Below, piece by piece: positions 1 to 64,000 of a DNA stretch of 64,000 nucleotides. The DNA is taken from NCBI RefSeq assembly GCF_041075285.1, contig NZ_CP163512.1, forward strand, positions 806,001 through 870,000. Direction: 5' to 3'. The translations under genes were made by a program, and so were the position numbers. The notes under the pieces were generated by a model, which made no database searches, was not told the DNA's origin, and was given only the letters and a program-made list of their open reading frames with translations. The stretch comes from Providencia rettgeri. Its GTDB lineage: Bacteria; Pseudomonadota; Gammaproteobacteria; Enterobacterales; Enterobacteriaceae. Every line of letters starts with the position of its first letter. The first letter of the stretch is position 1.

Positions 1-204
1 GAGGGCGAATGTAGCGAAATGACCACAACTTGCTGCCATTGTTTTTAGGCACCTCAAAAACTATAAAGGTTAACGAGGTGCCTATCAAGGTGCCTAAGAT
101 GATTGGATTTAATTAGGTGACATCAGACTGTGCAGGACATAAAAAAGCCCGCAACTCATTGAGTTAGCGGGCTTTTCAGTCTTCTTTGGACGTCCTTAGA
201 AGAT
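1..204. other. Left flank beyond the prophage, no gene seen
   Basis: I see no convincing gene here. It holds a strong hairpin (141-172) that reads as a terminator on the minus strand, and an 8-bp word AGGCACCT/AGGTGCCT that occurs three times between about 48 and 100. Read on the minus strand, the hairpin lies where an ssrA terminator would be if the prophage were absent, so this is probably the original ssrA downstream flank. The repeated word could be arm-type binding sites of a neighbouring integrated element, which is speculation. Confidence 0.4.
141..172 (-). terminator. Rho-independent terminator, probably the displaced ssrA terminator
   Basis: On the minus strand the stem GCCCGC pairs with GCGGGC, extended by AACTC/GAGTT with one bulged base, and is followed by six U. 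It lies about 35 bases beyond the partial tmRNA 3' end copy at 205-241, the spacing expected for a tmRNA terminator. I infer that it served ssrA before the prophage inserted. Confidence 0.65.
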
Positions 205-241
205 AATTTGGTGGAGCTGGCGGGAGTTGAACCCGAGTCCG
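205..241. repeat. Left attachment site of the prophage (partial tmRNA 3' end copy)
   Basis: Bases 205-235 are identical to 44695-44725, the 3' end of the tmRNA gene including the complement of the terminal CCA. After one mismatch five more bases match, then identity is lost. The rest of the tmRNA is absent here, so this is the displaced copy and the functional gene is at the other end. Confidence 0.9.
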
Positions 242-439
242 TAATTTTTTAATTGATTGATTATAAAAGAGTATTTTTAGTAATCATCAATCATGTGCAC
301 TAGGTGTGCACATGGAGGTCATAGTGTAGTTCTGGTATAGAGTTTTTATTTCAGCAGGTTATCTAACTTTTGATGTTTTTATCTAAGAGTTTTAGGGGGG
401 AGTTTGTTATTTTTGTGATGCCTTATTGAAATTAAAAGC

Positions 440-475
440 TTGCTAAGAAAAACAATACACTGTATTTTTATACAG
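440..475 (+). promoter_or_regulatory. Predicted promoter overlapped by a LexA-type SOS box
   Basis: The 16-mer at 460-475 reads CTGT-ATTTTTAT-ACAG, a perfect CTGT-N8-ACAG LexA box. It overlaps a possible sigma-70 promoter with -35 TTGCTA at 440-445 and -10 TATTTT at 463-468, spacing 17. The first gene of the ABC operon begins 123 bases downstream. The host recN gene in this window has two boxes of the same form, so the local LexA should recognise this site. Control by LexA is inferred. Confidence 0.7.
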
Positions 476-598
476 CTATGATGCAATGGTATGATATAGA
501 TGTTACGCATGTCTATATTCAAAAGCATAGCAGTTGTACATATTATTTATAATAACTATGATGTTAAGTAACTTCGCTTCTATTATAAGGACTTGTAA

Positions 599-793
599 AT
601 GGACTGGGTTACTCACATAGTAAGTTTTATCGTTGGTTTAGGTGCTGGTTGGACATTGCGAATCGCTTTTATCTCTAGAAAAACATCTATAGAGCTTAAA
701 AGCAATGATGCTAACTATAATGTTAGCCAAACTAAAAATAATGTTACTAATGGTAATATTGTTGGACGTGACCAAAATAACTCCAGTCGTTGA
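599..793 (+). CDS. Small single-pass membrane protein, first gene of the ABC three-component-like operon
   Basis: This 64-residue protein has one predicted membrane segment (about residues 5-23) followed by a basic stretch (RISRK region) and a polar, Asn-rich tail. The tail, from about residue 46, reads NNVTNGNIVGRDQNN. The second gene product carries a near-identical motif (NRVDNGSIVAGDQHN). Such short Asn/Gly/Val repeats resemble the motifs of bacterial amyloid-signalling proteins, so the tail may let this protein recruit or be recruited by its neighbour at the membrane. The ATG is preceded by AAGGAC. I do not recognise a named family; a role as membrane-acting effector or anchor is inferred. 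Confidence 0.7.
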   Translation: MDWVTHIVSFIVGLGAGWTLRIAFISRKTSIELKSNDANYNVSQTKNNVTNGNIVGRDQNNSSR

Positions 794-804
794 GAGGTTA
801 GTCG

Positions 805-1386
805 GTGTTTACAACTCCTCGAGCACAGATACATACACAACAAACTGGGAATCGTGTTGATAATGGTAGCATTGTTGCAGGTGACCAGCATAACCATATC
901 TATGGTAACTCTAAGGTTAATAGAGAGTTACTTGAGCTCTACGAGCGCTTGAGAAATGATGATTTTGGTGAGCGTAGCGCTCAATTCAATGAAAAGCTTA
1001 ATCATTATTTCACTGCTCAAAATGAAACGGATGTAAGGGGGTTAGACGCTAAGCTTACTGATAGTAATAGAGAAGATTTGTTGTTTGCCGCAAAGATGTT
1101 TAAGCAGCAAGCAACTATGGCTATTATGAAAAAGCAAACATCCAAATCAGCTCAGAGAATATTCGTAATTCTTCTTGATAGAATATATTTTGATTTTCTA
1201 ATGAAAGTTAACCCATTAATTCATAATGACAGTGATCGTATTACTGTCGATTCAAAAATTACAGAAATAATTGAAACCCTATATGAAACTCTAGGGGAAA
1301 ATCCTCTAGAATTAACACCAACAGATTTGTTGGGTTTATTATTTTTTCTGGGGGGGAATTGTCATATAAGGTGGGATAAATGTTAA
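805..1386 (+). CDS. ABC three-component-like system protein with N-terminal NGSIV-DQ motif
   Basis: The protein has 193 residues and starts at GTG, 8 bases after GAGGT. Residues 15-32 carry the motif shared with the upstream membrane protein. The rest looks alpha-helical and ends in a hydrophobic stretch with Gly-Gly and Trp (LGGNCHIRW), similar to the conserved C-terminal region I associate with the first component of ABC-3C systems. I see no nuclease, protease or other catalytic motif, so the usual effector domain is missing or replaced by the short motif. Its stop overlaps the next start by 7 bases, indicating translational coupling. The family assignment is from memory and moderate. Confidence 0.6.
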   Translation: MFTTPRAQIHTQQTGNRVDNGSIVAGDQHNHIYGNSKVNRELLELYERLRNDDFGERSAQFNEKLNHYFTAQNETDVRGLDAKLTDSNREDLLFAAKMFKQQATMAIMKKQTSKSAQRIFVILLDRIYFDFLMKVNPLIHNDSDRITVDSKITEIIETLYETLGENPLELTPTDLLGLLFFLGGNCHIRWDKC

Positions 1387-1880
1387 TTTATCATCCTGCG
1401 TTTGACGCATACCATTGTCTTTTCCGAATGATTGCATTGATTGATCATCTAAATACTGCAGAAGTTGATAAAGTAAGAATACTTGATTTTTATATGATTT
1501 TTCCAGCTATGATAGCCAATATAAGAATGCCACCCACACAAAGTGGAGCGAAATCTTTGGCCAGAAAATATAAAAATGAGTATAGGGATCCTATTAACTC
1601 ACTTTCTACCTTTAGAGATATGCATCAAATACAAATGTCAGCTTTGAAATGTCTTGCTGCAACAGGTCTGATAGATTTATCTAAGTTAGAATATGGAGTT
1701 ATAACAAGAACTACTACAGAGATTCCTAATGATTTATTAATCACCATGCAAAGTTTTCTCAATGATAAGGCTGATATAAGCGATTTTATAATTAATGAAC
1801 TTTCTCAGTTTGATTTGACAGGTAAAGATGGGTTAAAGGACCGGACTCAATTAATGGAGTATAGATATGACTTTTCTTAG
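1380..1880 (+). CDS. ABC three-component-like middle component
   Basis: This is a 166-residue, mostly helical protein without catalytic motifs. Its position between the first component and a large ABC ATPase, its size and its N-terminal half (YHPAFDAYHCLFRMIALI and the following DFYMIFP) match the middle-component proteins of ABC-3C systems, which are thought to bridge effector and ATPase. It overlaps the gene before it by 7 bases and the ATPase after it by 14 bases. The assignment rests on context plus remembered family resemblance. Confidence 0.6.
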   Translation: MLIYHPAFDAYHCLFRMIALIDHLNTAEVDKVRILDFYMIFPAMIANIRMPPTQSGAKSLARKYKNEYRDPINSLSTFRDMHQIQMSALKCLAATGLIDLSKLEYGVITRTTTEIPNDLLITMQSFLNDKADISDFIINELSQFDLTGKDGLKDRTQLMEYRYDFS

Positions 1881-3822
1881 TCCAACATTTTGGGTGAGTG
1901 AAATTCGTGTTTTTCAACATGGTCACCAAGCATTTGGTTGTAAGTTTCACAAAGGTGTTAACGTAATAAGAGGTCGCAATAGCTCAGGAAAAACAACAAT
2001 AATGGATTTATTAGCTTACTCTTTGGGGGCTGAAAATCTCCCTTGGAAGCCTGAAGCTAAAATCTGTACTGAAACCCTCACTGAAGTTTATCTTAATGGC
2101 TTGCCTGTATGCTTAAAAAGAGAGTTAAGCCCGCCTGAAATTCAGAAACCTATTAGTTTTTATTCTGGAACTATTGAAGCAGCGCTTAAATCAGCTCCAA
2201 ATGAATGGATGCGTCATCCTTTTAAGCGCTCGGAGAAAGTTTTAAGTTTTTCGCAAGTTATATTTGATGCGTTAGATATGCCATTAGCACAAGGTGATGG
2301 AGCATCAATTTTAACTATGCATCAAATCTTAAGAGTACTTTATGCTGATCAGCCATCATTGCATAGCCCGATTTTTCGTGAGGATAGCTTTGATAAAGCA
2401 TTGACAAGAAAGACCGTTGGAGATTACTTATGCGGAATTTATGATGATAGTCTATATTCTTCACAGGTTAGGCTTCGACAAGTTGAGATAGACCTTAGCA
2501 AAAGTATCAGTGAATTAAAAAGTATTTTTAAAATACTTGGTCGCTCAGGTCAATCTGAAAATATTCACTTTATTAATGAACGTATTGAAGCGCTCAATAC
2601 AAAAAAAAGTGAATTACTGAAAAGCCTTGACGACATAAGATTAGAACGCACCGAAACTAATACGGATTTACCAGACGATAAGGCGAAGACTAGAGCTATT
2701 AGACAGTCTCTGAACAAAGCTAAATCTTTAGAACTGAAAAATCGAGATGAAATAGATAAACTTTCTTTCGTAATAGCTGATATTGAAATGTTTATTACTG
2801 AGCTTGAAGCTAGATTACAGAATCTTAATGAGTCAGCTAAAACTAGGGAATATTTTAATGACATACAATTTCAGTTTTGTCCTGGTTGCTTGAGTGAAAT
2901 TAAATCTGTCGAAAATACAAATTGTTGTAATTTATGTAAAGCCGAATTAATTGAAGGTGAAAATGCACCGCAGTTATTAAGAATGCGTAACGAAATCCAA
3001 GTGCAATTAAATGAGTCTAAATATATTTTGGATCATAAAAATGATGAGCTCAAAAAGCACAAAAAAGAATCACCACGATTAAGGAAAGATGTAAAAAGAC
3101 TCGAAGATGAGTATTCATCTATATCACAAAATTGGCAAACAGCATACGAGATTGAAGTTGAAAAAATATCAAGAGAGTTAGGAGCAGTGGAGGCAGCTAT
3201 AGATCAGGCTTATGAGCATCAGAAACTAAATACAGTTATTTTAGAATTAGAGAAAAGTAGAAGTGATCTCGAATCTGAAAAAGAAAGGTTAATAAGCTAT
3301 ATTGAATCCTTGGAACTAAAAGAAGATAGTTTAAAATTAGATGTGGCAAAATTAATTGAGTCTAATACTATTAGGCTTCTGAGGTTAGATTTGCCTTTAC
3401 AGGCTGAGTTTATTGATGCTAAACAAGTTAAGTTTAGTTTTGAAGATAATTCAGTCTCTGTTAATGGTTCTAAAAATTTCTCTGAGAGCTCTGCTGTTAT
3501 CTTACGTCACGTTTTTCACTTAGCTTTACTTAGTGCATCCATGAATAAAGAGTATATGCGCCTCCCTAGATTTATGATGCTTGATGGAATAGATGATGGT
3601 GGTATGGAGAAAGGTCGAAGCCATAATTTGCAAAAAATAATTGTTGAGGAAACAGCAAATTATCAGCATGATTTTCAATTAATCTTTGCAACATCAGAGA
3701 TAAATCCTGAATATGAAGACACTAATTTAACCGTTGGTCGATATTATAATCCAGAGGCCAGGTCATTAGAGTTAAGTTTAGTTGGCATTGAGCCAAGTTT
3801 ATTAGATACAGATTCAGCTTAA
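1867..3822 (+). CDS. SMC/Rad50-like ABC ATPase of an ABC three-component-like system
   Basis: The protein has 651 residues. Walker A is GRNSSGKT (about 36-43). A long coiled coil (about 195-480) is interrupted by a zinc-hook-like module with CPGC at 338-341 and CCNLC at 353-357. An ABC signature-like NFSESSA lies near 537 and Walker B (FMMLDGIDD) near 569-577. The order is that of Rad50/SMC-type ATPases, which sense or remodel nucleic acids. It is the last gene of the four-gene operon and is followed by a hairpin. I infer that it is the sensor or motor that triggers the upstream components, as proposed for ABC-3C conflict systems. Confidence 0.8.
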   Translation: MTFLSPTFWVSEIRVFQHGHQAFGCKFHKGVNVIRGRNSSGKTTIMDLLAYSLGAENLPWKPEAKICTETLTEVYLNGLPVCLKRELSPPEIQKPISFYSGTIEAALKSAPNEWMRHPFKRSEKVLSFSQVIFDALDMPLAQGDGASILTMHQILRVLYADQPSLHSPIFREDSFDKALTRKTVGDYLCGIYDDSLYSSQVRLRQVEIDLSKSISELKSIFKILGRSGQSENIHFINERIEALNTKKSELLKSLDDIRLERTETNTDLPDDKAKTRAIRQSLNKAKSLELKNRDEIDKLSFVIADIEMFITELEARLQNLNESAKTREYFNDIQFQFCPGCLSEIKSVENTNCCNLCKAELIEGENAPQLLRMRNEIQVQLNESKYILDHKNDELKKHKKESPRLRKDVKRLEDEYSSISQNWQTAYEIEVEKISRELGAVEAAIDQAYEHQKLNTVILELEKSRSDLESEKERLISYIESLELKEDSLKLDVAKLIESNTIRLLRLDLPLQAEFIDAKQVKFSFEDNSVSVNGSKNFSESSAVILRHVFHLALLSASMNKEYMRLPRFMMLDGIDDGGMEKGRSHNLQKIIVEETANYQHDFQLIFATSEINPEYEDTNLTVGRYYNPEARSLELSLVGIEPSLLDTDSA

Positions 3823-3839
3823 TTATATTTAAATATTTT

Positions 3840-3873
3840 GGCGCATAAGAATATATGCGCCTTATATATTTTA
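3840..3873 (+). terminator. Hairpin terminator after the ABC operon
   Basis: An 8-bp stem GGCGCATA/TATGCGCC with a 6-base loop lies 18 bases after the ATPase stop and is followed by an AT-rich tract with short T runs. It probably ends the rightward defence transcript before it meets the leftward integrase gene. Confidence 0.55.
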
Positions 3874-3888
3874 CATATCTAAATAAAA

Positions 3889-3973
3889 TTTATTTTATTT
3901 TATTTTATTTTATTTTATTTTATTTTATTTTATTTTATTTTATTTTATTTTATTTTATTTTATTTTATTTTAT
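3889..3973. repeat. Pentanucleotide microsatellite, about 17 copies of TTTTA
   Basis: An uninterrupted run of the 5-bp unit TTTTA occupies the space between the 3' ends of the ABC operon and integrase. On the minus strand the unit is TAAAA. It is outside any reading frame I can support, so length changes would not alter a protein, although they could affect DNA structure or nearby transcription. Confidence 0.95.
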
Positions 3974-4018
3974 CTTATAATTAATGTTATATAGGCTATG
4001 ATATATATTTTTCAGATA

Positions 4019-5200
4019 TCAGTTTGAAAATAAATCTGAAATTTTATTTACTACACTCCCATCATACTCCTTAAGATATCCCCCATAGTGCCTAAACAGC
4101 ATCTCAGGTCCTTTATGTCCCATTTGTCCTGCTAGCCAAAACAGATTAGCCCCTTGGCTGATATGCCTCGTAGCAAAGGTATGTCTTGTTTGATAAGGAT
4201 TACGATATCGAATACCCGCTTTTTTCAGCGTTGGCACCCATGCTTTCTTTCTGATTGCATCAGCACCTGCCCAGGCTCTATTTGTTTTTGGGTCTTCAAA
4301 AATCACACCATCTTTCAAGAACGTGAATTGTTTCTGCTCATTCAGGGCATTCATAGCTTCATTATTCAATTCAACTTTTCTGGTACCAGCTTTAGTTTTT
4401 GTTTTCTTAATAACGCCGACGACGCTGGCGGATTGCACGTGTGCAGTATTTTCTATGAAATCTATATCACTCCATCTCAATGCACATAATTCAGAGCTTC
4501 TTAACCCTGTATTAATGGCAAACTGAAATAAGTTTCTCCATTGCTCATATCTTGCCGCAGCGAGTAGGGCAGAGACTTCTTTAGGTGACAATGGGTCAAC
4601 AATATAACTGCTTTCATTGTTACTGTTATTTGATTGATATCTTGAAGCGGATACAAGGCTTACTGGGTTGATTGATACTATCCCATCGGTAATGGCTTCA
4701 TCTAGCGAGCTACGCAAAAACGAAAGCTGGTTACGGATGGTTTTTAATACTGTCGTTTGCTTTTGTATCCAGTTTTTTAGGATTGCGGGTGTTAGTGATG
4801 AAACATGTAATTGGTGCAAATCAGACAGGGCGCTTTTGCATTTTTTATAACCGCCAATCGTAGAGGGAGATAAATTTCGAGTTTCGCAAATAACTAAATA
4901 TTCCTCCAAATAATCAATCACTCTTTTTTCGCGATTATTAACGCCAAAAAGTATTAATTTTTTAGAGTTAGGAAAATATTTAGAGTAATTAAAAGTACCT
5001 TTTTCAATGTTATTTTGAATTTCAGCGAGTAGCCTTTCAGCGTATTTAATATTTTTATTATCGACGGTTAGTCTAGAGAGGGGCTCTCTACAGAGCGCCC
5101 CTCTATAAGTAAACGTGATAACAATAGTTTGGCTGGTTTTGTTGTTACGAACCGTTACCCCTCTTGGTAGTGCGTAGCCTGTTTGTTTTTTCGCGCCCAC
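4019..5200 (-). CDS. int: Tyrosine recombinase, phage integrase
   Basis: This 393-residue site-specific recombinase would insert and excise the prophage at ssrA. The catalytic residues visible are R234 (TGLRSSEL), R339 (QTRHTF), H362 (QMGHKG) and the nucleophile Y372 (RHYGGY). The N-terminal part (about 1-75) looks like an arm-binding domain and 90-175 like the core-binding SAM-like domain. Its start overlaps the excisionase gene by 46 bases. It is unusually far from the left attachment site, with the ABC operon lying between. Confidence 0.93.
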   Translation of the reverse strand: MGAKKQTGYALPRGVTVRNNKTSQTIVITFTYRGALCREPLSRLTVDNKNIKYAERLLAEIQNNIEKGTFNYSKYFPNSKKLILFGVNNREKRVIDYLEEYLVICETRNLSPSTIGGYKKCKSALSDLHQLHVSSLTPAILKNWIQKQTTVLKTIRNQLSFLRSSLDEAITDGIVSINPVSLVSASRYQSNNSNNESSYIVDPLSPKEVSALLAAARYEQWRNLFQFAINTGLRSSELCALRWSDIDFIENTAHVQSASVVGVIKKTKTKAGTRKVELNNEAMNALNEQKQFTFLKDGVIFEDPKTNRAWAGADAIRKKAWVPTLKKAGIRYRNPYQTRHTFATRHISQGANLFWLAGQMGHKGPEMLFRHYGGYLKEYDGSVVNKISDLFSN

Positions 5201-5364
5201 TTATTCACCTCAGCAATATCAATCCAACGTTCTTTTGAACCTTCAACTTTTAAAACATGTACACCGACTATCCAATATTGCCGTTGTATGCGCTTATTAA
5301 TGGACTCTGGTGTTTCTCCGTACATATTGCAGTACGCGGAAATAGGCAAACATTCATATAACAT
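5155..5364 (-). CDS. xis: Excisionase-like DNA-binding protein
   Basis: The protein has 69 residues and a winged-helix/MerR-like N-terminus (isoleucine, serine, tyrosine-rich helix, then RIQRQYWIVGVHV and a W-x-D segment), typical of small phage excisionases. It lies directly upstream of and overlaps the integrase gene, the normal xis position. It would bend DNA at the attachment site and direct the recombinase to excision. Confidence 0.75.
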   Translation of the reverse strand: MLYECLPISAYCNMYGETPESINKRIQRQYWIVGVHVLKVEGSKERWIDIAEVNKWARKNKQATHYQEG

Positions 5365-5408
5365 AACTTCCTCCTATATCCGCTTGCTTAATGTCGCGGG
5401 GAAATAAA

Positions 5409-5615
5409 TCATAGCCTTCTGTGATATTTTGTCTCATCTTGGTCTTGCCTCATCATTAATAAAATAAGTTGGTCAGCAATGTTGCAGGCATGCTTGATAT
5501 CAGCTTCAGTACATGGTCTGTTTTTTACACTGGCAGCTAGCTTGCCTAACTTAATATCAAACTCGGTTAATAATTGCTCCTCGGGTGCCCAAGGGGCTAA
5601 TTGTGGTTGTTTCAT
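5409..5615 (-). CDS. Phage protein of unknown function
   Basis: A 68-residue acidic and helical protein in the leftward early operon. I recognise no domain. It fits the series of small genes that share orientation and close spacing between xis and the recombination genes. The start is uncertain because the ribosome binding site is weak. Confidence 0.55.
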   Translation of the reverse strand: MKQPQLAPWAPEEQLLTEFDIKLGKLAASVKNRPCTEADIKHACNIADQLILLMMRQDQDETKYHRRL

Positions 5616-5687
5616 GGTGGTTATCCATTGGTTTTGAATAAACCACCACAGTAAGAAAAAATGCAGAATAAAACTGATTATGCTTAA

Positions 5688-5861
5688 TCAATTATTGGCT
5701 CGAATAATCGCTTCTATAGGATAGCATTCAGATAAAACACCCCGCTGAGTTAGGGCCTCTTTGTCCATTAAACAATTCTGTTCATCGGGATAGGTATAGC
5801 CGTTAGATTTATATAAACAATCAGCACCGCTGCAAATTAGCAAGAATAAACCATAAATCAT
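5688..5861 (-). CDS. Small phage protein with hydrophobic N-terminus
   Basis: A 57-residue reading frame begins at ATG 5861 with an excellent AAGGAGT 6 bases upstream, and its ATG overlaps the stop of the preceding gene (ATGA). The first 12 residues are hydrophobic (IYGLFLLICSG), followed by Cys-containing polar sequence with four more cysteines or tyrosine-rich turns, so it may be exported or membrane-bound. No family is recognised. Confidence 0.65.
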   Translation of the reverse strand: MIYGLFLLICSGADCLYKSNGYTYPDEQNCLMDKEALTQRGVLSECYPIEAIIRANN

Positions 5862-6028
5862 TGTTTACTCCTTTGTAGTTCTGCCTGAGTAGGCAGTATT
5901 TCAAGTTTAATATGTGCTGGAAAATCATAAGAAACTTTGCAACGCCTATCCGTTGAAACAAACCCGTGCGAGCCATCGGGTAGGGTTATTTTGACTTCTT
6001 GGTCTTTTTGGTGCTCGTGTCTTAGCAT
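5858..6028 (-). CDS. Small phage early protein of unknown function
   Basis: A 56-residue frame starts at ATG 6028 after GAGGCAAGACC, the same initiation context used before several genes of this phage. It ends in an ATGA overlap with the next gene, so the two are coupled. The protein begins basic and His-rich and then resembles a small beta-rich domain. I do not recognise a family. Confidence 0.6.
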   Translation of the reverse strand: MLRHEHQKDQEVKITLPDGSHGFVSTDRRCKVSYDFPAHIKLEILPTQAELQRSKQ

Positions 6029-6057
6029 TGGTCTTGCCTCGTTAGTGACATGTCACA

Positions 6058-6237
6058 TTAATGGATAACAGCCGGTGCCGTTGGGTAACCCAGTTGAAGT
6101 AACAGCGCTTTTTTTACCAGTGATAGCGTTTGTTCTTCTTGGCGAGTGACTTGTTGAGTCGATGCAGTGGTCCACTCAACACTGCATTTATTGTTAGTTT
6201 CATCGTGAATAATGATGACTTCTAATTTCATGGCCAT
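6058..6237 (-). CDS. Phage early protein of unknown function
   Basis: The chosen start, ATG 6237, follows AGGAG by about 9 bases; a longer frame begins at 6264 but has no such site. The product has 59 residues with a beta-rich start (KLEVIIIHDET) and a helical, Gln-rich end. No function can be read from the sequence. Confidence 0.55.
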   Translation of the reverse strand: MAMKLEVIIIHDETNNKCSVEWTTASTQQVTRQEEQTLSLVKKALLLQLGYPTAPAVIH

Positions 6238-6282
6238 AAAAATATCTCCTGATAATGCGCCCATTGCTGGGCGCTATATTGA

Positions 6283-6783
6283 TCAACGAACCATTAATGA
6301 ACGGTCACCAACTTCTAAGTGAGCACCAGGTATTTCAATACCATTTTCAATTGCTTCTTTAATGCGTTTTTTATCAGGGGCTGTAATGGTCTGAACATCG
6401 ACCAATTCATCGGGCAAAGCTGCCTCGTTATCGATGATGACGCGCACAACACCGGCACGAGCTGTAAAGGTGTTTTTAGTGGTTTTTAACTTGTCTTTGC
6501 CTGATGTTAACAAGCAATCCAATGCATATTTTTTCAAGTTCTTAACTTGGTTTTCGAATGATTTTTTACGATCAGCCAAACGTTTTGATTCTTCATCCAG
6601 TGTTTTGGCTTGCCCCTCTAAATTACGGGCATGAAGCATAATTGCATCCAGTTTGTCGCCTAATTCACACTCGATGCCCTCTAAGGTATCGGCGACATCT
6701 TCTGCGGTGAATTCACCTGTTTCGACGAGTTGTTGTAATTTGCTGTAGTCAGCAGCCATTGCAATAGCAGTTGTCTTGGTCAT
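6283..6783 (-). CDS. Siphovirus Gp157-like protein
   Basis: This 166-residue protein has a central coiled coil (about 45-105) followed by a small compact domain, the pattern of the phage Gp157 family that accompanies recombination genes in many lambdoid phages. The start at ATG 6783 overlaps the stop of the recombination gene by one base (TAATG) and has GAGGCAAT upstream. Its exact role is unknown; some relatives are annotated as host-nuclease-inhibitor or resistance proteins. Confidence 0.75.
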   Translation of the reverse strand: MTKTTAIAMAADYSKLQQLVETGEFTAEDVADTLEGIECELGDKLDAIMLHARNLEGQAKTLDEESKRLADRKKSFENQVKNLKKYALDCLLTSGKDKLKTTKNTFTARAGVVRVIIDNEAALPDELVDVQTITAPDKKRIKEAIENGIEIPGAHLEVGDRSLMVR

Positions 6784-8726
6784 TAGATTGCCTCTTCTTT
6801 TTGTTTCAGTTGGTCTAAACACTCTTTTTCAATTTCATTTAGCCGGCGCAAACGGCCGTTTAAATATTTTTCATATTCACTGTCGCCACGTTGTTTGGCC
6901 AACTTGGCATGCGTTGAAATTTCGCGGGTGAGAGTAGATGTGATTCCGCGTAATTCGTTTAGCGTCACTGCACTGCGCATAGTTTCAGTGTGTCGCGTGA
7001 ACTTCTCGTCTAACTCTTTGCGAATGCGGGTCGCATCTTCAGCGTTATCGCTGGCGGCTTTGATTTCATACTCAAGCTTATTACTCGCCACATATTCAGG
7101 GTTATCATGCATTCCCATAAATACGTCAGAACTAAAGCCCAGCATGGAAAGTGCTTTTTTGATTGAGTCGGTGAGTGATTTTTTTATCACTTCACTGTCC
7201 GTCCTTATTCCTTGCTTGGTCTGATAGCGATAAGGTGTGGCACCGTAGCTCTCAAACTCACCACGAGTTTCGCCTTCGATGATGTACCAAAAGCGGATCT
7301 TGATTGAGTGATTTTGTTCAAAGAGTAATGTTCCATCCCCATCACGCAGGAACCTCATTGCGACTTGTTTATGGTGGGCATCGAGTACGGGCTCGACAAG
7401 CGGCTTCCCATCAATCATTTTTTCTTCAATGATTTCATAACCCCAGCCTTCACCTATGGGGCCAAATATTTCAGTCGCACGCATAAACATGTAGGTGCTG
7501 TTGATACTGGTACCAACAAAGCCCATGCCATCAAGTGGTTTGGTAAAGCGTGAATCAGTACGTTGTACTTGCTTCCAAATATTAAGGTGGTTTGTATTAC
7601 CGCTATTAAGCACCTCATCAAGTACCGCTGCACGTTGTTCAAAGTCATCTTGTTCATTGGTAACAGGCTCAGTAATAACAGGTACTTCAATCACAGCCGG
7701 CTCAGGTTCTTTTTCTACTTTAGCCGGTGTGTCTTTTTTCTTACTGGCGCGTTTTGGTTTTTCTGTTTTAGCCGGTTTGGCATCTAAATTATCAACTGCA
7801 AAACGACCACTACCGAGTGAAGTTACCTTAGGGCTATTGGTACCAAGTTTTGAATCAATAAACGCTTTACGGGCATTAGCATCATCAAATAGTTCGGGCT
7901 TTTTGCGTGCCTCAGCCACTAGTGCAAAGATGTTCTCGCGAGGGATATCTAGAACACTAGGGAAGGTACGTAAATCCATTGATAAACGTTTCCATGCTTT
8001 ATCTTCAGCGTTGATGAGTTCTTTTGCTTTGCGAATATCTGCACTTTTTGCATCGCTTGGTTTAATATCCAAGAGTGCGAGGGCAATTTCGAGATCAAGT
8101 GCGGCATAATCACGTTTAAGGACAGGCTCATCCTCAACGGGAGGAAGTTCAGGTTCCTCGGTTAACCAACTTTCACCAAGCGCCTTAGCTTCTTCGACGG
8201 TGACATTATCATCAGCATACTCATAAACTGCCTGCGCAATTTCCATTGTTTCATCGGCATCCATTAATGACACTTTGGTAATTTCAGCAAGGCCAGTGGC
8301 GATATTGCGAATTTTAGGGGCAGCTTTACTTTCACTAAGATGGTTCAATGTATAAGTGAATTCTTGATCCGTTATTTGAGTTTTACCAAATAGTAGTAAA
8401 GCGGCTACGCGAGGTTTAGTGGCCAGCTTTTTAAATTCTTTATATTTAATGGGTTGCCATTTTTCACCGTCAAATTCATTTTCAACAGCAAATTTCTCAT
8501 CAAACTTATCGAGTGCAGGGCGAGGGGAACCTACAGCATCTTCACAAATAATCGGCTCATCGATATTAAAGTTATCCATGGAATCAGGGTAAGCTTCCGA
8601 TAGCTTAATCATTGCTGTTGCTGCCGCAATTTTGGCATTCGCTGCATTGAAAGCGATGGTTAAAGGTACAGCACCATTGGTTCGAGCCTCGGTCGTAGGC
8701 TCAAATACACAGATAAAAGTTGTCAT
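6783..8726 (-). CDS. Large protein with C-terminal Rad52-like single-strand annealing domain
   Basis: The product has 647 residues in three parts: an N-terminal region I cannot assign (about 1-310), a Lys/Pro/Glu-rich linker (about 325-370, KPKRASKKKD), and a C-terminal domain (about 400-560) with TSINSTYMFMRATEIFGPIGEGWGYEI-type sequence that resembles Rad52/Sak single-strand annealing proteins. The last 90 residues form a helical tail. Placement beside the Gp157-like gene fits a phage recombination module. Rad52-like annealing proteins are usually much shorter, so this looks like a fusion, perhaps with a nuclease-related or RecE N-terminal-like region. Confidence 0.65.
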   Translation of the reverse strand: MTTFICVFEPTTEARTNGAVPLTIAFNAANAKIAAATAMIKLSEAYPDSMDNFNIDEPIICEDAVGSPRPALDKFDEKFAVENEFDGEKWQPIKYKEFKKLATKPRVAALLLFGKTQITDQEFTYTLNHLSESKAAPKIRNIATGLAEITKVSLMDADETMEIAQAVYEYADDNVTVEEAKALGESWLTEEPELPPVEDEPVLKRDYAALDLEIALALLDIKPSDAKSADIRKAKELINAEDKAWKRLSMDLRTFPSVLDIPRENIFALVAEARKKPELFDDANARKAFIDSKLGTNSPKVTSLGSGRFAVDNLDAKPAKTEKPKRASKKKDTPAKVEKEPEPAVIEVPVITEPVTNEQDDFEQRAAVLDEVLNSGNTNHLNIWKQVQRTDSRFTKPLDGMGFVGTSINSTYMFMRATEIFGPIGEGWGYEIIEEKMIDGKPLVEPVLDAHHKQVAMRFLRDGDGTLLFEQNHSIKIRFWYIIEGETRGEFESYGATPYRYQTKQGIRTDSEVIKKSLTDSIKKALSMLGFSSDVFMGMHDNPEYVASNKLEYEIKAASDNAEDATRIRKELDEKFTRHTETMRSAVTLNELRGITSTLTREISTHAKLAKQRGDSEYEKYLNGRLRRLNEIEKECLDQLKQKEEAI

Positions 8727-8738
8727 TGGTCTTGCCTC

Positions 8739-9071
8739 TTAATAAGGGATTTGTTCGTCAGTTTTAGAAATGGGTTTGCCTTCTAAACACAGCAACATTT
8801 GGATCTGGTCTTCCAGTAAGCTTGATTTCACCTGCGCATCAGCAAGAATTTTGTTCTGCTCTGCTTTAAGCGCGTCTATTTCTGACTGAACAAGTTCTGC
8901 ATTGGTTGGTTCTGTAAAAGGAATTTCGGTAGTATGTTCAGCAATAACAAAGCCTAAACCAGATTCAATATCATATTTGAATGGATAAGGGCGGTATTTG
9001 TATGAACCGTCAAATTGCTTTTGTGCGTGGATATAAAGCGTAACACTTAGGGTTTTAGGTTGTGCTTTCAT
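8739..9071 (-). CDS. Phage early protein of unknown function
   Basis: The 110-residue product has a beta-rich N-terminal half and a coiled-coil helix (about 65-95), with an AAGGAGC site before ATG 9071. It is the first clear gene of the leftward early operon. I do not recognise its family. Confidence 0.65.
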   Translation of the reverse strand: MKAQPKTLSVTLYIHAQKQFDGSYKYRPYPFKYDIESGLGFVIAEHTTEIPFTEPTNAELVQSEIDALKAEQNKILADAQVKSSLLEDQIQMLLCLEGKPISKTDEQIPY

Positions 9072-9212
9072 AGCAGCTCCTTGGTTGGTCTTGTCTCGAT
9101 AATTAAGGCTATTGTGCTTTTATGCGCAATCTTCTATAATTTGGTCTTGGTCAGCGCCGGTTGGCGTTGGTCTTGCCTCGAACACACACTAGTCACTGTG
9201 TTCAAAATCTCA

Positions 9213-9418
9213 GTAACTTTGGTCGGTTACTGGGGTAAAGGAACCCACTTCGGTGGGTTTTTTTACGCCTTCAATTAGGTGCTCGTCTTTCCGAGCCGTC
9301 AGGTCTGGTCTTGCTTCGTAGCTTTGGTCGGTAATTCTGAGTAAAAATATCACCGTAGTGTCTATCTTTACGTTTCTAATTTGTTGCCCGTCTTTCCGGG
9401 CTGTCAGGTTTTGCTTCG
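9213..9418. repeat. Imperfect tandem duplication, two units of about 100 bp
   Basis: Unit one (about 9213-9318) and unit two (9318-9418) share GTARCTTTGGTCGGT at the start, the CCCG/CTCG-TCTTTC hairpin and GTCAGG near the end, and TTGCTTCG at the end. Between these blocks the sequences have diverged. The hairpin stems differ at matching positions on both sides, so base pairing is kept. Confidence 0.8.
9242..9264 (+). terminator. Rho-independent terminator on the plus strand
   Basis: The stem AACCCAC/GTGGGTT with a TTCG loop is followed by seven T on the plus strand. The early operon runs on the other strand, so this would stop a transcript running towards the repressor gene. No plus-strand gene ends here, which hints at an antisense or small RNA, or at a fortuitous use of the hairpin. 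Confidence 0.6.
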
Positions 9419-9585
9419 AGCACACGTCAAAAATTTTCCCTGGTACTGCTAAAAAATTGCCGTTATATCGTGGTAATCATGGTCAGTCGCTATGAGTGTG
9501 ACGGTTCCCCTACGACATAACAGCAAAACTAAATTTGGTTTGAACACCTGACTAAACACTTGCTGTGTTGTTTGTCTTGAAACCC

Positions 9586-9614
9586 AATCTACAAGTTTAG
9601 ATTGAATTAATCAA
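9586..9614 (-). promoter_or_regulatory. Predicted leftward early promoter pL
   Basis: On the minus strand the -35 TTGATT (9614-9609) and -10 TAGATT (9591-9586) are 17 bases apart. A degenerate operator (9590-9606) overlaps the -10 and a good operator (9623-9639) lies just upstream, as expected for a promoter repressed by the CI-type protein. Confidence 0.6.
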
Positions 9615-9622
9615 GTGTTATT

Positions 9623-9639
9623 TACAAAATAAACTTGTA
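9623..9639. promoter_or_regulatory. Repressor operator of the leftward promoter
   Basis: The 17-mer TACAAAATAAACTTGTA matches the operator form TACAAG-N5-CTTGTA seen three times in the rightward control region, with one mismatch in the first arm. Confidence 0.65.
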
Positions 9640-9650
9640 ACTATGAGCGT

Positions 9651-9683
9651 AAAAAATTACAAGAAGAGTTAACTTCTTGTAAT
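9651..9683 (-). terminator. Terminator of the repressor gene
   Basis: A perfect 11-bp stem ATTACAAGAAG/CTTCTTGTAAT with a 6-base loop is followed on the minus strand by six U. It lies about 25 bases after the repressor stop codon. Its arms contain the operator half-site TACAAG/CTTGTA. Confidence 0.8.
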
Positions 9684-9707
9684 CGATATTGAATTTTTGG
9701 CTTTTAT

Positions 9708-10415
9708 TTATGCGTAACGCTTGTAGGTTTTTGTTTGACTAAGAAGGACTTTGCCTGCGATATGAAACTGTTCTTCATCTTCCTTGGCAATATGCCAATC
9801 ACGGTATTTTGTGTTATCTGATATGACAGTTAATTCATTTTTAATCATTTGTAATCGCTTGATATGCAGTGTCTGGCCAAACACAAATACATAAACGCCA
9901 TCACCATCAAAATAGTTTATATGGATATCAATGAATACTTGGTCACCAGGGCTGATAGTATCATGCATGCTATCACCAGCAACGGTGATCATTTTTATAT
10001 TAGAACTAGGTCGATTACCAAATAACTTTAGGGCTTCATCTGTAGAGTATTCGATAGAACGGATGGTTTCAGTAAATTCACCTTTAGTGATAATACCTGG
10101 TCCTGCACTTGCCTCAATATCAAGATGTTCAACAAGATAAGAGTCGGCCGAAATCCTAGTAAAAACTGGTTTTTCTGTTGATTCAGCTGCAGCATCATCC
10201 ATAAAAAACCAATGTTCTGGATAGCCCGTAATTGAAGACAGTGATGCTAAATTATTACCTCGAGGTGCTGTTTTTCCACTTACCCAAAATTGTACAGATT
10301 GAGGGCTAACACCAATACGCCGAGCAAGCTCAGATTGTGACCAACCCCGCTCAGTTAAGGCTTGGTTGATTCTAGAGGCTGAAATTTCATTCGGATTCTT
10401 TTTCATATAAATCAT
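9708..10415 (-). CDS. CI-type phage repressor (XRE HTH plus S24 peptidase)
   Basis: The protein maintains lysogeny by binding the early operators. Its N-terminal helix-turn-helix (about residues 10-65, SQSELARRIGVSPQSVQFW) is followed by a LexA/CI-type S24 self-cleavage domain. The catalytic serine is in VAGDSMHDTISPGDQVF and the lysine in LHIKRLQ. RecA-stimulated self-cleavage would couple induction to DNA damage. I chose ATG 10415, about 11 bases after AAGGAA; a longer frame from 10442 would run through the operator O1. It is divergent from the cro-like gene, with operators between. Confidence 0.9.
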   Translation of the reverse strand: MIYMKKNPNEISASRINQALTERGWSQSELARRIGVSPQSVQFWVSGKTAPRGNNLASLSSITGYPEHWFFMDDAAAESTEKPVFTRISADSYLVEHLDIEASAGPGIITKGEFTETIRSIEYSTDEALKLFGNRPSSNIKMITVAGDSMHDTISPGDQVFIDIHINYFDGDGVYVFVFGQTLHIKRLQMIKNELTVISDNTKYRDWHIAKEDEEQFHIAGKVLLSQTKTYKRYA

Positions 10416-10417
10416 CT

Positions 10418-10493
10418 TACAAGAGTTCCTTGTAGTTATCACTTCAAGAAAAACTTGAAATTCACGTATGTTTGATTGTAAGATTAACTTGTA
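10418..10493 (+). promoter_or_regulatory. Immunity control region: three operators and promoter pR
   Basis: Three 17-bp sites of the form TACAAG-N5-CTTGTA lie at 10418-10434 (perfect arms), 10443-10459 (TTCAAG/CTTGAA) and 10477-10493 (TGTAAG/CTTGTA). A predicted rightward promoter has -35 TTGAAA at 10455-10460 and -10 TAAGAT at 10479-10484, spacing 18, so the second and third sites overlap its two boxes. This is the lambda-like OR arrangement; binding by the two regulators is inferred. Confidence 0.75.
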
Positions 10494-10512
10494 ATCATTT
10501 AAGGAGACGGAA

Positions 10513-10758
10513 ATGACACCACTTGTAAAAAGTAAAATTAATAACCTAGCTAATCAGTCAGAGATAGCGAGACGATTAGGAACAAAACCACAAACGGTTA
10601 ATTTATGGTTTAAAAATGGAGTCCCAGCACAAAAGGTTTTGAGTTTATGTGAATGCCTTGGATGGGATATAACTCCCCATGAAGTTGCACCAGATATTTA
10701 CCCAAACCCTTACGACGGCTTACCCAATGAGCCATCAGTATTACAGCTATCAGATTAA
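10513..10758 (+). CDS. Cro/YdaS-like antirepressor
   Basis: An 81-residue protein with a compact helix-turn-helix (NQSEIARRLGTKPQTVNLWFKNG, about residues 14-36) like Cro and YdaS proteins. It is the first gene of the rightward early operon, divergent from the repressor, and has AAGGAGA 8 bases before its ATG. It should compete for the operators and favour lytic growth. Confidence 0.85.
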   Translation: MTPLVKSKINNLANQSEIARRLGTKPQTVNLWFKNGVPAQKVLSLCECLGWDITPHEVAPDIYPNPYDGLPNEPSVLQLSD

Positions 10759-10802
10759 AAAACTGATTATTCATAATCAATTTTGCGACAGGAGACGCAG
10801 AG

Positions 10803-11258
10803 ATGAGTTTTGATATCGATATTGTCCGCTCCGAAATTGAGAGCTGGGCTACAGAACACGGTCAAGAGCACGTAGCGATTGAGATAAGCCGTGCGTATTT
10901 GCAGATCACGCGAGACAAATCACAGAGCCGCTTACATATGATTGAAGATGAACGAGGGCAAGCGGATTGGAAAGCGATTAATAACAACCGACAGCAGATA
11001 TTTCGCTGGTTACGAGGTGATTCGAACGCATCAATGAAGAAATTAGCAGAGCTGATGCCAGCGATAGAAATGGCGTTGCCGGCTTCGAGGTTAGCTCGAG
11101 TACGTGGCGATACTAAAAACTATTTAGCATCAGTGGCCATACAGCGATTTGCAGAAGCTATGACCGAAATTTTATTAGAGGGGCGTGACATGTCACACCG
11201 AATAAATAATGCCGTTAACGCACTCAATGCAATATCACGCCCGACCAGCGTGCACTAA
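10803..11258 (+). CDS. YdaT/CII-like regulatory protein
   Basis: The 151-residue protein resembles the YdaT family of Rac-type prophages (IEISRAYLQI..., a central INNNRQQIFRWLRG segment), which lies after ydaS and occupies the position of lambda cII. Overproduced YdaT disturbs cell division in E. coli. The ATG is preceded by GGAGACGCAG. Its role in the lysis-lysogeny decision is inferred from position. Confidence 0.7.
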   Translation: MSFDIDIVRSEIESWATEHGQEHVAIEISRAYLQITRDKSQSRLHMIEDERGQADWKAINNNRQQIFRWLRGDSNASMKKLAELMPAIEMALPASRLARVRGDTKNYLASVAIQRFAEAMTEILLEGRDMSHRINNAVNALNAISRPTSVH

Positions 11259-11275
11259 TTCAAGAGGCTAGACCA

Positions 11276-11500
11276 ATGCTAAGAACGACGGAATTGATTA
11301 CCTACTGTAATGGTTTTTTATTGAATGGAAAGCCAGCAGACAGAAAACAAATTGAAGATATTTTCGAGGGAAGAAGGGCAGTAGCACTCAATATTGTCAT
11401 GCAGTACAAACAACAAAAACAAAAGCTGCTTTTAAAGGAACTGACGCCCGAGCAGTACCAGAACGCTTGCCGTGATATCGCGAAAGCGCTGGGGGTGTGA
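11276..11500 (+). CDS. Small phage early protein of unknown function
   Basis: A 74-residue helical, Lys/Gln-rich protein between the CII-like and replication genes. The start follows GAGGCTAGACC, the initiation word found before other genes of this phage. No domain is recognised. Confidence 0.65.
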   Translation: MLRTTELITYCNGFLLNGKPADRKQIEDIFEGRRAVALNIVMQYKQQKQKLLLKELTPEQYQNACRDIAKALGV

Positions 11501-11501
11501 A

Positions 11502-12332
11502 ATGAGACCATCAGATTTGTTGCTCGATTTTGGGCGGCCAGTGGCTTACTACCCTGGTCTAGTTAAACGCTTTGGTAGCGTCAATGCGGTGATATTTTTC
11601 AGCCAGATATTTTATTGGCAGGATAAAACTGATTCCGAATTAGGGGTCTATAAGTCTTCTGAGGATATTACGGCCGAAACGGGGTTAAGCTATCGTGAGC
11701 AACTCACGGCAAGAAAACATCTTGTGAAACGTGGGATTTTAATTGAAACGGATAGGCGTCTAGAACACAAAATATATTACCGTATAGATTGCGAGCAACT
11801 TGACCAAATTATGACACAACCTATTGATAATCTCCCAAATGCGCAAAGCGCAATCGGGGAAAGTCACTATGGGGATTTGGCGAAACAACAAAATGAACAG
11901 CCGCCACAAGACAAATTCGACGGTGGCGGTGAAACAAATCCGCAGTTCGATCCTACAGAGATTACAACAGAGAGTACTACAGAGAATACTAATGGTACGT
12001 CAGGTCGTGCTGACGAACCCAATCCATCATCAAAAATAAAATTAGATTATGGCTCTATCCTTGAGGCTTATCACTGCATTCTGCCTGATATGCCATCGGT
12101 TAAAGTGATGACTGATGCACGAAAACGGATGCTGAGAAACTTTTGGCTAAAATTTAAATTTAACCAGGAACGTTGGGAAAATTACTTGTCGTACATTTCG
12201 AATCATTGTCGCTGGATGACTGAAGATCGTGATAACGGCCGAGGAGGTTTATGGCGACGCAAAAACTTGGATTACCTGATCACTGAACGCTGCTACGTGG
12301 CGGTCAAGGAGGAGCGAGCCAATGACAAATAA
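11502..12332 (+). CDS. Phage replication initiator, O-like
   Basis: The 276-residue product begins with a winged-helix region (about 1-110: VNAVIFFSQIFYWQDK and the downstream LTARKHLVKRGIL recognition-helix area), like phage replication proteins that bind the origin. A polar linker (about 120-175) leads to a C-terminal domain (WLKFKFNQERWENYLSYI) that should contact the helicase. It overlaps the helicase gene by 11 bases. The start ATG 11502 is chosen because it follows the previous stop directly (GTGTGAAATG). Confidence 0.8.
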   Translation: MRPSDLLLDFGRPVAYYPGLVKRFGSVNAVIFFSQIFYWQDKTDSELGVYKSSEDITAETGLSYREQLTARKHLVKRGILIETDRRLEHKIYYRIDCEQLDQIMTQPIDNLPNAQSAIGESHYGDLAKQQNEQPPQDKFDGGGETNPQFDPTEITTESTTENTNGTSGRADEPNPSSKIKLDYGSILEAYHCILPDMPSVKVMTDARKRMLRNFWLKFKFNQERWENYLSYISNHCRWMTEDRDNGRGGLWRRKNLDYLITERCYVAVKEERANDK

Positions 12333-13731
12333 TTATTTTGCTCCTCCCTGTAACCTTGAAGCTGAACAAGCGGTTTTAGGTGGTTTGATGATTAGCACAG
12401 ACGAAGATAAGCGTCAGCATGTTATTTCGCTAATTAAACCTGAATCATTCTATCAGTGGTCACATAATCGGATTTTTGCAGAGATAGTTCGACTGATTAA
12501 AACCAATCAGCCTACTGATGTAATTACCGTAAGCGATGCGCTAACAGCTAATGGCGATTTAGACAATGTTGGTGGATTCGCCTATGTCGCTGAGCTTTGT
12601 ATGTTACCAACAGCAGCAAACATAGTAAATTATGCACGGATCATTCGTGACAAGGCGATACAGCGTTATGCGATTAACAACCTCAACACCTGCGTTGAAA
12701 TGTTGATGGCCAATGATGGCCTTGAAGTAAATAATAAACTGGCCAACGTCCAGCAGGTGGTATCAAGTATCATTGAGCATGCTAAAACAGGTAAGAGTAA
12801 GGGGCTTAGACCAGCTCGTGATGTAGTAGGCGACTGGGTCGAGGAAGTTGAAAGGCGTTTTGATGATCCGACGAATGCTGCTGGTTTTACTTTAGGTATC
12901 GAATCACTTGATGATTTAATGGCTCCTAAGCAAGCGCTAAGAGGATCTCTAATTGTCGTGGGCGCTAGACCTAAAATGGGCAAAACCGCGTTCTACAACC
13001 GTGTAGCGACTCATTTTGCTTTAAATCACAGATTACCTACGTTGTTATTCAGCCTTGAAATGACTGACCGAGGGATCATTGAGCGCATGATCGCGCAAGA
13101 GGGCGGTGTTTCTTCAGATATTTTCTATACTGGCGCTCATGATGAAATGGAAATGGCGAGAGCATTGGCAAGAGCTGAAGAAATCGCCGAGTCTAACATG
13201 TATATCGACAGCTCTCCGGGGGTTGATTTACATCATATCATTGCAGAGTGCCGTAAAATTAAACGCATTAAGGGGCAGGTAGGCTTAATCGCAGTTGATT
13301 ACTTAACACTCATCAAAGCTGCCCCAGCAGAACGCCGCGATATTGCCTACGGTGACATTACAACAGGTTTAAAAAACTTAGCCAAGGAAATGGATTGTGT
13401 GGTCCTGTTACTCACTCAGCTTAACCGAAAACTGGAAGAACGAGCAGATAAACGACCGACACCTGCAGATAGCCGAGATACAGGACAAATTGAGCAAGAT
13501 TGTGATGTTTGGATCGGCCTATACCGTGATGCGGTTTATAACAACAATGCAGATAAATCGCTGATGGAAATTATTCTTCGTTTAAATCGTGATGGTAATA
13601 CTGGAACGGCTTATGGGCAGTTGGTGGACTCGTATATCAAAAACATTAGCCAAAATGAGGCTGAAAGATTGTTGTTTAAGGAGCAGGAAAAAGGAAGAGG
13701 ATATTCAAAGAAAGGGACGCAGGCTTTTTAA
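12322..13731 (+). CDS. DnaB-like replicative helicase
   Basis: The 469-residue protein has a DnaB N-terminal domain (about 1-120, LEAEQAVLGGLM) and a RecA-like helicase domain with Walker A ARPKMGKTAF near 222, Walker B-type LIAVDYLTLI near 326 and the DnaB motif SRDTGQIEQDCD near 390. It replaces the host-helicase loader strategy of lambda P. The 3' end is followed immediately by a strong hairpin and the inverted RT operon. Confidence 0.92.
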   Translation: MTNNYFAPPCNLEAEQAVLGGLMISTDEDKRQHVISLIKPESFYQWSHNRIFAEIVRLIKTNQPTDVITVSDALTANGDLDNVGGFAYVAELCMLPTAANIVNYARIIRDKAIQRYAINNLNTCVEMLMANDGLEVNNKLANVQQVVSSIIEHAKTGKSKGLRPARDVVGDWVEEVERRFDDPTNAAGFTLGIESLDDLMAPKQALRGSLIVVGARPKMGKTAFYNRVATHFALNHRLPTLLFSLEMTDRGIIERMIAQEGGVSSDIFYTGAHDEMEMARALARAEEIAESNMYIDSSPGVDLHHIIAECRKIKRIKGQVGLIAVDYLTLIKAAPAERRDIAYGDITTGLKNLAKEMDCVVLLLTQLNRKLEERADKRPTPADSRDTGQIEQDCDVWIGLYRDAVYNNNADKSLMEIILRLNRDGNTGTAYGQLVDSYIKNISQNEAERLLFKEQEKGRGYSKKGTQAF

Positions 13732-13734
13732 TTT

Positions 13735-13768
13735 AATACATTGTGGTTAATTTTATCCACAATGTATT
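13735..13768. terminator. Perfect 12-bp hairpin between helicase and RT operon
   Basis: AATACATTGTGG and CCACAATGTATT form a 12-bp stem around a 10-base loop. It lies 4 bases after the helicase stop and 26 bases before the 3' end of the convergent operon, so it may stop transcription from either side. T-rich tracts flank it but are short. Confidence 0.6.
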
Positions 13769-13793
13769 AAATCTACACATTCATTGATATAAC

Positions 13794-14534
13794 TTAAAAA
13801 GCATATTCTTCAATGAAATTATTATCAGTTACATATTTTTGAATTTCTGAATATAATTCTGTACAACTTAGTGCACTTATATTCAAACAGAAGCTCTCAA
13901 CGTCTTCTGAAAAAGAAATTCCCATTCTGGGATTGAATAGTTCTATTCTTTCAATTTTATAAGGAATATTTGAATAATGATTTAATGTTAAGTATATTAC
14001 TATCTGCCGTATATCAGTTAAGCTAAATTTTCTTTCTCCAGATTTTATTTCAGTCAGTGTATCGTTATGAATTAAATCACCATAAGATGGGTTGATAAAG
14101 CCACACCCATCAAAGCATGGATCTATGCATATTGATTTTGTTTCTTTTATGAAATGGTTATACATTAGTTTAAACAATCTATTTACTTGTGTTAATTCAT
14201 CATTGTTTAACGGTAATAAGAAATCTTTTCCATAGCTGAAATTTGATAAATACTCTAATGAATTTTCCATTATCAATTTAAATTCATTTCCTTTTAGAAA
14301 TGAAGGGGTTGATAATAAATCGAATTTTGTTTTTTGGTTAATTAACTCTCTTAGCATATAAAATGATAAAGTATTAATTAATGCTATATTTTGCTTTCTT
14401 GGTGTTAGAGGAAAAGGACTATACTCTGCTTTTAATAATCCTCCATTGATTAGTCTAACGTAGTTTTTGGCGTTAGGTAAAACTTCATTCCAGAATGAAG
14501 TGAATTTTTTAGAGAATGTAACCTCCGAAATCAT
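13794..14534 (-). CDS. PD-(D/E)XK nuclease-like protein partner of the reverse transcriptase
   Basis: The 246-residue protein shows the PD-(D/E)XK pattern: D153 in PSYGDLIHND, then E162-x-K164 in TLTEIKSG, followed by a helix with Q177 and Y181 (RQIVIYL), as in RecB/Cas4-type nucleases. This is my reading of the motif and not a database result. The start overlaps the RT stop (ATGA) and AGGGGA precedes it, so the two proteins are made together. A role in cutting DNA made or sensed by the RT, or in abortive infection, is inferred. Confidence 0.65.
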   Translation of the reverse strand: MISEVTFSKKFTSFWNEVLPNAKNYVRLINGGLLKAEYSPFPLTPRKQNIALINTLSFYMLRELINQKTKFDLLSTPSFLKGNEFKLIMENSLEYLSNFSYGKDFLLPLNNDELTQVNRLFKLMYNHFIKETKSICIDPCFDGCGFINPSYGDLIHNDTLTEIKSGERKFSLTDIRQIVIYLTLNHYSNIPYKIERIELFNPRMGISFSEDVESFCLNISALSCTELYSEIQKYVTDNNFIEEYAF

Positions 14535-16186
14535 AATGCATCCCCTAGATTTTTATCTGATTTACGTTTAGCTCCCCAAGACTTATATAGCTTATCTATA
14601 AAACTAAATTTTTCTTTATTATGTTCTTGCCAGTGTTTTCCCTCATCGCCAAGTAAATATGAAGAAACAATAAATAATCTTCTTTGCCACGAAGACATGG
14701 TTGGAAAATTTCTTCTTAATTCTGATAACCAGTAAAAAATATTCCACTTGGCCATTGCTTGAGTTATTAATAGATTGATTAATATACTATCACTGTTTGA
14801 TTTGTATAAATCTATTAATATTATTTGATTTTCTACAGTATTTTCTTTTGAAAGTAATTTTATTATAAAGGAGAGATTTAACTCAATCTTTAATATAAAT
14901 GAATCACTATTTATTAGCTCTATTATTTTTGCATTGATAATATTTTTAGTTTCCAAATCGAAGCGTTGCCAACTAGATATGGCTACTTGAATAATAGTAT
15001 TAAATATAGGATATAATTCATTTATGCTATTGAACATTACCTTAAATGCATCAGATAAAACTTTATCTGATGTCATACTTAAAGATTTAACAAGCTGCTT
15101 TGTAAATGGTTGGTTTATCTTTGATTTTTGAAGTTCGTCACTTAGCATTCCAAGTAAATCAAATTCTTTTAATGATTCTTTAATTTCCTCATACTGCTCA
15201 TTAGCGTTTTGCGAGTATGGGTCATATCTAATAGGTAAACTCATGAATTTAGCTTTAACTGGAGAACCGATATCGTCAGAACTACCAAGTAGTTTAGATT
15301 GAGTTAGAGATATAAATTCATCTTTAGATAAAATGTTTGTTTTATGCTTTTGTAAAGTTAACCCCTCATTTTCCATTAATTTTTTACTAAGTAAAGTTAA
15401 TATCGAATGAGCATCTTCCTTAGTGTTACAAAATATAATAAAGTCATCAACATATCTTTTGAATTTAATACTGTTAATTAATAGTAAATGATCTAAACTA
15501 TCTAATGCTAGCTCTGCTAATATTCTTGAGGCTGGACCTCCGACAGGTAATCCATAAGAATTTGTACCAGAGAATATTTGCATCATTTTTTTGATTTTTG
15601 AAGATATATTTTTATGTGGGTCTATTCTATCAAGCGCGTTTTCTAGTCTATGGTGATAAATTCTAGTATAGAAATCTGCTATATCACAAGTTACTATATA
15701 ATTAATATTGTCGTCTGATTTAGCAAGCTCTAAGCTATCTTCTTGAAATTTTCGCCACGTGATTTTTTTACAAAATAAAGAGCCTGAAGTAAAGTCAGGG
15801 GCGAATCTATATGAATAAACACAATTTTCGTCGACCCTATTTTCTTCAATCTCAGATGCTATGGATAAAATTATTCCTAAAAAATATGCATTCCAATATG
15901 GATCAATCTGAGTTGCCCACCTGTACCCATTGTACCCAACTGTAGAGCATGTGCTTATATTTATAGGTGGGCATTCATTGATATGTTCAGAAAAATTCTT
16001 ATGTGTTTCCTTTAAGGCTACTAAAATCTGTTCAAACAAATCATCAAACATTCTTGTTTCATATGGATAAGGAAAAATATCAGTATCACCAAAATTAATT
16101 ATATTTTTAATAGCTAAAGCAAACGCTGATTCTAAATCGTTTTTTTTATATTTAAATGTATTTTGGTCTATTGGTTTTCTAGCCAT
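14531..16186 (-). CDS. Defence-type reverse transcriptase (Abi/UG-like)
   Basis: The 551-residue protein has RT motifs in order: motif A with D168 (VTCDIADFY), motif B GLPVGGPASR at 212-221, motif C YVDD at 245-248 and motif D-like LQKHKTN near 278. The region after about 300 is a long helical domain with no recognised catalytic motif. This architecture fits the unknown-group/Abi reverse transcriptases that act in phage defence. No retron msr-msd structure or group II intron maturase domain was seen. It is AT-rich and opposite in direction to the phage genes around it, which points to acquired cargo. I cannot assign it to a named DRT type. Confidence 0.85.
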   Translation of the reverse strand: MARKPIDQNTFKYKKNDLESAFALAIKNIINFGDTDIFPYPYETRMFDDLFEQILVALKETHKNFSEHINECPPINISTCSTVGYNGYRWATQIDPYWNAYFLGIILSIASEIEENRVDENCVYSYRFAPDFTSGSLFCKKITWRKFQEDSLELAKSDDNINYIVTCDIADFYTRIYHHRLENALDRIDPHKNISSKIKKMMQIFSGTNSYGLPVGGPASRILAELALDSLDHLLLINSIKFKRYVDDFIIFCNTKEDAHSILTLLSKKLMENEGLTLQKHKTNILSKDEFISLTQSKLLGSSDDIGSPVKAKFMSLPIRYDPYSQNANEQYEEIKESLKEFDLLGMLSDELQKSKINQPFTKQLVKSLSMTSDKVLSDAFKVMFNSINELYPIFNTIIQVAISSWQRFDLETKNIINAKIIELINSDSFILKIELNLSFIIKLLSKENTVENQIILIDLYKSNSDSILINLLITQAMAKWNIFYWLSELRRNFPTMSSWQRRLFIVSSYLLGDEGKHWQEHNKEKFSFIDKLYKSWGAKRKSDKNLGDAL

Positions 16187-16230
16187 GATGTTCTCAAGTT
16201 TTATATGTTGTTAGTTAGCCTAATATAGTA

Positions 16231-16259
16231 ATTATATCAATATTCTTATACAATAAGAA
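16231..16259 (-). promoter_or_regulatory. Promoter of the RT operon
   Basis: On the minus strand TTCTTA (16259-16254) and TATAAT (16236-16231) are 17 bases apart, a good sigma-70 promoter. An inverted repeat (TTCTTATTGTATAAGAA) covers the -35 and spacer and could bind a regulator. The leader to the RT start would be about 40 bases. Confidence 0.65.
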
Positions 16260-16310
16260 CTGGCTTGAACACCCAATCTTAACTCTTGCTGTGTCTACTG
16301 AGAGAAACGT

Positions 16311-16904
16311 ATGGCACAGCATAGCTTTATCAAAATGTCTAACGACACTCTTGTACCGGCTAATCCAGCGGCAAGGGATTTTTTACATTCCAAAATCAAG
16401 TGTGGTGATGTGCTTTCGGCTGATTTCAAGAAAGCTCGCAATCCACGATTTCATCGCAAGTACTTCGCATTACTTAACCTCGGATATGAATACTGGGAAC
16501 CAATTGGCGGTACCATTTCACCTGAAGAAAAAGAGCTGGTTCGCGGTTACGTTAAATTCCTCGCTTACTACACCGATAACGACGATGCTCTCCAATCCGC
16601 TGCTGATGTTTATCTCGATGAGATAGCACAGAAACGTGCTCACAATATCTCAGCAACCAAATCCTTTGATGCTTTCCGCTATTGGGTGGTAGAGCAATCT
16701 GGCCATTATGAAACCTTTGAAATGCCAGACGGTAGTCTACGCCGTGTAGCCAAATCAATCAGCTTTGCCAAAATGGATGACCTAGCCTTTGGCGAACTCT
16801 ACAAATCAACCCTCGATGTGCTTTGGAACTTCATTTTATTTCGTAAATTCCCCACTCAAGAAGCTGCTGAAAATGCGGCGGCTCAGTTATTAGATTTTAC
16901 CTAG
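16311..16904 (+). CDS. DUF1367 family phage protein
   Basis: The 197-residue protein strongly resembles DUF1367 proteins found between replication and Q genes in lambdoid prophages (RNPRFHRKYFALLNLGYEYWEP near the N-terminus, AKSISFAKMD towards the C-terminus). Their function is unknown. It restarts the rightward early operon after the inverted RT cassette. Confidence 0.85.
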   Translation: MAQHSFIKMSNDTLVPANPAARDFLHSKIKCGDVLSADFKKARNPRFHRKYFALLNLGYEYWEPIGGTISPEEKELVRGYVKFLAYYTDNDDALQSAADVYLDEIAQKRAHNISATKSFDAFRYWVVEQSGHYETFEMPDGSLRRVAKSISFAKMDDLAFGELYKSTLDVLWNFILFRKFPTQEAAENAAAQLLDFT

Positions 16905-16915
16905 AGGCAAGACCA

Positions 16916-17230
16916 ATGACCAAAAAATCAAAGGCTAAAGAAGATAAACAGTGGCTATCGGATGTAGCAGAACTTGGCTGCATTTGCTGCCGTAATATGG
17001 GGTATGGAGCAAGCCCCGCGGAAATCCATCATGTAAGAACGGGGCAGGGAATGGCACAGAGAGCTAGTCATAGAGATGTCTTGCCATTATGTCCGCCTCA
17101 TCACAGACCTGCTTATGATACTGGTTTTCATGCAGCGCCTAAAACATGGCAAAAAATTCACGGTACCGAAACCGAACTACTTGAGCAAACCAAAAGAGAA
17201 GTCATGGAGCTGCGCGCATGTCGAGTATAA
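16916..17230 (+). CDS. Ref-like HNH nuclease
   Basis: The 104-residue protein has a zinc-binding CICC pair near residue 22 and a His-rich active site: EIHHVRTGQGMAQRASHRDVLPLCPPHH, then H at the downstream helix. This is the pattern of the recombination-enhancement (Ref) nuclease of phage P1 and related small HNH proteins of lambdoid phages. Ref acts with RecA to cut D-loops; that activity is not shown here. The start follows GAGGCAAGACC. Confidence 0.75.
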   Translation: MTKKSKAKEDKQWLSDVAELGCICCRNMGYGASPAEIHHVRTGQGMAQRASHRDVLPLCPPHHRPAYDTGFHAAPKTWQKIHGTETELLEQTKREVMELRACRV

Positions 17231-17751
17231 AAAGTATTTCTGATGGACTTGTGCTCGATGAAGAGCAAGAAGCTTGGTTACAAGGCTGGCTATCCAAATT
17301 CGGTGCTTGGGTTTACAGTGGTAGATTAGATAAACGCCAAAGCAGTATCATCGCTGAATTTATGGCAACGGTAGAAAAACGTGATTATCCAGAAAGGGAA
17401 ATGTGTAATGACGACGATGGAATGTTAATCACCAAGGTGGTCGATAAAATTTATCATATAGACCGAATTGCATTCACGTTATTGTTATTACGTTATGCCT
17501 TTGTGAGCTCTGACCGTGCCATTGCTCGTTATTATTATGGCATTGCACAGCCACGCCAGATGGTTCGCAGAAATCGCACGCTTGAATATCGAAAGCCCTC
17601 GATGGCCACATGTCGCCGTGAGGTAAAAGAAATCATTCGTTCTGCCGAGTATTTAATTTATCCACATCTCTATAATGCATTTATAATACGCGATAATGAG
17701 TGGAAAAAGAAAAGTAATAGTAAGAACGTGTTGACTTCTTTGATCCAATGA
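17218..17751 (+). CDS. Q-like late antiterminator (DUF1133-like)
   Basis: The 177-residue protein lies just before the lysis genes, the position of lambda Q. A pattern of helices with W-rich start (WLQGWLSKFGAWVYSG) and an Arg-rich segment (YRKPSMATCRREVKEIIRSAE) fits DUF1133/Q-type antiterminators that let RNA polymerase read the late genes. It overlaps the nuclease gene by 13 bases. The family call is from memory. Confidence 0.6.
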   Translation: MSSIKSISDGLVLDEEQEAWLQGWLSKFGAWVYSGRLDKRQSSIIAEFMATVEKRDYPEREMCNDDDGMLITKVVDKIYHIDRIAFTLLLLRYAFVSSDRAIARYYYGIAQPRQMVRRNRTLEYRKPSMATCRREVKEIIRSAEYLIYPHLYNAFIIRDNEWKKKSNSKNVLTSLIQ

Positions 17752-17797
17752 GCCACTATTTCAAGGTAAGTTGCCGTTTTAGTAACTGTGACTAACT

Positions 17798-17825
17798 AAC
17801 CCAGCCAATGCGCTGGGTTTTTTGT
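17798..17825 (+). terminator. Terminator after the Q-like gene
   Basis: The stem AACCCAGC/GCTGGGTT with a 6-base loop is followed by T6. It ends the early operon and could also be the site where the late antiterminator acts. Confidence 0.8.
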
Positions 17826-17863
17826 TTTCTAAACCAAGTGAAAATTGCCGTTACCTTTATGGG

Positions 17864-18259
17864 TTACATGTCATCTACATGACCATTCATAGCAGCTCTA
17901 GTTCTAAATGTACGAATAGAAGTTGCTAGTTCGACGGATTCATTCCCTGATAGTACAACCCTACCTGCTGAGGTTGAAAGGTATAGCGTTGAAGAACCAT
18001 CACTATTTACTGAAAATCCATGGTTACTTAGATATCCAACATACTCTTCTAGAACCACTGTGGCTAGTCTGGACCTACCAGTAGCATTCTTTATTTCATC
18101 ATAGGTAATGATGAAATTGGCTTCATAGTTTGGTCCAAAGTCGCTTACTAATTGAAATAATGCAATTTTAAAGTTTCGAATGGAGCCATTAATAAAGAAA
18201 AGGTCTTGTGGTGACATGCCGCTTTCTCCTTTTAGGATATTTATAAATTCATACATCAA
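17864..18259 (-). CDS. Hypothetical protein on the opposite strand to the late genes
   Basis: A 131-residue protein, AT-rich compared with neighbours, transcribed leftward between the Q-like gene and holin. The N-terminal half is helical and the C-terminal half is rich in Ser, Thr, Gly and Val (beta-like). This position downstream of Q is a common site for single-gene cargo (morons). No domain is recognised. Confidence 0.6.
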   Translation of the reverse strand: MMYEFINILKGESGMSPQDLFFINGSIRNFKIALFQLVSDFGPNYEANFIITYDEIKNATGRSRLATVVLEEYVGYLSNHGFSVNSDGSSTLYLSTSAGRVVLSGNESVELATSIRTFRTRAAMNGHVDDM

Positions 18260-18354
18260 CCGTGTATTGACATTGTTAGGTTGCTGGATTGAAAAGTCAA
18301 TGATTATATTTTATTTTTGAAATTAATATTAGGCACTCCGTAGGGGGTGAAATC

Positions 18355-18624
18355 ATGCGTATGGATAAATATAGCAACGCAGCCTACGGTAGTGCTGGGC
18401 TTACAGCATTTTTTGCTAGCTTATCGCTTTATGAGTGGGGCTTTATTATCGGGATGGCGTTTAGCATCCTTTTAGGTCTCGCTACCTTTTTTATGAATCG
18501 ACGAGAGCAACGAAAGCGAACACGTTTATTTGAAGAACTTGTTAATAAAACCGATCATCTAAACCCCTCAGCTACTGCACGAAAAGCCGCCGAACTTATG
18601 GCGAAAGCACCTAAGGATATCTAA
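18355..18624 (+). CDS. Class II holin
   Basis: An 89-residue inner-membrane protein with two predicted membrane segments (about 12-30 and 34-52), followed by a short highly basic tail (RREQRKRTR), as in S21-type holins. It permeabilises or depolarises the membrane and releases the SAR endolysin. Its stop overlaps the lysozyme start (TAATG). Confidence 0.85.
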   Translation: MRMDKYSNAAYGSAGLTAFFASLSLYEWGFIIGMAFSILLGLATFFMNRREQRKRTRLFEELVNKTDHLNPSATARKAAELMAKAPKDI

Positions 18625-19094
18625 TGTCACTCAAACAAAAACTAACTGTGCTTGTTAGCGCAGGGGCTTCGGCTATCGCTTTAACAGTGATTGCACATTT
18701 TGAAGGTGTTAGATATGAGCCTTATGAAGATGTGGGCGGGGTATTAACCGTTTGCTATGGGCATACAGGAAAAGACATTGTTCCGAATAAAGTTTATTCA
18801 AAAGAAGAATGCAACGAGCTGTTAGAACTGGATTTTATGAGAACCAAACTTCAGGTAGATCGCCTAGTTAAAGTTCCTGTTGATGAACATACAAAAGCCG
18901 CTCTTTATTCATTTGCTTTTAACGTTGGTACCGGCGCGTTCGCTAAGTCGACAATGCTTAAAAAGCTAAATGCAGGTGATCAATATGGTGCTTGTGAAGA
19001 ATTTAAAAAATGGGTTTACGCTGGTGGCAAGGTATGGCGTGGACTTGTTAATCGCAGAGAAGCGGAGGCGGCCATATGTCATGGAAACCTGTAG
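18624..19094 (+). CDS. SAR endolysin, glycoside hydrolase family 24
   Basis: The 156-residue lysozyme has an N-terminal weakly hydrophobic signal-anchor (about 8-26, Ala/Ser/Gly-rich), typical of R21-type endolysins that wait in the membrane. Next is the catalytic HFEGVRYEPYEDVGGVLTVCYGHT block, with the Glu-8-Asp-5-Cys/Thr arrangement. It cuts peptidoglycan when released by loss of membrane potential. A Cys near the active site could serve redox or thiol control, as in P1 Lyz. Confidence 0.92.
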   Translation: MSLKQKLTVLVSAGASAIALTVIAHFEGVRYEPYEDVGGVLTVCYGHTGKDIVPNKVYSKEECNELLELDFMRTKLQVDRLVKVPVDEHTKAALYSFAFNVGTGAFAKSTMLKKLNAGDQYGACEEFKKWVYAGGKVWRGLVNRREAEAAICHGNL

Positions 19095-19249
19095 TAGTTG
19101 TAATTTGCTTTATGCTACTCGCGATATCAATTATTGCTTTTGGCGCTTACCGTTTGACAGATAACACATGCGACATTGATAAGGTCAGTTTAGAAAAGCG
19201 CTGCCAGAAAGCTATCGATCACTACAAAGGCCGGCAAGTTAATTTTTAA
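19076..19249 (+). CDS. Small membrane protein overlapping the lysozyme gene
   Basis: A 57-residue frame starts at ATG 19076 inside the 3' end of the lysozyme gene, with GGAGGCGG upstream as ribosome binding site. Residues 5-25 form a strong membrane segment and the rest is a polar tail with two Cys. Its place between endolysin and Rz suggests a lysis accessory role such as an antiholin or holin-like protein, but no family was recognised. Confidence 0.65.
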   Translation: MSWKPVVVVICFMLLAISIIAFGAYRLTDNTCDIDKVSLEKRCQKAIDHYKGRQVNF

Positions 19250-19269
19250 TCTTCTCTATGGTAACCGCC

Positions 19270-19719
19270 ATGAATAAAGTCAGAGCATTGTTATTTATCG
19301 CTGCGTGGGTGGCCATATGGGGAATGTGGAAACAACACGAAAGGATAGGTGAGCTAAACGCAAAAAATGCCGAGTTGCTCGTTGAACTGACAGAGCAAGT
19401 CAAAATTAATGAAGATTACCAAGAACGTGTCCAATCTCTTTATGAACTCGATACAAAACATACTCAGGAATTAGCTAATGCAAAAATTCAAATTGATAAG
19501 TTGCGTATTGCTGCTGAGCGCAATCCTGAGCGGGTGTACATCAAAGCCAGTTGTAAAAAAGCCGAAGGCACTACCGCCTCCGGCATGGATGATGCAATCA
19601 CCCCCCGACCTACTGACTCCGCTATCCGAAATTATTGGTTACTCAGAGAGCGAATTGCAGAATTAACACGAATGGTATTAGGGCTGCAAGATTATATTAG
19701 AACGGAGTGTTTACAGTGA
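19270..19719 (+). CDS. Rz: Rz-like inner-membrane spanin
   Basis: The product has an N-terminal membrane anchor (about 5-20 from ATG 19270) and a long periplasmic coiled coil, the form of Rz i-spanins. With the Rz1 lipoprotein it fuses inner and outer membrane in the last step of lysis. An alternative in-frame start exists at 19258. The Rz1 gene is nested in another frame, which supports the call. Confidence 0.88.
   Translation: MNKVRALLFIAAWVAIWGMWKQHERIGELNAKNAELLVELTEQVKINEDYQERVQSLYELDTKHTQELANAKIQIDKLRIAAERNPERVYIKASCKKAEGTTASGMDDAITPRPTDSAIRNYWLLRERIAELTRMVLGLQDYIRTECLQ
19478..19666 (+). CDS. Rz1: Rz1-like outer-membrane spanin lipoprotein
   Basis: This 62-residue product lies wholly inside Rz in a different frame. 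It starts with a lipoprotein signal ending in the lipobox LSGC (Cys 20), followed by a short Pro-rich mature region (KPKALPPPAW). These are the hallmarks of Rz1, which pairs with Rz through its C-terminus. Confidence 0.9.
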   Translation: MQKFKLISCVLLLSAILSGCTSKPVVKKPKALPPPAWMMQSPPDLLTPLSEIIGYSESELQN

Positions 19720-19808
19720 CTTACTCTGAGTTGATTAAAGATGCCTATTTAGAGATAGCCAAGAAAGCAATACGGGAAATTGAACAGCAACGACAGGTGA
19801 TCAAATAA
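19716..19808 (+). CDS. Possible 30-residue phage protein
   Basis: A GTG start overlaps the Rz stop (GTGA), with ACGGAG upstream. The encoded peptide is a charged amphipathic helix (YSELIKDAYLEIAKKAIREI). It is too short to assign, and the case rests on coupling and the ribosome binding site. Confidence 0.4.
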   Translation: MTYSELIKDAYLEIAKKAIREIEQQRQVIK

Positions 19809-20099
19809 AAAAAGCCTACACAGCGGTAGGCTAAAAGATGTTGCGTTATACAATTGAATATCTCTTTAAACATAGTCGGTATTTCAAAGTATGCAAAATT
19901 ATTTCTAAGTATTTTAAATTGATAGTCGATTAAGTGAACAATGAGCCTCCATTTGGGGGCTTTTTAGTAGCCAGATATTGAATAAGTCTCTCATCAGTCT
20001 TTAATCTGGTATGACCAGTAGTTAATAATTTGAAATATCTGGATTCATATCTACTCTTTAAGTACTTATAATTAGTGTAATTGGTTATACGAAAGTAGT
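19809..20099. other. Intergenic region after the lysis genes
   Basis: I see no gene. A 7-bp hairpin AGCCTAC/GTAGGCT (about 19813-19832) has its U-tract on the minus strand, and a plus-strand terminator follows at 19943-19966. Confidence 0.5.
19943..19966 (+). terminator. Terminator downstream of the lysis cassette
   Basis: Stem GCCTCC/GGGGGC (one G-U pair), loop ATTT, then T5 on the plus strand. It would end the lysis transcript if it is not read through by the antiterminated polymerase. Confidence 0.7.
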
Positions 20100-20303
20100 A
20101 TGAAAAACAGAAGTCAACAATTACTAAATGATTCAGCACTCTTAGATGTAAGAATTAGATATTTAGTCAAATTTATACGTAGTAGAGCGTTTAATAAGCT
20201 ACCAGACAGCGAAAAAGGATTATTTGAGTCACAACTTTATTCAATGAAGACACTATCATCAATATTAAAAATGAGAGTAGGTATAGTAAATGATAGAAAA
20301 TAA
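20100..20303 (+). CDS. Small helical phage protein, crAss001_48-like
   Basis: A 67-residue basic protein of two helices (LLDVRIRYLVKFIRSRAFNKLP, then QLYSMKTLSSILKMRV). The pattern resembles the small crAss001_48-related proteins of many phages, whose role is unknown. The ribosome binding site is weak, so I am not certain it is expressed. Confidence 0.5.
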   Translation: MKNRSQQLLNDSALLDVRIRYLVKFIRSRAFNKLPDSEKGLFESQLYSMKTLSSILKMRVGIVNDRK

Positions 20304-20581
20304 TAATAAATAATAGCCAGCCTCATACGAGTTTTTTTATAAGGGGAATCTGGAAAATACAAAGTAACAACAAAGAAAAGCCCCTGTTCAGGGGCAAAAT
20401 AAAATGAAGCAATAGTTTGAACACACTATCAGCATAGATGGTTTAAAAAGTTTTCATATGAATTAAGTGTAAGCAAATACGGAAAAGAAAATACGAATAT
20501 GAGCCTCGTTAAAAGCTTAAGAAAATACTAGAAGGACAAAATAAACTTATCCTCTAGTATGTTAGTAAGAGAGTAGGATTT

Positions 20582-20713
20582 TTACTGGGCTGCTCTTTGT
20601 ATTGCCTCTCCTCCGGCCTCTATGTCTTCACCAACACCTTTAGTGGTGTTGCAGGCAGTTAATGTGAAAGCAACCGCTAATGAGCAGATGAGGAAACTGA
20701 TTTTTTTCAACAT
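20582..20713 (-). CDS. Entericidin-like small lipoprotein
   Basis: A 43-residue frame begins at ATG 20713 with AAGGAAG upstream. It has a lysine-rich start, a hydrophobic signal and lipobox LTAC (Cys 21), then a short mature peptide NTTKGVGEDIEAGGEAIQRA. This matches the entericidin A/B family of cell-envelope lipoproteins (toxin-antidote pairs in E. coli). It is transcribed against the late genes and is probably expressed from the prophage, for example to alter the host envelope. A 10-bp class hairpin near 20526-20561 follows it. Confidence 0.8.
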   Translation of the reverse strand: MLKKISFLICSLAVAFTLTACNTTKGVGEDIEAGGEAIQRAAQ

Positions 20714-20940
20714 ATTTTCTTCCTTTTAGTGTGAAGTTATAAGTTACAAAAGATCACTTTTAATTATAGCAGAACAATTTGATTACCATTTTTATCTGTA
20801 TAGAGCTGCAATATTAATCCATGATATCTGTATGGGATTGGTATGGTTAGAGATACCTGACAAATGAAAATGAGCTGCTATATTTTAGGTGTTAATACTT
20901 TTTTGGTAATTAATCACATTAGTAATAAAGGGTACACTCT

Positions 20941-21072
20941 ATGATATTAAAAGAGCTATTTATCCGTATGCTTTATGTTTTCCAATACTTAGTAGTTGGT
21001 TTTCTCTTGTTATTAACATCAATAGCCATACCAAACTGGTTAGGCAAGGCATCAGTCTTTTTTGTAGGGTAG
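20941..21072 (+). CDS. Small predicted membrane protein
   Basis: A 43-residue frame with ATG 20941 and AAGGGT upstream encodes one long hydrophobic segment (residues 10-30, LYVFQYLVVGFLLLLTSIAI) with charged residues at the N-terminus. No family is recognised. It lies 35 bases before another small gene on the same strand. Confidence 0.45.
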   Translation: MILKELFIRMLYVFQYLVVGFLLLLTSIAIPNWLGKASVFFVG

Positions 21073-21107
21073 AATTTAGTAAGTGGGTAGTGTTTAGGGA
21101 GGCTGCT

Positions 21108-21350
21108 ATGGCAGGTAGTGAAGGGGACGAAATTAAATATTTACCATGGACAGGTGCGGCTTTGAAAGTAGCTTTGATAATGACAGTCGAAGCTATGAAG
21201 TTAACGCCTGAAGAGGCAGAAAGGAAAAATATTACTGTTGTAGTTGGTCCGTATGCTCGCCCATATAAGGAAATAATTGCCATAGCTGAAGAATATGGTG
21301 AAAAAGAAATTCCTAAATCAATGAGAGATGCTACTCCAGAAACAAAATAA
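21108..21350 (+). CDS. Hypothetical phage protein
   Basis: An 80-residue protein whose ATG 21108 follows AGGGAGG; the frame is open from 21090 but that start lacks a site. It has a Gly/Ala-rich first half and a VVVGPYARPYKEI segment. I see no known domain. A strong terminator follows at 21366. Confidence 0.6.
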   Translation: MAGSEGDEIKYLPWTGAALKVALIMTVEAMKLTPEEAERKNITVVVGPYARPYKEIIAIAEEYGEKEIPKSMRDATPETK

Positions 21351-21365
21351 AAAAGAATTCGCAAT

Positions 21366-21389
21366 AACCCGCCTAGAGCGGGTTTTTTA
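21366..21389 (+). terminator. Terminator before the terminase genes
   Basis: Perfect 7-bp stem AACCCGC/GCGGGTT with a CTAGA loop, followed by a T tract. Virion genes begin about 75 bases later. Confidence 0.85.
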
Positions 21390-21462
21390 TTTGAGGGAAA
21401 TAGCTAATCAGAAAGTTTATTCCTACAAGTAGACTTTCTAATCGGCTAAGGAGATAAAGACG

Positions 21463-22473
21463 ATGGCTAAACCGGATTGGGGGACGCTACAGCAACTGTT
21501 CCTCACCGAACATGCTAAATCAGGAATATCCCCTAAAGAGTGGTGTGAAGACCAGGGACTAAATTACGCAACTGCGCGACGATATATTAAAAGGCCAGCT
21601 GCGCAAAAAACTGCGCAAAAGAAATTGCGCACTGCGCACGATAAAGAATGCGCAAAAGAGCCTATATGTAATAGCGCAACACCAACTGCGCAGAGTAGTG
21701 AACAAGATAATGCGCACAATGATGAAAGTGCGTTTAACCTGCGCAACTACGGGCTTAACGATATGCAGTTCAGATTCGTCAATGAGTATCTTGTCGATTT
21801 AAATAGGACGGCAGCTTATAAGAGAGCCGGTGGAAATGGCGAAGGTAATACTGCTTATGTTGGTGCCAGTCGGATGTACAGAAATGCTAAGGTCAATCGC
21901 GCAATTACAGACGCATTAGCGGATAGGGAACGCAGAACTCAAATCACCCAAGATGCCGTATTGAAAATGTGGTGGGATATTGCGACCGCAGACGTTAATG
22001 AACTAACTGAATATCGCCGATTGTGTTGTCGTCATTGTTGGGGTTTTGGTTTCAATTATCAGTGGCGTGATGCGGTCGAATATGAAGATGCTGTGAAAAA
22101 AGCCACGGTGGCAAATAAACAACCTCCGCAAGATGTGGGAGGCTACGGTTACGATGACACATTAGACCCTAACCCTGATTGCCCTCGATGTAATGGCGCA
22201 GGTATTGGCCGTGCACATTTTCATGATACGCGTGATTTAACTGGCGCTGCTCGTCGCTTATTCGCTGGTGTGAAAGAGGGTAAGTTTGGTGTCGAGGTGA
22301 TCACTCGTAATCAAGATGACGCACTTAAAATGGTTGCACAGCATTTAGGGATGGTTAAGAACAAGACTGAGATAACCGGTGCTGATGGTGGGCCTATTCA
22401 GTCGACAGGAATTGACCTAAGCCACCTTAGTTTTGAACAGCTCATGCAATTGAGAAAAAAATCGAAAAATTGA
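21463..22473 (+). CDS. Terminase small subunit
   Basis: The 336-residue protein recognises phage DNA for packaging. It has an N-terminal HTH-like segment (about 1-45, SPKEWCEDQGLNYATARRYIK), a linker whose DNA is crowded with TGCGCA words, a Terminase_2-type domain (about 100-165, LNDMQFRFVNEYLVDLNRTAAYKRAGG), and a zinc-finger-like insert (CCRHCWG and CPRCNGAG at about 188 and 244). The ATG is preceded by AAGGAG. Packaging sites commonly lie in this gene. Confidence 0.88.
   Translation: MAKPDWGTLQQLFLTEHAKSGISPKEWCEDQGLNYATARRYIKRPAAQKTAQKKLRTAHDKECAKEPICNSATPTAQSSEQDNAHNDESAFNLRNYGLNDMQFRFVNEYLVDLNRTAAYKRAGGNGEGNTAYVGASRMYRNAKVNRAITDALADRERRTQITQDAVLKMWWDIATADVNELTEYRRLCCRHCWGFGFNYQWRDAVEYEDAVKKATVANKQPPQDVGGYGYDDTLDPNPDCPRCNGAGIGRAHFHDTRDLTGAARRLFAGVKEGKFGVEVITRNQDDALKMVAQHLGMVKNKTEITGADGGPIQSTGIDLSHLSFEQLMQLRKKSKN
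21600..21745. repeat. Cluster of eight TGCGCA palindromes, candidate packaging site
   Basis: Exact TGCGCA occurs at 21600, 21612, 21626, 21633, 21649, 21687, 21711 and 21740, with near copies at 21573 and 21673. The words fall in all three codon phases of the terminase small subunit gene (for example GCG-CAA, TGC-GCA and CTG-CGC), so a protein repeat alone does not explain them. Confidence 0.85.
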
Positions 22474-22671
22474 CATTATTTAACATAATGACCCTTACAT
22501 GCCCTGCGACTTTTTAACTCAATTAAAATGTCACCCTAAACCGACAAAAGCCTAAATCTTCTCTTTGAATTTGGACTTTTTATTTGTTGCTAATTTGTTA
22601 TCAAAAACGCACTTTCTATTTCACTGTCATTTTGAGGTGAAAGGGCTATTTATTCCATTTTAGGTGTGACT

Positions 22672-24069
22672 ATGAACATCGATTTCAACTTATTTGATGA
22701 AGAGCTCGAAAGGGAGATAGCGCGCCGTAGCTTGCATGAATTCATTCAGTACATAAACCCTGAATACATCACAAGCCATTTTTCTCAAACGGTGTGTGAT
22801 GCGCTCGACCAATTCTTGGTTGATATGATGGCAGGTAAGCGTCCTAAGTTAATATTAGGCGCACCGCCTCAGCATGGTAAGTCTGATATTGTTTCGCGTT
22901 ATCTTCCAGCCTACTTCTTTGGTAAATACCCGAACATGCGAGTTGGGGCGTTGTCGTATTCCTCAGACTTAGCCGGTGATATGAACACCGATGTTCAGCG
23001 AATTATGATGTCGGCTGAATATCGTGTGTTATTTCCAAAGAGCTGGTTAGGTAACAAGCCCGAGAATGGCATCGCTGTTAAACGTAACTCTGATGAGTTC
23101 GGCATTGCCAATCACAAAGGCAGCTATGTGTGTGCGGGTGTGGGTGGCCCATTAACGGGTAAAAAAGTCGATCTAGGTATTATTGATGACCCGATAAAGA
23201 ACGCGAAAGAAGCGCTTAGCCCGACGGTTAAAAAATCGATTTGGAACTGGTACGTTTCGACCTTTAAGACCCGCTTATCAAAAAATAGTGGTGAAATCAT
23301 CATGGCCACGCGGTGGGCGACCGACGATTTATCTGGCCAATTAAAAGAAAAAGCCCCTGAAACCAAGGTGCTCGCATTCCCTGCCATTAATGAGCAAGGG
23401 GAAGCGCTGGTACCTGAACTTCACCCTATCGATAAGCTGTTGGAAACCAAAGCAATACTGGGTGATTACTTCTGGTCTGCCATGTATCAACAGTCACCGA
23501 AGCCGGGGGATGGTCAAATCTTCCACGAAGAGTTTGTCCGCTATTACTTACCTAAAGACCTACCTGATAAATTCGACAAGGTTATTCATAGTTGGGATAT
23601 GACCTTTAAAGACAGCGACGGTACCGACTATGTAGTGGGGCAGGTTTGGGGTAAGAAAGATGCCAATGCCTATTTACTCTATCAAATCCGAAAGCGCATG
23701 AGCTTTACTCAAACGAAGGATGCCGTGAAGCTACTTGCGGAAAAATTCCCTGAAGGGCGCCGTAAGCTGGTGGAAGACAAAGCCAATGGCCCGGCAGTTA
23801 TCGACTCCCTAAAATCTACAGTATCAGGCTTAATCCCCGTCGAGCCCGATGGTAGCAAAATCGCACGTGCTCATGCCTGCACCGCGGAATGGGAGGCGGG
23901 CAATGTGTGGCTACCACACAAAGACATTGCGCCGTGGATAGTGGAAACCGTGGAGGAAATTACCACGTTCCCATTCGCTGGCCATGACGACACAGTGGAT
24001 GCGATGACGCAGGCACTGCGTGATTTATACCAGAAGAAAAAAGGCGGTTTCTTTACAACCAAGAGGTAA
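22672..24069 (+). CDS. Terminase large subunit
   Basis: The ATPase-nuclease motor packages DNA into the prohead. Walker A-type GAPPQHGKSD lies near residue 65, Walker B VDLGIIDD near 165, and the C-terminal nuclease domain shows HSWDMTFK near 305 and HDDTVDAM near 447, giving the acidic metal-binding residues. The length of about 465 residues is normal. A GTG at 22666 is an alternative start two codons upstream. Confidence 0.93.
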   Translation: MNIDFNLFDEELEREIARRSLHEFIQYINPEYITSHFSQTVCDALDQFLVDMMAGKRPKLILGAPPQHGKSDIVSRYLPAYFFGKYPNMRVGALSYSSDLAGDMNTDVQRIMMSAEYRVLFPKSWLGNKPENGIAVKRNSDEFGIANHKGSYVCAGVGGPLTGKKVDLGIIDDPIKNAKEALSPTVKKSIWNWYVSTFKTRLSKNSGEIIMATRWATDDLSGQLKEKAPETKVLAFPAINEQGEALVPELHPIDKLLETKAILGDYFWSAMYQQSPKPGDGQIFHEEFVRYYLPKDLPDKFDKVIHSWDMTFKDSDGTDYVVGQVWGKKDANAYLLYQIRKRMSFTQTKDAVKLLAEKFPEGRRKLVEDKANGPAVIDSLKSTVSGLIPVEPDGSKIARAHACTAEWEAGNVWLPHKDIAPWIVETVEEITTFPFAGHDDTVDAMTQALRDLYQKKKGGFFTTKR

Positions 24070-24073
24070 TTCT

Positions 24074-25576
24074 ATGTGGCCGTTTAAAAGGCGAAAAATT
24101 GCAGAACAGATTGCACCGCCGAAGCGGTCAGCGTTTACCACAGATTTGTATCCTGCATTAGCAAAAGAGAAGGGATTTAACGGGTTAGTTCTACCGCAGC
24201 CGATGATTAACGGTGTGGGGATGGACAGTATTGATACTTCCGTTCCTTCATTCAAAGGCGAACAAGTTTATGGTGTGCCTGAATCGCAAGCGGCTTGGTA
24301 TGCCTCACAAATGTTTATTGGTAACAACATGTGCGCCATCATTGCGAAACATTGGCTGGTGGATAAGGCCTGTAATATGCCTGCTCGTGATGCTATTCGC
24401 CAAGGGTATGATATTGATTGCGATAATGACGATGACAGTGCTATCAGCAAGAAGCTACGCAAGCGCGATAAAAAGTACCGCATACAGCATCATTTGAAAG
24501 AACTTATTCACTTTGGGCGAGTGTATGGTGGTCGATTAGCGTTGTTTGTGGTGGAAACCTCAAACCCGAAAGAGTGGTATGAAAATCCGTTTAATCTCGA
24601 TGGTGTGTCCAAAGGGATGTACAAGGGGATCAAGCAAATTGACCCACAATGGGTAACGCCTGATTTAACCGACTCCAATATTCAAGACCCTGCCAGCATG
24701 GATTTTTACGACCCAACGTATTACATCATTGGCGGTCGAAAATACCATAAGTCGCACTTTATTAAATTTGTGCCATTCCCCGTGCCTAATGTACTTAAGC
24801 CGCTTTATAACTACTTTGGTGTTTCGGTACCAGAGCGCATCTATGAGCGTGTTTATGCTTCCGAACGTACCGCCAATGAAGCGCCACAACTGGCGATGAC
24901 CAAACGGTTATTAACAATTGGTATGGCTGATCCTGAAGGAGCGGATAAGAACACCATTCAGGAAAACATGCTTTATTTTATGGAGATGCGCGATAACTAT
25001 GGCGTGCAGGTGATGGGGAAAGAGGACGTTGCACAGCAGTTCGACACCTCGTTAGCGGATTTAGACGCCACCATTATGACGCAATACCAGCTGGTGGCTG
25101 CGGCAGCAAATGTACCCGCCACTAAGTTACTCGGTACCACGCCAAAGGGCTTTAATGCGACGGGTGAGTATGAAGAATCGAACTACCGTGAAGAGCTAGA
25201 AAGCGTCCAATCAAACGACTTAGAAGAACTTTTGCAGCGTCATTACGACATGTTGATGCGCAGCGAAGAGCTACCACTGACTGAAATATCGGTCACGTGG
25301 GCGCCACTCGATAGCCCAACAGCTGCCGAGAGCGCCGATATTGAGTTGAAATCAGCTCAGACGGATGCAGCTCTAGCGGCGACAGGTGCCATTGATGGGT
25401 TAGATATCCGTAAAAAACTGGCGGCTGATAAAGAGTCGAGCTATTACGGCATTGATGTAAACGAGGGCGATTATGTCGAGACGAATACGAGTCCGAACGA
25501 AAAAGGCGAAATGGGCAACCTCCCGCCAAGCGGTATTGAAGGGCAAACCCCTGCAGTATTCAGCAGCGCCATCTAG
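24074..25576 (+). CDS. Portal protein, DUF1073 family
   Basis: The 500-residue protein forms the portal ring through which DNA passes. It follows the large terminase directly and the sequence (a long RSAFTTDLYPALAKEKGFNG start and the QLVAAAANVPATKLLGTTPKG segment) fits DUF1073 portals of Bcep781-like myoviruses. ATG 24074 is chosen for the AAGAGGT site; the frame is open further upstream inside the terminase gene. Confidence 0.85.
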   Translation: MWPFKRRKIAEQIAPPKRSAFTTDLYPALAKEKGFNGLVLPQPMINGVGMDSIDTSVPSFKGEQVYGVPESQAAWYASQMFIGNNMCAIIAKHWLVDKACNMPARDAIRQGYDIDCDNDDDSAISKKLRKRDKKYRIQHHLKELIHFGRVYGGRLALFVVETSNPKEWYENPFNLDGVSKGMYKGIKQIDPQWVTPDLTDSNIQDPASMDFYDPTYYIIGGRKYHKSHFIKFVPFPVPNVLKPLYNYFGVSVPERIYERVYASERTANEAPQLAMTKRLLTIGMADPEGADKNTIQENMLYFMEMRDNYGVQVMGKEDVAQQFDTSLADLDATIMTQYQLVAAAANVPATKLLGTTPKGFNATGEYEESNYREELESVQSNDLEELLQRHYDMLMRSEELPLTEISVTWAPLDSPTAAESADIELKSAQTDAALAATGAIDGLDIRKKLAADKESSYYGIDVNEGDYVETNTSPNEKGEMGNLPPSGIEGQTPAVFSSAI

Positions 25577-26342
25577 CCGTTATCAACGTGACATGTCACG
25601 GTTAATCAGCTCAATGATTAAAGACTATGAAAACGTATTTAGTGAATTGAAGGAGGATTTTGACGGCGCCACGATGGATGCCAGTATCGCGAGTCAAACG
25701 CGTATTTGGCTCAACCGGTTAAAACGCAAGTGGGATAAAATCTTTACGACGCAGTCTAGTGCCATGGCAGATAAGTTTGTTTCCCAAGTGGATATTGGCG
25801 CACAACGTAATTTAGACGATTCCCTCAAGCAGCTTTCAGGCGGCATCACAATTAAAACACCAGCGATGCCTGAAGCGTTAAAAGACCGAATGATAGCCGC
25901 CACGGCTGAAAATGTTTCCCTGATTAAATCCATTCCTAGCCAATTTCACCAGCGTATCGAAAGTGCTGCCCTGCGCTCTATTTCCCAAGGGGGCGAGGGT
26001 GCGAAAACCTTATTAGATGAAATCAGGCACACTGGCAGCGTCACAGAAAGCCGAGCGAATTTTATCGCCGTTGACCAAACGCGAAAAATCACGACTGCGG
26101 CAAACTGTGAGCGCATGAAATCAGCGGGAATTCGTAAGGCTATTTGGCATCACTCTGGTGGAAGCGCTGAACCTAGAGAATGGCATCTACAGCTGGATGG
26201 TGAAGTATTTGATTTAGATAACCCGCCGATTATTGACCCAAAAACAGGTGAGCGTGGATTGCCGGGGCAATTACCTAACTGTAAATGCTTTTGGACGCCC
26301 GTTATCGATTTCAGTGGAATAGAAAGCGGTGAGGAGACATGA
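25473..26342 (+). CDS. Minor head protein, Mu F/SPP1 gp7-like
   Basis: The product (up to 289 residues) has the Mu gpF-like domain in the C-terminal half: FIAVDQTRKITTAANCERMKSAG, then WHHSGG and the PNCKC end motif. Such proteins attach to the portal and take part in prohead assembly. The first 40 codons overlap the portal gene; an alternative start is ATG 25593 (MSRLISS), so the true N-terminus is uncertain. Confidence 0.8.
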   Translation: MSRRIRVRTKKAKWATSRQAVLKGKPLQYSAAPSSRYQRDMSRLISSMIKDYENVFSELKEDFDGATMDASIASQTRIWLNRLKRKWDKIFTTQSSAMADKFVSQVDIGAQRNLDDSLKQLSGGITIKTPAMPEALKDRMIAATAENVSLIKSIPSQFHQRIESAALRSISQGGEGAKTLLDEIRHTGSVTESRANFIAVDQTRKITTAANCERMKSAGIRKAIWHHSGGSAEPREWHLQLDGEVFDLDNPPIIDPKTGERGLPGQLPNCKCFWTPVIDFSGIESGEET

Positions 26343-27595
26343 CAAAACGAACCTATGACAACAACGGCTGGCTCGAAGTAAAAGACAACCCCATCTCTAA
26401 AGTTGGGGTTTTTGATTATTTAGGGGCGGAAATTGGTGCGCCGGAGCCAGACAAAATCTATCGCGTGTTACGCCCACCGGAGGAACTTGCTAGCGAAGCC
26501 ACGATTAACTCTTTCAAACTCACCCCGTTCATCATTGAACATGAAATGTTAGGCAAGCATGCGACCCCAGCGGAGAAAAAAGGCATCCAAGGGGTGATTG
26601 GTGAGAACGTGTATTTTGACCCGCCGTATCTTAGAGCCAATATCAAAATCTTTTCAGATGTGGCGCTTAGCAATATCGACAGCGGCAAAATCGACCTTTC
26701 ACCCGGTTATCGCAGTAAATATGAATTCACCTCTGGCATTTATGAAGGCCAACACTATGACGTTATTCAGCGTCACCTACGTGGCAATCACCTCGCATTA
26801 GTCGATGAAGGGCGAACCGGCCCTGACGTCGCTGTGCAAGATCACCTCGTTATCACTATCGACACAAAGGAACTTATTCGCATGAACGAAGAAGAAAACA
26901 AAGAGAAGCAAACCGCTGATGAAGGTGCGTTTACAGCGGAGCAAGTCACTGCGCTGAAAAGCATTATTGCAGAGGTGATTGCACAAACTCAGTCTTCAGC
27001 CGATGAGAATCTGGAAGAAGAAAAGAAATCCACTGATACTAATCCCGAAGAAGAGCAAAAAGCGGAAGAAGCCGTGACAGCTGCCGAAGTTGCAGCGGAA
27101 GAAGCCACAAACGGTACACCTGAAGCCGTAGAAGCTGCCGAAGTTGCGATTGAGACTGCCGTTGAAGCTATCGAAGAAGCCAAGGAGCATCTCGACCAAG
27201 CGACCACGGATAGCTTAAATCGCCGACTCAAACGCTTAAAAAACGGCATCGGCACAATGGATGAGATTGCATCTTTAAAGCGCAAGATTAAGCGTTTAGA
27301 AGCATCAAAACCCACGATGGATACTGGCGTGCTGTTAAAGCAAATCGGCGAACGCGATTCATTAGCCCATAAGTTGACCCCATTCATTGGCGTGTTTGAC
27401 CATGCAACCATGACCAAGCAGCAAGTGGCGGAGTATGGCGTTGATAAGCTGGGTATCCAGTGTGGTAAGGGCAATGAAGCCATTGCGCTAGATGCGTGGA
27501 TGCAAGGGCGTGTGCCAGATTCACAGAAAGCCACAGTGACGATGGATTCCGCGGTAAATAACCAATCAATTTTAGACAAGTGGAGTGCGAAATAA
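26339..27595 (+). CDS. DUF2213 prohead protease-scaffold protein
   Basis: The 418-residue protein has an N-terminal DUF2213 domain (about 1-180) thought to be a capsid maturation protease, with RPPEELASEATINSFK and LRGNHLALVDEGR near its catalytic part. An acidic, Ala/Glu-rich coiled region (about 185-300) follows and then a C-terminal domain, as in fused protease-scaffold proteins. It starts in an ATGA overlap with the minor head gene. Confidence 0.82.
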   Translation: MTKRTYDNNGWLEVKDNPISKVGVFDYLGAEIGAPEPDKIYRVLRPPEELASEATINSFKLTPFIIEHEMLGKHATPAEKKGIQGVIGENVYFDPPYLRANIKIFSDVALSNIDSGKIDLSPGYRSKYEFTSGIYEGQHYDVIQRHLRGNHLALVDEGRTGPDVAVQDHLVITIDTKELIRMNEEENKEKQTADEGAFTAEQVTALKSIIAEVIAQTQSSADENLEEEKKSTDTNPEEEQKAEEAVTAAEVAAEEATNGTPEAVEAAEVAIETAVEAIEEAKEHLDQATTDSLNRRLKRLKNGIGTMDEIASLKRKIKRLEASKPTMDTGVLLKQIGERDSLAHKLTPFIGVFDHATMTKQQVAEYGVDKLGIQCGKGNEAIALDAWMQGRVPDSQKATVTMDSAVNNQSILDKWSAK

Positions 27596-28092
27596 TGGCA
27601 ATTCCTAAATCAGTGGCGCATGGCTTAACGTCTGGCGTAGTGGGTGAAATCAGTCATGCAGGGCCTATCCGTGCCGTTGCTGCCATTCTCAGCTCAACGG
27701 ATGAAAAACAAAATATTTTCGGTCGAGCCTACACCTACAAAGATGATTCGGTGGAGTCTGTGCAAGTAGGCGGTAAAGGGGCGTTCGCGGGGATCATGAT
27801 TAACCCGAAATCCTATCGTGTTGAAGTACCGTATGCGAAAAACGGCACTCAAGGTGAGTTTTTGTCAATGGGGGAGGTGTATGTCGAGTTAAGTGATGAC
27901 GAAGGCAAAATCAATGATCCCGTCGTGTTCAGCGAAACGGACGGTTCGTTATCGGCTAAAGGTACGGTAGGTACAGGTGAGCGCGTGATTGGCTTTGTCA
28001 GTCGTCATCTGTCATCAACTGACGCACCGCATTTGAGCGTTATTCGCTTAACAGAAATCCCATACCCAGCGGCAGTAAAGGAAGGTGAATAA
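27595..28092 (+). CDS. Structural cement or head decoration protein
   Basis: The 165-residue protein is beta-rich and begins MAIPKSVAHGLTSGVVG. It lies between the protease-scaffold and major capsid genes, the place of the cement proteins of this head module, and resembles gp24-like cement proteins. The start at 27595 shares its A with the previous stop (TAATG). Confidence 0.75.
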   Translation: MAIPKSVAHGLTSGVVGEISHAGPIRAVAAILSSTDEKQNIFGRAYTYKDDSVESVQVGGKGAFAGIMINPKSYRVEVPYAKNGTQGEFLSMGEVYVELSDDEGKINDPVVFSETDGSLSAKGTVGTGERVIGFVSRHLSSTDAPHLSVIRLTEIPYPAAVKEGE

Positions 28093-29159
28093 TGCCAGTT
28101 AGCAAGCAAAAGTTTTATATGTCTGGCCGCGATATTCGCAAGCATGGCCAACTTAATATCCAACCTAACCAACAGTGGACGTATCAGGAACTTGAGCAAA
28201 TTGGTTTTGGTGGCTTGGCGTCGATGGACTCCGCGATCACAGGTGCAGCCATGCAGGGTGGGTTAATTCAACGTGAAATGTTGCAACATGTTCTCCCTGG
28301 TCTGATTCGTACTGCAACTCGCGTTCGCGTATTGGATGAAATCACTGGTGTATTGAATGCGGGTGAATGGCACGATGAGGAAATCATTCTGAACGTTGCA
28401 ACACCAACCGGTAAGGCTGAACTTTACGGCGACCATACCAACGTGCCGTTAGCGTCTTACATTCAAGACCAAGAACGCCGCGGTATCGTGCGTTTTGAAC
28501 AAGGTTTTCAAGTCGGTAAGTTAGAGGAAGCACGCCAATCTGCAGCTGGGTTTGAAGCCGCTGCGGAAAAACGTAATTCAGCGACGGAATCTTTAGAACA
28601 AGGGCGTGAGCGGATTGGTTACTATGGGTTTAATAGCCCTGAAACACGTGTATTTGGCTTGATGAATGAACCGAATCTACCGGCTTATGAAACCGCATCG
28701 AAAAAATGGAAGGGCGGCACGTTTGCCGATATCACCCAAGATATTACCGATATGTTCTCGCGCATTGAAATGAGTTCAGGCGGGATTATCAAAGACGATA
28801 TCGCGATCACATTGACGTTGCCGTTGGGCTACCGTTCAACGCTAAATGTCGCTAACCCTGTGGCGCGTGGTGAAACGGTGTATCAATGGGTGAAAGAGAA
28901 CTATCCAAACCTGCGCTTTGTGTTCTCACCTGAATTTGTCGGGGCGAATGGTGGTGCGGATGTAGCGTATATGTTTGCGGATACCATTGATGATGGCTCA
29001 ACTGCAACCAGCGCGACCATTCTACAAGTGGTGCCCGTTAAGTACCAATTACTGGGCTCTCAAGCCCAAATTAAAGGGTATTTAGAGGATGCGACCAACG
29101 CGACAGCAGGTGTCTTTGTCACACGTCCTTGGGCGATCACCCGTCTAACGGGCATCTAA
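28092..29159 (+). CDS. Major capsid protein, DUF2184 family
   Basis: The 355-residue protein matches the DUF2184 type of capsid protein in Bcep781-like phages (FGGLASMDSAITGAAMQGG near the N-terminus). It builds the icosahedral shell, probably with an HK97-like fold. Gene order and the terminator directly after it support a highly expressed structural gene. Confidence 0.85.
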   Translation: MPVSKQKFYMSGRDIRKHGQLNIQPNQQWTYQELEQIGFGGLASMDSAITGAAMQGGLIQREMLQHVLPGLIRTATRVRVLDEITGVLNAGEWHDEEIILNVATPTGKAELYGDHTNVPLASYIQDQERRGIVRFEQGFQVGKLEEARQSAAGFEAAAEKRNSATESLEQGRERIGYYGFNSPETRVFGLMNEPNLPAYETASKKWKGGTFADITQDITDMFSRIEMSSGGIIKDDIAITLTLPLGYRSTLNVANPVARGETVYQWVKENYPNLRFVFSPEFVGANGGADVAYMFADTIDDGSTATSATILQVVPVKYQLLGSQAQIKGYLEDATNATAGVFVTRPWAITRLTGI

Positions 29160-29180
29160 CCTAACCACTTCCTTTTTTAC

Positions 29181-29203
29181 GCCCTCAAATGAGGGCTTTT
29201 TTA
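29181..29203 (+). terminator. Terminator after the major capsid gene
   Basis: Stem GCCCTC/GAGGGC, loop AAAT, then T6. The next gene begins 13 bases later, so read-through must occur in late infection or the downstream genes are made at a lower level. Confidence 0.8.
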
Positions 29204-29215
29204 TTGGAGAAAACC

Positions 29216-29557
29216 ATGTCTCTCTACGTCTATTGCACGCTATCGAATGACCAAAACTACTCGGTCACCGATGGCAAAGTGTTTATTGCGGGTCAAGCCA
29301 ATATCATGACCAAGCATATGTATACCCCGCGTGGGCGTGTCACGGAAATCAGTGACGAACAATACGCCCAGCTTAAAGATAACCACGTTTTTCAGTTACA
29401 CAAAGAAAACGGGTTTATTAGCGTTGAAAACCGCAAAGAAGACCCTGAAAAAGTGGCCACCAATATGGAAGCCAGCGATAAGTCAGCGCCGGATACCGTG
29501 GAATCTTTGGAAGCAGAAAAACAAGCAGTCCCGAAAACCAACAAAAAGGGTAAATAA
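29216..29557 (+). CDS. Phage head-region protein of unknown function
   Basis: The 113-residue product starts at ATG 29216 with GGAG upstream. The first half looks folded and beta-rich, the second half is charged and disordered with a Lys-rich end (TNKKGK). It sits between capsid and head-tail adaptor genes. I do not recognise the family. Confidence 0.65.
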   Translation: MSLYVYCTLSNDQNYSVTDGKVFIAGQANIMTKHMYTPRGRVTEISDEQYAQLKDNHVFQLHKENGFISVENRKEDPEKVATNMEASDKSAPDTVESLEAEKQAVPKTNKKGK

Positions 29558-29991
29558 TGATGGAGGCGAGCACATTTCCCCTAACGTCATTTCGTGTGCT
29601 CTATCCGTCGTTTAATGGTGTGAGTGATGATGACATTTATATTATTGCTCAATCTGCCCTGAACTATTTTTCGCCTTGTCGCGGCGTTTGCACTAACGAA
29701 CTGTGGATGTTGGTTGTTGCTCATATGCTATCACTGCGAAAGTGGATTGCAGATGATGAATCCCCAACCGGTGTTGTGACTAGTGTGACTATCGATAAAG
29801 TCAGCGTGTCATTCTCTGCGCCCCCTGCGGGTTCTGATTGGTCACACTGGTTCAAAATGACCACCTATGGCCAACAGTTCTTAGCACTCATTAAGCGCTG
29901 TAGCGTACCGCAATATATTGGTGGCGCAGGTGAACGTTCAGCCTTTCGCGGTGTGGGTGGCCGGTTCACACGAGGGGGGCGGTTACGTTAA
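29557..29991 (+). CDS. Head-tail adaptor, DUF4054 family
   Basis: The 144-residue protein fits the DUF4054 family: FRVLYPSFNGVSDDDIYIIAQSA near the start, a conserved HMLSLRK helix and a GGRFTRGGR tail. These proteins are thought to sit under the portal. It overlaps its neighbours on both sides by one base or less. Confidence 0.78.
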   Translation: MMEASTFPLTSFRVLYPSFNGVSDDDIYIIAQSALNYFSPCRGVCTNELWMLVVAHMLSLRKWIADDESPTGVVTSVTIDKVSVSFSAPPAGSDWSHWFKMTTYGQQFLALIKRCSVPQYIGGAGERSAFRGVGGRFTRGGRLR

Positions 29992-30449
29992 TGACAAAAT
30001 TAGCTCAGTTGAAAAAAGTCTATGATGAGTTAGCCAAGAAACAGTTGAAAGTGGGTTTCTTTGAATACTCGAAGTACCCCGATGGCACGCCCATTGCCTA
30101 TATTGCTGCCATTCAAGAGTTGGGTTACCCCGCTGGTGGCATTCCTCCCCGTTCGTTTTTTCGCCCGACGATGAGTGACAAAAAAGCAGAGTATGGTCAG
30201 TTAATTTTCCGTGTGGCCAAAGCGGCGGCCGCGGGCAATATTTCCGTTACCGATGGGCTAACCCAAGTCGGCGCAAAAGCGGCTGGGGATGTGAAACTGG
30301 CCATTAAAGCAGTAACCACACCTGCCTTGGATGATTCAACGGTAAAAGCTAGAGCAAGACGTCACAGCAAAGGGAAATACACCGATAAGCCCTTAGTCGA
30401 CACAGGGCAGATGTTACAGGCCGTCAGTTTTACCGTGGAGGATAAGTAA
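29991..30449 (+). CDS. Tail completion or HK97 gp10-like protein
   Basis: The 152-residue protein has the GFFEYSKYPDGTPIAYIAAIQELG segment and IPPRSFFRPT loop typical of phage gp10-like neck or tail completion proteins, ending with PLVDTGQMLQAVSF. It probably acts at the head-tail joint. Confidence 0.72.
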   Translation: MTKLAQLKKVYDELAKKQLKVGFFEYSKYPDGTPIAYIAAIQELGYPAGGIPPRSFFRPTMSDKKAEYGQLIFRVAKAAAAGNISVTDGLTQVGAKAAGDVKLAIKAVTTPALDDSTVKARARRHSKGKYTDKPLVDTGQMLQAVSFTVEDK

Positions 30450-30817
30450 TGTTCGGAAATTTACACCGTATCGCTTCTCGCTATATTCCTCAGCAAACGA
30501 CCCAGTGGTTTCGCTTTAAAAACCGTGAGCCCGATGAGCGAGGGCATGACCAAAACCAATATCATGAGCCAGTGGATATTCGGGGGAGTTGGCAAGCCGT
30601 CGATACTCAAGATGCTCAATCAATGGGCTTTGATTCAAACCAAGTTTATCGCCGTTTTTATACCTCCCATGATATCAAAGGCATTCAGCGTGGTACTTCA
30701 CCGGATTATCTTGTTGTTAATGGCAAGAAATACGATGTGATGGGGGATGCGGATTGGTACGAGCAGGACGGCTGGAAATCGGTGATTTGTATCGAGGTAG
30801 GTGCCTATGACGGATAA
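30449..30817 (+). CDS. Head closure or neck protein
   Basis: The 122-residue beta-rich protein lies in the connector gene block. I recognise no named family with confidence. Its place between gp10-like and terminator-like genes suggests a head completion or neck role. Confidence 0.6.
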   Translation: MFGNLHRIASRYIPQQTTQWFRFKNREPDERGHDQNQYHEPVDIRGSWQAVDTQDAQSMGFDSNQVYRRFYTSHDIKGIQRGTSPDYLVVNGKKYDVMGDADWYEQDGWKSVICIEVGAYDG

Positions 30818-31322
30818 TGACGTTGATATTGCGATCCGCAAACAGCTATTACGGCAGCTGACCGAAGTCGGTATTGATATCCCCGTGAAAGCCGGTTTTC
30901 AATCCACTAAGCAAGGGCGTGAAGACAATATGGTGATGTTCTTTTCCATCAATGAAAGTGGGCATGGGTGGCAAGGTCGCAATTACAATATCCAAGGTAA
31001 CAATGCCAATCACCAAGAAAACCAATTATCGGAAAAAACGTACCAAGTTCAGGCATTCATTACCCAATTAGGCCCATATACCGCCAATGATATTACCGCC
31101 ATTGCTCGAATGGTTGTCAATTCATTGCCTTTTGTGACCACGCTGAGAAAGCAAGGTATTGGTGTACAACGGGCAACATCTGTTCGCCAGCCTTACTTTG
31201 TGAACGACTATGGTGACTACGAACAAAACCCCTCGTTTGATTTTAATGTGACGTTTAAACGCTCTCTCTTCCCTGATACAGCGGCCATAAGCGCGCTCTA
31301 TCCTGATATCCACCGCATATAA
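30807..31322 (+). CDS. Tail terminator or neck protein, gp12-like
   Basis: The 171-residue product overlaps the previous gene by 11 bases and precedes the sheath gene. It resembles phage neck-terminator proteins (LIC_12616/gp12-like): a polar N-terminus, a QVQAFITQLG strand and FDFNVTFKR near the end. It should cap the tail tube and sheath. Confidence 0.65.
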   Translation: MTDNDVDIAIRKQLLRQLTEVGIDIPVKAGFQSTKQGREDNMVMFFSINESGHGWQGRNYNIQGNNANHQENQLSEKTYQVQAFITQLGPYTANDITAIARMVVNSLPFVTTLRKQGIGVQRATSVRQPYFVNDYGDYEQNPSFDFNVTFKRSLFPDTAAISALYPDIHRI

Positions 31323-31331
31323 GGTTTTATT

Positions 31332-32819
31332 ATGCCAATTAAACAAACTCGATACGTTGATATCGCATCGGCGGTTATTGGCGCGTCTGCTGTTCCGATG
31401 CGTAAATTAACCGGTCGCTTATTTTCCACTAACCCCAAAATTCCCGCAGGTAAAGTTTTAGAGTTTGCCAGTGGTCAAATAGATGATTTGCTGGGTGTTG
31501 ATTCTCCCGAGGCCCACTTTGCACGACAATATTTTAGCTATGTTAGCCCTGCACCGGTGAGTAAGCCGAAGGAATTACAAATTGCGTCTTTTGAGCCCGT
31601 CGGGCGAGCGCCTACGCTATTTGGGACAAAAGCCGCCGCATTAGCAGATTTAAAAATCATTGCGGATGGGACGCTATCAGTCACGATTGGTACCGTCACT
31701 AAAAGCTACAAAGACATTGATTTGTCCGAAGCGAAGTCCTATGCGGATATTGCGTCCACCATTCAAGCAAAACTCAATGCAGAAAGAGAACCGCAATTTT
31801 CCAGTAGCTATTTGACGTTTAATTCACTCGATAGCGCCTTTGAGCTGAGTGGCGGCGTGCAAGAACGCGCATCCATTAGTGTTGAATATTCGGTGCTGGC
31901 GAATGCCATGGGGCTGTCTTCCGGTACAGCATCGGAAGGTAACCCCGCACAAACGCCGCTGGAAGCGTTTATGGTAGCAGAGCAGGTTTCCGATTCATTT
32001 GGTAGTGCGACATTTTTGGATGAACTGACGTTAGAGCAAGCGGTGCCATTGGCGCAGTATGTTTCCGGTGAGAACGTCAAATACCAATTGCATATTAGCG
32101 TGAGCGAAAAGCAGGTTGAAGATTTTAGCGCAGCATTGATGGGAACCGCTTCTGTGGGGTTAAACCTCAAAACGGATACCAACTATTTTATTCAAACCTT
32201 ACCCATGGCCGTTATGGCGGCGACTGATTATGACCGAACCAACGCCACGACAAACTACATGTTTCGTCAGTTAGGTGTGACGTTCCCTGCGCAAGTGACC
32301 ACGGATAAAGCCGCTGACCGATTCGATAAGCTTCGCGTGAACTATTACGGTGAAACCGCGATAGCCGGCTCGCAAATCCGTTTCTATCAACGGGGCTTCT
32401 TGTGCGGTGGTGCGTCTAATCCACTGGATATGAGCGTGCACGCTAATGAACAATGGCTAAAAGCCTATATTGCTCAGCAATGGTTTAACGTGTTGTTGGC
32501 CACACGTGGTGTTCCCGCGAATAAAGACGGTGAAGCGCGTGCGTTGATGGTCATTGCCGGTGCGGTCACCAAAGCGATTAATAACGGCACGATTTTAGCC
32601 GGTAAAACGCTGAGTGACGTGCAAAAGCTTGCTATTGCGGATGCGTCTGGCGATGACCTTGCTTGGTATGACGTACAGGATAAAGGCTATTGGTATAACG
32701 CGCAGATTGTTGAAAACACGGGTGAAAGCGACTTGCCTGAGTATGTTATGAAATACGTGCTGATTTACGGCAAAGGCGATTGGGTTCGCAAAGTCGAAGG
32801 CTCACATAATTTAGTCTAG
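31332..32819 (+). CDS. Tail sheath protein, DUF3383 family
   Basis: The 495-residue protein corresponds to DUF3383 sheath-type proteins, which marks the phage as a contractile-tail myovirus. The C-terminal third, with DLAWYDVQDKGYW and YVLIYGKGDWVRKVEGSHN, is characteristic. The next gene encodes the likely tube protein, as in other sheath-tube pairs. Confidence 0.85.
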   Translation: MPIKQTRYVDIASAVIGASAVPMRKLTGRLFSTNPKIPAGKVLEFASGQIDDLLGVDSPEAHFARQYFSYVSPAPVSKPKELQIASFEPVGRAPTLFGTKAAALADLKIIADGTLSVTIGTVTKSYKDIDLSEAKSYADIASTIQAKLNAEREPQFSSSYLTFNSLDSAFELSGGVQERASISVEYSVLANAMGLSSGTASEGNPAQTPLEAFMVAEQVSDSFGSATFLDELTLEQAVPLAQYVSGENVKYQLHISVSEKQVEDFSAALMGTASVGLNLKTDTNYFIQTLPMAVMAATDYDRTNATTNYMFRQLGVTFPAQVTTDKAADRFDKLRVNYYGETAIAGSQIRFYQRGFLCGGASNPLDMSVHANEQWLKAYIAQQWFNVLLATRGVPANKDGEARALMVIAGAVTKAINNGTILAGKTLSDVQKLAIADASGDDLAWYDVQDKGYWYNAQIVENTGESDLPEYVMKYVLIYGKGDWVRKVEGSHNLV

Positions 32820-32828
32820 GAGTAGAAC

Positions 32829-33281
32829 ATGCATGATGTATCTGCAACCGGCTTGAGTTTTACCATTCAAGCCAGCAAAACCTTTCCCACTGGGATTTTA
32901 ATTACCGCCTTTGCTGACGATGCTGATCCACTGGATTTACCGGCTGTCGATATTGCACAAACGGGCATGGATATTAACGGTAACTTGGTGAGTTGGTCTA
33001 CACCAACACCACAAACCGTCACGATCAACGTATTAGCCGGTAGCGAAGAAGACCAAAATTTGTCTATTTTGCTCGAAGCGAATACCGCGAAAAAAGGGCG
33101 TCGACACGCAGGGGATATCATTACCTTTGTCGCCTCTTACGGTGATGGTTCAACGGTCACGGCGCGTAACGGCAAAATTACCAATGGCAGTCGAGGCAAT
33201 TCTGCCGCCTCGGCAGGGCGTTTGAAATCCAAAGCCTATACCTTTGTGTTTCAAGATTTTGATAGTACACGCGTCCGTTAA
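32829..33281 (+). CDS. Tail tube protein
   Basis: The 150-residue, Thr/Ala/Gly-rich beta protein lies after the sheath gene and is the likely tube subunit. The sequence (FTIQASKTFPTGILITAFADDADPLDLP) resembles the structural proteins in this position in Bcep781-like phages. Function is inferred from order and size. Confidence 0.72.
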   Translation: MHDVSATGLSFTIQASKTFPTGILITAFADDADPLDLPAVDIAQTGMDINGNLVSWSTPTPQTVTINVLAGSEEDQNLSILLEANTAKKGRRHAGDIITFVASYGDGSTVTARNGKITNGSRGNSAASAGRLKSKAYTFVFQDFDSTRVR

Positions 33282-33331
33282 TTCATTTCTTTTGATGGCG
33301 GGGGTTCCCGCCTTTTTTATTGGTGTTTACC

Positions 33332-33790
33332 ATGTTGATTAAACCTAAAGAAGTCGCTATCAAAGACGTTGATGGCGTTGAAAAACTATTCATTATTAGT
33401 CGCCTACCCGCCACAGTCGGGCGTGAAATCTTAGCCAAATACCCGTTATCCAACGCGCCCAAAATTGGTGACTATGAGGTTAGCAAAGACGCTATGCTGA
33501 AAATGATGGCGTATGTGTGCGTCACTATCGATGGTGAAGAAATCCCCCTTAAAACACAAACCTTGATTGATAACCATGTGCCCGATGGCGAATCATTGAT
33601 CCGCTTAGAGTTGGAAATGCTGAAATACAACACCAGTTTTTTCGGCAACGACGGGAGCCAAGGTTTCCTCCACTTCCTGCTCAGCAAGGTAAGCGGTTCA
33701 CTCCCGTCGATTATAAAAACGCTGATGGCTTCTTTGCCGTCATCGTCAGCGAACGCCTCGCCACCTTCACCGAACTCAAAACCTCAATAG
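33332..33790 (+). CDS. Tail assembly chaperone, unshifted product
   Basis: The 152-residue protein lies between tube and tape measure, the tail-chaperone position. Its first 100 residues look like a normal domain. The last 50 (SGSLPSIIKTLMASLPSSSANASPP) look like readout of a second frame, which is explained by the frameshift described in the next entry. ATG 33332 is chosen over a non-ATG start at 33320. Confidence 0.8.
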   Translation: MLIKPKEVAIKDVDGVEKLFIISRLPATVGREILAKYPLSNAPKIGDYEVSKDAMLKMMAYVCVTIDGEEIPLKTQTLIDNHVPDGESLIRLELEMLKYNTSFFGNDGSQGFLHFLLSKVSGSLPSIIKTLMASLPSSSANASPPSPNSKPQ

Positions 33791-33873
33791 ATTTAGAAGA
33801 GGCAATGGACTTGTGGGAAATTGCCATCACTAACCGTTATAACGAAGCCCTTGCGGCTTCAAAGGATCGCTAA
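33332..33873 (+). CDS. Tail assembly chaperone, -1 frameshift fusion product
   Basis: A classical slippery heptamer T-TTT-TTC lies at 33637-33643 in the right phase. Slipping back by one gives an extra 76 residues that look like real protein (GKRFTPVDYKNADGFFAVIV and a helical EAMDLWEIAITNRYNEAL end), finishing at TAA 33871-33873, which overlaps the tape measure start. The total is about 180 residues. This matches the G/GT and E/E' arrangement of lambda and P2, in which the fused form guides tail assembly around the tape measure. Confidence 0.85.
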
Positions 33874-36383
33874 TGTCATTAATGGATACCTTTGTGCAGG
33901 TCTTTGAGTTTGATACAAGGCAAGCGGATGGGGCATTTAAAAAGGTGCAACGTTCGACCGATGACATTATTGACGGCATAAAACAAACCCAACAAGCGGC
34001 TCAGCAAAGTTCACTGGCCATCGGGAATGTCATGACGGAGCTTTGGCAATCGTTGCAGGGGCTGTCGACCGAACATGCCATTTTGTTCACCACCAATGCC
34101 AGCGAGGTTAGTGCTGAGACAAGCCACATCGTGGATAGGCTAGATGCGGTGAGCTCATCATTAAGCGCATTGGATGAGCAACGGCAAAATGCAGACGCTG
34201 CTTGGGTCTTTGCGGGGGATGCGCTAGGGGATTGGGGGCAATCACTGCAATCTGATATCACCCAATTAAAAAATGACCTCGGCTCGTTATCGGTGGGTGA
34301 CCAAAAAACCGCATTAGAACAGGTAAAAGGCTCGGTCAGTGAGTATATTAACGAGCTGCAAAAAATCCCGACTACCACTGCCGATGGTGCCGCAGAAATT
34401 GAACGTGTGATGGCAGACTTACGCCAATCGATGCAAGGCTTATCGGTTGAACATTCGATTGATTTTGTCACTAACGCAAGTGATGTGACTGCCGAAACGG
34501 ATGAGATGAGAACGCAGTTAGGGGCTGTCACCGACTCGATTAGTCATCTTGATAAACAACGGCAGTTATCCGAAACGGGGTGGCAATCCACTCAGGGCGT
34601 TTTGGGCGAACTCGATGCAAATTACCAGGCACTACAGCAAAATGTTATTCAACTTAATCAAGGTGTCACCGACCTCACGTTAGCCGAACACCAAGGTATC
34701 ACCGCGAAGCAACTGTCCAACGCCATTATTCAAGCACTGCAAGGTAATTACAGCGAGTTAATTCGTCTTGTGGACACGATGAAAGTGAAGGGAATTGAAG
34801 CGGCGACCAGTGAAATTAAAGCACAGCAATCCGTGCAAAAAGCCCTTGAGAATACCGAAATCAAATACCAGCAAGCTGGTAATACGGTCATGTCGTTTGC
34901 CAAAAAGGCACTGGGGGCGGTTGGCTTATTGATGGGGGCGACTGCCTTGGTGGGGGAGTCAATTTCACGTTCGGCTGATATTGAAACCCTCGATAAACTG
35001 GGTAAAAAAATCAACGTGGCGACTGCCGATGTGGACGCTTTCGCGAGTTCAATGGCTGAACTGGGCGGTACGCGTGATGCGGCGCAAGCGGATTTATCCG
35101 CCATGGCTAAATCATTTGGCTTTGCGAAAAATACCATGGAGAAAGTGCTTCAGACCGCAGATAAAGTACAGGGGATGAAGTTCGACAAAGCCAAGGCCAC
35201 GCTTGCGGGGTTGGGCGTGACAGATGATAAAACCGTCGAACTGATGATGAAAGGGCGCAAAGAACTCGAGCGCATGATGGGCATTCAAAAAGAATACTCA
35301 GGCATCAACAAAGAGAGTATTGAACAATCCATCAAATTCAACAAAGCCATGCAAGGCTTTAAGCAATCATCAGGCTTACTGAAAAACAGCTTCTTAGAAA
35401 TGGTGATCCCGATTTTAACCAAAGGGTTAGAGTGGATTAACCGCTTTGTGAGCTTTTGCAAAGAAAACAAATCGCTCATTGTAGGGTTCTTTATTGCAAT
35501 AGGTTCGGCTATTGCGGTGTTTTATGTGCCTGCTATGTTATCGGCGGCAGCCGCGACCTTAGCAGCAACATGGCCTATCTTGGCGATCATCGCGGTTATT
35601 GCCTTACTGGCTGCGGCGTTTGCCTTAGTTTATGACGATATCATGAACTTTATTGACGGCAATGATTCGATGATAGGGCGTATTTTGGATGAATACCCCG
35701 AACTTAAAGCTGTCATTATTGCGTTGTGGGATGCGTTTAAAGCCTTCTTTGATTTTGTCATTGCCTTGTCTCAGGTCGTCGCCGATGTGGCAGTGTCCGC
35801 TTTTAACTTTATTGTTGATGGAGGTAAGCAATTTTGGAAATGGCTCAATGAGTTTATTGATGACCTAACGGGGTGGGGCAAACAGTTTGAAGGCGTCTTT
35901 GATACCGTTTCTGATGCTGTTGTGGGTATTTTTAAATGGCTTTGGGCGCAAATCAAACAGTATTTAGGTTGGATTAATGACGGCTTAGACGCGATTAAAA
36001 ATGGCTGGAGCACTGTCAAAGGGTGGTTTGGTTTTGAGGATGCACAAGTGACTCAAACGGTTGAACGCAAAGTCACGACCGACGGCATGATAGAGCACCA
36101 AATTCCCGAACAGCCCAAGTTATCTGAAGAAGATACTGCGTTGTTAGTAAAAGGACTGAGCCAACAAATTAACGGCATGTCGAACAATCCAATCAACTCG
36201 ATGACGAGCCAAGCTATTAGCAATCAATCCAATACTACCAATGAAACTAACTTGTCGATTGGTGAAATCAAAGTGGAAACCCAAGCGACGGATGCGCAAG
36301 GCATGGCGAGTGGTACGAAAGATGCGCTGCAATCCCAGCTACAAGATTTAGCCCATCAAACCAGTTCGGGGGTAAGCAAATGA
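33873..36383 (+). CDS. Tail tape measure protein
   Basis: The 836-residue protein sets tail length. It is mainly helical, with two strongly hydrophobic stretches (about 350-365 and 535-590) and a Trp-rich C-terminal region. Near the N-terminus a segment of about 57 residues is duplicated: MQGL/LQGLS-x-EH...T-NAS-V-AET...LD-QRQ occurs at about 52-107 and again at about 185-240. The start overlaps the frameshifted chaperone stop by one base. Confidence 0.88.
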   Translation: MSLMDTFVQVFEFDTRQADGAFKKVQRSTDDIIDGIKQTQQAAQQSSLAIGNVMTELWQSLQGLSTEHAILFTTNASEVSAETSHIVDRLDAVSSSLSALDEQRQNADAAWVFAGDALGDWGQSLQSDITQLKNDLGSLSVGDQKTALEQVKGSVSEYINELQKIPTTTADGAAEIERVMADLRQSMQGLSVEHSIDFVTNASDVTAETDEMRTQLGAVTDSISHLDKQRQLSETGWQSTQGVLGELDANYQALQQNVIQLNQGVTDLTLAEHQGITAKQLSNAIIQALQGNYSELIRLVDTMKVKGIEAATSEIKAQQSVQKALENTEIKYQQAGNTVMSFAKKALGAVGLLMGATALVGESISRSADIETLDKLGKKINVATADVDAFASSMAELGGTRDAAQADLSAMAKSFGFAKNTMEKVLQTADKVQGMKFDKAKATLAGLGVTDDKTVELMMKGRKELERMMGIQKEYSGINKESIEQSIKFNKAMQGFKQSSGLLKNSFLEMVIPILTKGLEWINRFVSFCKENKSLIVGFFIAIGSAIAVFYVPAMLSAAAATLAATWPILAIIAVIALLAAAFALVYDDIMNFIDGNDSMIGRILDEYPELKAVIIALWDAFKAFFDFVIALSQVVADVAVSAFNFIVDGGKQFWKWLNEFIDDLTGWGKQFEGVFDTVSDAVVGIFKWLWAQIKQYLGWINDGLDAIKNGWSTVKGWFGFEDAQVTQTVERKVTTDGMIEHQIPEQPKLSEEDTALLVKGLSQQINGMSNNPINSMTSQAISNQSNTTNETNLSIGEIKVETQATDAQGMASGTKDALQSQLQDLAHQTSSGVSK

Positions 36384-36907
36384 TCACCGAGGTGAAAATC
36401 TTCAATGTCGATAACTTTTCGACGTTATTTGAAATGGCCAATCCAATTCAAATTAACGTCCGTGACGAACACAAAGCGACACAGTTTACCGTTGAGTCGG
36501 GGGAAACACGCAGTGATCATGTGGTGGTTCAGCCCGTTGAAATTGGCATGGATTTAATTTTAGCCGGCGAAATGAAAAGTGCCTTTGAAACCCTACAGCA
36601 AGCCTACGATAAACATCAGTTAGTGGGTATCCAAACGCGGGTGAAAACCTACCAACCGATGTTGCTGGTGAATCTCTATCACGATGAAATTCCAGAGATG
36701 GCCGATGCGATTAAACTCTCGCTGCGCTTTAGTGAGTGGCGAACGGTTGAGCCAGAATATGGCGACCTGCCGCCCCGTAAGGTGGCAAAAAAAGAGCAAT
36801 CGAGCACGGTGAATCGTGGAAAAGTGCAAACATCCACGGTGCCAGAGAAAAAGAAAAAATCGGCAGCAACCAAAATTGCTGACGGTGAATTTACGTTAGG
36901 GTGGTAA
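36380..36907 (+). CDS. Tail or baseplate protein, LysM/Dit-like position
   Basis: The 175-residue product overlaps the tape measure gene by four bases. Its first 130 residues form a compact beta-rich domain and the last 40 a Lys-rich tail (PEKKKKSAATK). The place after the tape measure suggests a baseplate hub or distal-tail role. I cannot name the family. Confidence 0.65.
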   Translation: MITEVKIFNVDNFSTLFEMANPIQINVRDEHKATQFTVESGETRSDHVVVQPVEIGMDLILAGEMKSAFETLQQAYDKHQLVGIQTRVKTYQPMLLVNLYHDEIPEMADAIKLSLRFSEWRTVEPEYGDLPPRKVAKKEQSSTVNRGKVQTSTVPEKKKKSAATKIADGEFTLGW

Positions 36908-36910
36908 TCC

Positions 36911-37204
36911 ATGCAAGAGATCCCTTTAAATGCCGTACCTAATCAACGTTTGCGCGTGAGCCTTGGCGGTGATGAGTGGGAGCTGACGGTTAAAGTGGCG
37001 CGAACAACAATGTGTTGTGACGTCAAACGCAATGATGTCACTTTGCTCCAAGGGCTCCGCATAATGCCCAATCAACCGTTGATCCCTTACCGCTATTTAT
37101 CGGGTAACGGTAATTTTGCCTTTATCACTGAAAATGATGAATATCCGTGGTGGGTGCAATTTGGTCAATCGCAGTATTTGGTGTGGTGGGGTGAAGATGA
37201 TTGA
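36911..37204 (+). CDS. Baseplate plug-like protein
   Basis: The 97-residue beta-rich protein (LNAVPNQRLRVSLGGDEWELTVK and a Trp-rich end) matches the small plug-type proteins next to hub genes in contractile phages. It overlaps the hub gene start by 8 bases. Confidence 0.68.
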   Translation: MQEIPLNAVPNQRLRVSLGGDEWELTVKVARTTMCCDVKRNDVTLLQGLRIMPNQPLIPYRYLSGNGNFAFITENDEYPWWVQFGQSQYLVWWGEDD

Positions 37205-38012
37205 TTTACGCCGCATACGATTAGGGATTGAAGTTAATGGTCGGCTGCAATGGTATGAAGGACTGCGTATTCGTGCCAACGGCACTAAATATGCCAATCC
37301 CCTGCAAAATGAATGCACGGTCAATATCGATGGGCTCAATGCGACAACACGCAATATGTTGCTGACCGAAACCAGCCCTTATACCCAAGCGAAGAAACCG
37401 CATCGTTTAATTGTCGAAGCCGGTCGTGTTAGCACCGGTATTTTTCGCATTTATGTCGGGGATATTGTTAGCGCAGAAATCGCCTCACCGCCGGATGTAA
37501 CGCTGACCTTAAAAGCAAAAACCAACAATACAAACGCGCGAGATATTGTTTCTTCATCGGGTAGTGCCATAAGTAAAATGAGCGAGCTGGCTAAGAACAT
37601 AGCACAGGATTGCGGGGTTAAATTGGACTTTCAAGCCACCGATAAAAATATTGCCAATTGGTATTTTTGTGGGTCGGCACTAAAACAAGTGGAACGGCTG
37701 CAAGATGCGGGCAATGTGAAAGCGTTTATTGACGATGACATGCTGTATGTGAAAGACCAGGACAAAGCGTTAAGTGGCCGCTTGCGTATTCTTAACCAAA
37801 AATCGGGTATGGTCGGTATTCCTAAAGCCACTGAGAAGGGCGTCGATGTCACTTATTTAATTGATAGTGAGTCGTCATTGGGCGGCATGTTACGCCTTGA
37901 AAGTCAGTTTAATCCTGCCTTAAATGGTGATTATATTATTGAGCAACTTAAGTTCGATATTGCCTCTCACGACGATCCTTTCTTTTACCAAGCGACCTGC
38001 AAACGAGTGTAA
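37197..38012 (+). CDS. Baseplate hub protein
   Basis: The 271-residue protein begins IDLRRIRLGIEVNGRLQWYEGL and contains the hub-type segment LAKNIAQDCGVKLDFQA, as in XkdQ/gpD-like hub proteins. It should carry the spike encoded by the next gene. ATG 37197 is chosen, since it overlaps the previous stop closely. Confidence 0.75.
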   Translation: MIDLRRIRLGIEVNGRLQWYEGLRIRANGTKYANPLQNECTVNIDGLNATTRNMLLTETSPYTQAKKPHRLIVEAGRVSTGIFRIYVGDIVSAEIASPPDVTLTLKAKTNNTNARDIVSSSGSAISKMSELAKNIAQDCGVKLDFQATDKNIANWYFCGSALKQVERLQDAGNVKAFIDDDMLYVKDQDKALSGRLRILNQKSGMVGIPKATEKGVDVTYLIDSESSLGGMLRLESQFNPALNGDYIIEQLKFDIASHDDPFFYQATCKRV

Positions 38013-38015
38013 ACC

Positions 38016-38708
38016 ATGAACCAACCCAATAATGATATTGCTAGCGAAGGCAGCTTGGCAGGGCAGTTTATGGCTGCGTTTCGTAGCCTATTGATGAATA
38101 TTGACGACATGCTCCCCGCGACAGTAGTGAGCTATGACGACCAAACTAACCGCGCGGTTATTAAGCCACTCGTCATGATGGTGTCGACACTAGGGCAAAA
38201 AGTAGGACGAGCAGCGGTTCCGAATATCCCCGTTTTTCGTTTTGGTGGCGGTGGCTTTTTTATCCGTATGCCGATCAAGGCGGGTGATTTCGGTTGGTTA
38301 AAAGCCAATGACCGCGACATCAGTTTAATCTTTCAACGGGGTGGTTTGGAGGATGAACCCAATACAGCACGTTTGCATACCTTTAGCGATGCCATGTTCT
38401 TTCCCGATACGCTTAAAGGTTGGTTAATTGATGGCAAAAATGCGGACGCGCTAGTCATTCAGTCAATGGATGGCTCCGTGTGTCTGTCACTGCATGAGGG
38501 TAAAGCGGTTTTAGATTCGCCCGTTCTTGAAGTCAATGTGCCCGAAACCACCTTTAACGGCAATGTCACGGTGAATGGTAATCAGGCTGTAAACGGTAAC
38601 AGCGACTCAAACGGCGGTACGATGAAACACAACGGTAAAGATATCGGCTCAACACATAAACACAGTGGCATTCAAAGTGGTAATAGCAATTCAGGAGTCC
38701 CCGTATGA
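38016..38708 (+). CDS. Baseplate spike protein, Gp138/gpV-like
   Basis: The 230-residue protein has an N-terminal OB-fold-like domain (about 20-125) and a C-terminal repetitive beta-helix tail (NVTVNGNQAVNGNS). It ends with THKHSG; a H-x-H motif at the tip of P2 gpV and phi92 gp138 binds an iron ion. It is the membrane-piercing tip of the contractile tail. Confidence 0.85.
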   Translation: MNQPNNDIASEGSLAGQFMAAFRSLLMNIDDMLPATVVSYDDQTNRAVIKPLVMMVSTLGQKVGRAAVPNIPVFRFGGGGFFIRMPIKAGDFGWLKANDRDISLIFQRGGLEDEPNTARLHTFSDAMFFPDTLKGWLIDGKNADALVIQSMDGSVCLSLHEGKAVLDSPVLEVNVPETTFNGNVTVNGNQAVNGNSDSNGGTMKHNGKDIGSTHKHSGIQSGNSNSGVPV

Positions 38709-39049
38709 AAACATTTAATGTCAACAGCAATAACGACATCCATCTTGGCAATAACGGAAACTTGTCGATTGTGAGTGGTGAACGGGCATCTAAAAACCGT
38801 TGTGAGCATTACGTCAAAGCACTCCGTGGTGAAATGCTGCATAAGCTCGATATGGGGATTCCTTACTGGAAAACCACCTTTGGGCGACAGGCGGACATTC
38901 CGTTATTTGAAGCGGCGTTTCGTGACCGGCTGCGTGAGCTGGATGATGTGATATCAGTGGTGTCATTTTCGGCATTTATCGCGGATAACTCGCTGAACTA
39001 TACCGCGGTGATCCAAACCATTTATGGGGAGATAACGCTTAATGGCTGA
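38705..39049 (+). CDS. Baseplate wedge protein, gp25-like
   Basis: The 114-residue protein has the gp25/gpW-like pattern with a conserved NRCEHYVKALRGEMLHKLDMGIPY segment. It overlaps the spike gene by four bases and the J-like gene by eight. Confidence 0.75.
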   Translation: MKTFNVNSNNDIHLGNNGNLSIVSGERASKNRCEHYVKALRGEMLHKLDMGIPYWKTTFGRQADIPLFEAAFRDRLRELDDVISVVSFSAFIADNSLNYTAVIQTIYGEITLNG

Positions 39050-40229
39050 TTATCAATATATTACGTCACAGGGTGTAATTGTGCCGGATACCAGTACCTT
39101 ACGTGATGACGTTGAAAACGAATTTAAAAGTGTCTTTGGCCAGCAACTGGATGTTAACCCCGAAACCCCACAAGGCGCATTGATCACCATGGAGATCGAA
39201 AATCGGGACGCCGTTGTGCGCAATAATGCAGAGTTGGCCAATCAAATTAACCCCGATTTAGCCGGTGGCATTTTCCTTGATGCAATATGGGCCTTAATGG
39301 GCGGGCAGCGTTTTGATGCGACTCACTCCTTTTTATCACAGGTGAAATTCACGGGTATTGCCGAGACTATCATCCCTAAGGGGTCACAAGCGGCCACGCT
39401 GAATGGTGACTTATTCGAAACCACCAAAACCTTAATTATCGGTAAAGGTGGCTCAGTAACAGGGGATATGCGTGCCATTGAAACGGGAGCGATTGAGTGC
39501 GGTGTGGGTCAACTCAATAAAGTGGCCAGTTCGGTATTAGGTTGGGAAACCGTTCATAACCCCAGCAATGCGGTGTTGGGGCGAGATGCTGAATCAGACT
39601 TACAATCAAGGCGACGACGTAAGCAGACGTTAGCCAAAAACACCGTCAGTGTGGGGGAGGCGATTACCTCTGCATTGTATGAATTGGAAGGGGTACGTTC
39701 GTTGTCGTATCGAGAAAATTACACAGACCAACCGATGATGTTTGATGGGATCACGTTAGTTCCCCATAGCATTTATGTGTGTGTTGAAGGGGGCGATAAA
39801 GAGGCTATAGCACGTTCGTTACTACGTACTAAAACCCTTGGCGCCGACTTTAACGGTAGTGAAGAGGTTGAGGTATTGGAAACTATCAGCGGCCAAATTT
39901 ATCCCGTTAAATTCGATAGGGCGAAAGAAATTGTGTTGTTCTGCCGAGTAGCGGTGAAAAAAGCCACCGTCGATGCACAAACCATTATTCCCGCCGCGGT
40001 TGAGTCATGGGCTAATGGGGATATCGATGGTGAGGGCGGTTTAGTGGTGGGGCGTGATGTATCACCTTTCGAAATATCAGCCGGTATCAATGCTGTTGAG
40101 CCTCGTTTATTTATTACACGTGTCGAGCTTTCAACCGATGGCAAAGCCTGGTCATCAAATAACTATGAAATCAAAATGAATGAGGTGGCAAGGCTCAAAC
40201 GCAGTGCGGTACAGGTGGTGCTGGTATGA
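39042..40229 (+). CDS. Baseplate J-like protein
   Basis: The 395-residue protein fits the baseplate J family: QLDVNPETPQGALITMEIENRDAVVRN near the N-terminus and ARSLLRTKTLGADFNGSEEVEV in the middle. It forms the outer baseplate wedge linked to tail fibres. Confidence 0.88.
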   Translation: MADYQYITSQGVIVPDTSTLRDDVENEFKSVFGQQLDVNPETPQGALITMEIENRDAVVRNNAELANQINPDLAGGIFLDAIWALMGGQRFDATHSFLSQVKFTGIAETIIPKGSQAATLNGDLFETTKTLIIGKGGSVTGDMRAIETGAIECGVGQLNKVASSVLGWETVHNPSNAVLGRDAESDLQSRRRRKQTLAKNTVSVGEAITSALYELEGVRSLSYRENYTDQPMMFDGITLVPHSIYVCVEGGDKEAIARSLLRTKTLGADFNGSEEVEVLETISGQIYPVKFDRAKEIVLFCRVAVKKATVDAQTIIPAAVESWANGDIDGEGGLVVGRDVSPFEISAGINAVEPRLFITRVELSTDGKAWSSNNYEIKMNEVARLKRSAVQVVLV

Positions 40230-40885
40230 GCAAAATTCAATCATTTGATTTTCACTCTGATTTATTAAAGGCGATCCTTTGGCAATATGAAGATGCGACA
40301 AACCTTAAGGCATTAGCCAAATACAAAGCGGAGTATTTTGAGCAATCCACAGTCCAGTTTTGGCGTGATTGGTACCGTGATGTGTTTAATATCGATACGG
40401 CAAATGAGTTTGGGCTGAATATTTGGGCGCGCATACTCGATGTGCCGTTGGGGATTGATGTACCCCCGAGCGATAAAACAAAAATCGGCTTTGGTTTTGG
40501 TAAAAAGAATGCCAATTTCAAAGGTAACTTTCGGCGCAATGCCGATTACACCTTATCGCTGACTGTCGACCAAAAGCGCCTCATCGTGCGTATGCGTTAT
40601 TTTAACCTCACGCAAAGCCCAACGGTCACCAATATTAACGAATTTCTTAAACGCTTCTTTTGGCAAGCCGACAGCAAAGTATTCGTGCTTGATCCGCTCG
40701 ATATGACCTATCTGTATTACGTGTTTAATTTCAACCCGGACGAACGTTTACGGGTTCTTCTTGAAAACTTTGATCTTATGCCTCGCCCATCGGGTGTGGG
40801 TGTCAAATACCGTATCGTGACAAAGAAAGCCTTCGGTCACGGTCAACATCGTAAAAACTTCCTTAGCAGTAATTTCGGAGCCTAA
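40226..40885 (+). CDS. Tail protein, DUF2612 family
   Basis: The 219-residue protein carries the DUF2612 pattern: WRDWYRDVFNIDTANEFGLNIWARILDVPL and KRLIVRMRYFNLTQSPTVTNINEFL. It corresponds in position to tail protein I genes between baseplate J and the fibre. It begins in an ATGA overlap with the J-like gene. Confidence 0.82.
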   Translation: MSKIQSFDFHSDLLKAILWQYEDATNLKALAKYKAEYFEQSTVQFWRDWYRDVFNIDTANEFGLNIWARILDVPLGIDVPPSDKTKIGFGFGKKNANFKGNFRRNADYTLSLTVDQKRLIVRMRYFNLTQSPTVTNINEFLKRFFWQADSKVFVLDPLDMTYLYYVFNFNPDERLRVLLENFDLMPRPSGVGVKYRIVTKKAFGHGQHRKNFLSSNFGA

Positions 40886-40890
40886 AACTC

Positions 40891-42414
40891 ATGACAAAAA
40901 TCTTTAAAATCCCCTTTGCAACACAAGGGGACAGGACTTCTATTCCCGATGATGTGCAAGCCGATGGCGCAGTTTCTTACACGCAAGGCTATAGTTACGA
41001 TTATGAGCGTGACCAACAAACTGATCCGGCCGCGAAAGATATTGAACGTGAAAAGATGAACGGGATATTTCACGATATCACGCAAGCCATTGGCGAGTTG
41101 CAGAGCTTTGGTTTTCCTAAGTGGGCAGCAGAAGGCAAGCCATATCCTATTCGCGCCATTGTTTATCATAAAAACAAAACGTGGCAGTCGAAGATTGAAA
41201 ATAACAATGTTGAACCTGTCGCAGGCACAGCATGGCAGGAACTGAAAGCCGATTTAAGTGCAGGTGATATCAATGTTTATAACAAAACAGAATCCGACAA
41301 ACGCTTTCAGCCATTAGGCAACTATCAGCCTGCTGGTTACAGCTATTCTAAAGCTGAATCTGATACCAATTATCAACCCAAAGGCAACTATGCCCCAGCA
41401 GGTAATTACGCGTTCAAAGGTGAAAGCTACACGAAAGCCGAAGGGGATACACGGTACCAAGCTAAGGGAAGTTATCAGCCATCAGGGGACTATGCCTTAA
41501 AAGGGGATAGTTATACCAAGGCTGAAACCGATGGTAAGTATCAACCTAAAGGCAGCTATCAAGCGGCAGGCTATAGCTATTCGAAAGCGGAGTCTGATAC
41601 CAATTACCAACCCAAAGGTAATTATGCTCCGACGGGTAATTATGCACTTAAAGGTGAAAGTTACACCAAGGCCGAAGGGGATACACGATATCAGCCAAAA
41701 GGCAGTTATCAGCCGTCGGGGGATTATGCAACAAACACAGCGCTTAATAACGGGCTTAATACTAAGCTCAATACGAACAGTGTCACCCAATCAACGGGCG
41801 GATCAACAACGAGCGTGATGAGCCAAAAAGCCGTCACCGATGCATTACAAAATGCGGTCAATCTTAATACCATTTACCCTATTGGTATTGTTGTGTGGTT
41901 CGCGCAAAACAAGAACCCCAATACCTTATTTCCTGGTACTAAATGGCAATACATCGGTGAAAATAAAACCATTCGATTAGCTGCAGCGAGTGGTGCGAAT
42001 GTGTTAACAACTGGCGGTTCGGATTCGGTGACCATTGGTAAAGGACACCTTCCTGCGGTTTCATTAAAGTTTTCAGGTTCGACAGCGTCAAGTGGAGGGC
42101 ATACACATGCTCGTGGCACGATGAATATTACAGGCGAGCATGGTTATATGCGCCGTGATTCTGCTCAATATGCTTATGCATCAGGGGCCTTCTCACTAGG
42201 CGATGGTGCGTCCAATGGTGGGTATACAGGTTCAACTAACGTGAGTTCTCGTAAGTATGTATTTAATGCGGCTAGTTCATGGACGGGAGAAACTTCAAAT
42301 AATGGGGCGCATACTCACTCATATTCAGGGAATACAGAAAACTTAGGTTCAGGAGCCGCTTTAGCAGTAACAAATGCTTATATCATGTTGATGGGCTGGT
42401 ATCGAATTAGTTAA
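40891..42414 (+). CDS. Tail fibre protein with YTKAE/YQPKG repeats
   Basis: The 507-residue receptor-binding protein has an N-terminal baseplate attachment region (about 1-125), a series of about ten repeats of the type SYTKAEGDTRYQPKG-x-Y (about 130-285), and a C-terminal domain (from about 325, YPIGIVVWF and FPGTKWQYIG) like the collar/gp10-type domain of phage fibres, with Gly/Ser/His-rich GGHTHARG and GAHTHSYSG loops. The tip is the likely specificity region. Confidence 0.88.
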   Translation: MTKIFKIPFATQGDRTSIPDDVQADGAVSYTQGYSYDYERDQQTDPAAKDIEREKMNGIFHDITQAIGELQSFGFPKWAAEGKPYPIRAIVYHKNKTWQSKIENNNVEPVAGTAWQELKADLSAGDINVYNKTESDKRFQPLGNYQPAGYSYSKAESDTNYQPKGNYAPAGNYAFKGESYTKAEGDTRYQAKGSYQPSGDYALKGDSYTKAETDGKYQPKGSYQAAGYSYSKAESDTNYQPKGNYAPTGNYALKGESYTKAEGDTRYQPKGSYQPSGDYATNTALNNGLNTKLNTNSVTQSTGGSTTSVMSQKAVTDALQNAVNLNTIYPIGIVVWFAQNKNPNTLFPGTKWQYIGENKTIRLAAASGANVLTTGGSDSVTIGKGHLPAVSLKFSGSTASSGGHTHARGTMNITGEHGYMRRDSAQYAYASGAFSLGDGASNGGYTGSTNVSSRKYVFNAASSWTGETSNNGAHTHSYSGNTENLGSGAALAVTNAYIMLMGWYRIS

Positions 42415-42458
42415 AACTAATAAGTAATGGCGAATACATTCGCCATTACCACTCAATA

Positions 42459-43448
42459 TTAGTCAATATCGTATATGGTTACTTTAGATTTTTTAAATAA
42501 ACTAAATGAGTTTATTATGTCATCTCTAATTAATTTTGTTTGTAGCAAAGTTATTTTTACATTAGGTATATCCATTACGTTAAGTTGGCATGTACTACCA
42601 AACCCAATAATATTTAACATGTTATTTTCGTTTGCTAATTTATAAATGTAATCTTCTGAAATGGTATCAATACAGCGTTCTTCCATGTGAAAAGCGTTTC
42701 TTGACAACTCTCTAGGATGCCTTAGGTAAATAATATTATCATATTTACTATTTATATTATTTATTTTCGTTAATAAAGATTCTAAATTTTCAGCATTTTT
42801 AGTGCGCAGGATATCTTTAAATCTTGAGCCTACAAAAATATTGACTATTTTATTGTTTTTGGTTTTTTTTGTAGTCTCAATATGTTCACTTTCTTTACGA
42901 AATAGTTCAAGCTTGACTACATTTGATTTTACATTATATTTCTTATTTTCATTTAAAATAGTGTAATGTAATATTGTGCTATCAACAATTTTTTGCGTAT
43001 TATAGATTTTTTTGAAGAAAAGTCGTGACAGTTTATATCTTAGCTTGCTCCTCTCCTTCATACGATTATCAATTTCTTGTATGCTTTCCAATGAGTTGAG
43101 ATTCAAAATCCCATCATCAAACGTTTCTATTGAGATGTTAGCCCCTAAGAGACTCACTATATAATGAAGAGGCAATTCACCTGCATTGGCTAGGTACACC
43201 GTAACAGGGTCACTAACTGATTTTTTCATATAGTTATTAATTACTATCAAATTCACTATATCGTAGTCCATTCTAGCGATTAAGTGAGAATCAAAATTAT
43301 GTTCTAATTCTTTTTTAACTCCCCTCATAATATTTTTATTTGTTTTTAGGTAAATTGCGTGACAAGTACCATCTGTCAATTGTTTTTTTATTGTTGTCGC
43401 AATTCTAAGCTGAAGTGGAGAGCAGATTAAAAATATATGTGATGACAT
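42459..43448 (-). CDS. Glycosyltransferase family 52-like protein (possible sialyltransferase)
   Basis: The 329-residue protein shows features of GT52 enzymes, which include lipooligosaccharide alpha-2,3-sialyltransferases: ICSPLQLRIA at the N-terminus, IETFDDGILNL near 125 and YLRHPRE near 248. No assembly tail-chaperone motif is present. It is AT-rich, opposite to the tail genes and next to the attachment site, a typical lysogenic-conversion position. The sugar donor and acceptor cannot be read from the sequence. Confidence 0.7.
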   Translation of the reverse strand: MSSHIFLICSPLQLRIATTIKKQLTDGTCHAIYLKTNKNIMRGVKKELEHNFDSHLIARMDYDIVNLIVINNYMKKSVSDPVTVYLANAGELPLHYIVSLLGANISIETFDDGILNLNSLESIQEIDNRMKERSKLRYKLSRLFFKKIYNTQKIVDSTILHYTILNENKKYNVKSNVVKLELFRKESEHIETTKKTKNNKIVNIFVGSRFKDILRTKNAENLESLLTKINNINSKYDNIIYLRHPRELSRNAFHMEERCIDTISEDYIYKLANENNMLNIIGFGSTCQLNVMDIPNVKITLLQTKLIRDDIINSFSLFKKSKVTIYDID

Positions 43449-43675
43449 TACTATTTTCCATACTTTTATTTATAGCTTAATTATTTCTTAAGTATAGCTC
43501 TTAACTAAGTAAATAGCACTAATTTATACGTGGTTTTTCTGCTGATCTTATCCGTATAGCATATCGAATTTTAACTATTTCACTTGGTTACTATTTTTGC
43601 TCAAGTGTGATTTAATGTGAGAGACTAGTTATGATATAGTTGGTTATACTTAATCAAATAAGAAGTAATTACACA

Positions 43676-44479
43676 ATGGAAAACATGGACACTTCAATAG
43701 AGTATGTTTTTAGATGGAAAAAAGCACATGAAGACTATCTGATAGAAAATAAAATTTTTTTGAAACAAGGTGGTCAATCTAAAAAAGTGGATGGTGTTTA
43801 TTCCAGACGAAATTTTTTTCTTTTCAACCGTGGGTAAAAGATTAGGATTATTGGTGATATTTTTGTTGAAGAATATTCAATGATGCCATTTCGTAGCTTT
43901 TGTTCTGTTGGTGCCTTTTCTGAACCAACCTGCCGCTTTCCAAATGGTACTGTCATAGGTCGCTATTGTAGCATAGCGAGTCGAGTGAAAGTGATGGGAG
44001 GTCATCACCCATACCATCGTTTTACGATAAGCACCTTAACATATAAAAAAGATTATGAAGTTATAGCGGGTAAGATGGGTGGAGAGTGGAAAGCTAATCC
44101 TTATGATACGAATCTTGGTTCCCCAGTAATTGGAAATGATGTTTGGATCGCGGACGATGTGGTGATAAAAGGCAATATTAAAATTGGTGATGGTGCGGTT
44201 ATAGCGGCAAACTCAGTAGTAACTAAGGATGTTCCTCCGTATGCTATCGTTGCTGGAATCCCTGCAAAGGTAATCAAATATCGATTTACAGATGATGTTA
44301 TCGCTGAGTTATTGAAGATTAAATGGTGGGATTATAAATTTACGGATCTACCTGACAATCAATACTGTGATGATATCGGTTATTTTGTTGATAATCTCTC
44401 GCTAAGTATTAAGCGAGGGGACATCGAGCCAACTATTTATAAAAAATTCAACATAGGGAAAGAGTTGAGTAATCTTTGA
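43676..44479 (+). pseudogene. CatB-related O-acetyltransferase interrupted by an in-frame stop
   Basis: A left-handed beta-helix acetyltransferase frame starts at ATG 43676, meets TAA at 43835-43837, and continues in the same frame (KIRIIGDIFVEEYSMMPFRSF) to 44479. The downstream part shows hexapeptide repeats (VIGRYCSIASRVKVMGG, VIGNDVWIADDVVIKGNIKIGDGAVIAANSVVTKDVPPYAIVAGIPAKVIK) with the usual catalytic H in GGHHPYHR. Restart at ATG 43880 could give a truncated protein. It may be a recent nonsense mutation; sequencing error is also possible. It was probably an antigen or LPS O-acetylation gene. Confidence 0.75.
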
Positions 44480-44545
44480 AATATTGGGTGTACATAAGTT
44501 GTGGTGTGAGTGCTTAAGATTGGTGAATGTGCTCAGTAGGCAAAT

Positions 44546-44571
44546 AAAAAAGCCCACCGAAGTGGGCTTTT
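44546..44571. terminator. Bidirectional terminator at the right end of the prophage
   Basis: Stem GCCCAC/GTGGGC with CGAA loop, T4 on the plus strand and a longer U tract on the minus strand. It can end the acetyltransferase transcript and, from the other side, the tmRNA transcript about 130 bases downstream of its 3' end, replacing the displaced original terminator. Confidence 0.8.
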
Positions 44572-44694
44572 AGTAACTTTCAAATGCGCGTGCATTTCAC
44601 GTGCACTTTCTAGTCTTAATGTTGCCAGTGTCTAGTCCAACTGATTTTGCTAACTTCCTGTTTTTAAACCTGTTGTCCTATCACTGACCCACCA

Positions 44695-44731
44695 AATTTG
44701 GTGGAGCTGGCGGGAGTTGAACCCGCGTCCG
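44695..44731. repeat. Right attachment site at the tmRNA 3' end
   Basis: The 31 bases 44695-44725 equal 205-235. Here the copy is continuous with the complete tmRNA gene, so integration leaves tmRNA intact. Confidence 0.9.
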
Positions 44732-45062
44732 AAATTTCTACATCCTCGGTACTACATGCTTAGTCTAGTCTTTAATTTCATTTGCCAACTGCGGATAGAC
44801 ACGCCATCAACAAACTATCCTGATTAAATTTAACGCTGCAACCCCAGGCAAGGCATTCACGCGATCTCTTTTGGGTTTGACCTCTCTTGATCCCCGTCCT
44901 AAGAGCGGAGGCTAGGGAGAGAGGGCTCTAAGCAGGTTATTAAGCTGCTAAAGCGTAGTTTTCGTCGTTTGCGACTATTTTTTTGCGGCTTTTTACGAGG
45001 CCAACCGCCCCTCGGCATGCACCTTGGGTTTCGCAAATCCCGTCGAATCCAGAATCAGCCCC
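44699..45062 (-). ncRNA. ssrA: tmRNA
   Basis: The tmRNA rescues stalled ribosomes. Its 5' end GGGGCTGATTCTGGATTCGAC is at 45062 (only the first bases quoted) and the 3' end CCAGCTCCACCA at 44699. The tag reading frame at 44937-44972 encodes ANDENYALAA followed by two TAA codons, with the resume Ala codon GCA. The length of 364 bases is normal. It lies next to smpB, its protein partner. Confidence 0.97.
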
Positions 45063-45110
45063 AAGTTGTTGAGTGCAGTATAACAGAAAATTATCCTATA
45101 AAGCTAGGAC

Positions 45111-45593
45111 TTAGCGATTAGAATGTTTCATTATACGTGCTTTATCAAGTTGCCATTCGCGTTCTTTGATATCAGAACGCTTGTCATGGGCTTTTTTACC
45201 CTTAGCAACACCGATTTTTACTTTGCACCATGCATTTTTCCAATAAAGGGAAAGTGCGATGACAGTGTAACCTTCACGGTTAACTTTACCATAAAGGGTA
45301 TCTAATTCACGTTGGTTTAACAATAACTTACGACTACGTGTTGGATCACAGACTACATGGGTAGAAGCGACATTAAGTGGTGTAAAGTTAGCACCAAATA
45401 AATAAGCTTCGCCGTCTCTGAGTAATACGTAGCTGTCACCGATATTGGCTTTACCTGCACGCAGTGATTTAACTTCCCAACCTTGTAGGGACAAACCCGC
45501 CTCGAACTCCTCTTCGATAGAATATTCGTGGCGAGCACGCTTGTTCATAGCAATAGTTGCTGAACCGGGTTTATATGGTTTTTTCTTTGTCAT
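45111..45593 (-). CDS. smpB: SsrA-binding protein SmpB
   Basis: The 160-residue protein binds tmRNA and delivers it to stalled ribosomes. It has the conserved [33 protein letters not shown]-terminal OB-fold sequence (first part quoted in family form) and the basic C-terminal tail ([17 protein letters not shown]) that enters the decoding centre. It is upstream of ssrA on the same strand. Confidence 0.97.
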
Positions 45594-45746
45594 AGTGCAA
45601 TCATTATACTGTAAGCTGAGTTGAATGAAATCTTTCTGCGTTGATATTTTTCTGATTGTGCATTTATTGCCCTATATGGGTTTTGTTTTTTGTTTAACCA
45701 ATCAATGGTGCTATTATATGCCCAGTTTTTAGGGATAGGAATTGAT

Positions 45747-46181
45747 ATGCCACAGATTAGTCGCTCTGCGTTAGTCCCTTTTAGCGCGGAACAAATGTAT
45801 AAACTCGTTAATGATGTGATTTCATACCCAAGTTTTTTGCCTGGGTGTGTGGGAAGTCGAATTATCAGCCATAGTGCTGACGAAATGACGGCTTCTGTTG
45901 AGGTATCAAAAGCGGGAATTAGCAAGACGTTCATTACAAAAAATGTGCTTGAAGACAATAAGTGTATTCATATGCAATTAGTGGAAGGGCCGTTTAGTAA
46001 GCTTTCAGGCGGGTGGAAATTTATTCCATTGAGTACAGACGCCTGTAAAATTGAGTTTCACCTCGATTTTGAATTTACTAATAAACTGATTGAGCTGGCA
46101 TTTGGTAAAATTTTTAAAGAGCTAGCCAATAATATGGTGCAAGCTTTTACGTTGAGAGCTAAGGATATCTACAGTGTCTGA
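45747..46181 (+). CDS. ratA: Ribosome association toxin RatA, START-like
   Basis: The 144-residue START-domain protein is the RatA/YfjG homologue. It binds 50S subunits and hinders 70S formation in E. coli; a Coq10-like role has also been proposed. I use ATG 45747, preceded by AGGGATAGGA. It is divergent from smpB and overlaps rnfH by 8 bases, the normal ratA-rnfH operon. Confidence 0.92.
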
Positions 46182-46470
46182 TATCAACATCGAAGTGGTG
46201 TATGCGCTACCAGAAAAGCAATTTTTGTTATCTGTAAAAGTTTCTGAAGGTACAACAATAGAAGATGCCATACGGGCATCTGGTATTTTGTCACTGCGAG
46301 ATGATATTGATTTAAAGAAAAATAAAGTAGGAATTTATAGTCGTCCTGCGAAACTTTCTGACATCGTGCAAGATGGTGAACGAATAGAAATTTATCGACC
46401 TTTACTTGCTGACCCTAAAGAGTTGCGCCGTAAGCGTGCTGAAAAATCGAAAGAAGCAAAAAGTCATTAA
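46174..46470 (+). CDS. rnfH: RnfH family ubiquitin-like protein
   Basis: The 98-residue protein belongs to the RnfH/UPF0125 family: a beta-grasp fold with [18 protein letters not shown] and [16 protein letters not shown]. The cellular function is unsettled. It forms an operon with ratA. Confidence 0.93.
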
Positions 46471-46581
46471 GGCTTTTTTGAATTGTTAAAACGATCAATT
46501 GAGAGTACTTCAAGTCACTCAGTTTTTGTTGTTACCCAGTAAATTAACTGAAAGTATCATCACCTATTAACAAAAACACGA

Positions 46582-46621
46582 ATAGCTACCTGTGAATAAT
46601 TGGTTACAGGTAGCTATATTT
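46582..46621 (+). terminator. Terminator between rnfH and bamE
   Basis: A perfect 12-bp stem ATAGCTACCTGT/ACAGGTAGCTAT with a 12-base loop, followed by ATTTT on the plus strand, lies between the two convergent genes. Confidence 0.7.
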
Positions 46622-46650
46622 TCAGTTCTTATATTAATGCATATGCATTA

Positions 46651-47028
46651 TTATTCAGCTGTTTTAGTCTCAGCCGCTTCCATCGATTCTTGAGCCGCAA
46701 GGTTTTTCTCATTTTTGATGTCAGTCAGAATACCGTTGCGATCAAAAATGAGTGTTAGTGTTTCTTGCTTAACGGGATCATGCCCCAGCTCTTGGCGGAA
46801 TACGTAATACCAGGTCTGAGTACCAAACGGGTCGGATAACATTGGTGTGCCCAAAGTATAAGCGACCTGTTGCTGAGTCATTCCTTTTTGGATCTTAGCA
46901 ACATCTTTCGCTGTGAGGTAATTACCTTGGTTAATGTCCGGGTGATAGACAAGACGTTCCATCATTGAACAGCCCGTAGACATTAATGCGAGTGATAGTG
47001 CAGCAGCAGTTAACAATTTATAACGCAT
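46651..47028 (-). CDS. bamE: Outer membrane assembly lipoprotein BamE
   Basis: The 125-residue lipoprotein of the Bam complex has a signal peptide with lipobox STGC (Cys 20) and the BamE domain ([34 protein letters not shown]). Downstream of recN on the same strand, as in other Enterobacterales. The C-terminal tail is rich in Ala, Glu and Thr. Confidence 0.95.
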
Positions 47029-47140
47029 GGATATCTCATTCCTTTTGGAGTCAGAACATCAATGATAATCGACATTGATACATTTTAAAACCTTCCTTAT
47101 CGACTCTAAGACCACATGTGTGCAAAAAAGTTGTCAAAAA

Positions 47141-48802
47141 TTATGCTGCAAGCAATTCTTTTGCATTTGCCAACGTGTTCTTTGTAACTTCAGAACCCGC
47201 TAAAAGCCTTGCAAGCTCTTGTAAACGTGATTTTTTATCTAGTAATTGCATATGCGTTTCGGTTTCAACACCATTTGTTTCTTTGCTAACGTAAAAATGA
47301 TGGTGACCACAACCCGCGACTTGGGGAAGGTGAGTGACGCACATCACTTGGGTTGATTCACCAAGCTCCCGTAATAATTTGCCTACAATGGCAGCGGTAG
47401 GGCCACTAATACCAACATCAACTTCATCAAAAATTAACGCAGGTGTATCCATTTTTTTCGCGGTGATAACTTGGATAGCGAGGGCGATACGAGAAAGCTC
47501 ACCACCCGAAGCCACTTTTGCAAGTGATTGATGTGGCTGTCCTGGGTTAGTTGTGACATTAAATTCAATTTTACAAGCACCATCAATTTGAAGTTGTTCA
47601 GGTACAAATTTGACATCAATTGTGAATAAGCCGTGTGGCATAGATAGTTGATGCATGCTGTTGGTAATCAGAGAGCTGAGTTCTTGAGCATAATGTAAAC
47701 GGACATGGTGTAAGCGTTCAGCGCAAGCCAAAGCTTTTTGGTGGTCAGCGAGAACTTGTGCGTTTAATGCCTCACAGTCTTCATTTTGATTAGCAATTTG
47801 CTCTTGCTCAGATAAAAGTTGTTGAAATAATTCAGGCAAAGCTTCAGGAGAAATATGATGTTTGCGTGCTAGACTAATTTGTTTGGAAATACGCTGTTCA
47901 AGTTCAAACAAGCGATTAGGGTCGAGTTCATATTGGTCACAATAATGCTTGATTTCATCACTCACTTCGCTCACTTGGATTGATGCTTCTTCGAGCATAT
48001 CAAGTAGGCCTGAAAATTTAGGGTTTAGTGCAACTAAGTCAGTTAGTTCATTTTTTGCCATGTTCAGCAGACTGATAACATTGGCCTCATCATTTTCGGA
48101 CAAAATTTGCGCTGCATTTTGCCCAATAGTTAAAAATTGACCATGGTTTGCTAGTTGTTTGTATTCTTGATCAATTTCCTCGAACTCACCTTGTATAGGA
48201 AGAAATTCATTAAGCTCTTTCAAGTGATATTCTAACAATTGCTGACGTGATTCACGCTCTTGCATTTGCTTTTGAAATACAGCAAGTTGCTGGCATGAAT
48301 TATGCCATGCTTGCCATGTTTGTTTCATTTGAGCAAGGAGTTCTTGCTGGTTTGCATAGGCATCAAGCAGTGATTTTTGATGAGTTGCATCAAGTAATAA
48401 TTGATGTGCATGTTGACCATGAATTTGAATTAATAAGGTACCTAACTCTCGAAGTTGGGAGAGGGGAACTGAAACGCCATTAATAAAGCCCCTTGAACGC
48501 CCATCAGAGGCAATAGTACGGCGTAATAAACATTCGTTTTGGTTATCAAGTTGGTGCTCTACTAACCAGTTTGCGGCCATTTGCGCATCAGATAACGAGA
48601 ATCGGGCACAGAGATCAGCGCGCTGAGCACCGGGACGGACCATATTGGCTTCGCCACGGTTACCCAAACACAGGCCGAGCGCATCAATTGCAATCGATTT
48701 GCCTGCACCTGTTTCACCAGTGATGGTTGTCATGCCGCTACGAAAATCAATTTCTAACTCACGGACGATAGCAAAATTATTGATGGTTAATTGGGTAAGC
48801 AT
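47141..48802 (-). CDS. recN: DNA repair protein RecN
   Basis: The 553-residue SMC-like ATPase helps in double-strand break repair. Walker A GETGAGKS is near residue 31, the coiled coil runs from about 155 to 360, and Walker [14 protein letters not shown] is near 455. ATG 48802 (MLTQLTI) follows AGGAGAG and gives the E. coli length; a longer frame to 48826 is unlikely. LexA boxes precede it. Confidence 0.96.
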
Positions 48803-48812
48803 CTGCGCTCTC

Positions 48813-48866
48813 CTGTAAAAATACACACCTGTGTTTTCATACAGTTTAGCCTGTTTTTTTATACAG
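48813..48866 (-). promoter_or_regulatory. LexA boxes of recN
   Basis: Two perfect CTGT-N8-ACAG sites lie at 48829-48844 and 48851-48866, with a third degenerate site at 48813-48828 (last base differs). Multiple boxes are known for E. coli recN, a strongly SOS-induced gene. Confidence 0.9.
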
Positions 48867-48887
48867 TAAAGAGCCTAGAGCAAAAAA

Positions 48888-49787
48888 TTAGAAAGTTTTT
48901 TTAGCCCACCCTAATTTTGAACTTAATGTATTGAAATAATTATAATCTTGAGGATGAACTAAATTCAGGTTTTTACTACTACGCTTGACGATAACCTCTT
49001 CACCATCTTGAATCGGTAACATAATTTGGCTATCACAGCTTACTTCATACTCAATATTAGTGCGCAAAAATTTCAAGCGAATACTACTATCACTGCTAAT
49101 GACTAAAGGTCGCGAAGACAGCGTATGAGGGAACATTGGCACTAAGACAATAGCGTCTAAATTAGGGGTTAAAATGGGGCCGCCTGCCGATAAGGAATAG
49201 GCTGTTGAGCCTGTTGGAGTGGCGATAATTAGCCCATCAGACCGCTGTGAAAATGCAAATTTTTCATCGATATAGACCTCAAACTCAATCATATGAGCAA
49301 CTTTTCCTGGGTGCAGAACGATTTCATTAATTGCGCTGCTTTTTCGTGCTTTTTGATTGGGTTTGATAACTTGGGCTTCAAGTAGAAAACGTTTTTCTTC
49401 CCGATATTCACCTTCAAGTACGCGGGAAAGTTGTTGTAAAGCATTATCGGGGTCTAGATCAGTTAAAAAGCCTAAATTTCCACGGTTTACACCAATAACT
49501 TTATTGTTATAACGGGATAATATACGCGCTGCACCGAGCATGTTGCCATCACCACCTACCACAACGACTAAATCGGCCTGTTGACCAATTTCGGTCAATG
49601 TTCCGGTTGTCGCATTGATTAGCTTCAAGTCTTTAGCAACTTGCTTGTCAATAATGGCATGGTAGTTTTTTGAGATCAGCCAATGATAAATAAGTTCATG
49701 AGTCGCTAATGCTTCAGGATGCCTTGGATGCCCGACAATGCCTATCGTTTTAAAGTGAGAATGTGGTGTATTATTGTCCTTTCGCAT
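48888..49787 (-). CDS. nadK: NAD kinase
   Basis: The enzyme phosphorylates NAD to NADP. It has [14 protein letters not shown] near residue 68, the GGDGN motif that binds ATP, and [16 protein letters not shown] near 175. From ATG 49787 it has 299 residues; a slightly longer start at 49805 is possible. It is divergent from grpE. Confidence 0.95.
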
Positions 49788-49817
49788 ACTTTTTTGGCCT
49801 CTCATTGTATGACTTCC

Positions 49818-49843
49818 CTTGAATCCCTGTATTAGATCCCCAT
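49818..49843 (+). promoter_or_regulatory. Sigma-32 heat-shock promoter of grpE
   Basis: CTTGAA at 49818-49823 and CCCCAT at 49838-49843 are separated by 14 bases, matching the sigma-32 consensus. It lies 46 bases before the grpE start. Confidence 0.88.
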
Positions 49844-49888
49844 AATACTCTCATATATGGGATTAATGCTAAATACGCGGAGATATTC

Positions 49889-50482
49889 ATGAGTAGTAAA
49901 GACCAAAACATGCATGATGAGCAAGCTTCTGAGCAAAATGAGCCACAAAAAGTTCAAACAGAGCAAGAAGTAGACGTTCAACAAGCTGATGAAATGCAAG
50001 CAAATGAACAAGCATTGGCAGCGCGTATTGCTGAGCTTGAGGAGCAATTAGCCGCTTCACAAAAAACCGAACGTGAAGCAATGCTACGTGCTCATGCTGA
50101 AATCGAAAATATTCGTCGTCGTACAGAGCAAGATATTGAGAAGGCACATAAATTTGCTCTCGAAAAATTCTCTAACGAGCTCTTGCCTGTGATTGATAAT
50201 TTGGAACGTGCTATTGATGCCGCTGATCGCGATAATGAGCAATCAAAAGCGATGTTAGAAGGGTTAGAACTGACGCTGAAAACATTCTTAGATGCAGTCG
50301 CTAAGTTTGGTATCGAACCTGTGGGCGATGTGAATGTACCGTTTAACCCGGAAATTCACCAAGCGATGACAATGGTTGAATCCCCAGATCACCAAGCTAA
50401 CCATGTGATTAACGTGATGCAAAAAGGGTACACGTTAAACAATCGTTTACTCAGACCTGCAATGGTGATTGTGTCTAAATAA
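49889..50482 (+). CDS. grpE: Nucleotide exchange factor GrpE
   Basis: The 197-residue DnaK cofactor has an acidic, Gln-rich N-terminus, a long coiled coil (about 35-90) and the conserved C-terminal beta domain with [16 protein letters not shown] and [26 protein letters not shown] ending. It drives ADP release from DnaK. Confidence 0.96.
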
Positions 50483-50532
50483 TCGCTGAAATGGGATACA
50501 TGAGTATCCCATTTTTTGTCGTCAATTTGCCA

Positions 50533-51213
50533 TCACTGGTTGATGACGGGCTGCCAATCAATGGGTGCTTTGCCTTGTTGAGTTAAGATTCTATTTGTTT
50601 GAGAAAAATGTCCGCAGCCTAAAAAGCCGCGATGAGCCGAGAGTGGTGAAGGGTGTGGTGCTTTTAAAACATGATGGCGTTTAGTATCGATAATCCTTCC
50701 CTTTTTCTGGGCATGAGAACCCCAAAGTAAAAAGACTACGCCCTCGGTATTTTCATTAATTGCTTCAATCACTTTATCTGTGAATGTTTCCCACCCTAAA
50801 TGCGCATGAGAATGGGCATTGCCTTGTTCAACAGTGAGTACGGTATTTAATAGCAATACACCTTGTTGTGCCCAACTTAATAAATAACCATGTGATGGGC
50901 GTGTAAATCCTGCGATATCTTTTTCGAGTTCTTTATACATATTCACAAGGGATGGTGGTGGCTTAATACCCGGCAACACTGAAAAGGAAAGACCGTGTGC
51001 TTGCCCTGGACCATGATACGGATCCTGACCTAAAATAACCACTTTAATATCAGCAAGTTCGGTATAGCGGAAGGCATTAAACACATCATCTTGTGGAGGG
51101 TAGATGATTTTCCCTGCTTGGCGTTGTTGCGCGACATAGGCGAGTGTTTCTTTAAAATACGGTTTTATTTTTTCAGGGCCAATGACGTCGTGCCATGTAA
51201 TGGTTTTTGACAT
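50533..51213 (-). CDS. ung: Uracil-DNA glycosylase
   Basis: The enzyme removes uracil from DNA. The catalytic motif [18 protein letters not shown] lies near residue 62 and the [11 protein letters not shown] motif near 187. ATG 51213 (MSKTITW) gives 226 residues, close to the E. coli 229. It is divergent from grcA. Confidence 0.96.
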
Positions 51214-51225
51214 GAGATTATCCAT

Positions 51226-51593
51226 AACAATAAAGGTTAGGGCGCAATTTATAACTGAACCAAAGTTGATATTAAGCTTACTGGTTCGCTGGTCAGAGAT
51301 AAAGCCCTGATGTTGATAATTTCTTTAAAATTAATTTGAAAAAATATAAAAATTATTAAAATTTTCTCAGAGTGAATATTGATTTAAATCATAAAGTTGA
51401 GTGGGTTTGATTAATTGCTATACGGAATAATTGATAAATATCAAAGAAAGTGACCATTTGAGCTGGTATAAAATACCTATAGACATTGGTTAGACCAAAT
51501 ATCCAATTGCAAATATTTAAGATATTAATGGTTAATTACGCTTTGATAGATAAAACAAATCGAGCGCAATCTAGTTCGAACGTGGAGGTCGAC
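51226..51593 (+). promoter_or_regulatory. grcA upstream region with two FNR boxes
   Basis: TTGAT-TTAA-ATCAT at 51379-51392 (one mismatch) and the perfect TTGAT-AAAT-ATCAA at 51431-51444 are 52 bases apart. E. coli yfiD/grcA has FNR sites at -93.5 and -40.5, almost the same spacing, so transcription probably starts near 51478. Otherwise this 368-base gap shows no gene. Confidence 0.85.
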
Positions 51594-51977
51594 ATGATTA
51601 CAGGTATTCAAATTACTAAAACTGATAATGCAGCATTATTGAACTCTTTCTGGTTACTGGATAACGAGAAAAATGAAGCGCGCTGTGTTTGTGCTAAAGC
51701 AGATTACAATGAAGGTCAAATAGTTGCTAAAGACGAATTAGGCGCTTTTGAGTACCGCGAAGTTCCTCTGGAAATGCAACCAACTGTCCGTGTAGAAGGT
51801 GGTCAGCACTTAAACGTTAATGTATTAAGTCGTGAAACGCTAGAAGATGCAGTGAAAAATCCAGAGAAATATCCGCAGTTAACGATCCGTGTTTCAGGTT
51901 ATGCCGTACGTTTTAACTCATTAACGCCTGAGCAACAACGTGATGTCATTACCCGTACTTTCACTGAAAGTCTGTAA
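51594..51977 (+). CDS. grcA: Autonomous glycyl radical cofactor GrcA
   Basis: The 127-residue protein can replace the damaged C-terminal part of pyruvate formate-lyase. The glycyl radical region [25 protein letters not shown] is at the C-terminus. ATG 51594 follows GGAGG, so the longer upstream frame is not used. Anaerobic induction by FNR is supported by the upstream boxes. Confidence 0.95.
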
Positions 51978-52023
51978 TAAAGATTAAATATACTGACATC
52001 TAATACAGCATAACAAATTCTAA

Positions 52024-52047
52024 AGCCATTGATATCAATGGCTTTTT
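52024..52047 (+). terminator. Terminator of grcA
   Basis: Stem AGCCATTG/CAATGGCT with ATAT loop, followed by T5. Confidence 0.88.
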
Positions 52048-52135
52048 GTTTGCCTCTAATAAAGTTGATTATTTCTCTTCAACGCTATTTCGCTTTCAAT
52101 ATTCTTCCAACATACGCATTTGTTAGGGAGAATTT

Positions 52136-53581
52136 ATGCCTTTTTCAATACAACCCGCACTTAATTCAGTGGATGAGCTTTCTTTAGCAAGAGAAGGTTT
52201 AAGCATTTATTTACAAAATCATCGGTTAGATATTTCATTATGTGGGGGAGAACGCTGGTCAAAACAGACGTCAAAAGACGATTTTTGGGGTTTTAATGCA
52301 CAAAAAAAAGACTATATTTTGGCTTTATTATCACAAGGTGCTTACCATAAAGGTTGGCAACAAATATTAGGAGTGGAAAAGTTAAATAGAGCGCAGCTTA
52401 ATGCGTTAGGGATTGATGCAGATTTATTAAGTGATGGATCTTCAGGGTTTCAAGCCAATATATGTCGCTACGAAAATTTATATATACTTTGTTTTGCAGG
52501 GACAAATGATATTGTCGATTTTTACGCGAATATTCGCCAAGGTCTTGGCCAATATGAACCTCAATATTTTCAAGCCGTTGGCTTAGCCAATATTTTATTT
52601 AATTCAGTAAATGGAAAGATGATTTGTACAGGGCATTCATTAGGTGGTGGTCTTGCATCAATTGCCGCATTGGCGAGTCAAAGCCCAGGTATCGCCTTTA
52701 GTCCCGCAGGGCTTGCAAAAAATACTGTAAACAGAATTGGGCTTAATTATGATGTTGCGGAACAACTTGCAGGTGAGGGGCTGATTCGGTTTTATACCGT
52801 ACAATATGATTGGCTTGACTCATTACAAAACACTTTACCTATCCCTTCAGCGCTGGGAACGCGTATTAAAATGGCTTATAGCGAACAGAGTTCTTGGAAA
52901 AATTGGTTACCGCACCGATTATTAACAAGAAGTTTTATTGCACACACGATGGTGAAAATTATTAAGGTGATGTGTAAACAGAAACCATGGAATAATTGGA
53001 ATGCGATCACAGGAGAATATGATAAAGCGGTAGAGATTCCTTTAAAATTATTTCCAACAGTAGATGAACAACAAAAAACAAATTGGCAAGAATGCTGCGA
53101 GAGTGCAATTAAGAAAGGCAATATAGTGGAGTTTTCTAATCTTTTAGAACTGGATAATAAATCAGGTGATCTTGATTTTTTAGCACAGCAGTCTGCTAGG
53201 GCAACAAATGGGCAATTTATGCAGGTTTTACTTGAATCATCTTATGGGCAGGCGATTAAAAATACACAGTTAAAACAGCAAAAAGGTATTTTACATTTGG
53301 CGGCACAAAGTGGGCGAGTGATGCAGTCTCAAATATTGATAGAGAATGGTTTTATGGTCAATATTACAGATGGTTTAGGTAATACGCCGCTACATGATGC
53401 ATTAAATAGCCATGCATTAGATGTTGCTGAGTTATTATTGGCAAATGGTGCTGATTGGCGAGTAAAAAACAAACAAGGATTAGACTGCAAAGACATTATT
53501 AATCACCATATAATCAAACGTGATTTATTAACACCAGAAGGAAAGAAAATGCGAGATAAGGTCATGGGTATGATGAGTTAA
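52136..53581 (+). CDS. Lipase-like hydrolase with C-terminal ankyrin repeats
   Basis: The 481-residue protein has an alpha/beta-hydrolase domain (about 55-280) with the nucleophile elbow TGHSLGGGLAS near residue 167 and the strand ILCFAGTND near 118. The C-terminal 110 residues contain two or three ankyrin repeats (GILHLAAQSGRVMQSQILIENG, GNTPLHDALNSHALDVAELLLANGADW). There is no signal peptide. The domain fusion resembles secreted phospholipases and their ankyrin immunity or accessory proteins (as in PhlA/PhlB) joined in one chain, or a type VI effector. The function is not established. It lies between grcA and srmB, on the plus strand. Confidence 0.75.
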   Translation: MPFSIQPALNSVDELSLAREGLSIYLQNHRLDISLCGGERWSKQTSKDDFWGFNAQKKDYILALLSQGAYHKGWQQILGVEKLNRAQLNALGIDADLLSDGSSGFQANICRYENLYILCFAGTNDIVDFYANIRQGLGQYEPQYFQAVGLANILFNSVNGKMICTGHSLGGGLASIAALASQSPGIAFSPAGLAKNTVNRIGLNYDVAEQLAGEGLIRFYTVQYDWLDSLQNTLPIPSALGTRIKMAYSEQSSWKNWLPHRLLTRSFIAHTMVKIIKVMCKQKPWNNWNAITGEYDKAVEIPLKLFPTVDEQQKTNWQECCESAIKKGNIVEFSNLLELDNKSGDLDFLAQQSARATNGQFMQVLLESSYGQAIKNTQLKQQKGILHLAAQSGRVMQSQILIENGFMVNITDGLGNTPLHDALNSHALDVAELLLANGADWRVKNKQGLDCKDIINHHIIKRDLLTPEGKKMRDKVMGMMS

Positions 53582-53582
53582 A

Positions 53583-53606
53583 ATAAAAAACGGGCCGAAA
53601 CCCGTT
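53583..53606 (-). terminator. Terminator of srmB
   Basis: Stem AACGGG/CCCGTT with a 6-base loop and a T-rich tail on the minus strand, between the convergent hydrolase and srmB genes. Confidence 0.8.
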
Positions 53607-53613
53607 TGACTGA

Positions 53614-54954
53614 TTAGTGTGATTTACCGCTAGTCGCTGATGCGGCTGGATTAGCTGGAGTACGGCGTTTCCCAATATTTTTCTTATCGCGATGACGTAC
53701 TTTTTCTTTTTTCTTAGCCTGTTCCTCTTTCTTTTTCTCTTTGCGTTTCGCAAGCACTTTCTTCGATGGTTTTGGCTTATTTAACATCGCTTCAGATGGC
53801 GCTTTCGTGGTCGGGCGCAACGCATCAATAACACGCATTTTGATAGGATCTTCAATATAGCGTGTAATTTTTCCAAGTAATGGAAAGTCATGGGCTTCAA
53901 CTAATGAAATAGCGGTGCCTTTGCGACCCGCACGACCAGTACGACCAATGCGATGCAGGTAAACGTCAGCGGTTCTTGGTAAATCATAGTTAAAAACATG
54001 GCTAACATTGTCAATATCTAAACCGCGAGAAGCGACATCAGTTGCGACAAGGACTTTGACTTGCCCATCAACTAAGCGGCGCACCGCTTCGTTGCGTTTT
54101 GCTTGAGGCATTTCACCTTCAAGATAACAAGGTTCAATACCCGCTTCACGTAGCCATTGTACAAGCTCACGTAAGCGCTCACGTTTGCGCACAAACACGA
54201 TCGCTTTGGTGACTTCTTCTTGCTTCAGTAAATGACAAAGTAGTGCTGTTTTGTGCTCGACATTATCTGCGCGGTAATGAAATTGTTGGATTTTTTTCCG
54301 TTCACGACGAGATGGATCTGCATCGATTTCAATCGGATCTTCTAACAGGCGCTCCGCAAAGTCTCGAATGGCTTCCCCTTCGAGTGTGGCAGAAAATAAC
54401 ATGGTTTGTTTGCGCCAACGCGTTTCGCCTGCGATAGTTTCAATGTCGTTTGCAAACCCCATATCTAGCATACGGTCAGCTTCATCGAGGATCAAAATTT
54501 CAACCGCACGGCAGTCAAAATTTTCTTCTTTAATATATTGTAATAAGCGGCCTGTTGTGGCGACAACGATATCTTGGTTTTCGCTGAAAATTTCAGCATG
54601 GTTCATATAAGCAACACCGCCAGTAATTGTCGCAATGTCTAGGTGATTATGTGCACATAATTCTTTGGCTTGTTCAGCAACCTGCATGGCTAATTCACGG
54701 GTAGGCGTGACAATCAGAACTCGGGGAGGGCCTGATTTTTTTCTTGGGAAATCAAGTAAATGTTGAATGGCTGGCAGTAAGAATGCCGCAGTTTTCCCAG
54801 TTCCTGTGGGGGCTGAACCTAGAACATCCCTACCATCCATTGCTGCAGGAATAGCCGCAGCTTGAATAGCAGTAGGGCGTTGATAACCTTTGTCTGACAG
54901 CGCGTCAATTAGGCTTTCATCGAGATCAAGTTCAGAAAAAGTGGATGCAGTCAT
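53614..54954 (-). CDS. srmB: ATP-dependent RNA helicase SrmB
   Basis: The 446-residue DEAD-box helicase helps 50S assembly. It has the Q motif (YQRPTAIQ), Walker A APTGTGKT, DEAD (LILDEADRMLDMGF), SAT (FSATLE) and HRIGRTGR motifs, and a long Lys-rich C-terminus. The order ung, grcA, srmB is that of Enterobacterales. Confidence 0.94.
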   Translation of the reverse strand: MTASTFSELDLDESLIDALSDKGYQRPTAIQAAAIPAAMDGRDVLGSAPTGTGKTAAFLLPAIQHLLDFPRKKSGPPRVLIVTPTRELAMQVAEQAKELCAHNHLDIATITGGVAYMNHAEIFSENQDIVVATTGRLLQYIKEENFDCRAVEILILDEADRMLDMGFANDIETIAGETRWRKQTMLFSATLEGEAIRDFAERLLEDPIEIDADPSRRERKKIQQFHYRADNVEHKTALLCHLLKQEEVTKAIVFVRKRERLRELVQWLREAGIEPCYLEGEMPQAKRNEAVRRLVDGQVKVLVATDVASRGLDIDNVSHVFNYDLPRTADVYLHRIGRTGRAGRKGTAISLVEAHDFPLLGKITRYIEDPIKMRVIDALRPTTKAPSEAMLNKPKPSKKVLAKRKEKKKEEQAKKKEKVRHRDKKNIGKRRTPANPAASATSGKSH

Positions 54955-55175
54955 GATATACCTCTATTTGGGGCGCTGATTATAAACAGGTTAGCAAAAT
55001 TGTTCACCTGAAAAAATCTGCTTTTCATAAGTGTAACTGTTTTCAAGACAGACAGGGAGCGATAACTCGAGGAAAAGTAGAGAAATGACAAAAGAATCAA
55101 GGAGAGCGAACACTCTCCTTGGGGAAGTTGTCCAAGTGGGGTAAAAGCGTGGTTTTTCCCACTTTGTGTTATTTA

Positions 55176-56381
55176 TTAGCTAAGCATATTAATCAACCAA
55201 GTATGATATGGAATTCCGACCAGATCGATGAGGACTGCACCGCTTAATGGTACAATCATAAATGCTTTCATAGAGACTTGTTTGTAGCGCTCGCAAACTG
55301 AGGACATATTTGCCATCGCATTTGGCGTTGCCCCGAGTCCATGTCCCATCAAGCCTGCACACATCACGGCAGCATCATAGTTTGTCCCTAATAATCTAAA
55401 GATAACAAATATGACTAGTAGAATTAAAATGATAACTTGAGCCAATAAAATGGTGAAGAGTGGTAAGGCAACGGCTTTCAACTCCCAAATCTTCAGTGAC
55501 ATCATCGCCATTGTTAAGAAGAGGCCAAGGGACACCTCCGAAATAAGGTCGATAGATTTTTGGTTGATGCGGAATAATTCTATCTGATCGTTAATATTAC
55601 GGATGATAATAGCAATGATCATCGCGCCAACATAACTGGGTAATGAAAACCCCGTAGCTTTGGTGAATTGTGCAGAGGCAAATTGACCAATGACCATGAT
55701 CCCTAAGATCAAGGCAAGCATTTTCAAGAAAGCATGTGCGTCGATAGACTCAATTTTACTTGCAATAGTCTCGGGAACTTGAATTTTTTCGACTTTATCA
55801 TCTGCTTGAATGCGGACATTGAATTTTTTAATCAAATATGTGGCAATTGGACCACCTAATAAGCTCCCGGTAATTAACCCAAAGGTTGCTGCTGCAATCG
55901 CTGCAACGGTGGCAGATTGTACGCCCAGCTCTTCAGCCATACCGCCAAAAGCCGCTGCCCCACCATGACCGCCAGTGAGAGACACTCCCCCTGCCATAAT
56001 GCCAATAACAGGCTCTATACCTAATAAATGGGCTAATCCAGCCCCAAAGGTATCTTGGAAAATCACAACAAACCAACAAATAAACAGGTACATAAATAAT
56101 AAGCGCCCACCGGTTTTGAGAACACGGAAGCTGCCATCAATACCAATGGTGGTGAAGAATGCGACCATCAAGAAGGTTTGTAAGCTGGTATCGAAGTTTA
56201 TTTCGGCAAGGCTAAACGATTTTAGTCCCCAAATGATTAAGCTGACTAAAAAGCCACCAATGACGGGAGAGGGAATGCAAAACCGTTGTAACCACTCAAT
56301 ACGTTTTTTTAAGTGGATCCCCATAAGGAGGCAGATGACAGTGAGAAATAAGGTGGATAGTGCATCTAGGTGTAGGATCAT
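55176..56381 (-). CDS. gltS: Sodium/glutamate symporter GltS
   Basis: The 401-residue inner-membrane carrier has about ten membrane segments and two Gly-rich inverted-repeat loops (MAGGVSLTGGHGGAAAFG and AGLMGHGLGATPNAMAN), as in GltS. It imports glutamate with sodium. It lies downstream of the hutG operon on the same strand, which fits a glutamate theme. Confidence 0.94.
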   Translation of the reverse strand: MILHLDALSTLFLTVICLLMGIHLKKRIEWLQRFCIPSPVIGGFLVSLIIWGLKSFSLAEINFDTSLQTFLMVAFFTTIGIDGSFRVLKTGGRLLFMYLFICWFVVIFQDTFGAGLAHLLGIEPVIGIMAGGVSLTGGHGGAAAFGGMAEELGVQSATVAAIAAATFGLITGSLLGGPIATYLIKKFNVRIQADDKVEKIQVPETIASKIESIDAHAFLKMLALILGIMVIGQFASAQFTKATGFSLPSYVGAMIIAIIIRNINDQIELFRINQKSIDLISEVSLGLFLTMAMMSLKIWELKAVALPLFTILLAQVIILILLVIFVIFRLLGTNYDAAVMCAGLMGHGLGATPNAMANMSSVCERYKQVSMKAFMIVPLSGAVLIDLVGIPYHTWLINMLS

Positions 56382-56672
56382 AAGTTTCCCTTTTTGTAAC
56401 TGTTATCTTTCAAGCTACAGCGTTTTTGGCCGCACTTAGCTACTGCAGTCACATACTTTTGTATGCTCCTGCAGTTATCTTCGTTAGCCGCCTAGCTGTA
56501 ACTCGAAATCTAATAGTTAAAATATTTATGATGAAAACAATATAATTTAGAGAGTTACAGCTAATTTGATATTTCTTTTCGAACCTATTTTTATTGTGGT
56601 GTTCGAATAGACGCTATCTCAAAAGATTGAAGCGAACAGTTTATTTATCAGTCGAATAGTTGTGTTGTGTTA
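56382..56672. other. gltS-hutG intergenic region
   Basis: No gene is seen. It contains the palindromic repeat at 56408-56507 and AT-rich sequence that should include the gltS promoter. Confidence 0.5.
56408..56507. repeat. Palindromic intergenic repeat (MITE/REP-like)
   Basis: A long imperfect inverted repeat of about 100 bp: CAAGCTACAGC near one end pairs with CTAGCTGTAACT near the other, the inner arms ACTGCAG/CTGCAGT and ACATAC/GTATG flank a TTTT loop. Such elements are common between genes in Morganellaceae and related bacteria. It is not part of a gene. Confidence 0.6.
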
Positions 56673-57590
56673 TTAGAATAAATATTGGTAAATCAAATAA
56701 GCCGCTAGTTTGGCGGTATGGTTGTCAATATCAAATTCAGGGTTGCACTCCGCGATATCAAAGAGTGCGATTTTGTCGCTGCGTTTAATGACGGTAAAAA
56801 GTTCATCAAAAACGTCGGTAGAGATGCCTTTAGGCGCTGGGGCACTGACACCAGGGGCAATAGCGGCTGAGAATACATCTAAGTCCACGGTGACATAAAT
56901 ATAATCCACGCTATCAATAAATGTTTGGAGCTGTTTAATCGCATGCGGAAGTTGTGAAACGCTCAGTTGTTTATCTCTTAGGTACTGGCAGCCTAATCTA
57001 TCCGCTGTGTCAAATAACACCTTGGTATTACCGTGATCCGCAATGCCTAAACACAGGTAGTGAAAAGGGCGCTGATATTGTTCACATAACCGTGCTGATT
57101 GCAAAAAAGGCGTACCAGACGTGGCTTCAGGGGCTTCACGCAAATCAAAATGGGCATCAAAGTTGATAATACCAATAGCTTTGCCGGGTTGATTTTGTTC
57201 CACATAATCAAATAACCCTTGGAAGCTGGCGAAGGCCACTTCATGACCTCCACCTAAGACAATTGGGCGCTCATTTGCCAGTAAACTTTCAATGATTTTA
57301 TTGGATAATCGGCGTTGTGCAGCTTCAAGGTCACCATCATCACAACTCACTGTTCCTATGTCTTTAATCGCGAGTGGCTGGTGGATAGGGAGCCCCGCGA
57401 GTTGGCGGCGAATGGCATCAGGGCCGGCTTTAGCACCTTGACGACCTTTGTTGCGCTTTACGCCTTCATCGGAGGCAAAGCCAATCAATGTAAATTGCGT
57501 TGGGGATATTTTGTTGATCACCTGATGAATACGCAAATGTTCTTGTGTTTCACCATCAGTGCGCCCTTGCCATTGAAAAGGTTGTGTCAT
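56673..57590 (-). CDS. hutG: Formimidoylglutamase HutG
   Basis: The 305-residue ureohydrolase converts N-formimidoyl-L-glutamate to glutamate and formamide in histidine breakdown. Mn-binding motifs of the arginase family are visible: GGGHEVAF near residue 125, NFDAHFDLR near 155 and DLDVFSAA near 245. Its start lies just after the regulator gene, with TTGGAG overlapping that gene's end, so the two are co-transcribed. The remaining hut genes are not in this window. Confidence 0.9.
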   Translation of the reverse strand: MTQPFQWQGRTDGETQEHLRIHQVINKISPTQFTLIGFASDEGVKRNKGRQGAKAGPDAIRRQLAGLPIHQPLAIKDIGTVSCDDGDLEAAQRRLSNKIIESLLANERPIVLGGGHEVAFASFQGLFDYVEQNQPGKAIGIINFDAHFDLREAPEATSGTPFLQSARLCEQYQRPFHYLCLGIADHGNTKVLFDTADRLGCQYLRDKQLSVSQLPHAIKQLQTFIDSVDYIYVTVDLDVFSAAIAPGVSAPAPKGISTDVFDELFTVIKRSDKIALFDIAECNPEFDIDNHTAKLAAYLIYQYLF

Positions 57591-57592
57591 AG

Positions 57593-58324
57593 TTACTCCA
57601 AGTTAATGAGTTTAGTGATGTTGTCCGCTGTTTGGCAGGTATGCATAACCAGTTCGTCAATGCGATGGGTTGAGCGAAATTCAGGTGCCATAACTGACAC
57701 GACAGCAATGACATCATTTCCTTTGAAAATAGGGGCTGAAACCCCAAAGACACCTTCATCAATTTCACTGGTTGAGGTGCCATAGCCTTGTTTGCGGATC
57801 TGCTGTAAATCTTGCTTTAACTTCAGTCTATCTACGTCAGATTCAAGCTGTTTTGCATGTATTTCAAATACTTGTTCTTGATATTGCGTTTGGTGAAAGG
57901 CCAATAACGTTTTGGCACTTGCGCCTTTGATCAGCGTATTACCACGACCAATGATAAATGAGCAGCGTAAGGCTTGTTCACTTTCAATCATATCTACACA
58001 AATGGTTTCACGTAGGTTTGAGGTAATGATCGCGGCCGTTTCTTGTGTTTTTTTCGCTAATGATTGAAGCTCTGATCTGGTGGCTTCCATCAATAAACTG
58101 TGGTGATAGTATTTTTCGTGATTTTTGATACTCTGCGAGCCGACACAATAAGTACCATACTGCTTTGCATGAGAAACAAATTCCCAATCTATGAGAATTG
58201 CTAACAAGCGATAAACCGTCGATAATGGAATACCCAGGGCGGTTGATATGGTCTGTGGCGTCACTGGAAATGCGCAACTTGTAATATAGGATAAGATATC
58301 TAAGGTTCTATTAATGCTGTTCAT
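57593..58324 (-). CDS. IclR-family transcription regulator
   Basis: The 243-residue protein has an N-terminal winged helix (about 1-60, TPQTISTALGIPLSTVYRLLAILIDW) and a C-terminal IclR ligand domain. It heads an operon with hutG and probably controls it, perhaps with gltS. I chose ATG 58324 because AAGGAG lies 4-5 bases upstream; a longer frame begins at 58372. The inducer is unknown. Confidence 0.85.
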   Translation of the reverse strand: MNSINRTLDILSYITSCAFPVTPQTISTALGIPLSTVYRLLAILIDWEFVSHAKQYGTYCVGSQSIKNHEKYYHHSLLMEATRSELQSLAKKTQETAAIITSNLRETICVDMIESEQALRCSFIIGRGNTLIKGASAKTLLAFHQTQYQEQVFEIHAKQLESDVDRLKLKQDLQQIRKQGYGTSTSEIDEGVFGVSAPIFKGNDVIAVVSVMAPEFRSTHRIDELVMHTCQTADNITKLINLE

Positions 58325-58480
58325 CGCATCTCCTTTTTTTTCGAACTTAGCAGTAATATTTTTATGGCTCAAATATAATTCTCATAATATAAGAATTATA
58401 TTTTGGTAAATAGGTTGAGTGATGACTTTTATTTACTCAATATGAGAAAATAGCAGGGTTTAGGTAGACAGAGTGTGTGA

Positions 58481-59215
58481 ATGAGCGAGCAGAAAAAGCA
58501 CTACCGAAAGGGTGGATTTACATTTAAACAGTTTTTCGTGGCTCATGACCAATGTGCAATGAAAGTGGGTACGGATGGTGTGTTGTTAGGAGCTTGGGCT
58601 CCTGTTGATGATGTTCAATTTGCGTTGGATATTGGCAGTGGAAGTGGTTTGGTGGCGTTAATGTTGGCGCAGCGCCAGCAAATTGCACATATTGATGCTG
58701 TCGAATTGGATGTGCAGGCTGCGCACCAAGCTGGCGTGAATTTTGTAGACTCACCTTGGGCGACGCGATTAAATATTATTAATCAGGATATTATTCACTA
58801 CAGTCAGCAGACTCCTGCTCACTATGATTTGATTGTCAGTAACCCACCTTATTTTGAACCCGCCCTTGCTTGTCGAGATGAAAAACGTGACCAAGCCCGT
58901 TACACAGGCACATTAACCCATGACGTATTATTACAGTGCGCACAGCGTTGCTTAAAGGAAAATGGGTTGTTTTGCTTGGTATTACCGTATGAAGTTGGTG
59001 AAAAAGTACAAGTAATGGCGGAAAATAGTGGTTGGTTTACGGCCCTTAGAGTTAATGTGAGTGACAAAGCCACAACACCATTTCATCGAATGTTATTAGG
59101 CTTGCGACTAGTGAACTCACACACAAAGGTGAGCAATTTAGCACTCAAAGAAGCCAATAATGAATATACGGCGGATTTTCGGGCGCTGATCCAACCGTTT
59201 TACCTTAAATATTAA
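58481..59215 (+). CDS. trmN6: tRNA1(Val) (adenine37-N6)-methyltransferase
   Basis: The 244-residue SAM-dependent enzyme (YfiC) methylates A37 of tRNA-Val1. It shows a SAM-binding loop ALDIGSGSGLVALM near residue 48 and the N6-adenine catalytic motif SNPPYF near 121. It is convergent with nadB. Confidence 0.94.
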   Translation: MSEQKKHYRKGGFTFKQFFVAHDQCAMKVGTDGVLLGAWAPVDDVQFALDIGSGSGLVALMLAQRQQIAHIDAVELDVQAAHQAGVNFVDSPWATRLNIINQDIIHYSQQTPAHYDLIVSNPPYFEPALACRDEKRDQARYTGTLTHDVLLQCAQRCLKENGLFCLVLPYEVGEKVQVMAENSGWFTALRVNVSDKATTPFHRMLLGLRLVNSHTKVSNLALKEANNEYTADFRALIQPFYLKY

Positions 59216-59245
59216 AACCAACAGAATAAAGATTCCGTTGGTTTT
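59214..59245. terminator. Bidirectional terminator between trmN6 and nadB
   Basis: The stem AAAACCAAC-GAAT pairs with ATTC-GTTGGTTTT around a short loop, with A and T tracts on both sides that act as U tails in either direction. Confidence 0.8.
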
Positions 59246-59251
59246 GCAGTG

Positions 59252-60847
59252 TTATTCAGGTTTTAAGATGGTTGGTCCTGAATTTTCTAACGCATTTGGG
59301 TAATCTAAGGTGTAGTGTAGCCCACGGCTTTCTTTACGTTCTAAAGCACATCGCACCATTAGCTCTGCGACTTGTACGAGGTTTCGTAGTTCCAATAAGT
59401 TGTTAGAAATACGGAAATTAGCGTAATAGTCGTGAATTTCTTGCTGTAATAAATGAATACGACGTAGCGCGCGTTCAAGACGTTTAGTCGTTCTGACGAT
59501 CCCCATGTAGTCCCACATAAATAGACGCAATTCATGCCAGTTATGCTGGATTACAACTTGTTCATCTGAGTTATGAACTCGGCTTTCATCCCACTCTGGT
59601 AAATGGGGTACTTCTTCAATCTGATGTAATGTCGATTTTATACTTTCAGCAGCTGACCAACCATACACTAGGCATTCCAACAAAGAATTGGATGCCATGC
59701 GATTTGCGCCATGTAGGCCTGTATAACTGACTTCACCAATGGCATATAAGTTAGCTATATCGGTCATGCCCGTTTGGTCAACAATCACTCCCCCACACGT
59801 ATAGTGCGCAGCGGGCACGATAGGAATAGGCTCTTTAGTGATATCTAAACCTAGCGTCATTAATTTGGCATAAATCGTTGGGAAATGATTTTGCACAAAA
59901 TCTGTTGGTTTATGGCTGATATCAAGGTACATGCAGTCTGCACCAAGGCGCTTCATTTCGTGGTCTATTGCACGGGCGACAATATCACGAGGCGCCAACT
60001 CTTCTCGTTCGTCATAATCAGGCATAAAGCGACTGCCATCAGGGCGTTTTAAATAAGCACCTTCACCTCGTAAAGCTTCGGTTAATAAAAAATTTCGTGC
60101 TTGAGGGTGAAATAGGCAGGTAGGATGAAATTGGTTAAACTCTAAATTAGCAACACGGCAACCTGCCCGCCATGCCATCGCAATACCATCTCCCGATGAG
60201 ATATCGGGATTTGTGGTGTATTGATAGACTTTTGCCGCTCCTCCTGTTGCTAAGATAACGGTTTTGGCGCGAATGGTTTCGACTTGCTCTTTTCGTCGAT
60301 TCCAAACATAGGCTCCCAATATACGAGAAGGGGCGCTGTCTTTGGACAAAATGAGATCTACGGCGTTGTAGCGTTCTTTTATATGGATATTGGGATGCGC
60401 AAAAGCCAGATCCACAAGAGTGGTTTCAACTTCTTTGCCTGTTGCATCGGCATGGTGGAGTATGCGGCGATGGCTATGACCACCTTCTCGGGTTAAGTGA
60501 TACTGGGTCTCGCCACTTTCCGTAGTTTCAGTATCAAATAAAACCCCTTGATCAATAAGCCATTGTACGCAATCTTTTGCGTTTGAAGCGATAAATTCAA
60601 CGGCGTGTTTATCGCAGATGCCTGCACCAGCAATAAGCGTGTCTTCAACGTGGGATTCGATGCTGTCGGTATCATCAAATACAGCGGCAATACCACCTTG
60701 AGCATAATAAGACGCGCCTTCACTCAAGTTGCTTTTGCTCAGAATCGTAACTTGGTGAAAAGGTGCAAGGCGTAAGGCGGCGGAGAGTCCTGCGACACCA
60801 CTGCCAATGATTAAAATATCAGTGTAATGCTGTGTGGATCCGTTCAT
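59252..60847 (-). CDS. nadB: L-aspartate oxidase
   Basis: The 531-residue flavoprotein starts de novo NAD synthesis. The FAD Rossmann motif [13 protein letters not shown] is near residue 12, and the conserved [14 protein letters not shown] and [12 protein letters not shown] segments follow. It is divergent from rpoE, the normal arrangement. Confidence 0.95.
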
Positions 60848-61240
60848 GTGTGTTTGCTGTATATAATAGTATGTAGTGTGTTTTTTTATGTTAGCCTATC
60901 GGATTGTCGATTACTATTGTCGGCGAGCGGTTTAAAGTGAGTTATTTGATATACGTCTATTTACGTATTCATTTTGAATAATTGCAATTGCTATAGCATT
61001 CATTTGCAAAATCCGTATGCTGTATTCTTTACCTTAAAGCATTTATATACAGTTGTTTTAATGAGGATCTTTGGGATCTTCGAAAATAAAAAATCAGCAC
61101 TTTTGTAAATTTTTGACTATTTTTTTAGATTAAATTGAACTTCAATGGTTTCTATAACTCAAAGTAGTGCTTGCTTTAGGATGGGAGAACATGATCAAGT
61201 TAACATATTATCAGCCTGAATTCGGGAGATGCTTCCTGAA
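60848..61240 (+). promoter_or_regulatory. nadB-rpoE intergenic region with a sigma-E promoter
   Basis: GAACTT at 61137-61142 and TCAAA at 61159-61163 are separated by 16 bases, the sigma-E consensus. It lies 78 bases before the rpoE start and gives the known autoregulation. No other gene is visible in this 393-base gap. Confidence 0.85.
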
Positions 61241-61819
61241 ATGAGCGAGCAATTAACAGACCAAGTATTGGTTGAAAAGGTACAAAAAGGTGATCAACAA
61301 GCTTTTAACTTACTGGTGATTAAGTACCAGCATAAGGTTGCAAGTTTAGTCTCCCGTTATGTGCCGCAAGCGGATGTGCCTGATGTGGCACAAGAATCAT
61401 TTATAAAAGCATATCGCGCGATTGGTTCGTTCCGAGGTGATAGTGCATTTTATACTTGGCTCTATCGTATAGCAGTGAATACGGCTAAGAATTATTTAGT
61501 GGCTCAAGATAGGCGTCCACCTGCGACAGATCTGGAAGCGAGTGATGCTGAAAACTTTGAGACAGCTGGTGCGTTAAAAGAAATTTCGAACCCAGAGAAC
61601 TTAATGTTGTCTGATGAATTAAAGAATGTCGTTTTCAAAACTATCGAATCTTTGCCGGAAGATTTACGAATGGCAATTACACTTCGCGAACTCGATGGTT
61701 TGAGCTATGAAGAAATCGCTGAAATTATGGACTGTCCTGTAGGCACTGTACGTTCACGTATTTTTAGGGCTAGGGAAGCGATTGATAATAAAGTACAACC
61801 TCTGATCCAACAGCACTAA
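61241..61819 (+). CDS. rpoE: RNA polymerase sigma-E factor
   Basis: The 192-residue ECF sigma factor responds to misfolded outer-membrane proteins. Region 2 (VAQESFIKAYRAIGSFRGDSAFYTWLYRIAVN) and region 4 (LPEDLRMAITLRELDGLSYEEIAEIMDCPVGTVRSRIFRAREAI) are well conserved. ATG 61241 (MSEQLTDQ) matches the E. coli start; four extra codons upstream are unlikely. Confidence 0.97.
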   Translation: MSEQLTDQVLVEKVQKGDQQAFNLLVIKYQHKVASLVSRYVPQADVPDVAQESFIKAYRAIGSFRGDSAFYTWLYRIAVNTAKNYLVAQDRRPPATDLEASDAENFETAGALKEISNPENLMLSDELKNVVFKTIESLPEDLRMAITLRELDGLSYEEIAEIMDCPVGTVRSRIFRAREAIDNKVQPLIQQH

Positions 61820-61878
61820 TGTTATTAAATCAGTAGGTTAACTATAATTGTGATGCAATTAACTGAAGGTAATTGGGC

Positions 61879-62502
61879 ATGCAAAGAGAGAAACTTTCCG
61901 CAATGATGGATGGCGAGGCCCTAGATTTAGAGCTTTTAAATGCCATTTCATATGATTCAACGTTAAAGCAACGTTGGGAGAGCTATCATCTTATTCGTGA
62001 TACTCTGCGTAATGATACTGGCGAGGTCATACATTTTGATATTGCTAGTAAAGTTGCGGCAGCATTAGAGAATGAAGCTGTGCGTATTAATCCTCAGGTA
62101 GTTGTCGAATCGCAGCCTGAACCTGCGACTTGGGGGGCTTTCCCGTTCTGGGGCAAAATCCGTCCTTGGGCGAGCCAAATAACTCAAATCGGTGTGGCAG
62201 CATGTGTTTCACTAGCGGTTATTGTGGGTGTGCAACAGTACAACCAAAGTAATGCTGTTGATTCCACCGTAGATGAGCCAATGTTTAATACCATTCCTGT
62301 TGGAAGCGGTGCACCTGTAAGCCTGAACATTTCAGATAATCAATTATTTGGTAATGAACAACAACTTCAACAGGTTGAACAGCAAAATCAACGTATTAAT
62401 GCGATGTTGCAACAATACGAAATTGAGAGACGCTCAATGCTGAACCAGCAATATCAACAGTCTGAACAACCTGCGTCTGCTGCAGGAGTTAAACTGAAAT
62501 AA
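61879..62502 (+). CDS. rseA: Anti-sigma-E factor RseA
   Basis: The 207-residue protein has an N-terminal cytoplasmic sigma-binding domain (MQREKLSAMMDGEALDLELL), one membrane segment (about 108-125) and a periplasmic Gln-rich C-terminus. DegS and RseP cleave it to free sigma-E. ATG 61879 is chosen by homology. The stop overlaps the rseB start (TAATG). Confidence 0.94.
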   Translation: MQREKLSAMMDGEALDLELLNAISYDSTLKQRWESYHLIRDTLRNDTGEVIHFDIASKVAAALENEAVRINPQVVVESQPEPATWGAFPFWGKIRPWASQITQIGVAACVSLAVIVGVQQYNQSNAVDSTVDEPMFNTIPVGSGAPVSLNISDNQLFGNEQQLQQVEQQNQRINAMLQQYEIERRSMLNQQYQQSEQPASAAGVKLK

Positions 62503-63452
62503 TGAAAAAATGGTTATCCGTCATCTGCCTGACGGGCAGCCTGATTATTTCTAATCAAGCTTCGGCATCTGAACAAGGTGCCGATGTTCTTTTTAAAGAA
62601 ATGGGGAATGCTGCCCAAAACCTCTCTTATGAAATGTCGTTTATGACATTCAGTCCGCAATCTATTACACCTGTAAGATATCGCCATGCAATAATTAACG
62701 GTGTACCTGTTTCACAAATGATCCAAATGGACTCATCACGGCGAGAAATTGTTCAAAAAGGTAATAATATCAGTTATTTTGAACCTGGCTTTGATGCATT
62801 TAGTTTGAATGGTCAAAATATCGTTGATAATTTACCGTCCGTTTTATTTGCTAACTATGAACAGATAAAGCCTTACTACAATTTTATTGATGCGGGGCGT
62901 ACACATATCGGTGATCGACCCGCTTTAGTGATCCGCATAATATCGAAAGACAATTCCCGATTTAATTATGTAGTATTAATTGATGAGGAGACGAAACTAC
63001 CATTACGTATTGATTTGTTGGATAACAACAGTCAAACATTGGAGCAGTTTCGTGTGATCTCTACAGTACTAGACAGTAAAACAGTGAATGATTCATTACT
63101 CGCACTGAGTCAGGTAAATATGCCACCGTTGCTGGTATACCCGAAAAATACGGCACCATCCTTTAAATGGCAAGTTGGAATACTTCCACCCGGTTTTGAA
63201 GAAACATCGCGTTCTTTGCGTAAATTAAGTGAGGATGATGTTGTAGAAACTGCCATGTTCAGCGATGGGTTATTTACTTTTTCAGTTAATGTGACGAAAT
63301 CAGCTAAAGGCCCTTTATTGGAACAACCAATGCAAAATGGGCGTCGTACAATTTATACAATGACGCAAAAACAAAATGTCATTACTGTGATTGGTGAATT
63401 ACCTTTGCCCACAGCACAAGTTATTGCGGGTAGTGTTCAGTTCCGGGAGTAG
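62502..63452 (+). CDS. rseB: Sigma-E regulatory protein RseB
   Basis: The 316-residue periplasmic protein has a signal peptide (about 1-22, ending ASA) and two domains related to lipoprotein carriers. It protects RseA from cleavage and senses LPS or mislocalised lipoproteins. Confidence 0.94.
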   Translation: MKKWLSVICLTGSLIISNQASASEQGADVLFKEMGNAAQNLSYEMSFMTFSPQSITPVRYRHAIINGVPVSQMIQMDSSRREIVQKGNNISYFEPGFDAFSLNGQNIVDNLPSVLFANYEQIKPYYNFIDAGRTHIGDRPALVIRIISKDNSRFNYVVLIDEETKLPLRIDLLDNNSQTLEQFRVISTVLDSKTVNDSLLALSQVNMPPLLVYPKNTAPSFKWQVGILPPGFEETSRSLRKLSEDDVVETAMFSDGLFTFSVNVTKSAKGPLLEQPMQNGRRTIYTMTQKQNVITVIGELPLPTAQVIAGSVQFRE

Positions 63453-63455
63453 GTT

Positions 63456-63920
63456 ATGGTAAAAGAGTGGGCAACTGTTGTTCGTTGGCAGAATGGAAGA
63501 GCATTACTGCGGTATGGTTCTTCATCAGGATGCGGAAGTTGCGGTGCTCGTAAAACCTGTGGGTCTTATGCGCTCAGTAAAATAGGACCAAACACAGAAC
63601 ATGAATTGGAAATTGCGATTGAACAGCCTTTAGTTGAAGGGCAGAAAATCGAAGTCGGTATTCCTGAAGGTAGTTTAATTCGTTCAGCCATGCTGGTGTA
63701 TTTAACACCGATTTTAGGATTATTTATTTTTGCTGGCCTTGCACAATCGTTTGATATTGAACAATTTGGGGTGGCGATTTCTGGGGTAGTAGGTGGTGTA
63801 ATCGGCTTTTTTACAGCCCGTAAACTCGCTACGTATTGGCGGGATGATGCCGCTTTCCAACCTGTTGTTTTGCAAATAGGTTTACCGCCTTCTGAGCTTT
63901 CGGTAAAGGTTACCTGCTGA
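63456..63920 (+). CDS. rseC: SoxR-reducing and sigma-E regulatory protein RseC
   Basis: The 154-residue inner-membrane protein has a cysteine cluster (SGCGSCGARKTCGS, near 27-40) and two membrane segments (about 73-92 and 98-118). It is linked to SoxR reduction and thiamine synthesis in E. coli. The last gene of the rpoE operon. Confidence 0.94.
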   Translation: MVKEWATVVRWQNGRALLRYGSSSGCGSCGARKTCGSYALSKIGPNTEHELEIAIEQPLVEGQKIEVGIPEGSLIRSAMLVYLTPILGLFIFAGLAQSFDIEQFGVAISGVVGGVIGFFTARKLATYWRDDAAFQPVVLQIGLPPSELSVKVTC

Positions 63921-63950
63921 ATATCAATAGATTATTTTCAATTTAACCGA

Positions 63951-64000
63951 TGCGCCGTAAAACCCCATCCTTCAGGGCTGGGATATAAGGCGCAGTTTTT
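63951..64000. repeat. Nested hairpin resembling an IS200/IS605-type end
   Basis: Outer arms TGCGCC/GGCGCA enclose an inner stem around CCCCATCC-TTCA-GGGCTGGG, followed by T5 at the window edge. Read on the minus strand, the sequence resembles the right-end hairpin found after tnpB genes of IS200/IS605-type elements. If so, the element lies beyond 64000. A plain terminator of the rpoE operon is the alternative. Confidence 0.45.

Follow-up and report, generated by a model that had tools for sequence, protein, structure and literature searches.

A motif shared by a transmembrane miniprotein and the CTD9 protein of an ABC-3C/Lamassu-like operon suggests like-with-like recruitment of an effector in trans

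ABC-3C systems were reportedly defined by Krishnan in 2020, and BASS are said to have been defined by Dyrka in the same year. Like ABC-3C systems and Lamassu type II/DdmABC (LmuA-LmuC-LmuB; composition as given in the available part of PMC10586767), the operon analysed here combines an SMC/Rad50-like ATPase with a small middle component and a CTD-bearing subunit. According to the available parts of the sources, Lamassu senses DNA ends or hairpins (PMC12904381), and LmuA, once activated, is set free and assembles into a homo-tetramer (PMC12409362, addendum). In contrast to Lamassu and ABC-3C systems, the CTD protein of this operon carries no fused enzyme, and the candidate effector is a separate transmembrane (TM) miniprotein linked to it by a shared motif.

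In the fungal NWD2/HET-S pair, as set out in the available text of PMC12881547, the receptor carries the motif at its N-terminus, and a membrane-acting effector from the same gene cluster carries it at its C-terminus, a layout that the operon resembles. However, an SMC-like ATPase complex makes up the receptor side of the operon, where NWD2 is an NLR, and the effector carries a TM helix rather than the HeLo domain of HET-S; the two have no family in common, and amyloid formation is a proposal in the case of the operon. The bacterial NLR/Bell BASS pairs, compared here by their description in the available part of PMC7889193, likewise have adjacent genes, a motif at the sensor N-terminus and effector C-terminus, and a hydrophobic-helix effector, but they are found beside NLRs, mostly in filamentous actinobacteria and cyanobacteria, whereas the operon occurs in Proteobacteria as a module without an NLR. 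The nuclease-protease pairs of AVAST, Hachiman, Lamassu and DRT (PMC12799240, in the part available) share with the operon a split effector, with a domain fused to the sensor side and a separate upstream gene; in those pairs, however, activation of the separate effector is proteolytic, while by our hypothesis the effector of the operon is reached through the shared motif.

The window, a stretch of 64,000 nucleotides from Providencia rettgeri, contains the four-gene operon at 599-3822. All four of its ORFs, for the predicted 64-residue membrane protein, the 193-residue protein, the middle component and the ATPase of the preliminary description, were confirmed at the coordinates previously given. 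The operon adjoins the integrase of a prophage of ~44.5 kb inserted in ssrA, which also carries a DRT8 defence pair; the operon is probably an anti-virus system. The features are as follows.

205..235, + strand, attachment site of the prophage, a 31-bp direct repeat that copies the ssrA 3' end and is identical to 44695-44725
599..793, + strand, miniprotein gene (64 aa; N-terminal TM helix, then a basic stretch, motif C-terminal; PHROG 17975)
620..676, + strand, predicted TM segment of the miniprotein, about residues 8-26 (by hydropathy and by eye)
737..781, + strand, shared motif, effector side (miniprotein residues 47-61), NNVTNGNIVGRDQNN
805..1386, + strand, CTD9 protein gene (193 aa, GTG start; Pfam PF20285)
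850..894, + strand, shared motif, sensor side (CTD9 protein residues 16-30), NRVDNGSIVAGDQHN, in a stretch predicted to be without secondary structure
1039..1374, + strand, CTD9 helical domain, residues 79-190 (Pfam PF20285)
1380..1880, + strand, MC5 gene, the middle component (166 aa; LmuC-like, winged-helix part)
1867..3822, + strand, gene of the SMC/Rad50-like ABC ATPase, LmuB-like (651 aa; PADLOC LmuB)
2878..2937, + strand, four-cysteine element in the middle of the ATPase (C338, C341, C354, C357), invariant in 24 aligned ATPases
4019..5200, - strand, tyrosine integrase of the prophage (Pfam Phage_integrase, E 7.6e-20)
44699-45062, - strand, tmRNA gene (ssrA), with the second repeat copy, 44695-44725, at the gene

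The 193-aa protein matches Pfam PF20285 (CTD9 of ABC-3C systems) over residues 79-190 with an E value of 2.3e-28, and no Pfam domain scores over the cut-off before residue 79. In gene position and CTD, this protein is like the Lamassu LmuA/ABC-3C effector subunit, although no enzymatic domain is recognised in it. In the AlphaFold2 model, its residues 1-39 form neither helix nor strand (pLDDT block means 50-62). The middle component matches Pfam MC5, and its predicted model resembles LmuC; Foldseek searches with the CTD9 and MC5 models gave nothing at E<=0.001, and LmuA was absent among the matches listed for the CTD9 model. The ATPase is assigned to LmuB by PADLOC (E 1.8e-42), and the best PDB match of its family profile is the Lamassu ATPase 9hqu_A (E 4e-9); nothing relevant came up when the PDB was searched with the single ATPase and MC5 sequences, or when CTD9 and MC5 were used as profiles. 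Together, the Pfam CTD9 and MC5 matches, the PADLOC call, the LmuC-like fold and the LmuB profile match support an ABC-3C/Lamassu identity, in line with the ABC-3C resemblance proposed earlier. The ATPase had also been described as Rad50-like with a zinc hook; the first part holds, but the hook differs from the standard one: the pattern at residues 338/341/354/357 is CPxC...CxLC, with four cysteines, versus the single CxxC of Rad50.

The miniprotein has no Pfam match and no NCBIfam match above the cut-off; its family, PHROG 17975, is annotated as function unknown. A protein search with its single, very short sequence returned only that sequence. With 34 miniproteins combined into a profile, 238 proteins were retrieved, and none of the top 120 contains a Pfam domain. 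The small-ORF family is under purifying selection (pooled pN/pS 0.24 from 135 non-independent pairs). Among 44 representatives, lysine plus arginine make up 24 of 473 residues (0.051) before the hydrophobic segment versus 147 of 660 (0.223) after it, the density being higher after the segment in 41 representatives, lower in one and equal in two. These positive charges after the TM helix place the C-terminus, and with it the motif, in the cytoplasm as predicted by the positive-inside rule. The L067 miniprotein has two similar copies of the motif.

When the full 64-aa and 193-aa proteins of the window were compared, the top local alignment joined residues 38-61 of the former to residues 7-30 of the latter with a score of 58, equalled by 0 of 10,000 shuffles, confirming the previously noticed motif common to the miniprotein and the N-terminus of the second protein. 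The 34-miniprotein profile, which includes the sequence from the window, was also scanned over the 4.35-Mb genome. The miniprotein itself ranked first (E 5e-22), followed by the N-terminal part of the 193-aa protein (E 0.015, window 832-894). Since the third match, elsewhere in the genome, scores nearly as well (E 0.024), the second is weak on its own. PHROG 17975 also matches CTD9 protein residues 12-29, weakly (E 0.0098).

Our favoured, putative structure for the contact between the CTD9 protein and the miniprotein is a stacked cross-beta, amyloid-type assembly. A lesser but real possibility is that the motifs pair by a non-amyloid structure, e.g., a short beta-roll, strand exchange or a metal-bound Asp/Asn turn, a reading that keeps the same relay logic and thus overlaps with the preferred explanation, differing in the structure of the contact only. 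The motif is polar and rich in G, D and N, with modest hydrophobics, and no Pfam amyloid-motif family (RHIM, HET-S, Ses_B, NACHT_sigma) was listed at E<=1 for either protein, in a search where most matches above E 0.1 were dropped and the motifs are very short; both points suit such a pairing. On the other hand, NWD2/HET-S and BASS show the same arrangement of receptor N-terminus, effector C-terminus and adjacent genes (PMC12881547 and PMC7889193, in the parts available), and the paired copies in the L067 miniprotein recall the two pseudo-repeats of HET-S.

Relatives were collected as 77 loci including the window, among which near-identical loci remain, and tests were run on representatives (59, 44, 27 and 15). 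Left out before the counts were L075-L094 (contigs of L030-L049), L097, L100, L102 and L107 (contigs of L070, L069, L067 and L068), the contig-end cuts L096 and L105, and L050-L054 and L056 (short versions of L057-L062). L055/L063 (G462) was also left out: the match is under the family cut-off, the ORF looks like a signalling kinase, and the module profiles gave no match in L063. Searches elsewhere found no relative: tblastn with the CTD9 protein against annotated phage and plasmid collections, megablast with the operon against E. coli genomes, and the alpha-type CTD9 alignment against viral contigs. Small ORFs were picked blind to the motif, as the longest ORF of at least 45 aa with hydropathy of at least 1.2 ending near the CTD9 start, except in four of 70 pairs re-chosen by eye with the motif visible (L006, missed by the rule, and L012, L015 and L017, where the wrong ORF was taken). 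The L017 small ORF has a hydropathy of 0.66, under the threshold passed by the other 69 of 70; it is perhaps frameshifted and was used as read. L026 was counted as having motif and small ORF on a remnant of 25 aa where the contig begins, in which no TM part is visible, and stands outside the 70 pairs. In L008, MC5 lies in two ORFs, and distances were taken from the best-scoring piece.

Both the CTD9 protein and a small ORF upstream of it carry the motif in 71 of the 77 loci, and neither does in four; two loci are cut by contig ends. Among the 75 assessable loci, none is discordant, and the small gene thus accompanies the other three genes in 71, as had been proposed, while the remaining four lack both gene and motif. 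Absence of co-occurrence and loss of the motif in homologues, which the preliminary description had named as speaking against it, were both tested for, and neither was borne out. The four exceptions, on which the replacement argument rests, are of two kinds. In L029 and L062, an alpha/beta-hydrolase-like part is N-terminal on CTD9 (by Pfam in L029, under the cut-off in L062), and motif and miniprotein are both absent; L058 and L071 have a bare CTD9, neither motif nor miniprotein, and a similar multi-TM protein 3' of the ATPase (237 and 238 aa as translated), L071 being assessed over 452 bases to the contig end. Within 2.5 kb, as far as the contigs reach (some end early, and the downstream side of L099, whose contig lacks the ATPase, was not counted), no other gene is common to more than four of 48 loci, and therefore no other candidate effector was seen; nor does the cluster contain an NLR, its receptor-side genes being ABC-3C components. 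These data bear on an unlikely reading, in which the miniprotein is a membrane anchor and uses the motif to keep the sensor complex at the inner membrane, e.g., at sites of DNA entry, and damage comes from the ATPase complex or another partner. A single TM helix with a cytoplasmic tail suits a tether, and matched motifs would fit tethering equally well. However, no enzymatic effector domain is recognised in any of the other three proteins, and the flanks offer no further gene common to more than four of 48; moreover, the two loci in which CTD9 carries a fused hydrolase lack the miniprotein, as would be expected if the hydrolase stands in for the effector.

The motif varies across clades and agrees within loci. 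Among 27 divergent representatives, motif similarity is 59.2 for cognate versus 32.5 for non-cognate pairs, and the cognate excess holds at each redundancy level (n = 59, 44, 27 and 15), with 0 of 20,000 permutations reaching it each time and z from 9.4 to 17.9. Reversed sequences gave z of 1.2-2.3, a slight excess suggesting a small contribution from composition. The cognate partner ranked first in 16 of the 27, and 10th in L008, 8th in L068, 7th in L015 and 6th in L021. In all 70 pairs, the best full-length alignment begins past 40% of the miniprotein and between residues 1 and 60 of the CTD9 ORF; it was reached by 0 of 200 shuffles in 64 pairs and by one to three in the other six. The motif, which the earlier claim placed in both proteins, is kept in both across homologues (71 of 75 assessable loci) and covaries. 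Identical residues share the same codon 232 times against 217.8 expected in 44 pairs, near expectation, which argues against recent gene conversion as a general cause; in the window pair, the same codon is used at 10 of 12 shared residues versus 6.4 expected, so local conversion is possible there. It is very improbable that the motif reflects coincidence or shared ancestry with no present interaction. The two genes are neighbours in 71 of 71 motif-bearing loci, which makes an ancient duplication plausible as the origin, but drift following such a duplication, independent in the two genes, predicts no cognate excess, and codons overall are not shared in excess.

That the motifs of the two proteins have changed together across many bacteria, staying matched, suggests that a membrane effector is turned on by the sensor through assembly of like with like, and we consider it probable that the operon is an ABC-3C/Lamassu variant whose effector, the TM miniprotein, is recruited in trans through the motif. 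By analogy with Lamassu, the LmuB-like ATPase and MC5/LmuC would hold CTD9 and sense abnormal DNA (phage or plasmid ends, hairpins). CTD9 would then be released or oligomerise, as LmuA does in Lamassu, clustering its N-terminal motifs, which are predicted to be unstructured in the monomer. The clustered motif would engage its like in the miniprotein's cytoplasmic tail, a step supported by the co-occurrence and the covariation. Finally, the gathered miniproteins may perturb the inner membrane so that the cell stops, as the replacement by fused hydrolases suggests. We infer the amyloid fold, the membrane damage and the anti-phage activity of the operon. Alternatively, the miniprotein might be a constitutive membrane toxin locked by the CTD9 motif and freed on sensing, which we regard as quite unlikely: a short TM protein encoded next to a partner with the motif has a toxin-antitoxin-like layout, and a matched motif could act as a lock, but oligomerisation is described as activating Lamassu and other fused effectors (available parts of PMC12409362 and PMC12799240), which favours clustering over sequestration.

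A literature search found no paper joining Lamassu and amyloid or ABC-3C and amyloid (the latter term is rare in the texts searched, and the ABC-3C- and BASS-defining papers lie outside them), and no toxicity or defence data for any member; the small TM gene may be mentioned earlier in those two papers or in one Lamassu-structure paper. Whether fungi and bacteria have signalling amyloids in NLR-independent pathways is a question raised in a 2021 review on amyloid signalling (PMC7889193, in the part available). The module is a concrete candidate for one in Proteobacteria, and its many natural motif pairs make the question directly testable. It also shows a route by which a Lamassu-type sensor could replace its fused enzyme with a membrane effector acting in trans, and it provides a hypothesis for what PHROG 17975 and the short CTD9 proteins do. 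The chances are about even that it represents a widespread non-NLR circuit of amyloid type, in which an activated SMC/Rad50-like DNA sensor clusters a short motif, which then serves as template for its copy in a membrane miniprotein, the motif pairs being clade-specific. If true, homotypic polymerisation would couple DNA sensing to killing at the membrane, in Proteobacteria as well as in their prophages, and clade-specific motif pairs would keep co-resident systems apart.

The four genes of the operon, all on the + strand, are as follows:

599–793, +: miniprotein gene (64 aa, predicted TM helix)
805–1386, +: CTD9 protein gene (193 aa; Pfam CTD9, residues 79–190, E = 2.3e-28)
1380–1880, +: MC5 gene (Pfam MC5, E = 9.2e-54)
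1867–3822, +: SMC/Rad50-like ATPase gene (PADLOC LmuB models best, E = 1.8e-42)

These Pfam and PADLOC matches confirm, and extend to Lamassu, the placement of genes two to four with ABC-3C made in the preliminary description; the ATPase also matches Pfam SMC_N (E = 5e-5), under that family's cut-off. The proposed motif common to the miniprotein and the N-terminus of the CTD9 protein was likewise recovered, since the top local alignment of the two proteins is the shared stretch and its score was reached by none of 10,000 shuffles. When a miniprotein profile was run over the whole 4.35-Mb genome, the miniprotein itself ranked top (E = 5e-22) and the CTD9 N-terminus second (E = 0.015), followed by a match elsewhere (E = 0.024). 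The motif is short and rich in G, D and N, and is predicted by modelling to be unstructured on its own; no Pfam amyloid-motif family is among the matches listed for it, in a kind of search to which motifs this short are poorly suited. It occurs in two similar copies in the miniprotein of locus L067, with a weaker repeat in that of L025.

Related loci were collected through CTD9 relatives on GTDB contigs (28 loci) and in IMG/VR (two sets, 20 and 11 loci), and through an MC5 query of IMG/VR (35 loci, sharing contigs with the 20-locus set in 20 cases and with the 11-locus set in 4). Among whole genomes, CTD9 relatives were found in 2 of 369 from the class and 6 of 398 from the phylum, own genome included in both counts (5 of the 6 exceed the family's cut-off), and in 3 of 385 from the class of genome G395, two of them already in the set. 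Removal of repeats left 77 loci, window included. Both the co-occurrence of the small gene with the ABC genes and the retention of the motif, as anticipated earlier, hold in this set: the motif is present in both the miniprotein C-terminus and the CTD9 N-terminal region at 71 of the 77 loci, where the small ORF ends beside the CTD9 start; four loci have neither motif nor small ORF, two are cut, and none carries the small ORF or the motif partner alone. The stop codon of the small ORF and the earliest CTD9 start codon lie a median of 4.5 bases apart (44 representatives), a hydrophobic segment is found in 69 of 70 complete small ORFs (exception, L017), and a pooled pN/pS of 0.24 (135 non-independent pairs) indicates purifying selection. 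At L057, L059, L070, L072 and L073 the miniprotein is longer (97–124 aa), and its hydrophobic segment is either stronger or joined by another.

The motif varies among clades, and its miniprotein and CTD9 copies vary jointly, e.g.:

Motif pairs at four loci (miniprotein; CTD9 protein)
L098: QKRINAGGDVAGGNIDKS; QKDIQAGGDVAGGNIDKS
L066: LKNVSINGDYTGRDK; LKNVFVNGDYVGRDK
L073: NEINNNEADGDLNIG; NEINGNSPGGDLNIG
L025: QSGNTVRGHMSGRDVNV; QNGNTVHGHMGGRDVNV

If an old common ancestor were the only cause of the likeness, cognate pairs (both motifs from the same locus) would be expected to be no more alike than non-cognate ones. This is contradicted by the mean motif scores among the 27 representatives with MC5 identity below 50%, which are 59.2 for cognate vs. 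32.5 for non-cognate pairs (z = 13.4; 0 of 20,000 permutations as high). The cognate partner ranked first in 16 of these 27 and in the top three in 22, with weak ranks at L008 (10), L068 (8), L015 (7) and L021 (6). The cognate excess was also obtained with 59, 44 and 15 representatives (z = 17.9, 16.7 and 9.4, respectively; 0 of 20,000 permutations each), and reversed CTD9 sequences, which keep composition, left a residual z of 1.2–2.3. In full-length alignments, the optimum paired the rear part of the miniprotein with a stretch within residues 1–60 of the CTD9 ORF in 70 of 70 pairs; the score was unmatched by 200 shuffles in 64 pairs and matched by one to three in 6. Recent gene conversion was rejected as a general cause, with 232 of 515 identical residues sharing the same codon vs. 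217.8 expected (44 pairs); in the window pair, codons are shared at 10 of 12 identical residues vs. 6.4 expected.

At two of the four exceptional loci, L029 (Azospirillum tabaci) and L062 (genome G1077), an alpha/beta-hydrolase-like part is fused to CTD9 and both motif and miniprotein are absent; against the Pfam DUF676 cut-off of 20.3 bits, L029 scores above (27.7) and L062 below (17.3). The other two, L058 and L071, encode a bare CTD9 of 160 aa without the motif, and a motif-blind ORF rule found no small hydrophobic ORF at either, the L071 upstream stretch being only 452 bases. Right behind their ATPase genes lies a multi-TM protein (L058, 6791–7504; L071, 3379–4095; 237 and 238 aa as translated), whose mutual similarity and several hydrophobic stretches were judged by eye; in Pfam, nothing scores above cut-off for the protein of L058 (best PDZ_3, E = 0.099). 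Since the exceptions carry either a hydrolase–CTD9 fusion or a downstream multi-TM protein, the motif–miniprotein pair is found where another effector is absent.

No other flanking gene within 2.5 kb, or to the contig ends, is common to more than 4 of 48 loci (the 44 representatives and the 4 exceptions), so the module comprises four genes. Shared flanking genes with a guessable function are integrases and P2-like phage genes, named by reading sequences, and a tyrosine recombinase lies in the retrieved stretch at 11 of 77 loci (tblastn, five queries from the same loci). In the window, a 31-bp direct repeat (205–235 and 44695–44725) marks the ends of a prophage inserted in the tmRNA gene, with the operon between the integrase and one attachment site:

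4019–5200, −: integrase gene
13794–16186, −: DRT8 pair, reverse transcriptase and PD-(D/E)XK partner (PADLOC, E = 9e-161 and 7e-67), on the operon's prophage
44699–45062, −: tmRNA gene, prophage insertion site

An array of 18 TTTAT units (3889–3978), a possible slippage site, lies in the gap that separates the ATPase gene from the integrase gene. A YdaT-like protein (10803–11258, +) is encoded near a phage repressor gene, and the opposite prophage edge (42459–44479) holds a family 52 glycosyltransferase (−) and a hexapeptide-repeat transferase (+), perhaps surface-modifying cargo.

ABC-3C and Lamassu are known systems, and the work defining ABC-3C may already mention the small TM gene. Literature combining amyloid signalling with anti-phage systems exists; our searches found none joining amyloid with Lamassu or with ABC-3C, a term that the searched literature rarely uses. 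Neither the matched, covarying motif nor the exchange of that motif for fused hydrolases has a precedent in the literature searched.

In Lamassu, LmuA is liberated on activation and then forms a homo-tetramer, according to the addendum of PMC12409362, and fused effectors are described as activated by oligomerisation in PMC12799240. The CTD9 protein would occupy the LmuA place, and its clustered motifs would seed the matching motif on the membrane miniprotein, in the way that HET-S is seeded by NWD2 (PMC12881547); this pairing may be of the amyloid type. We infer the steps of sensing, release, assembly and damage, while the motif pairing step is supported by the evolution of the sequences. Seeded miniproteins would cluster and harm the membrane, an effector role that fits because fused hydrolases take that slot elsewhere.
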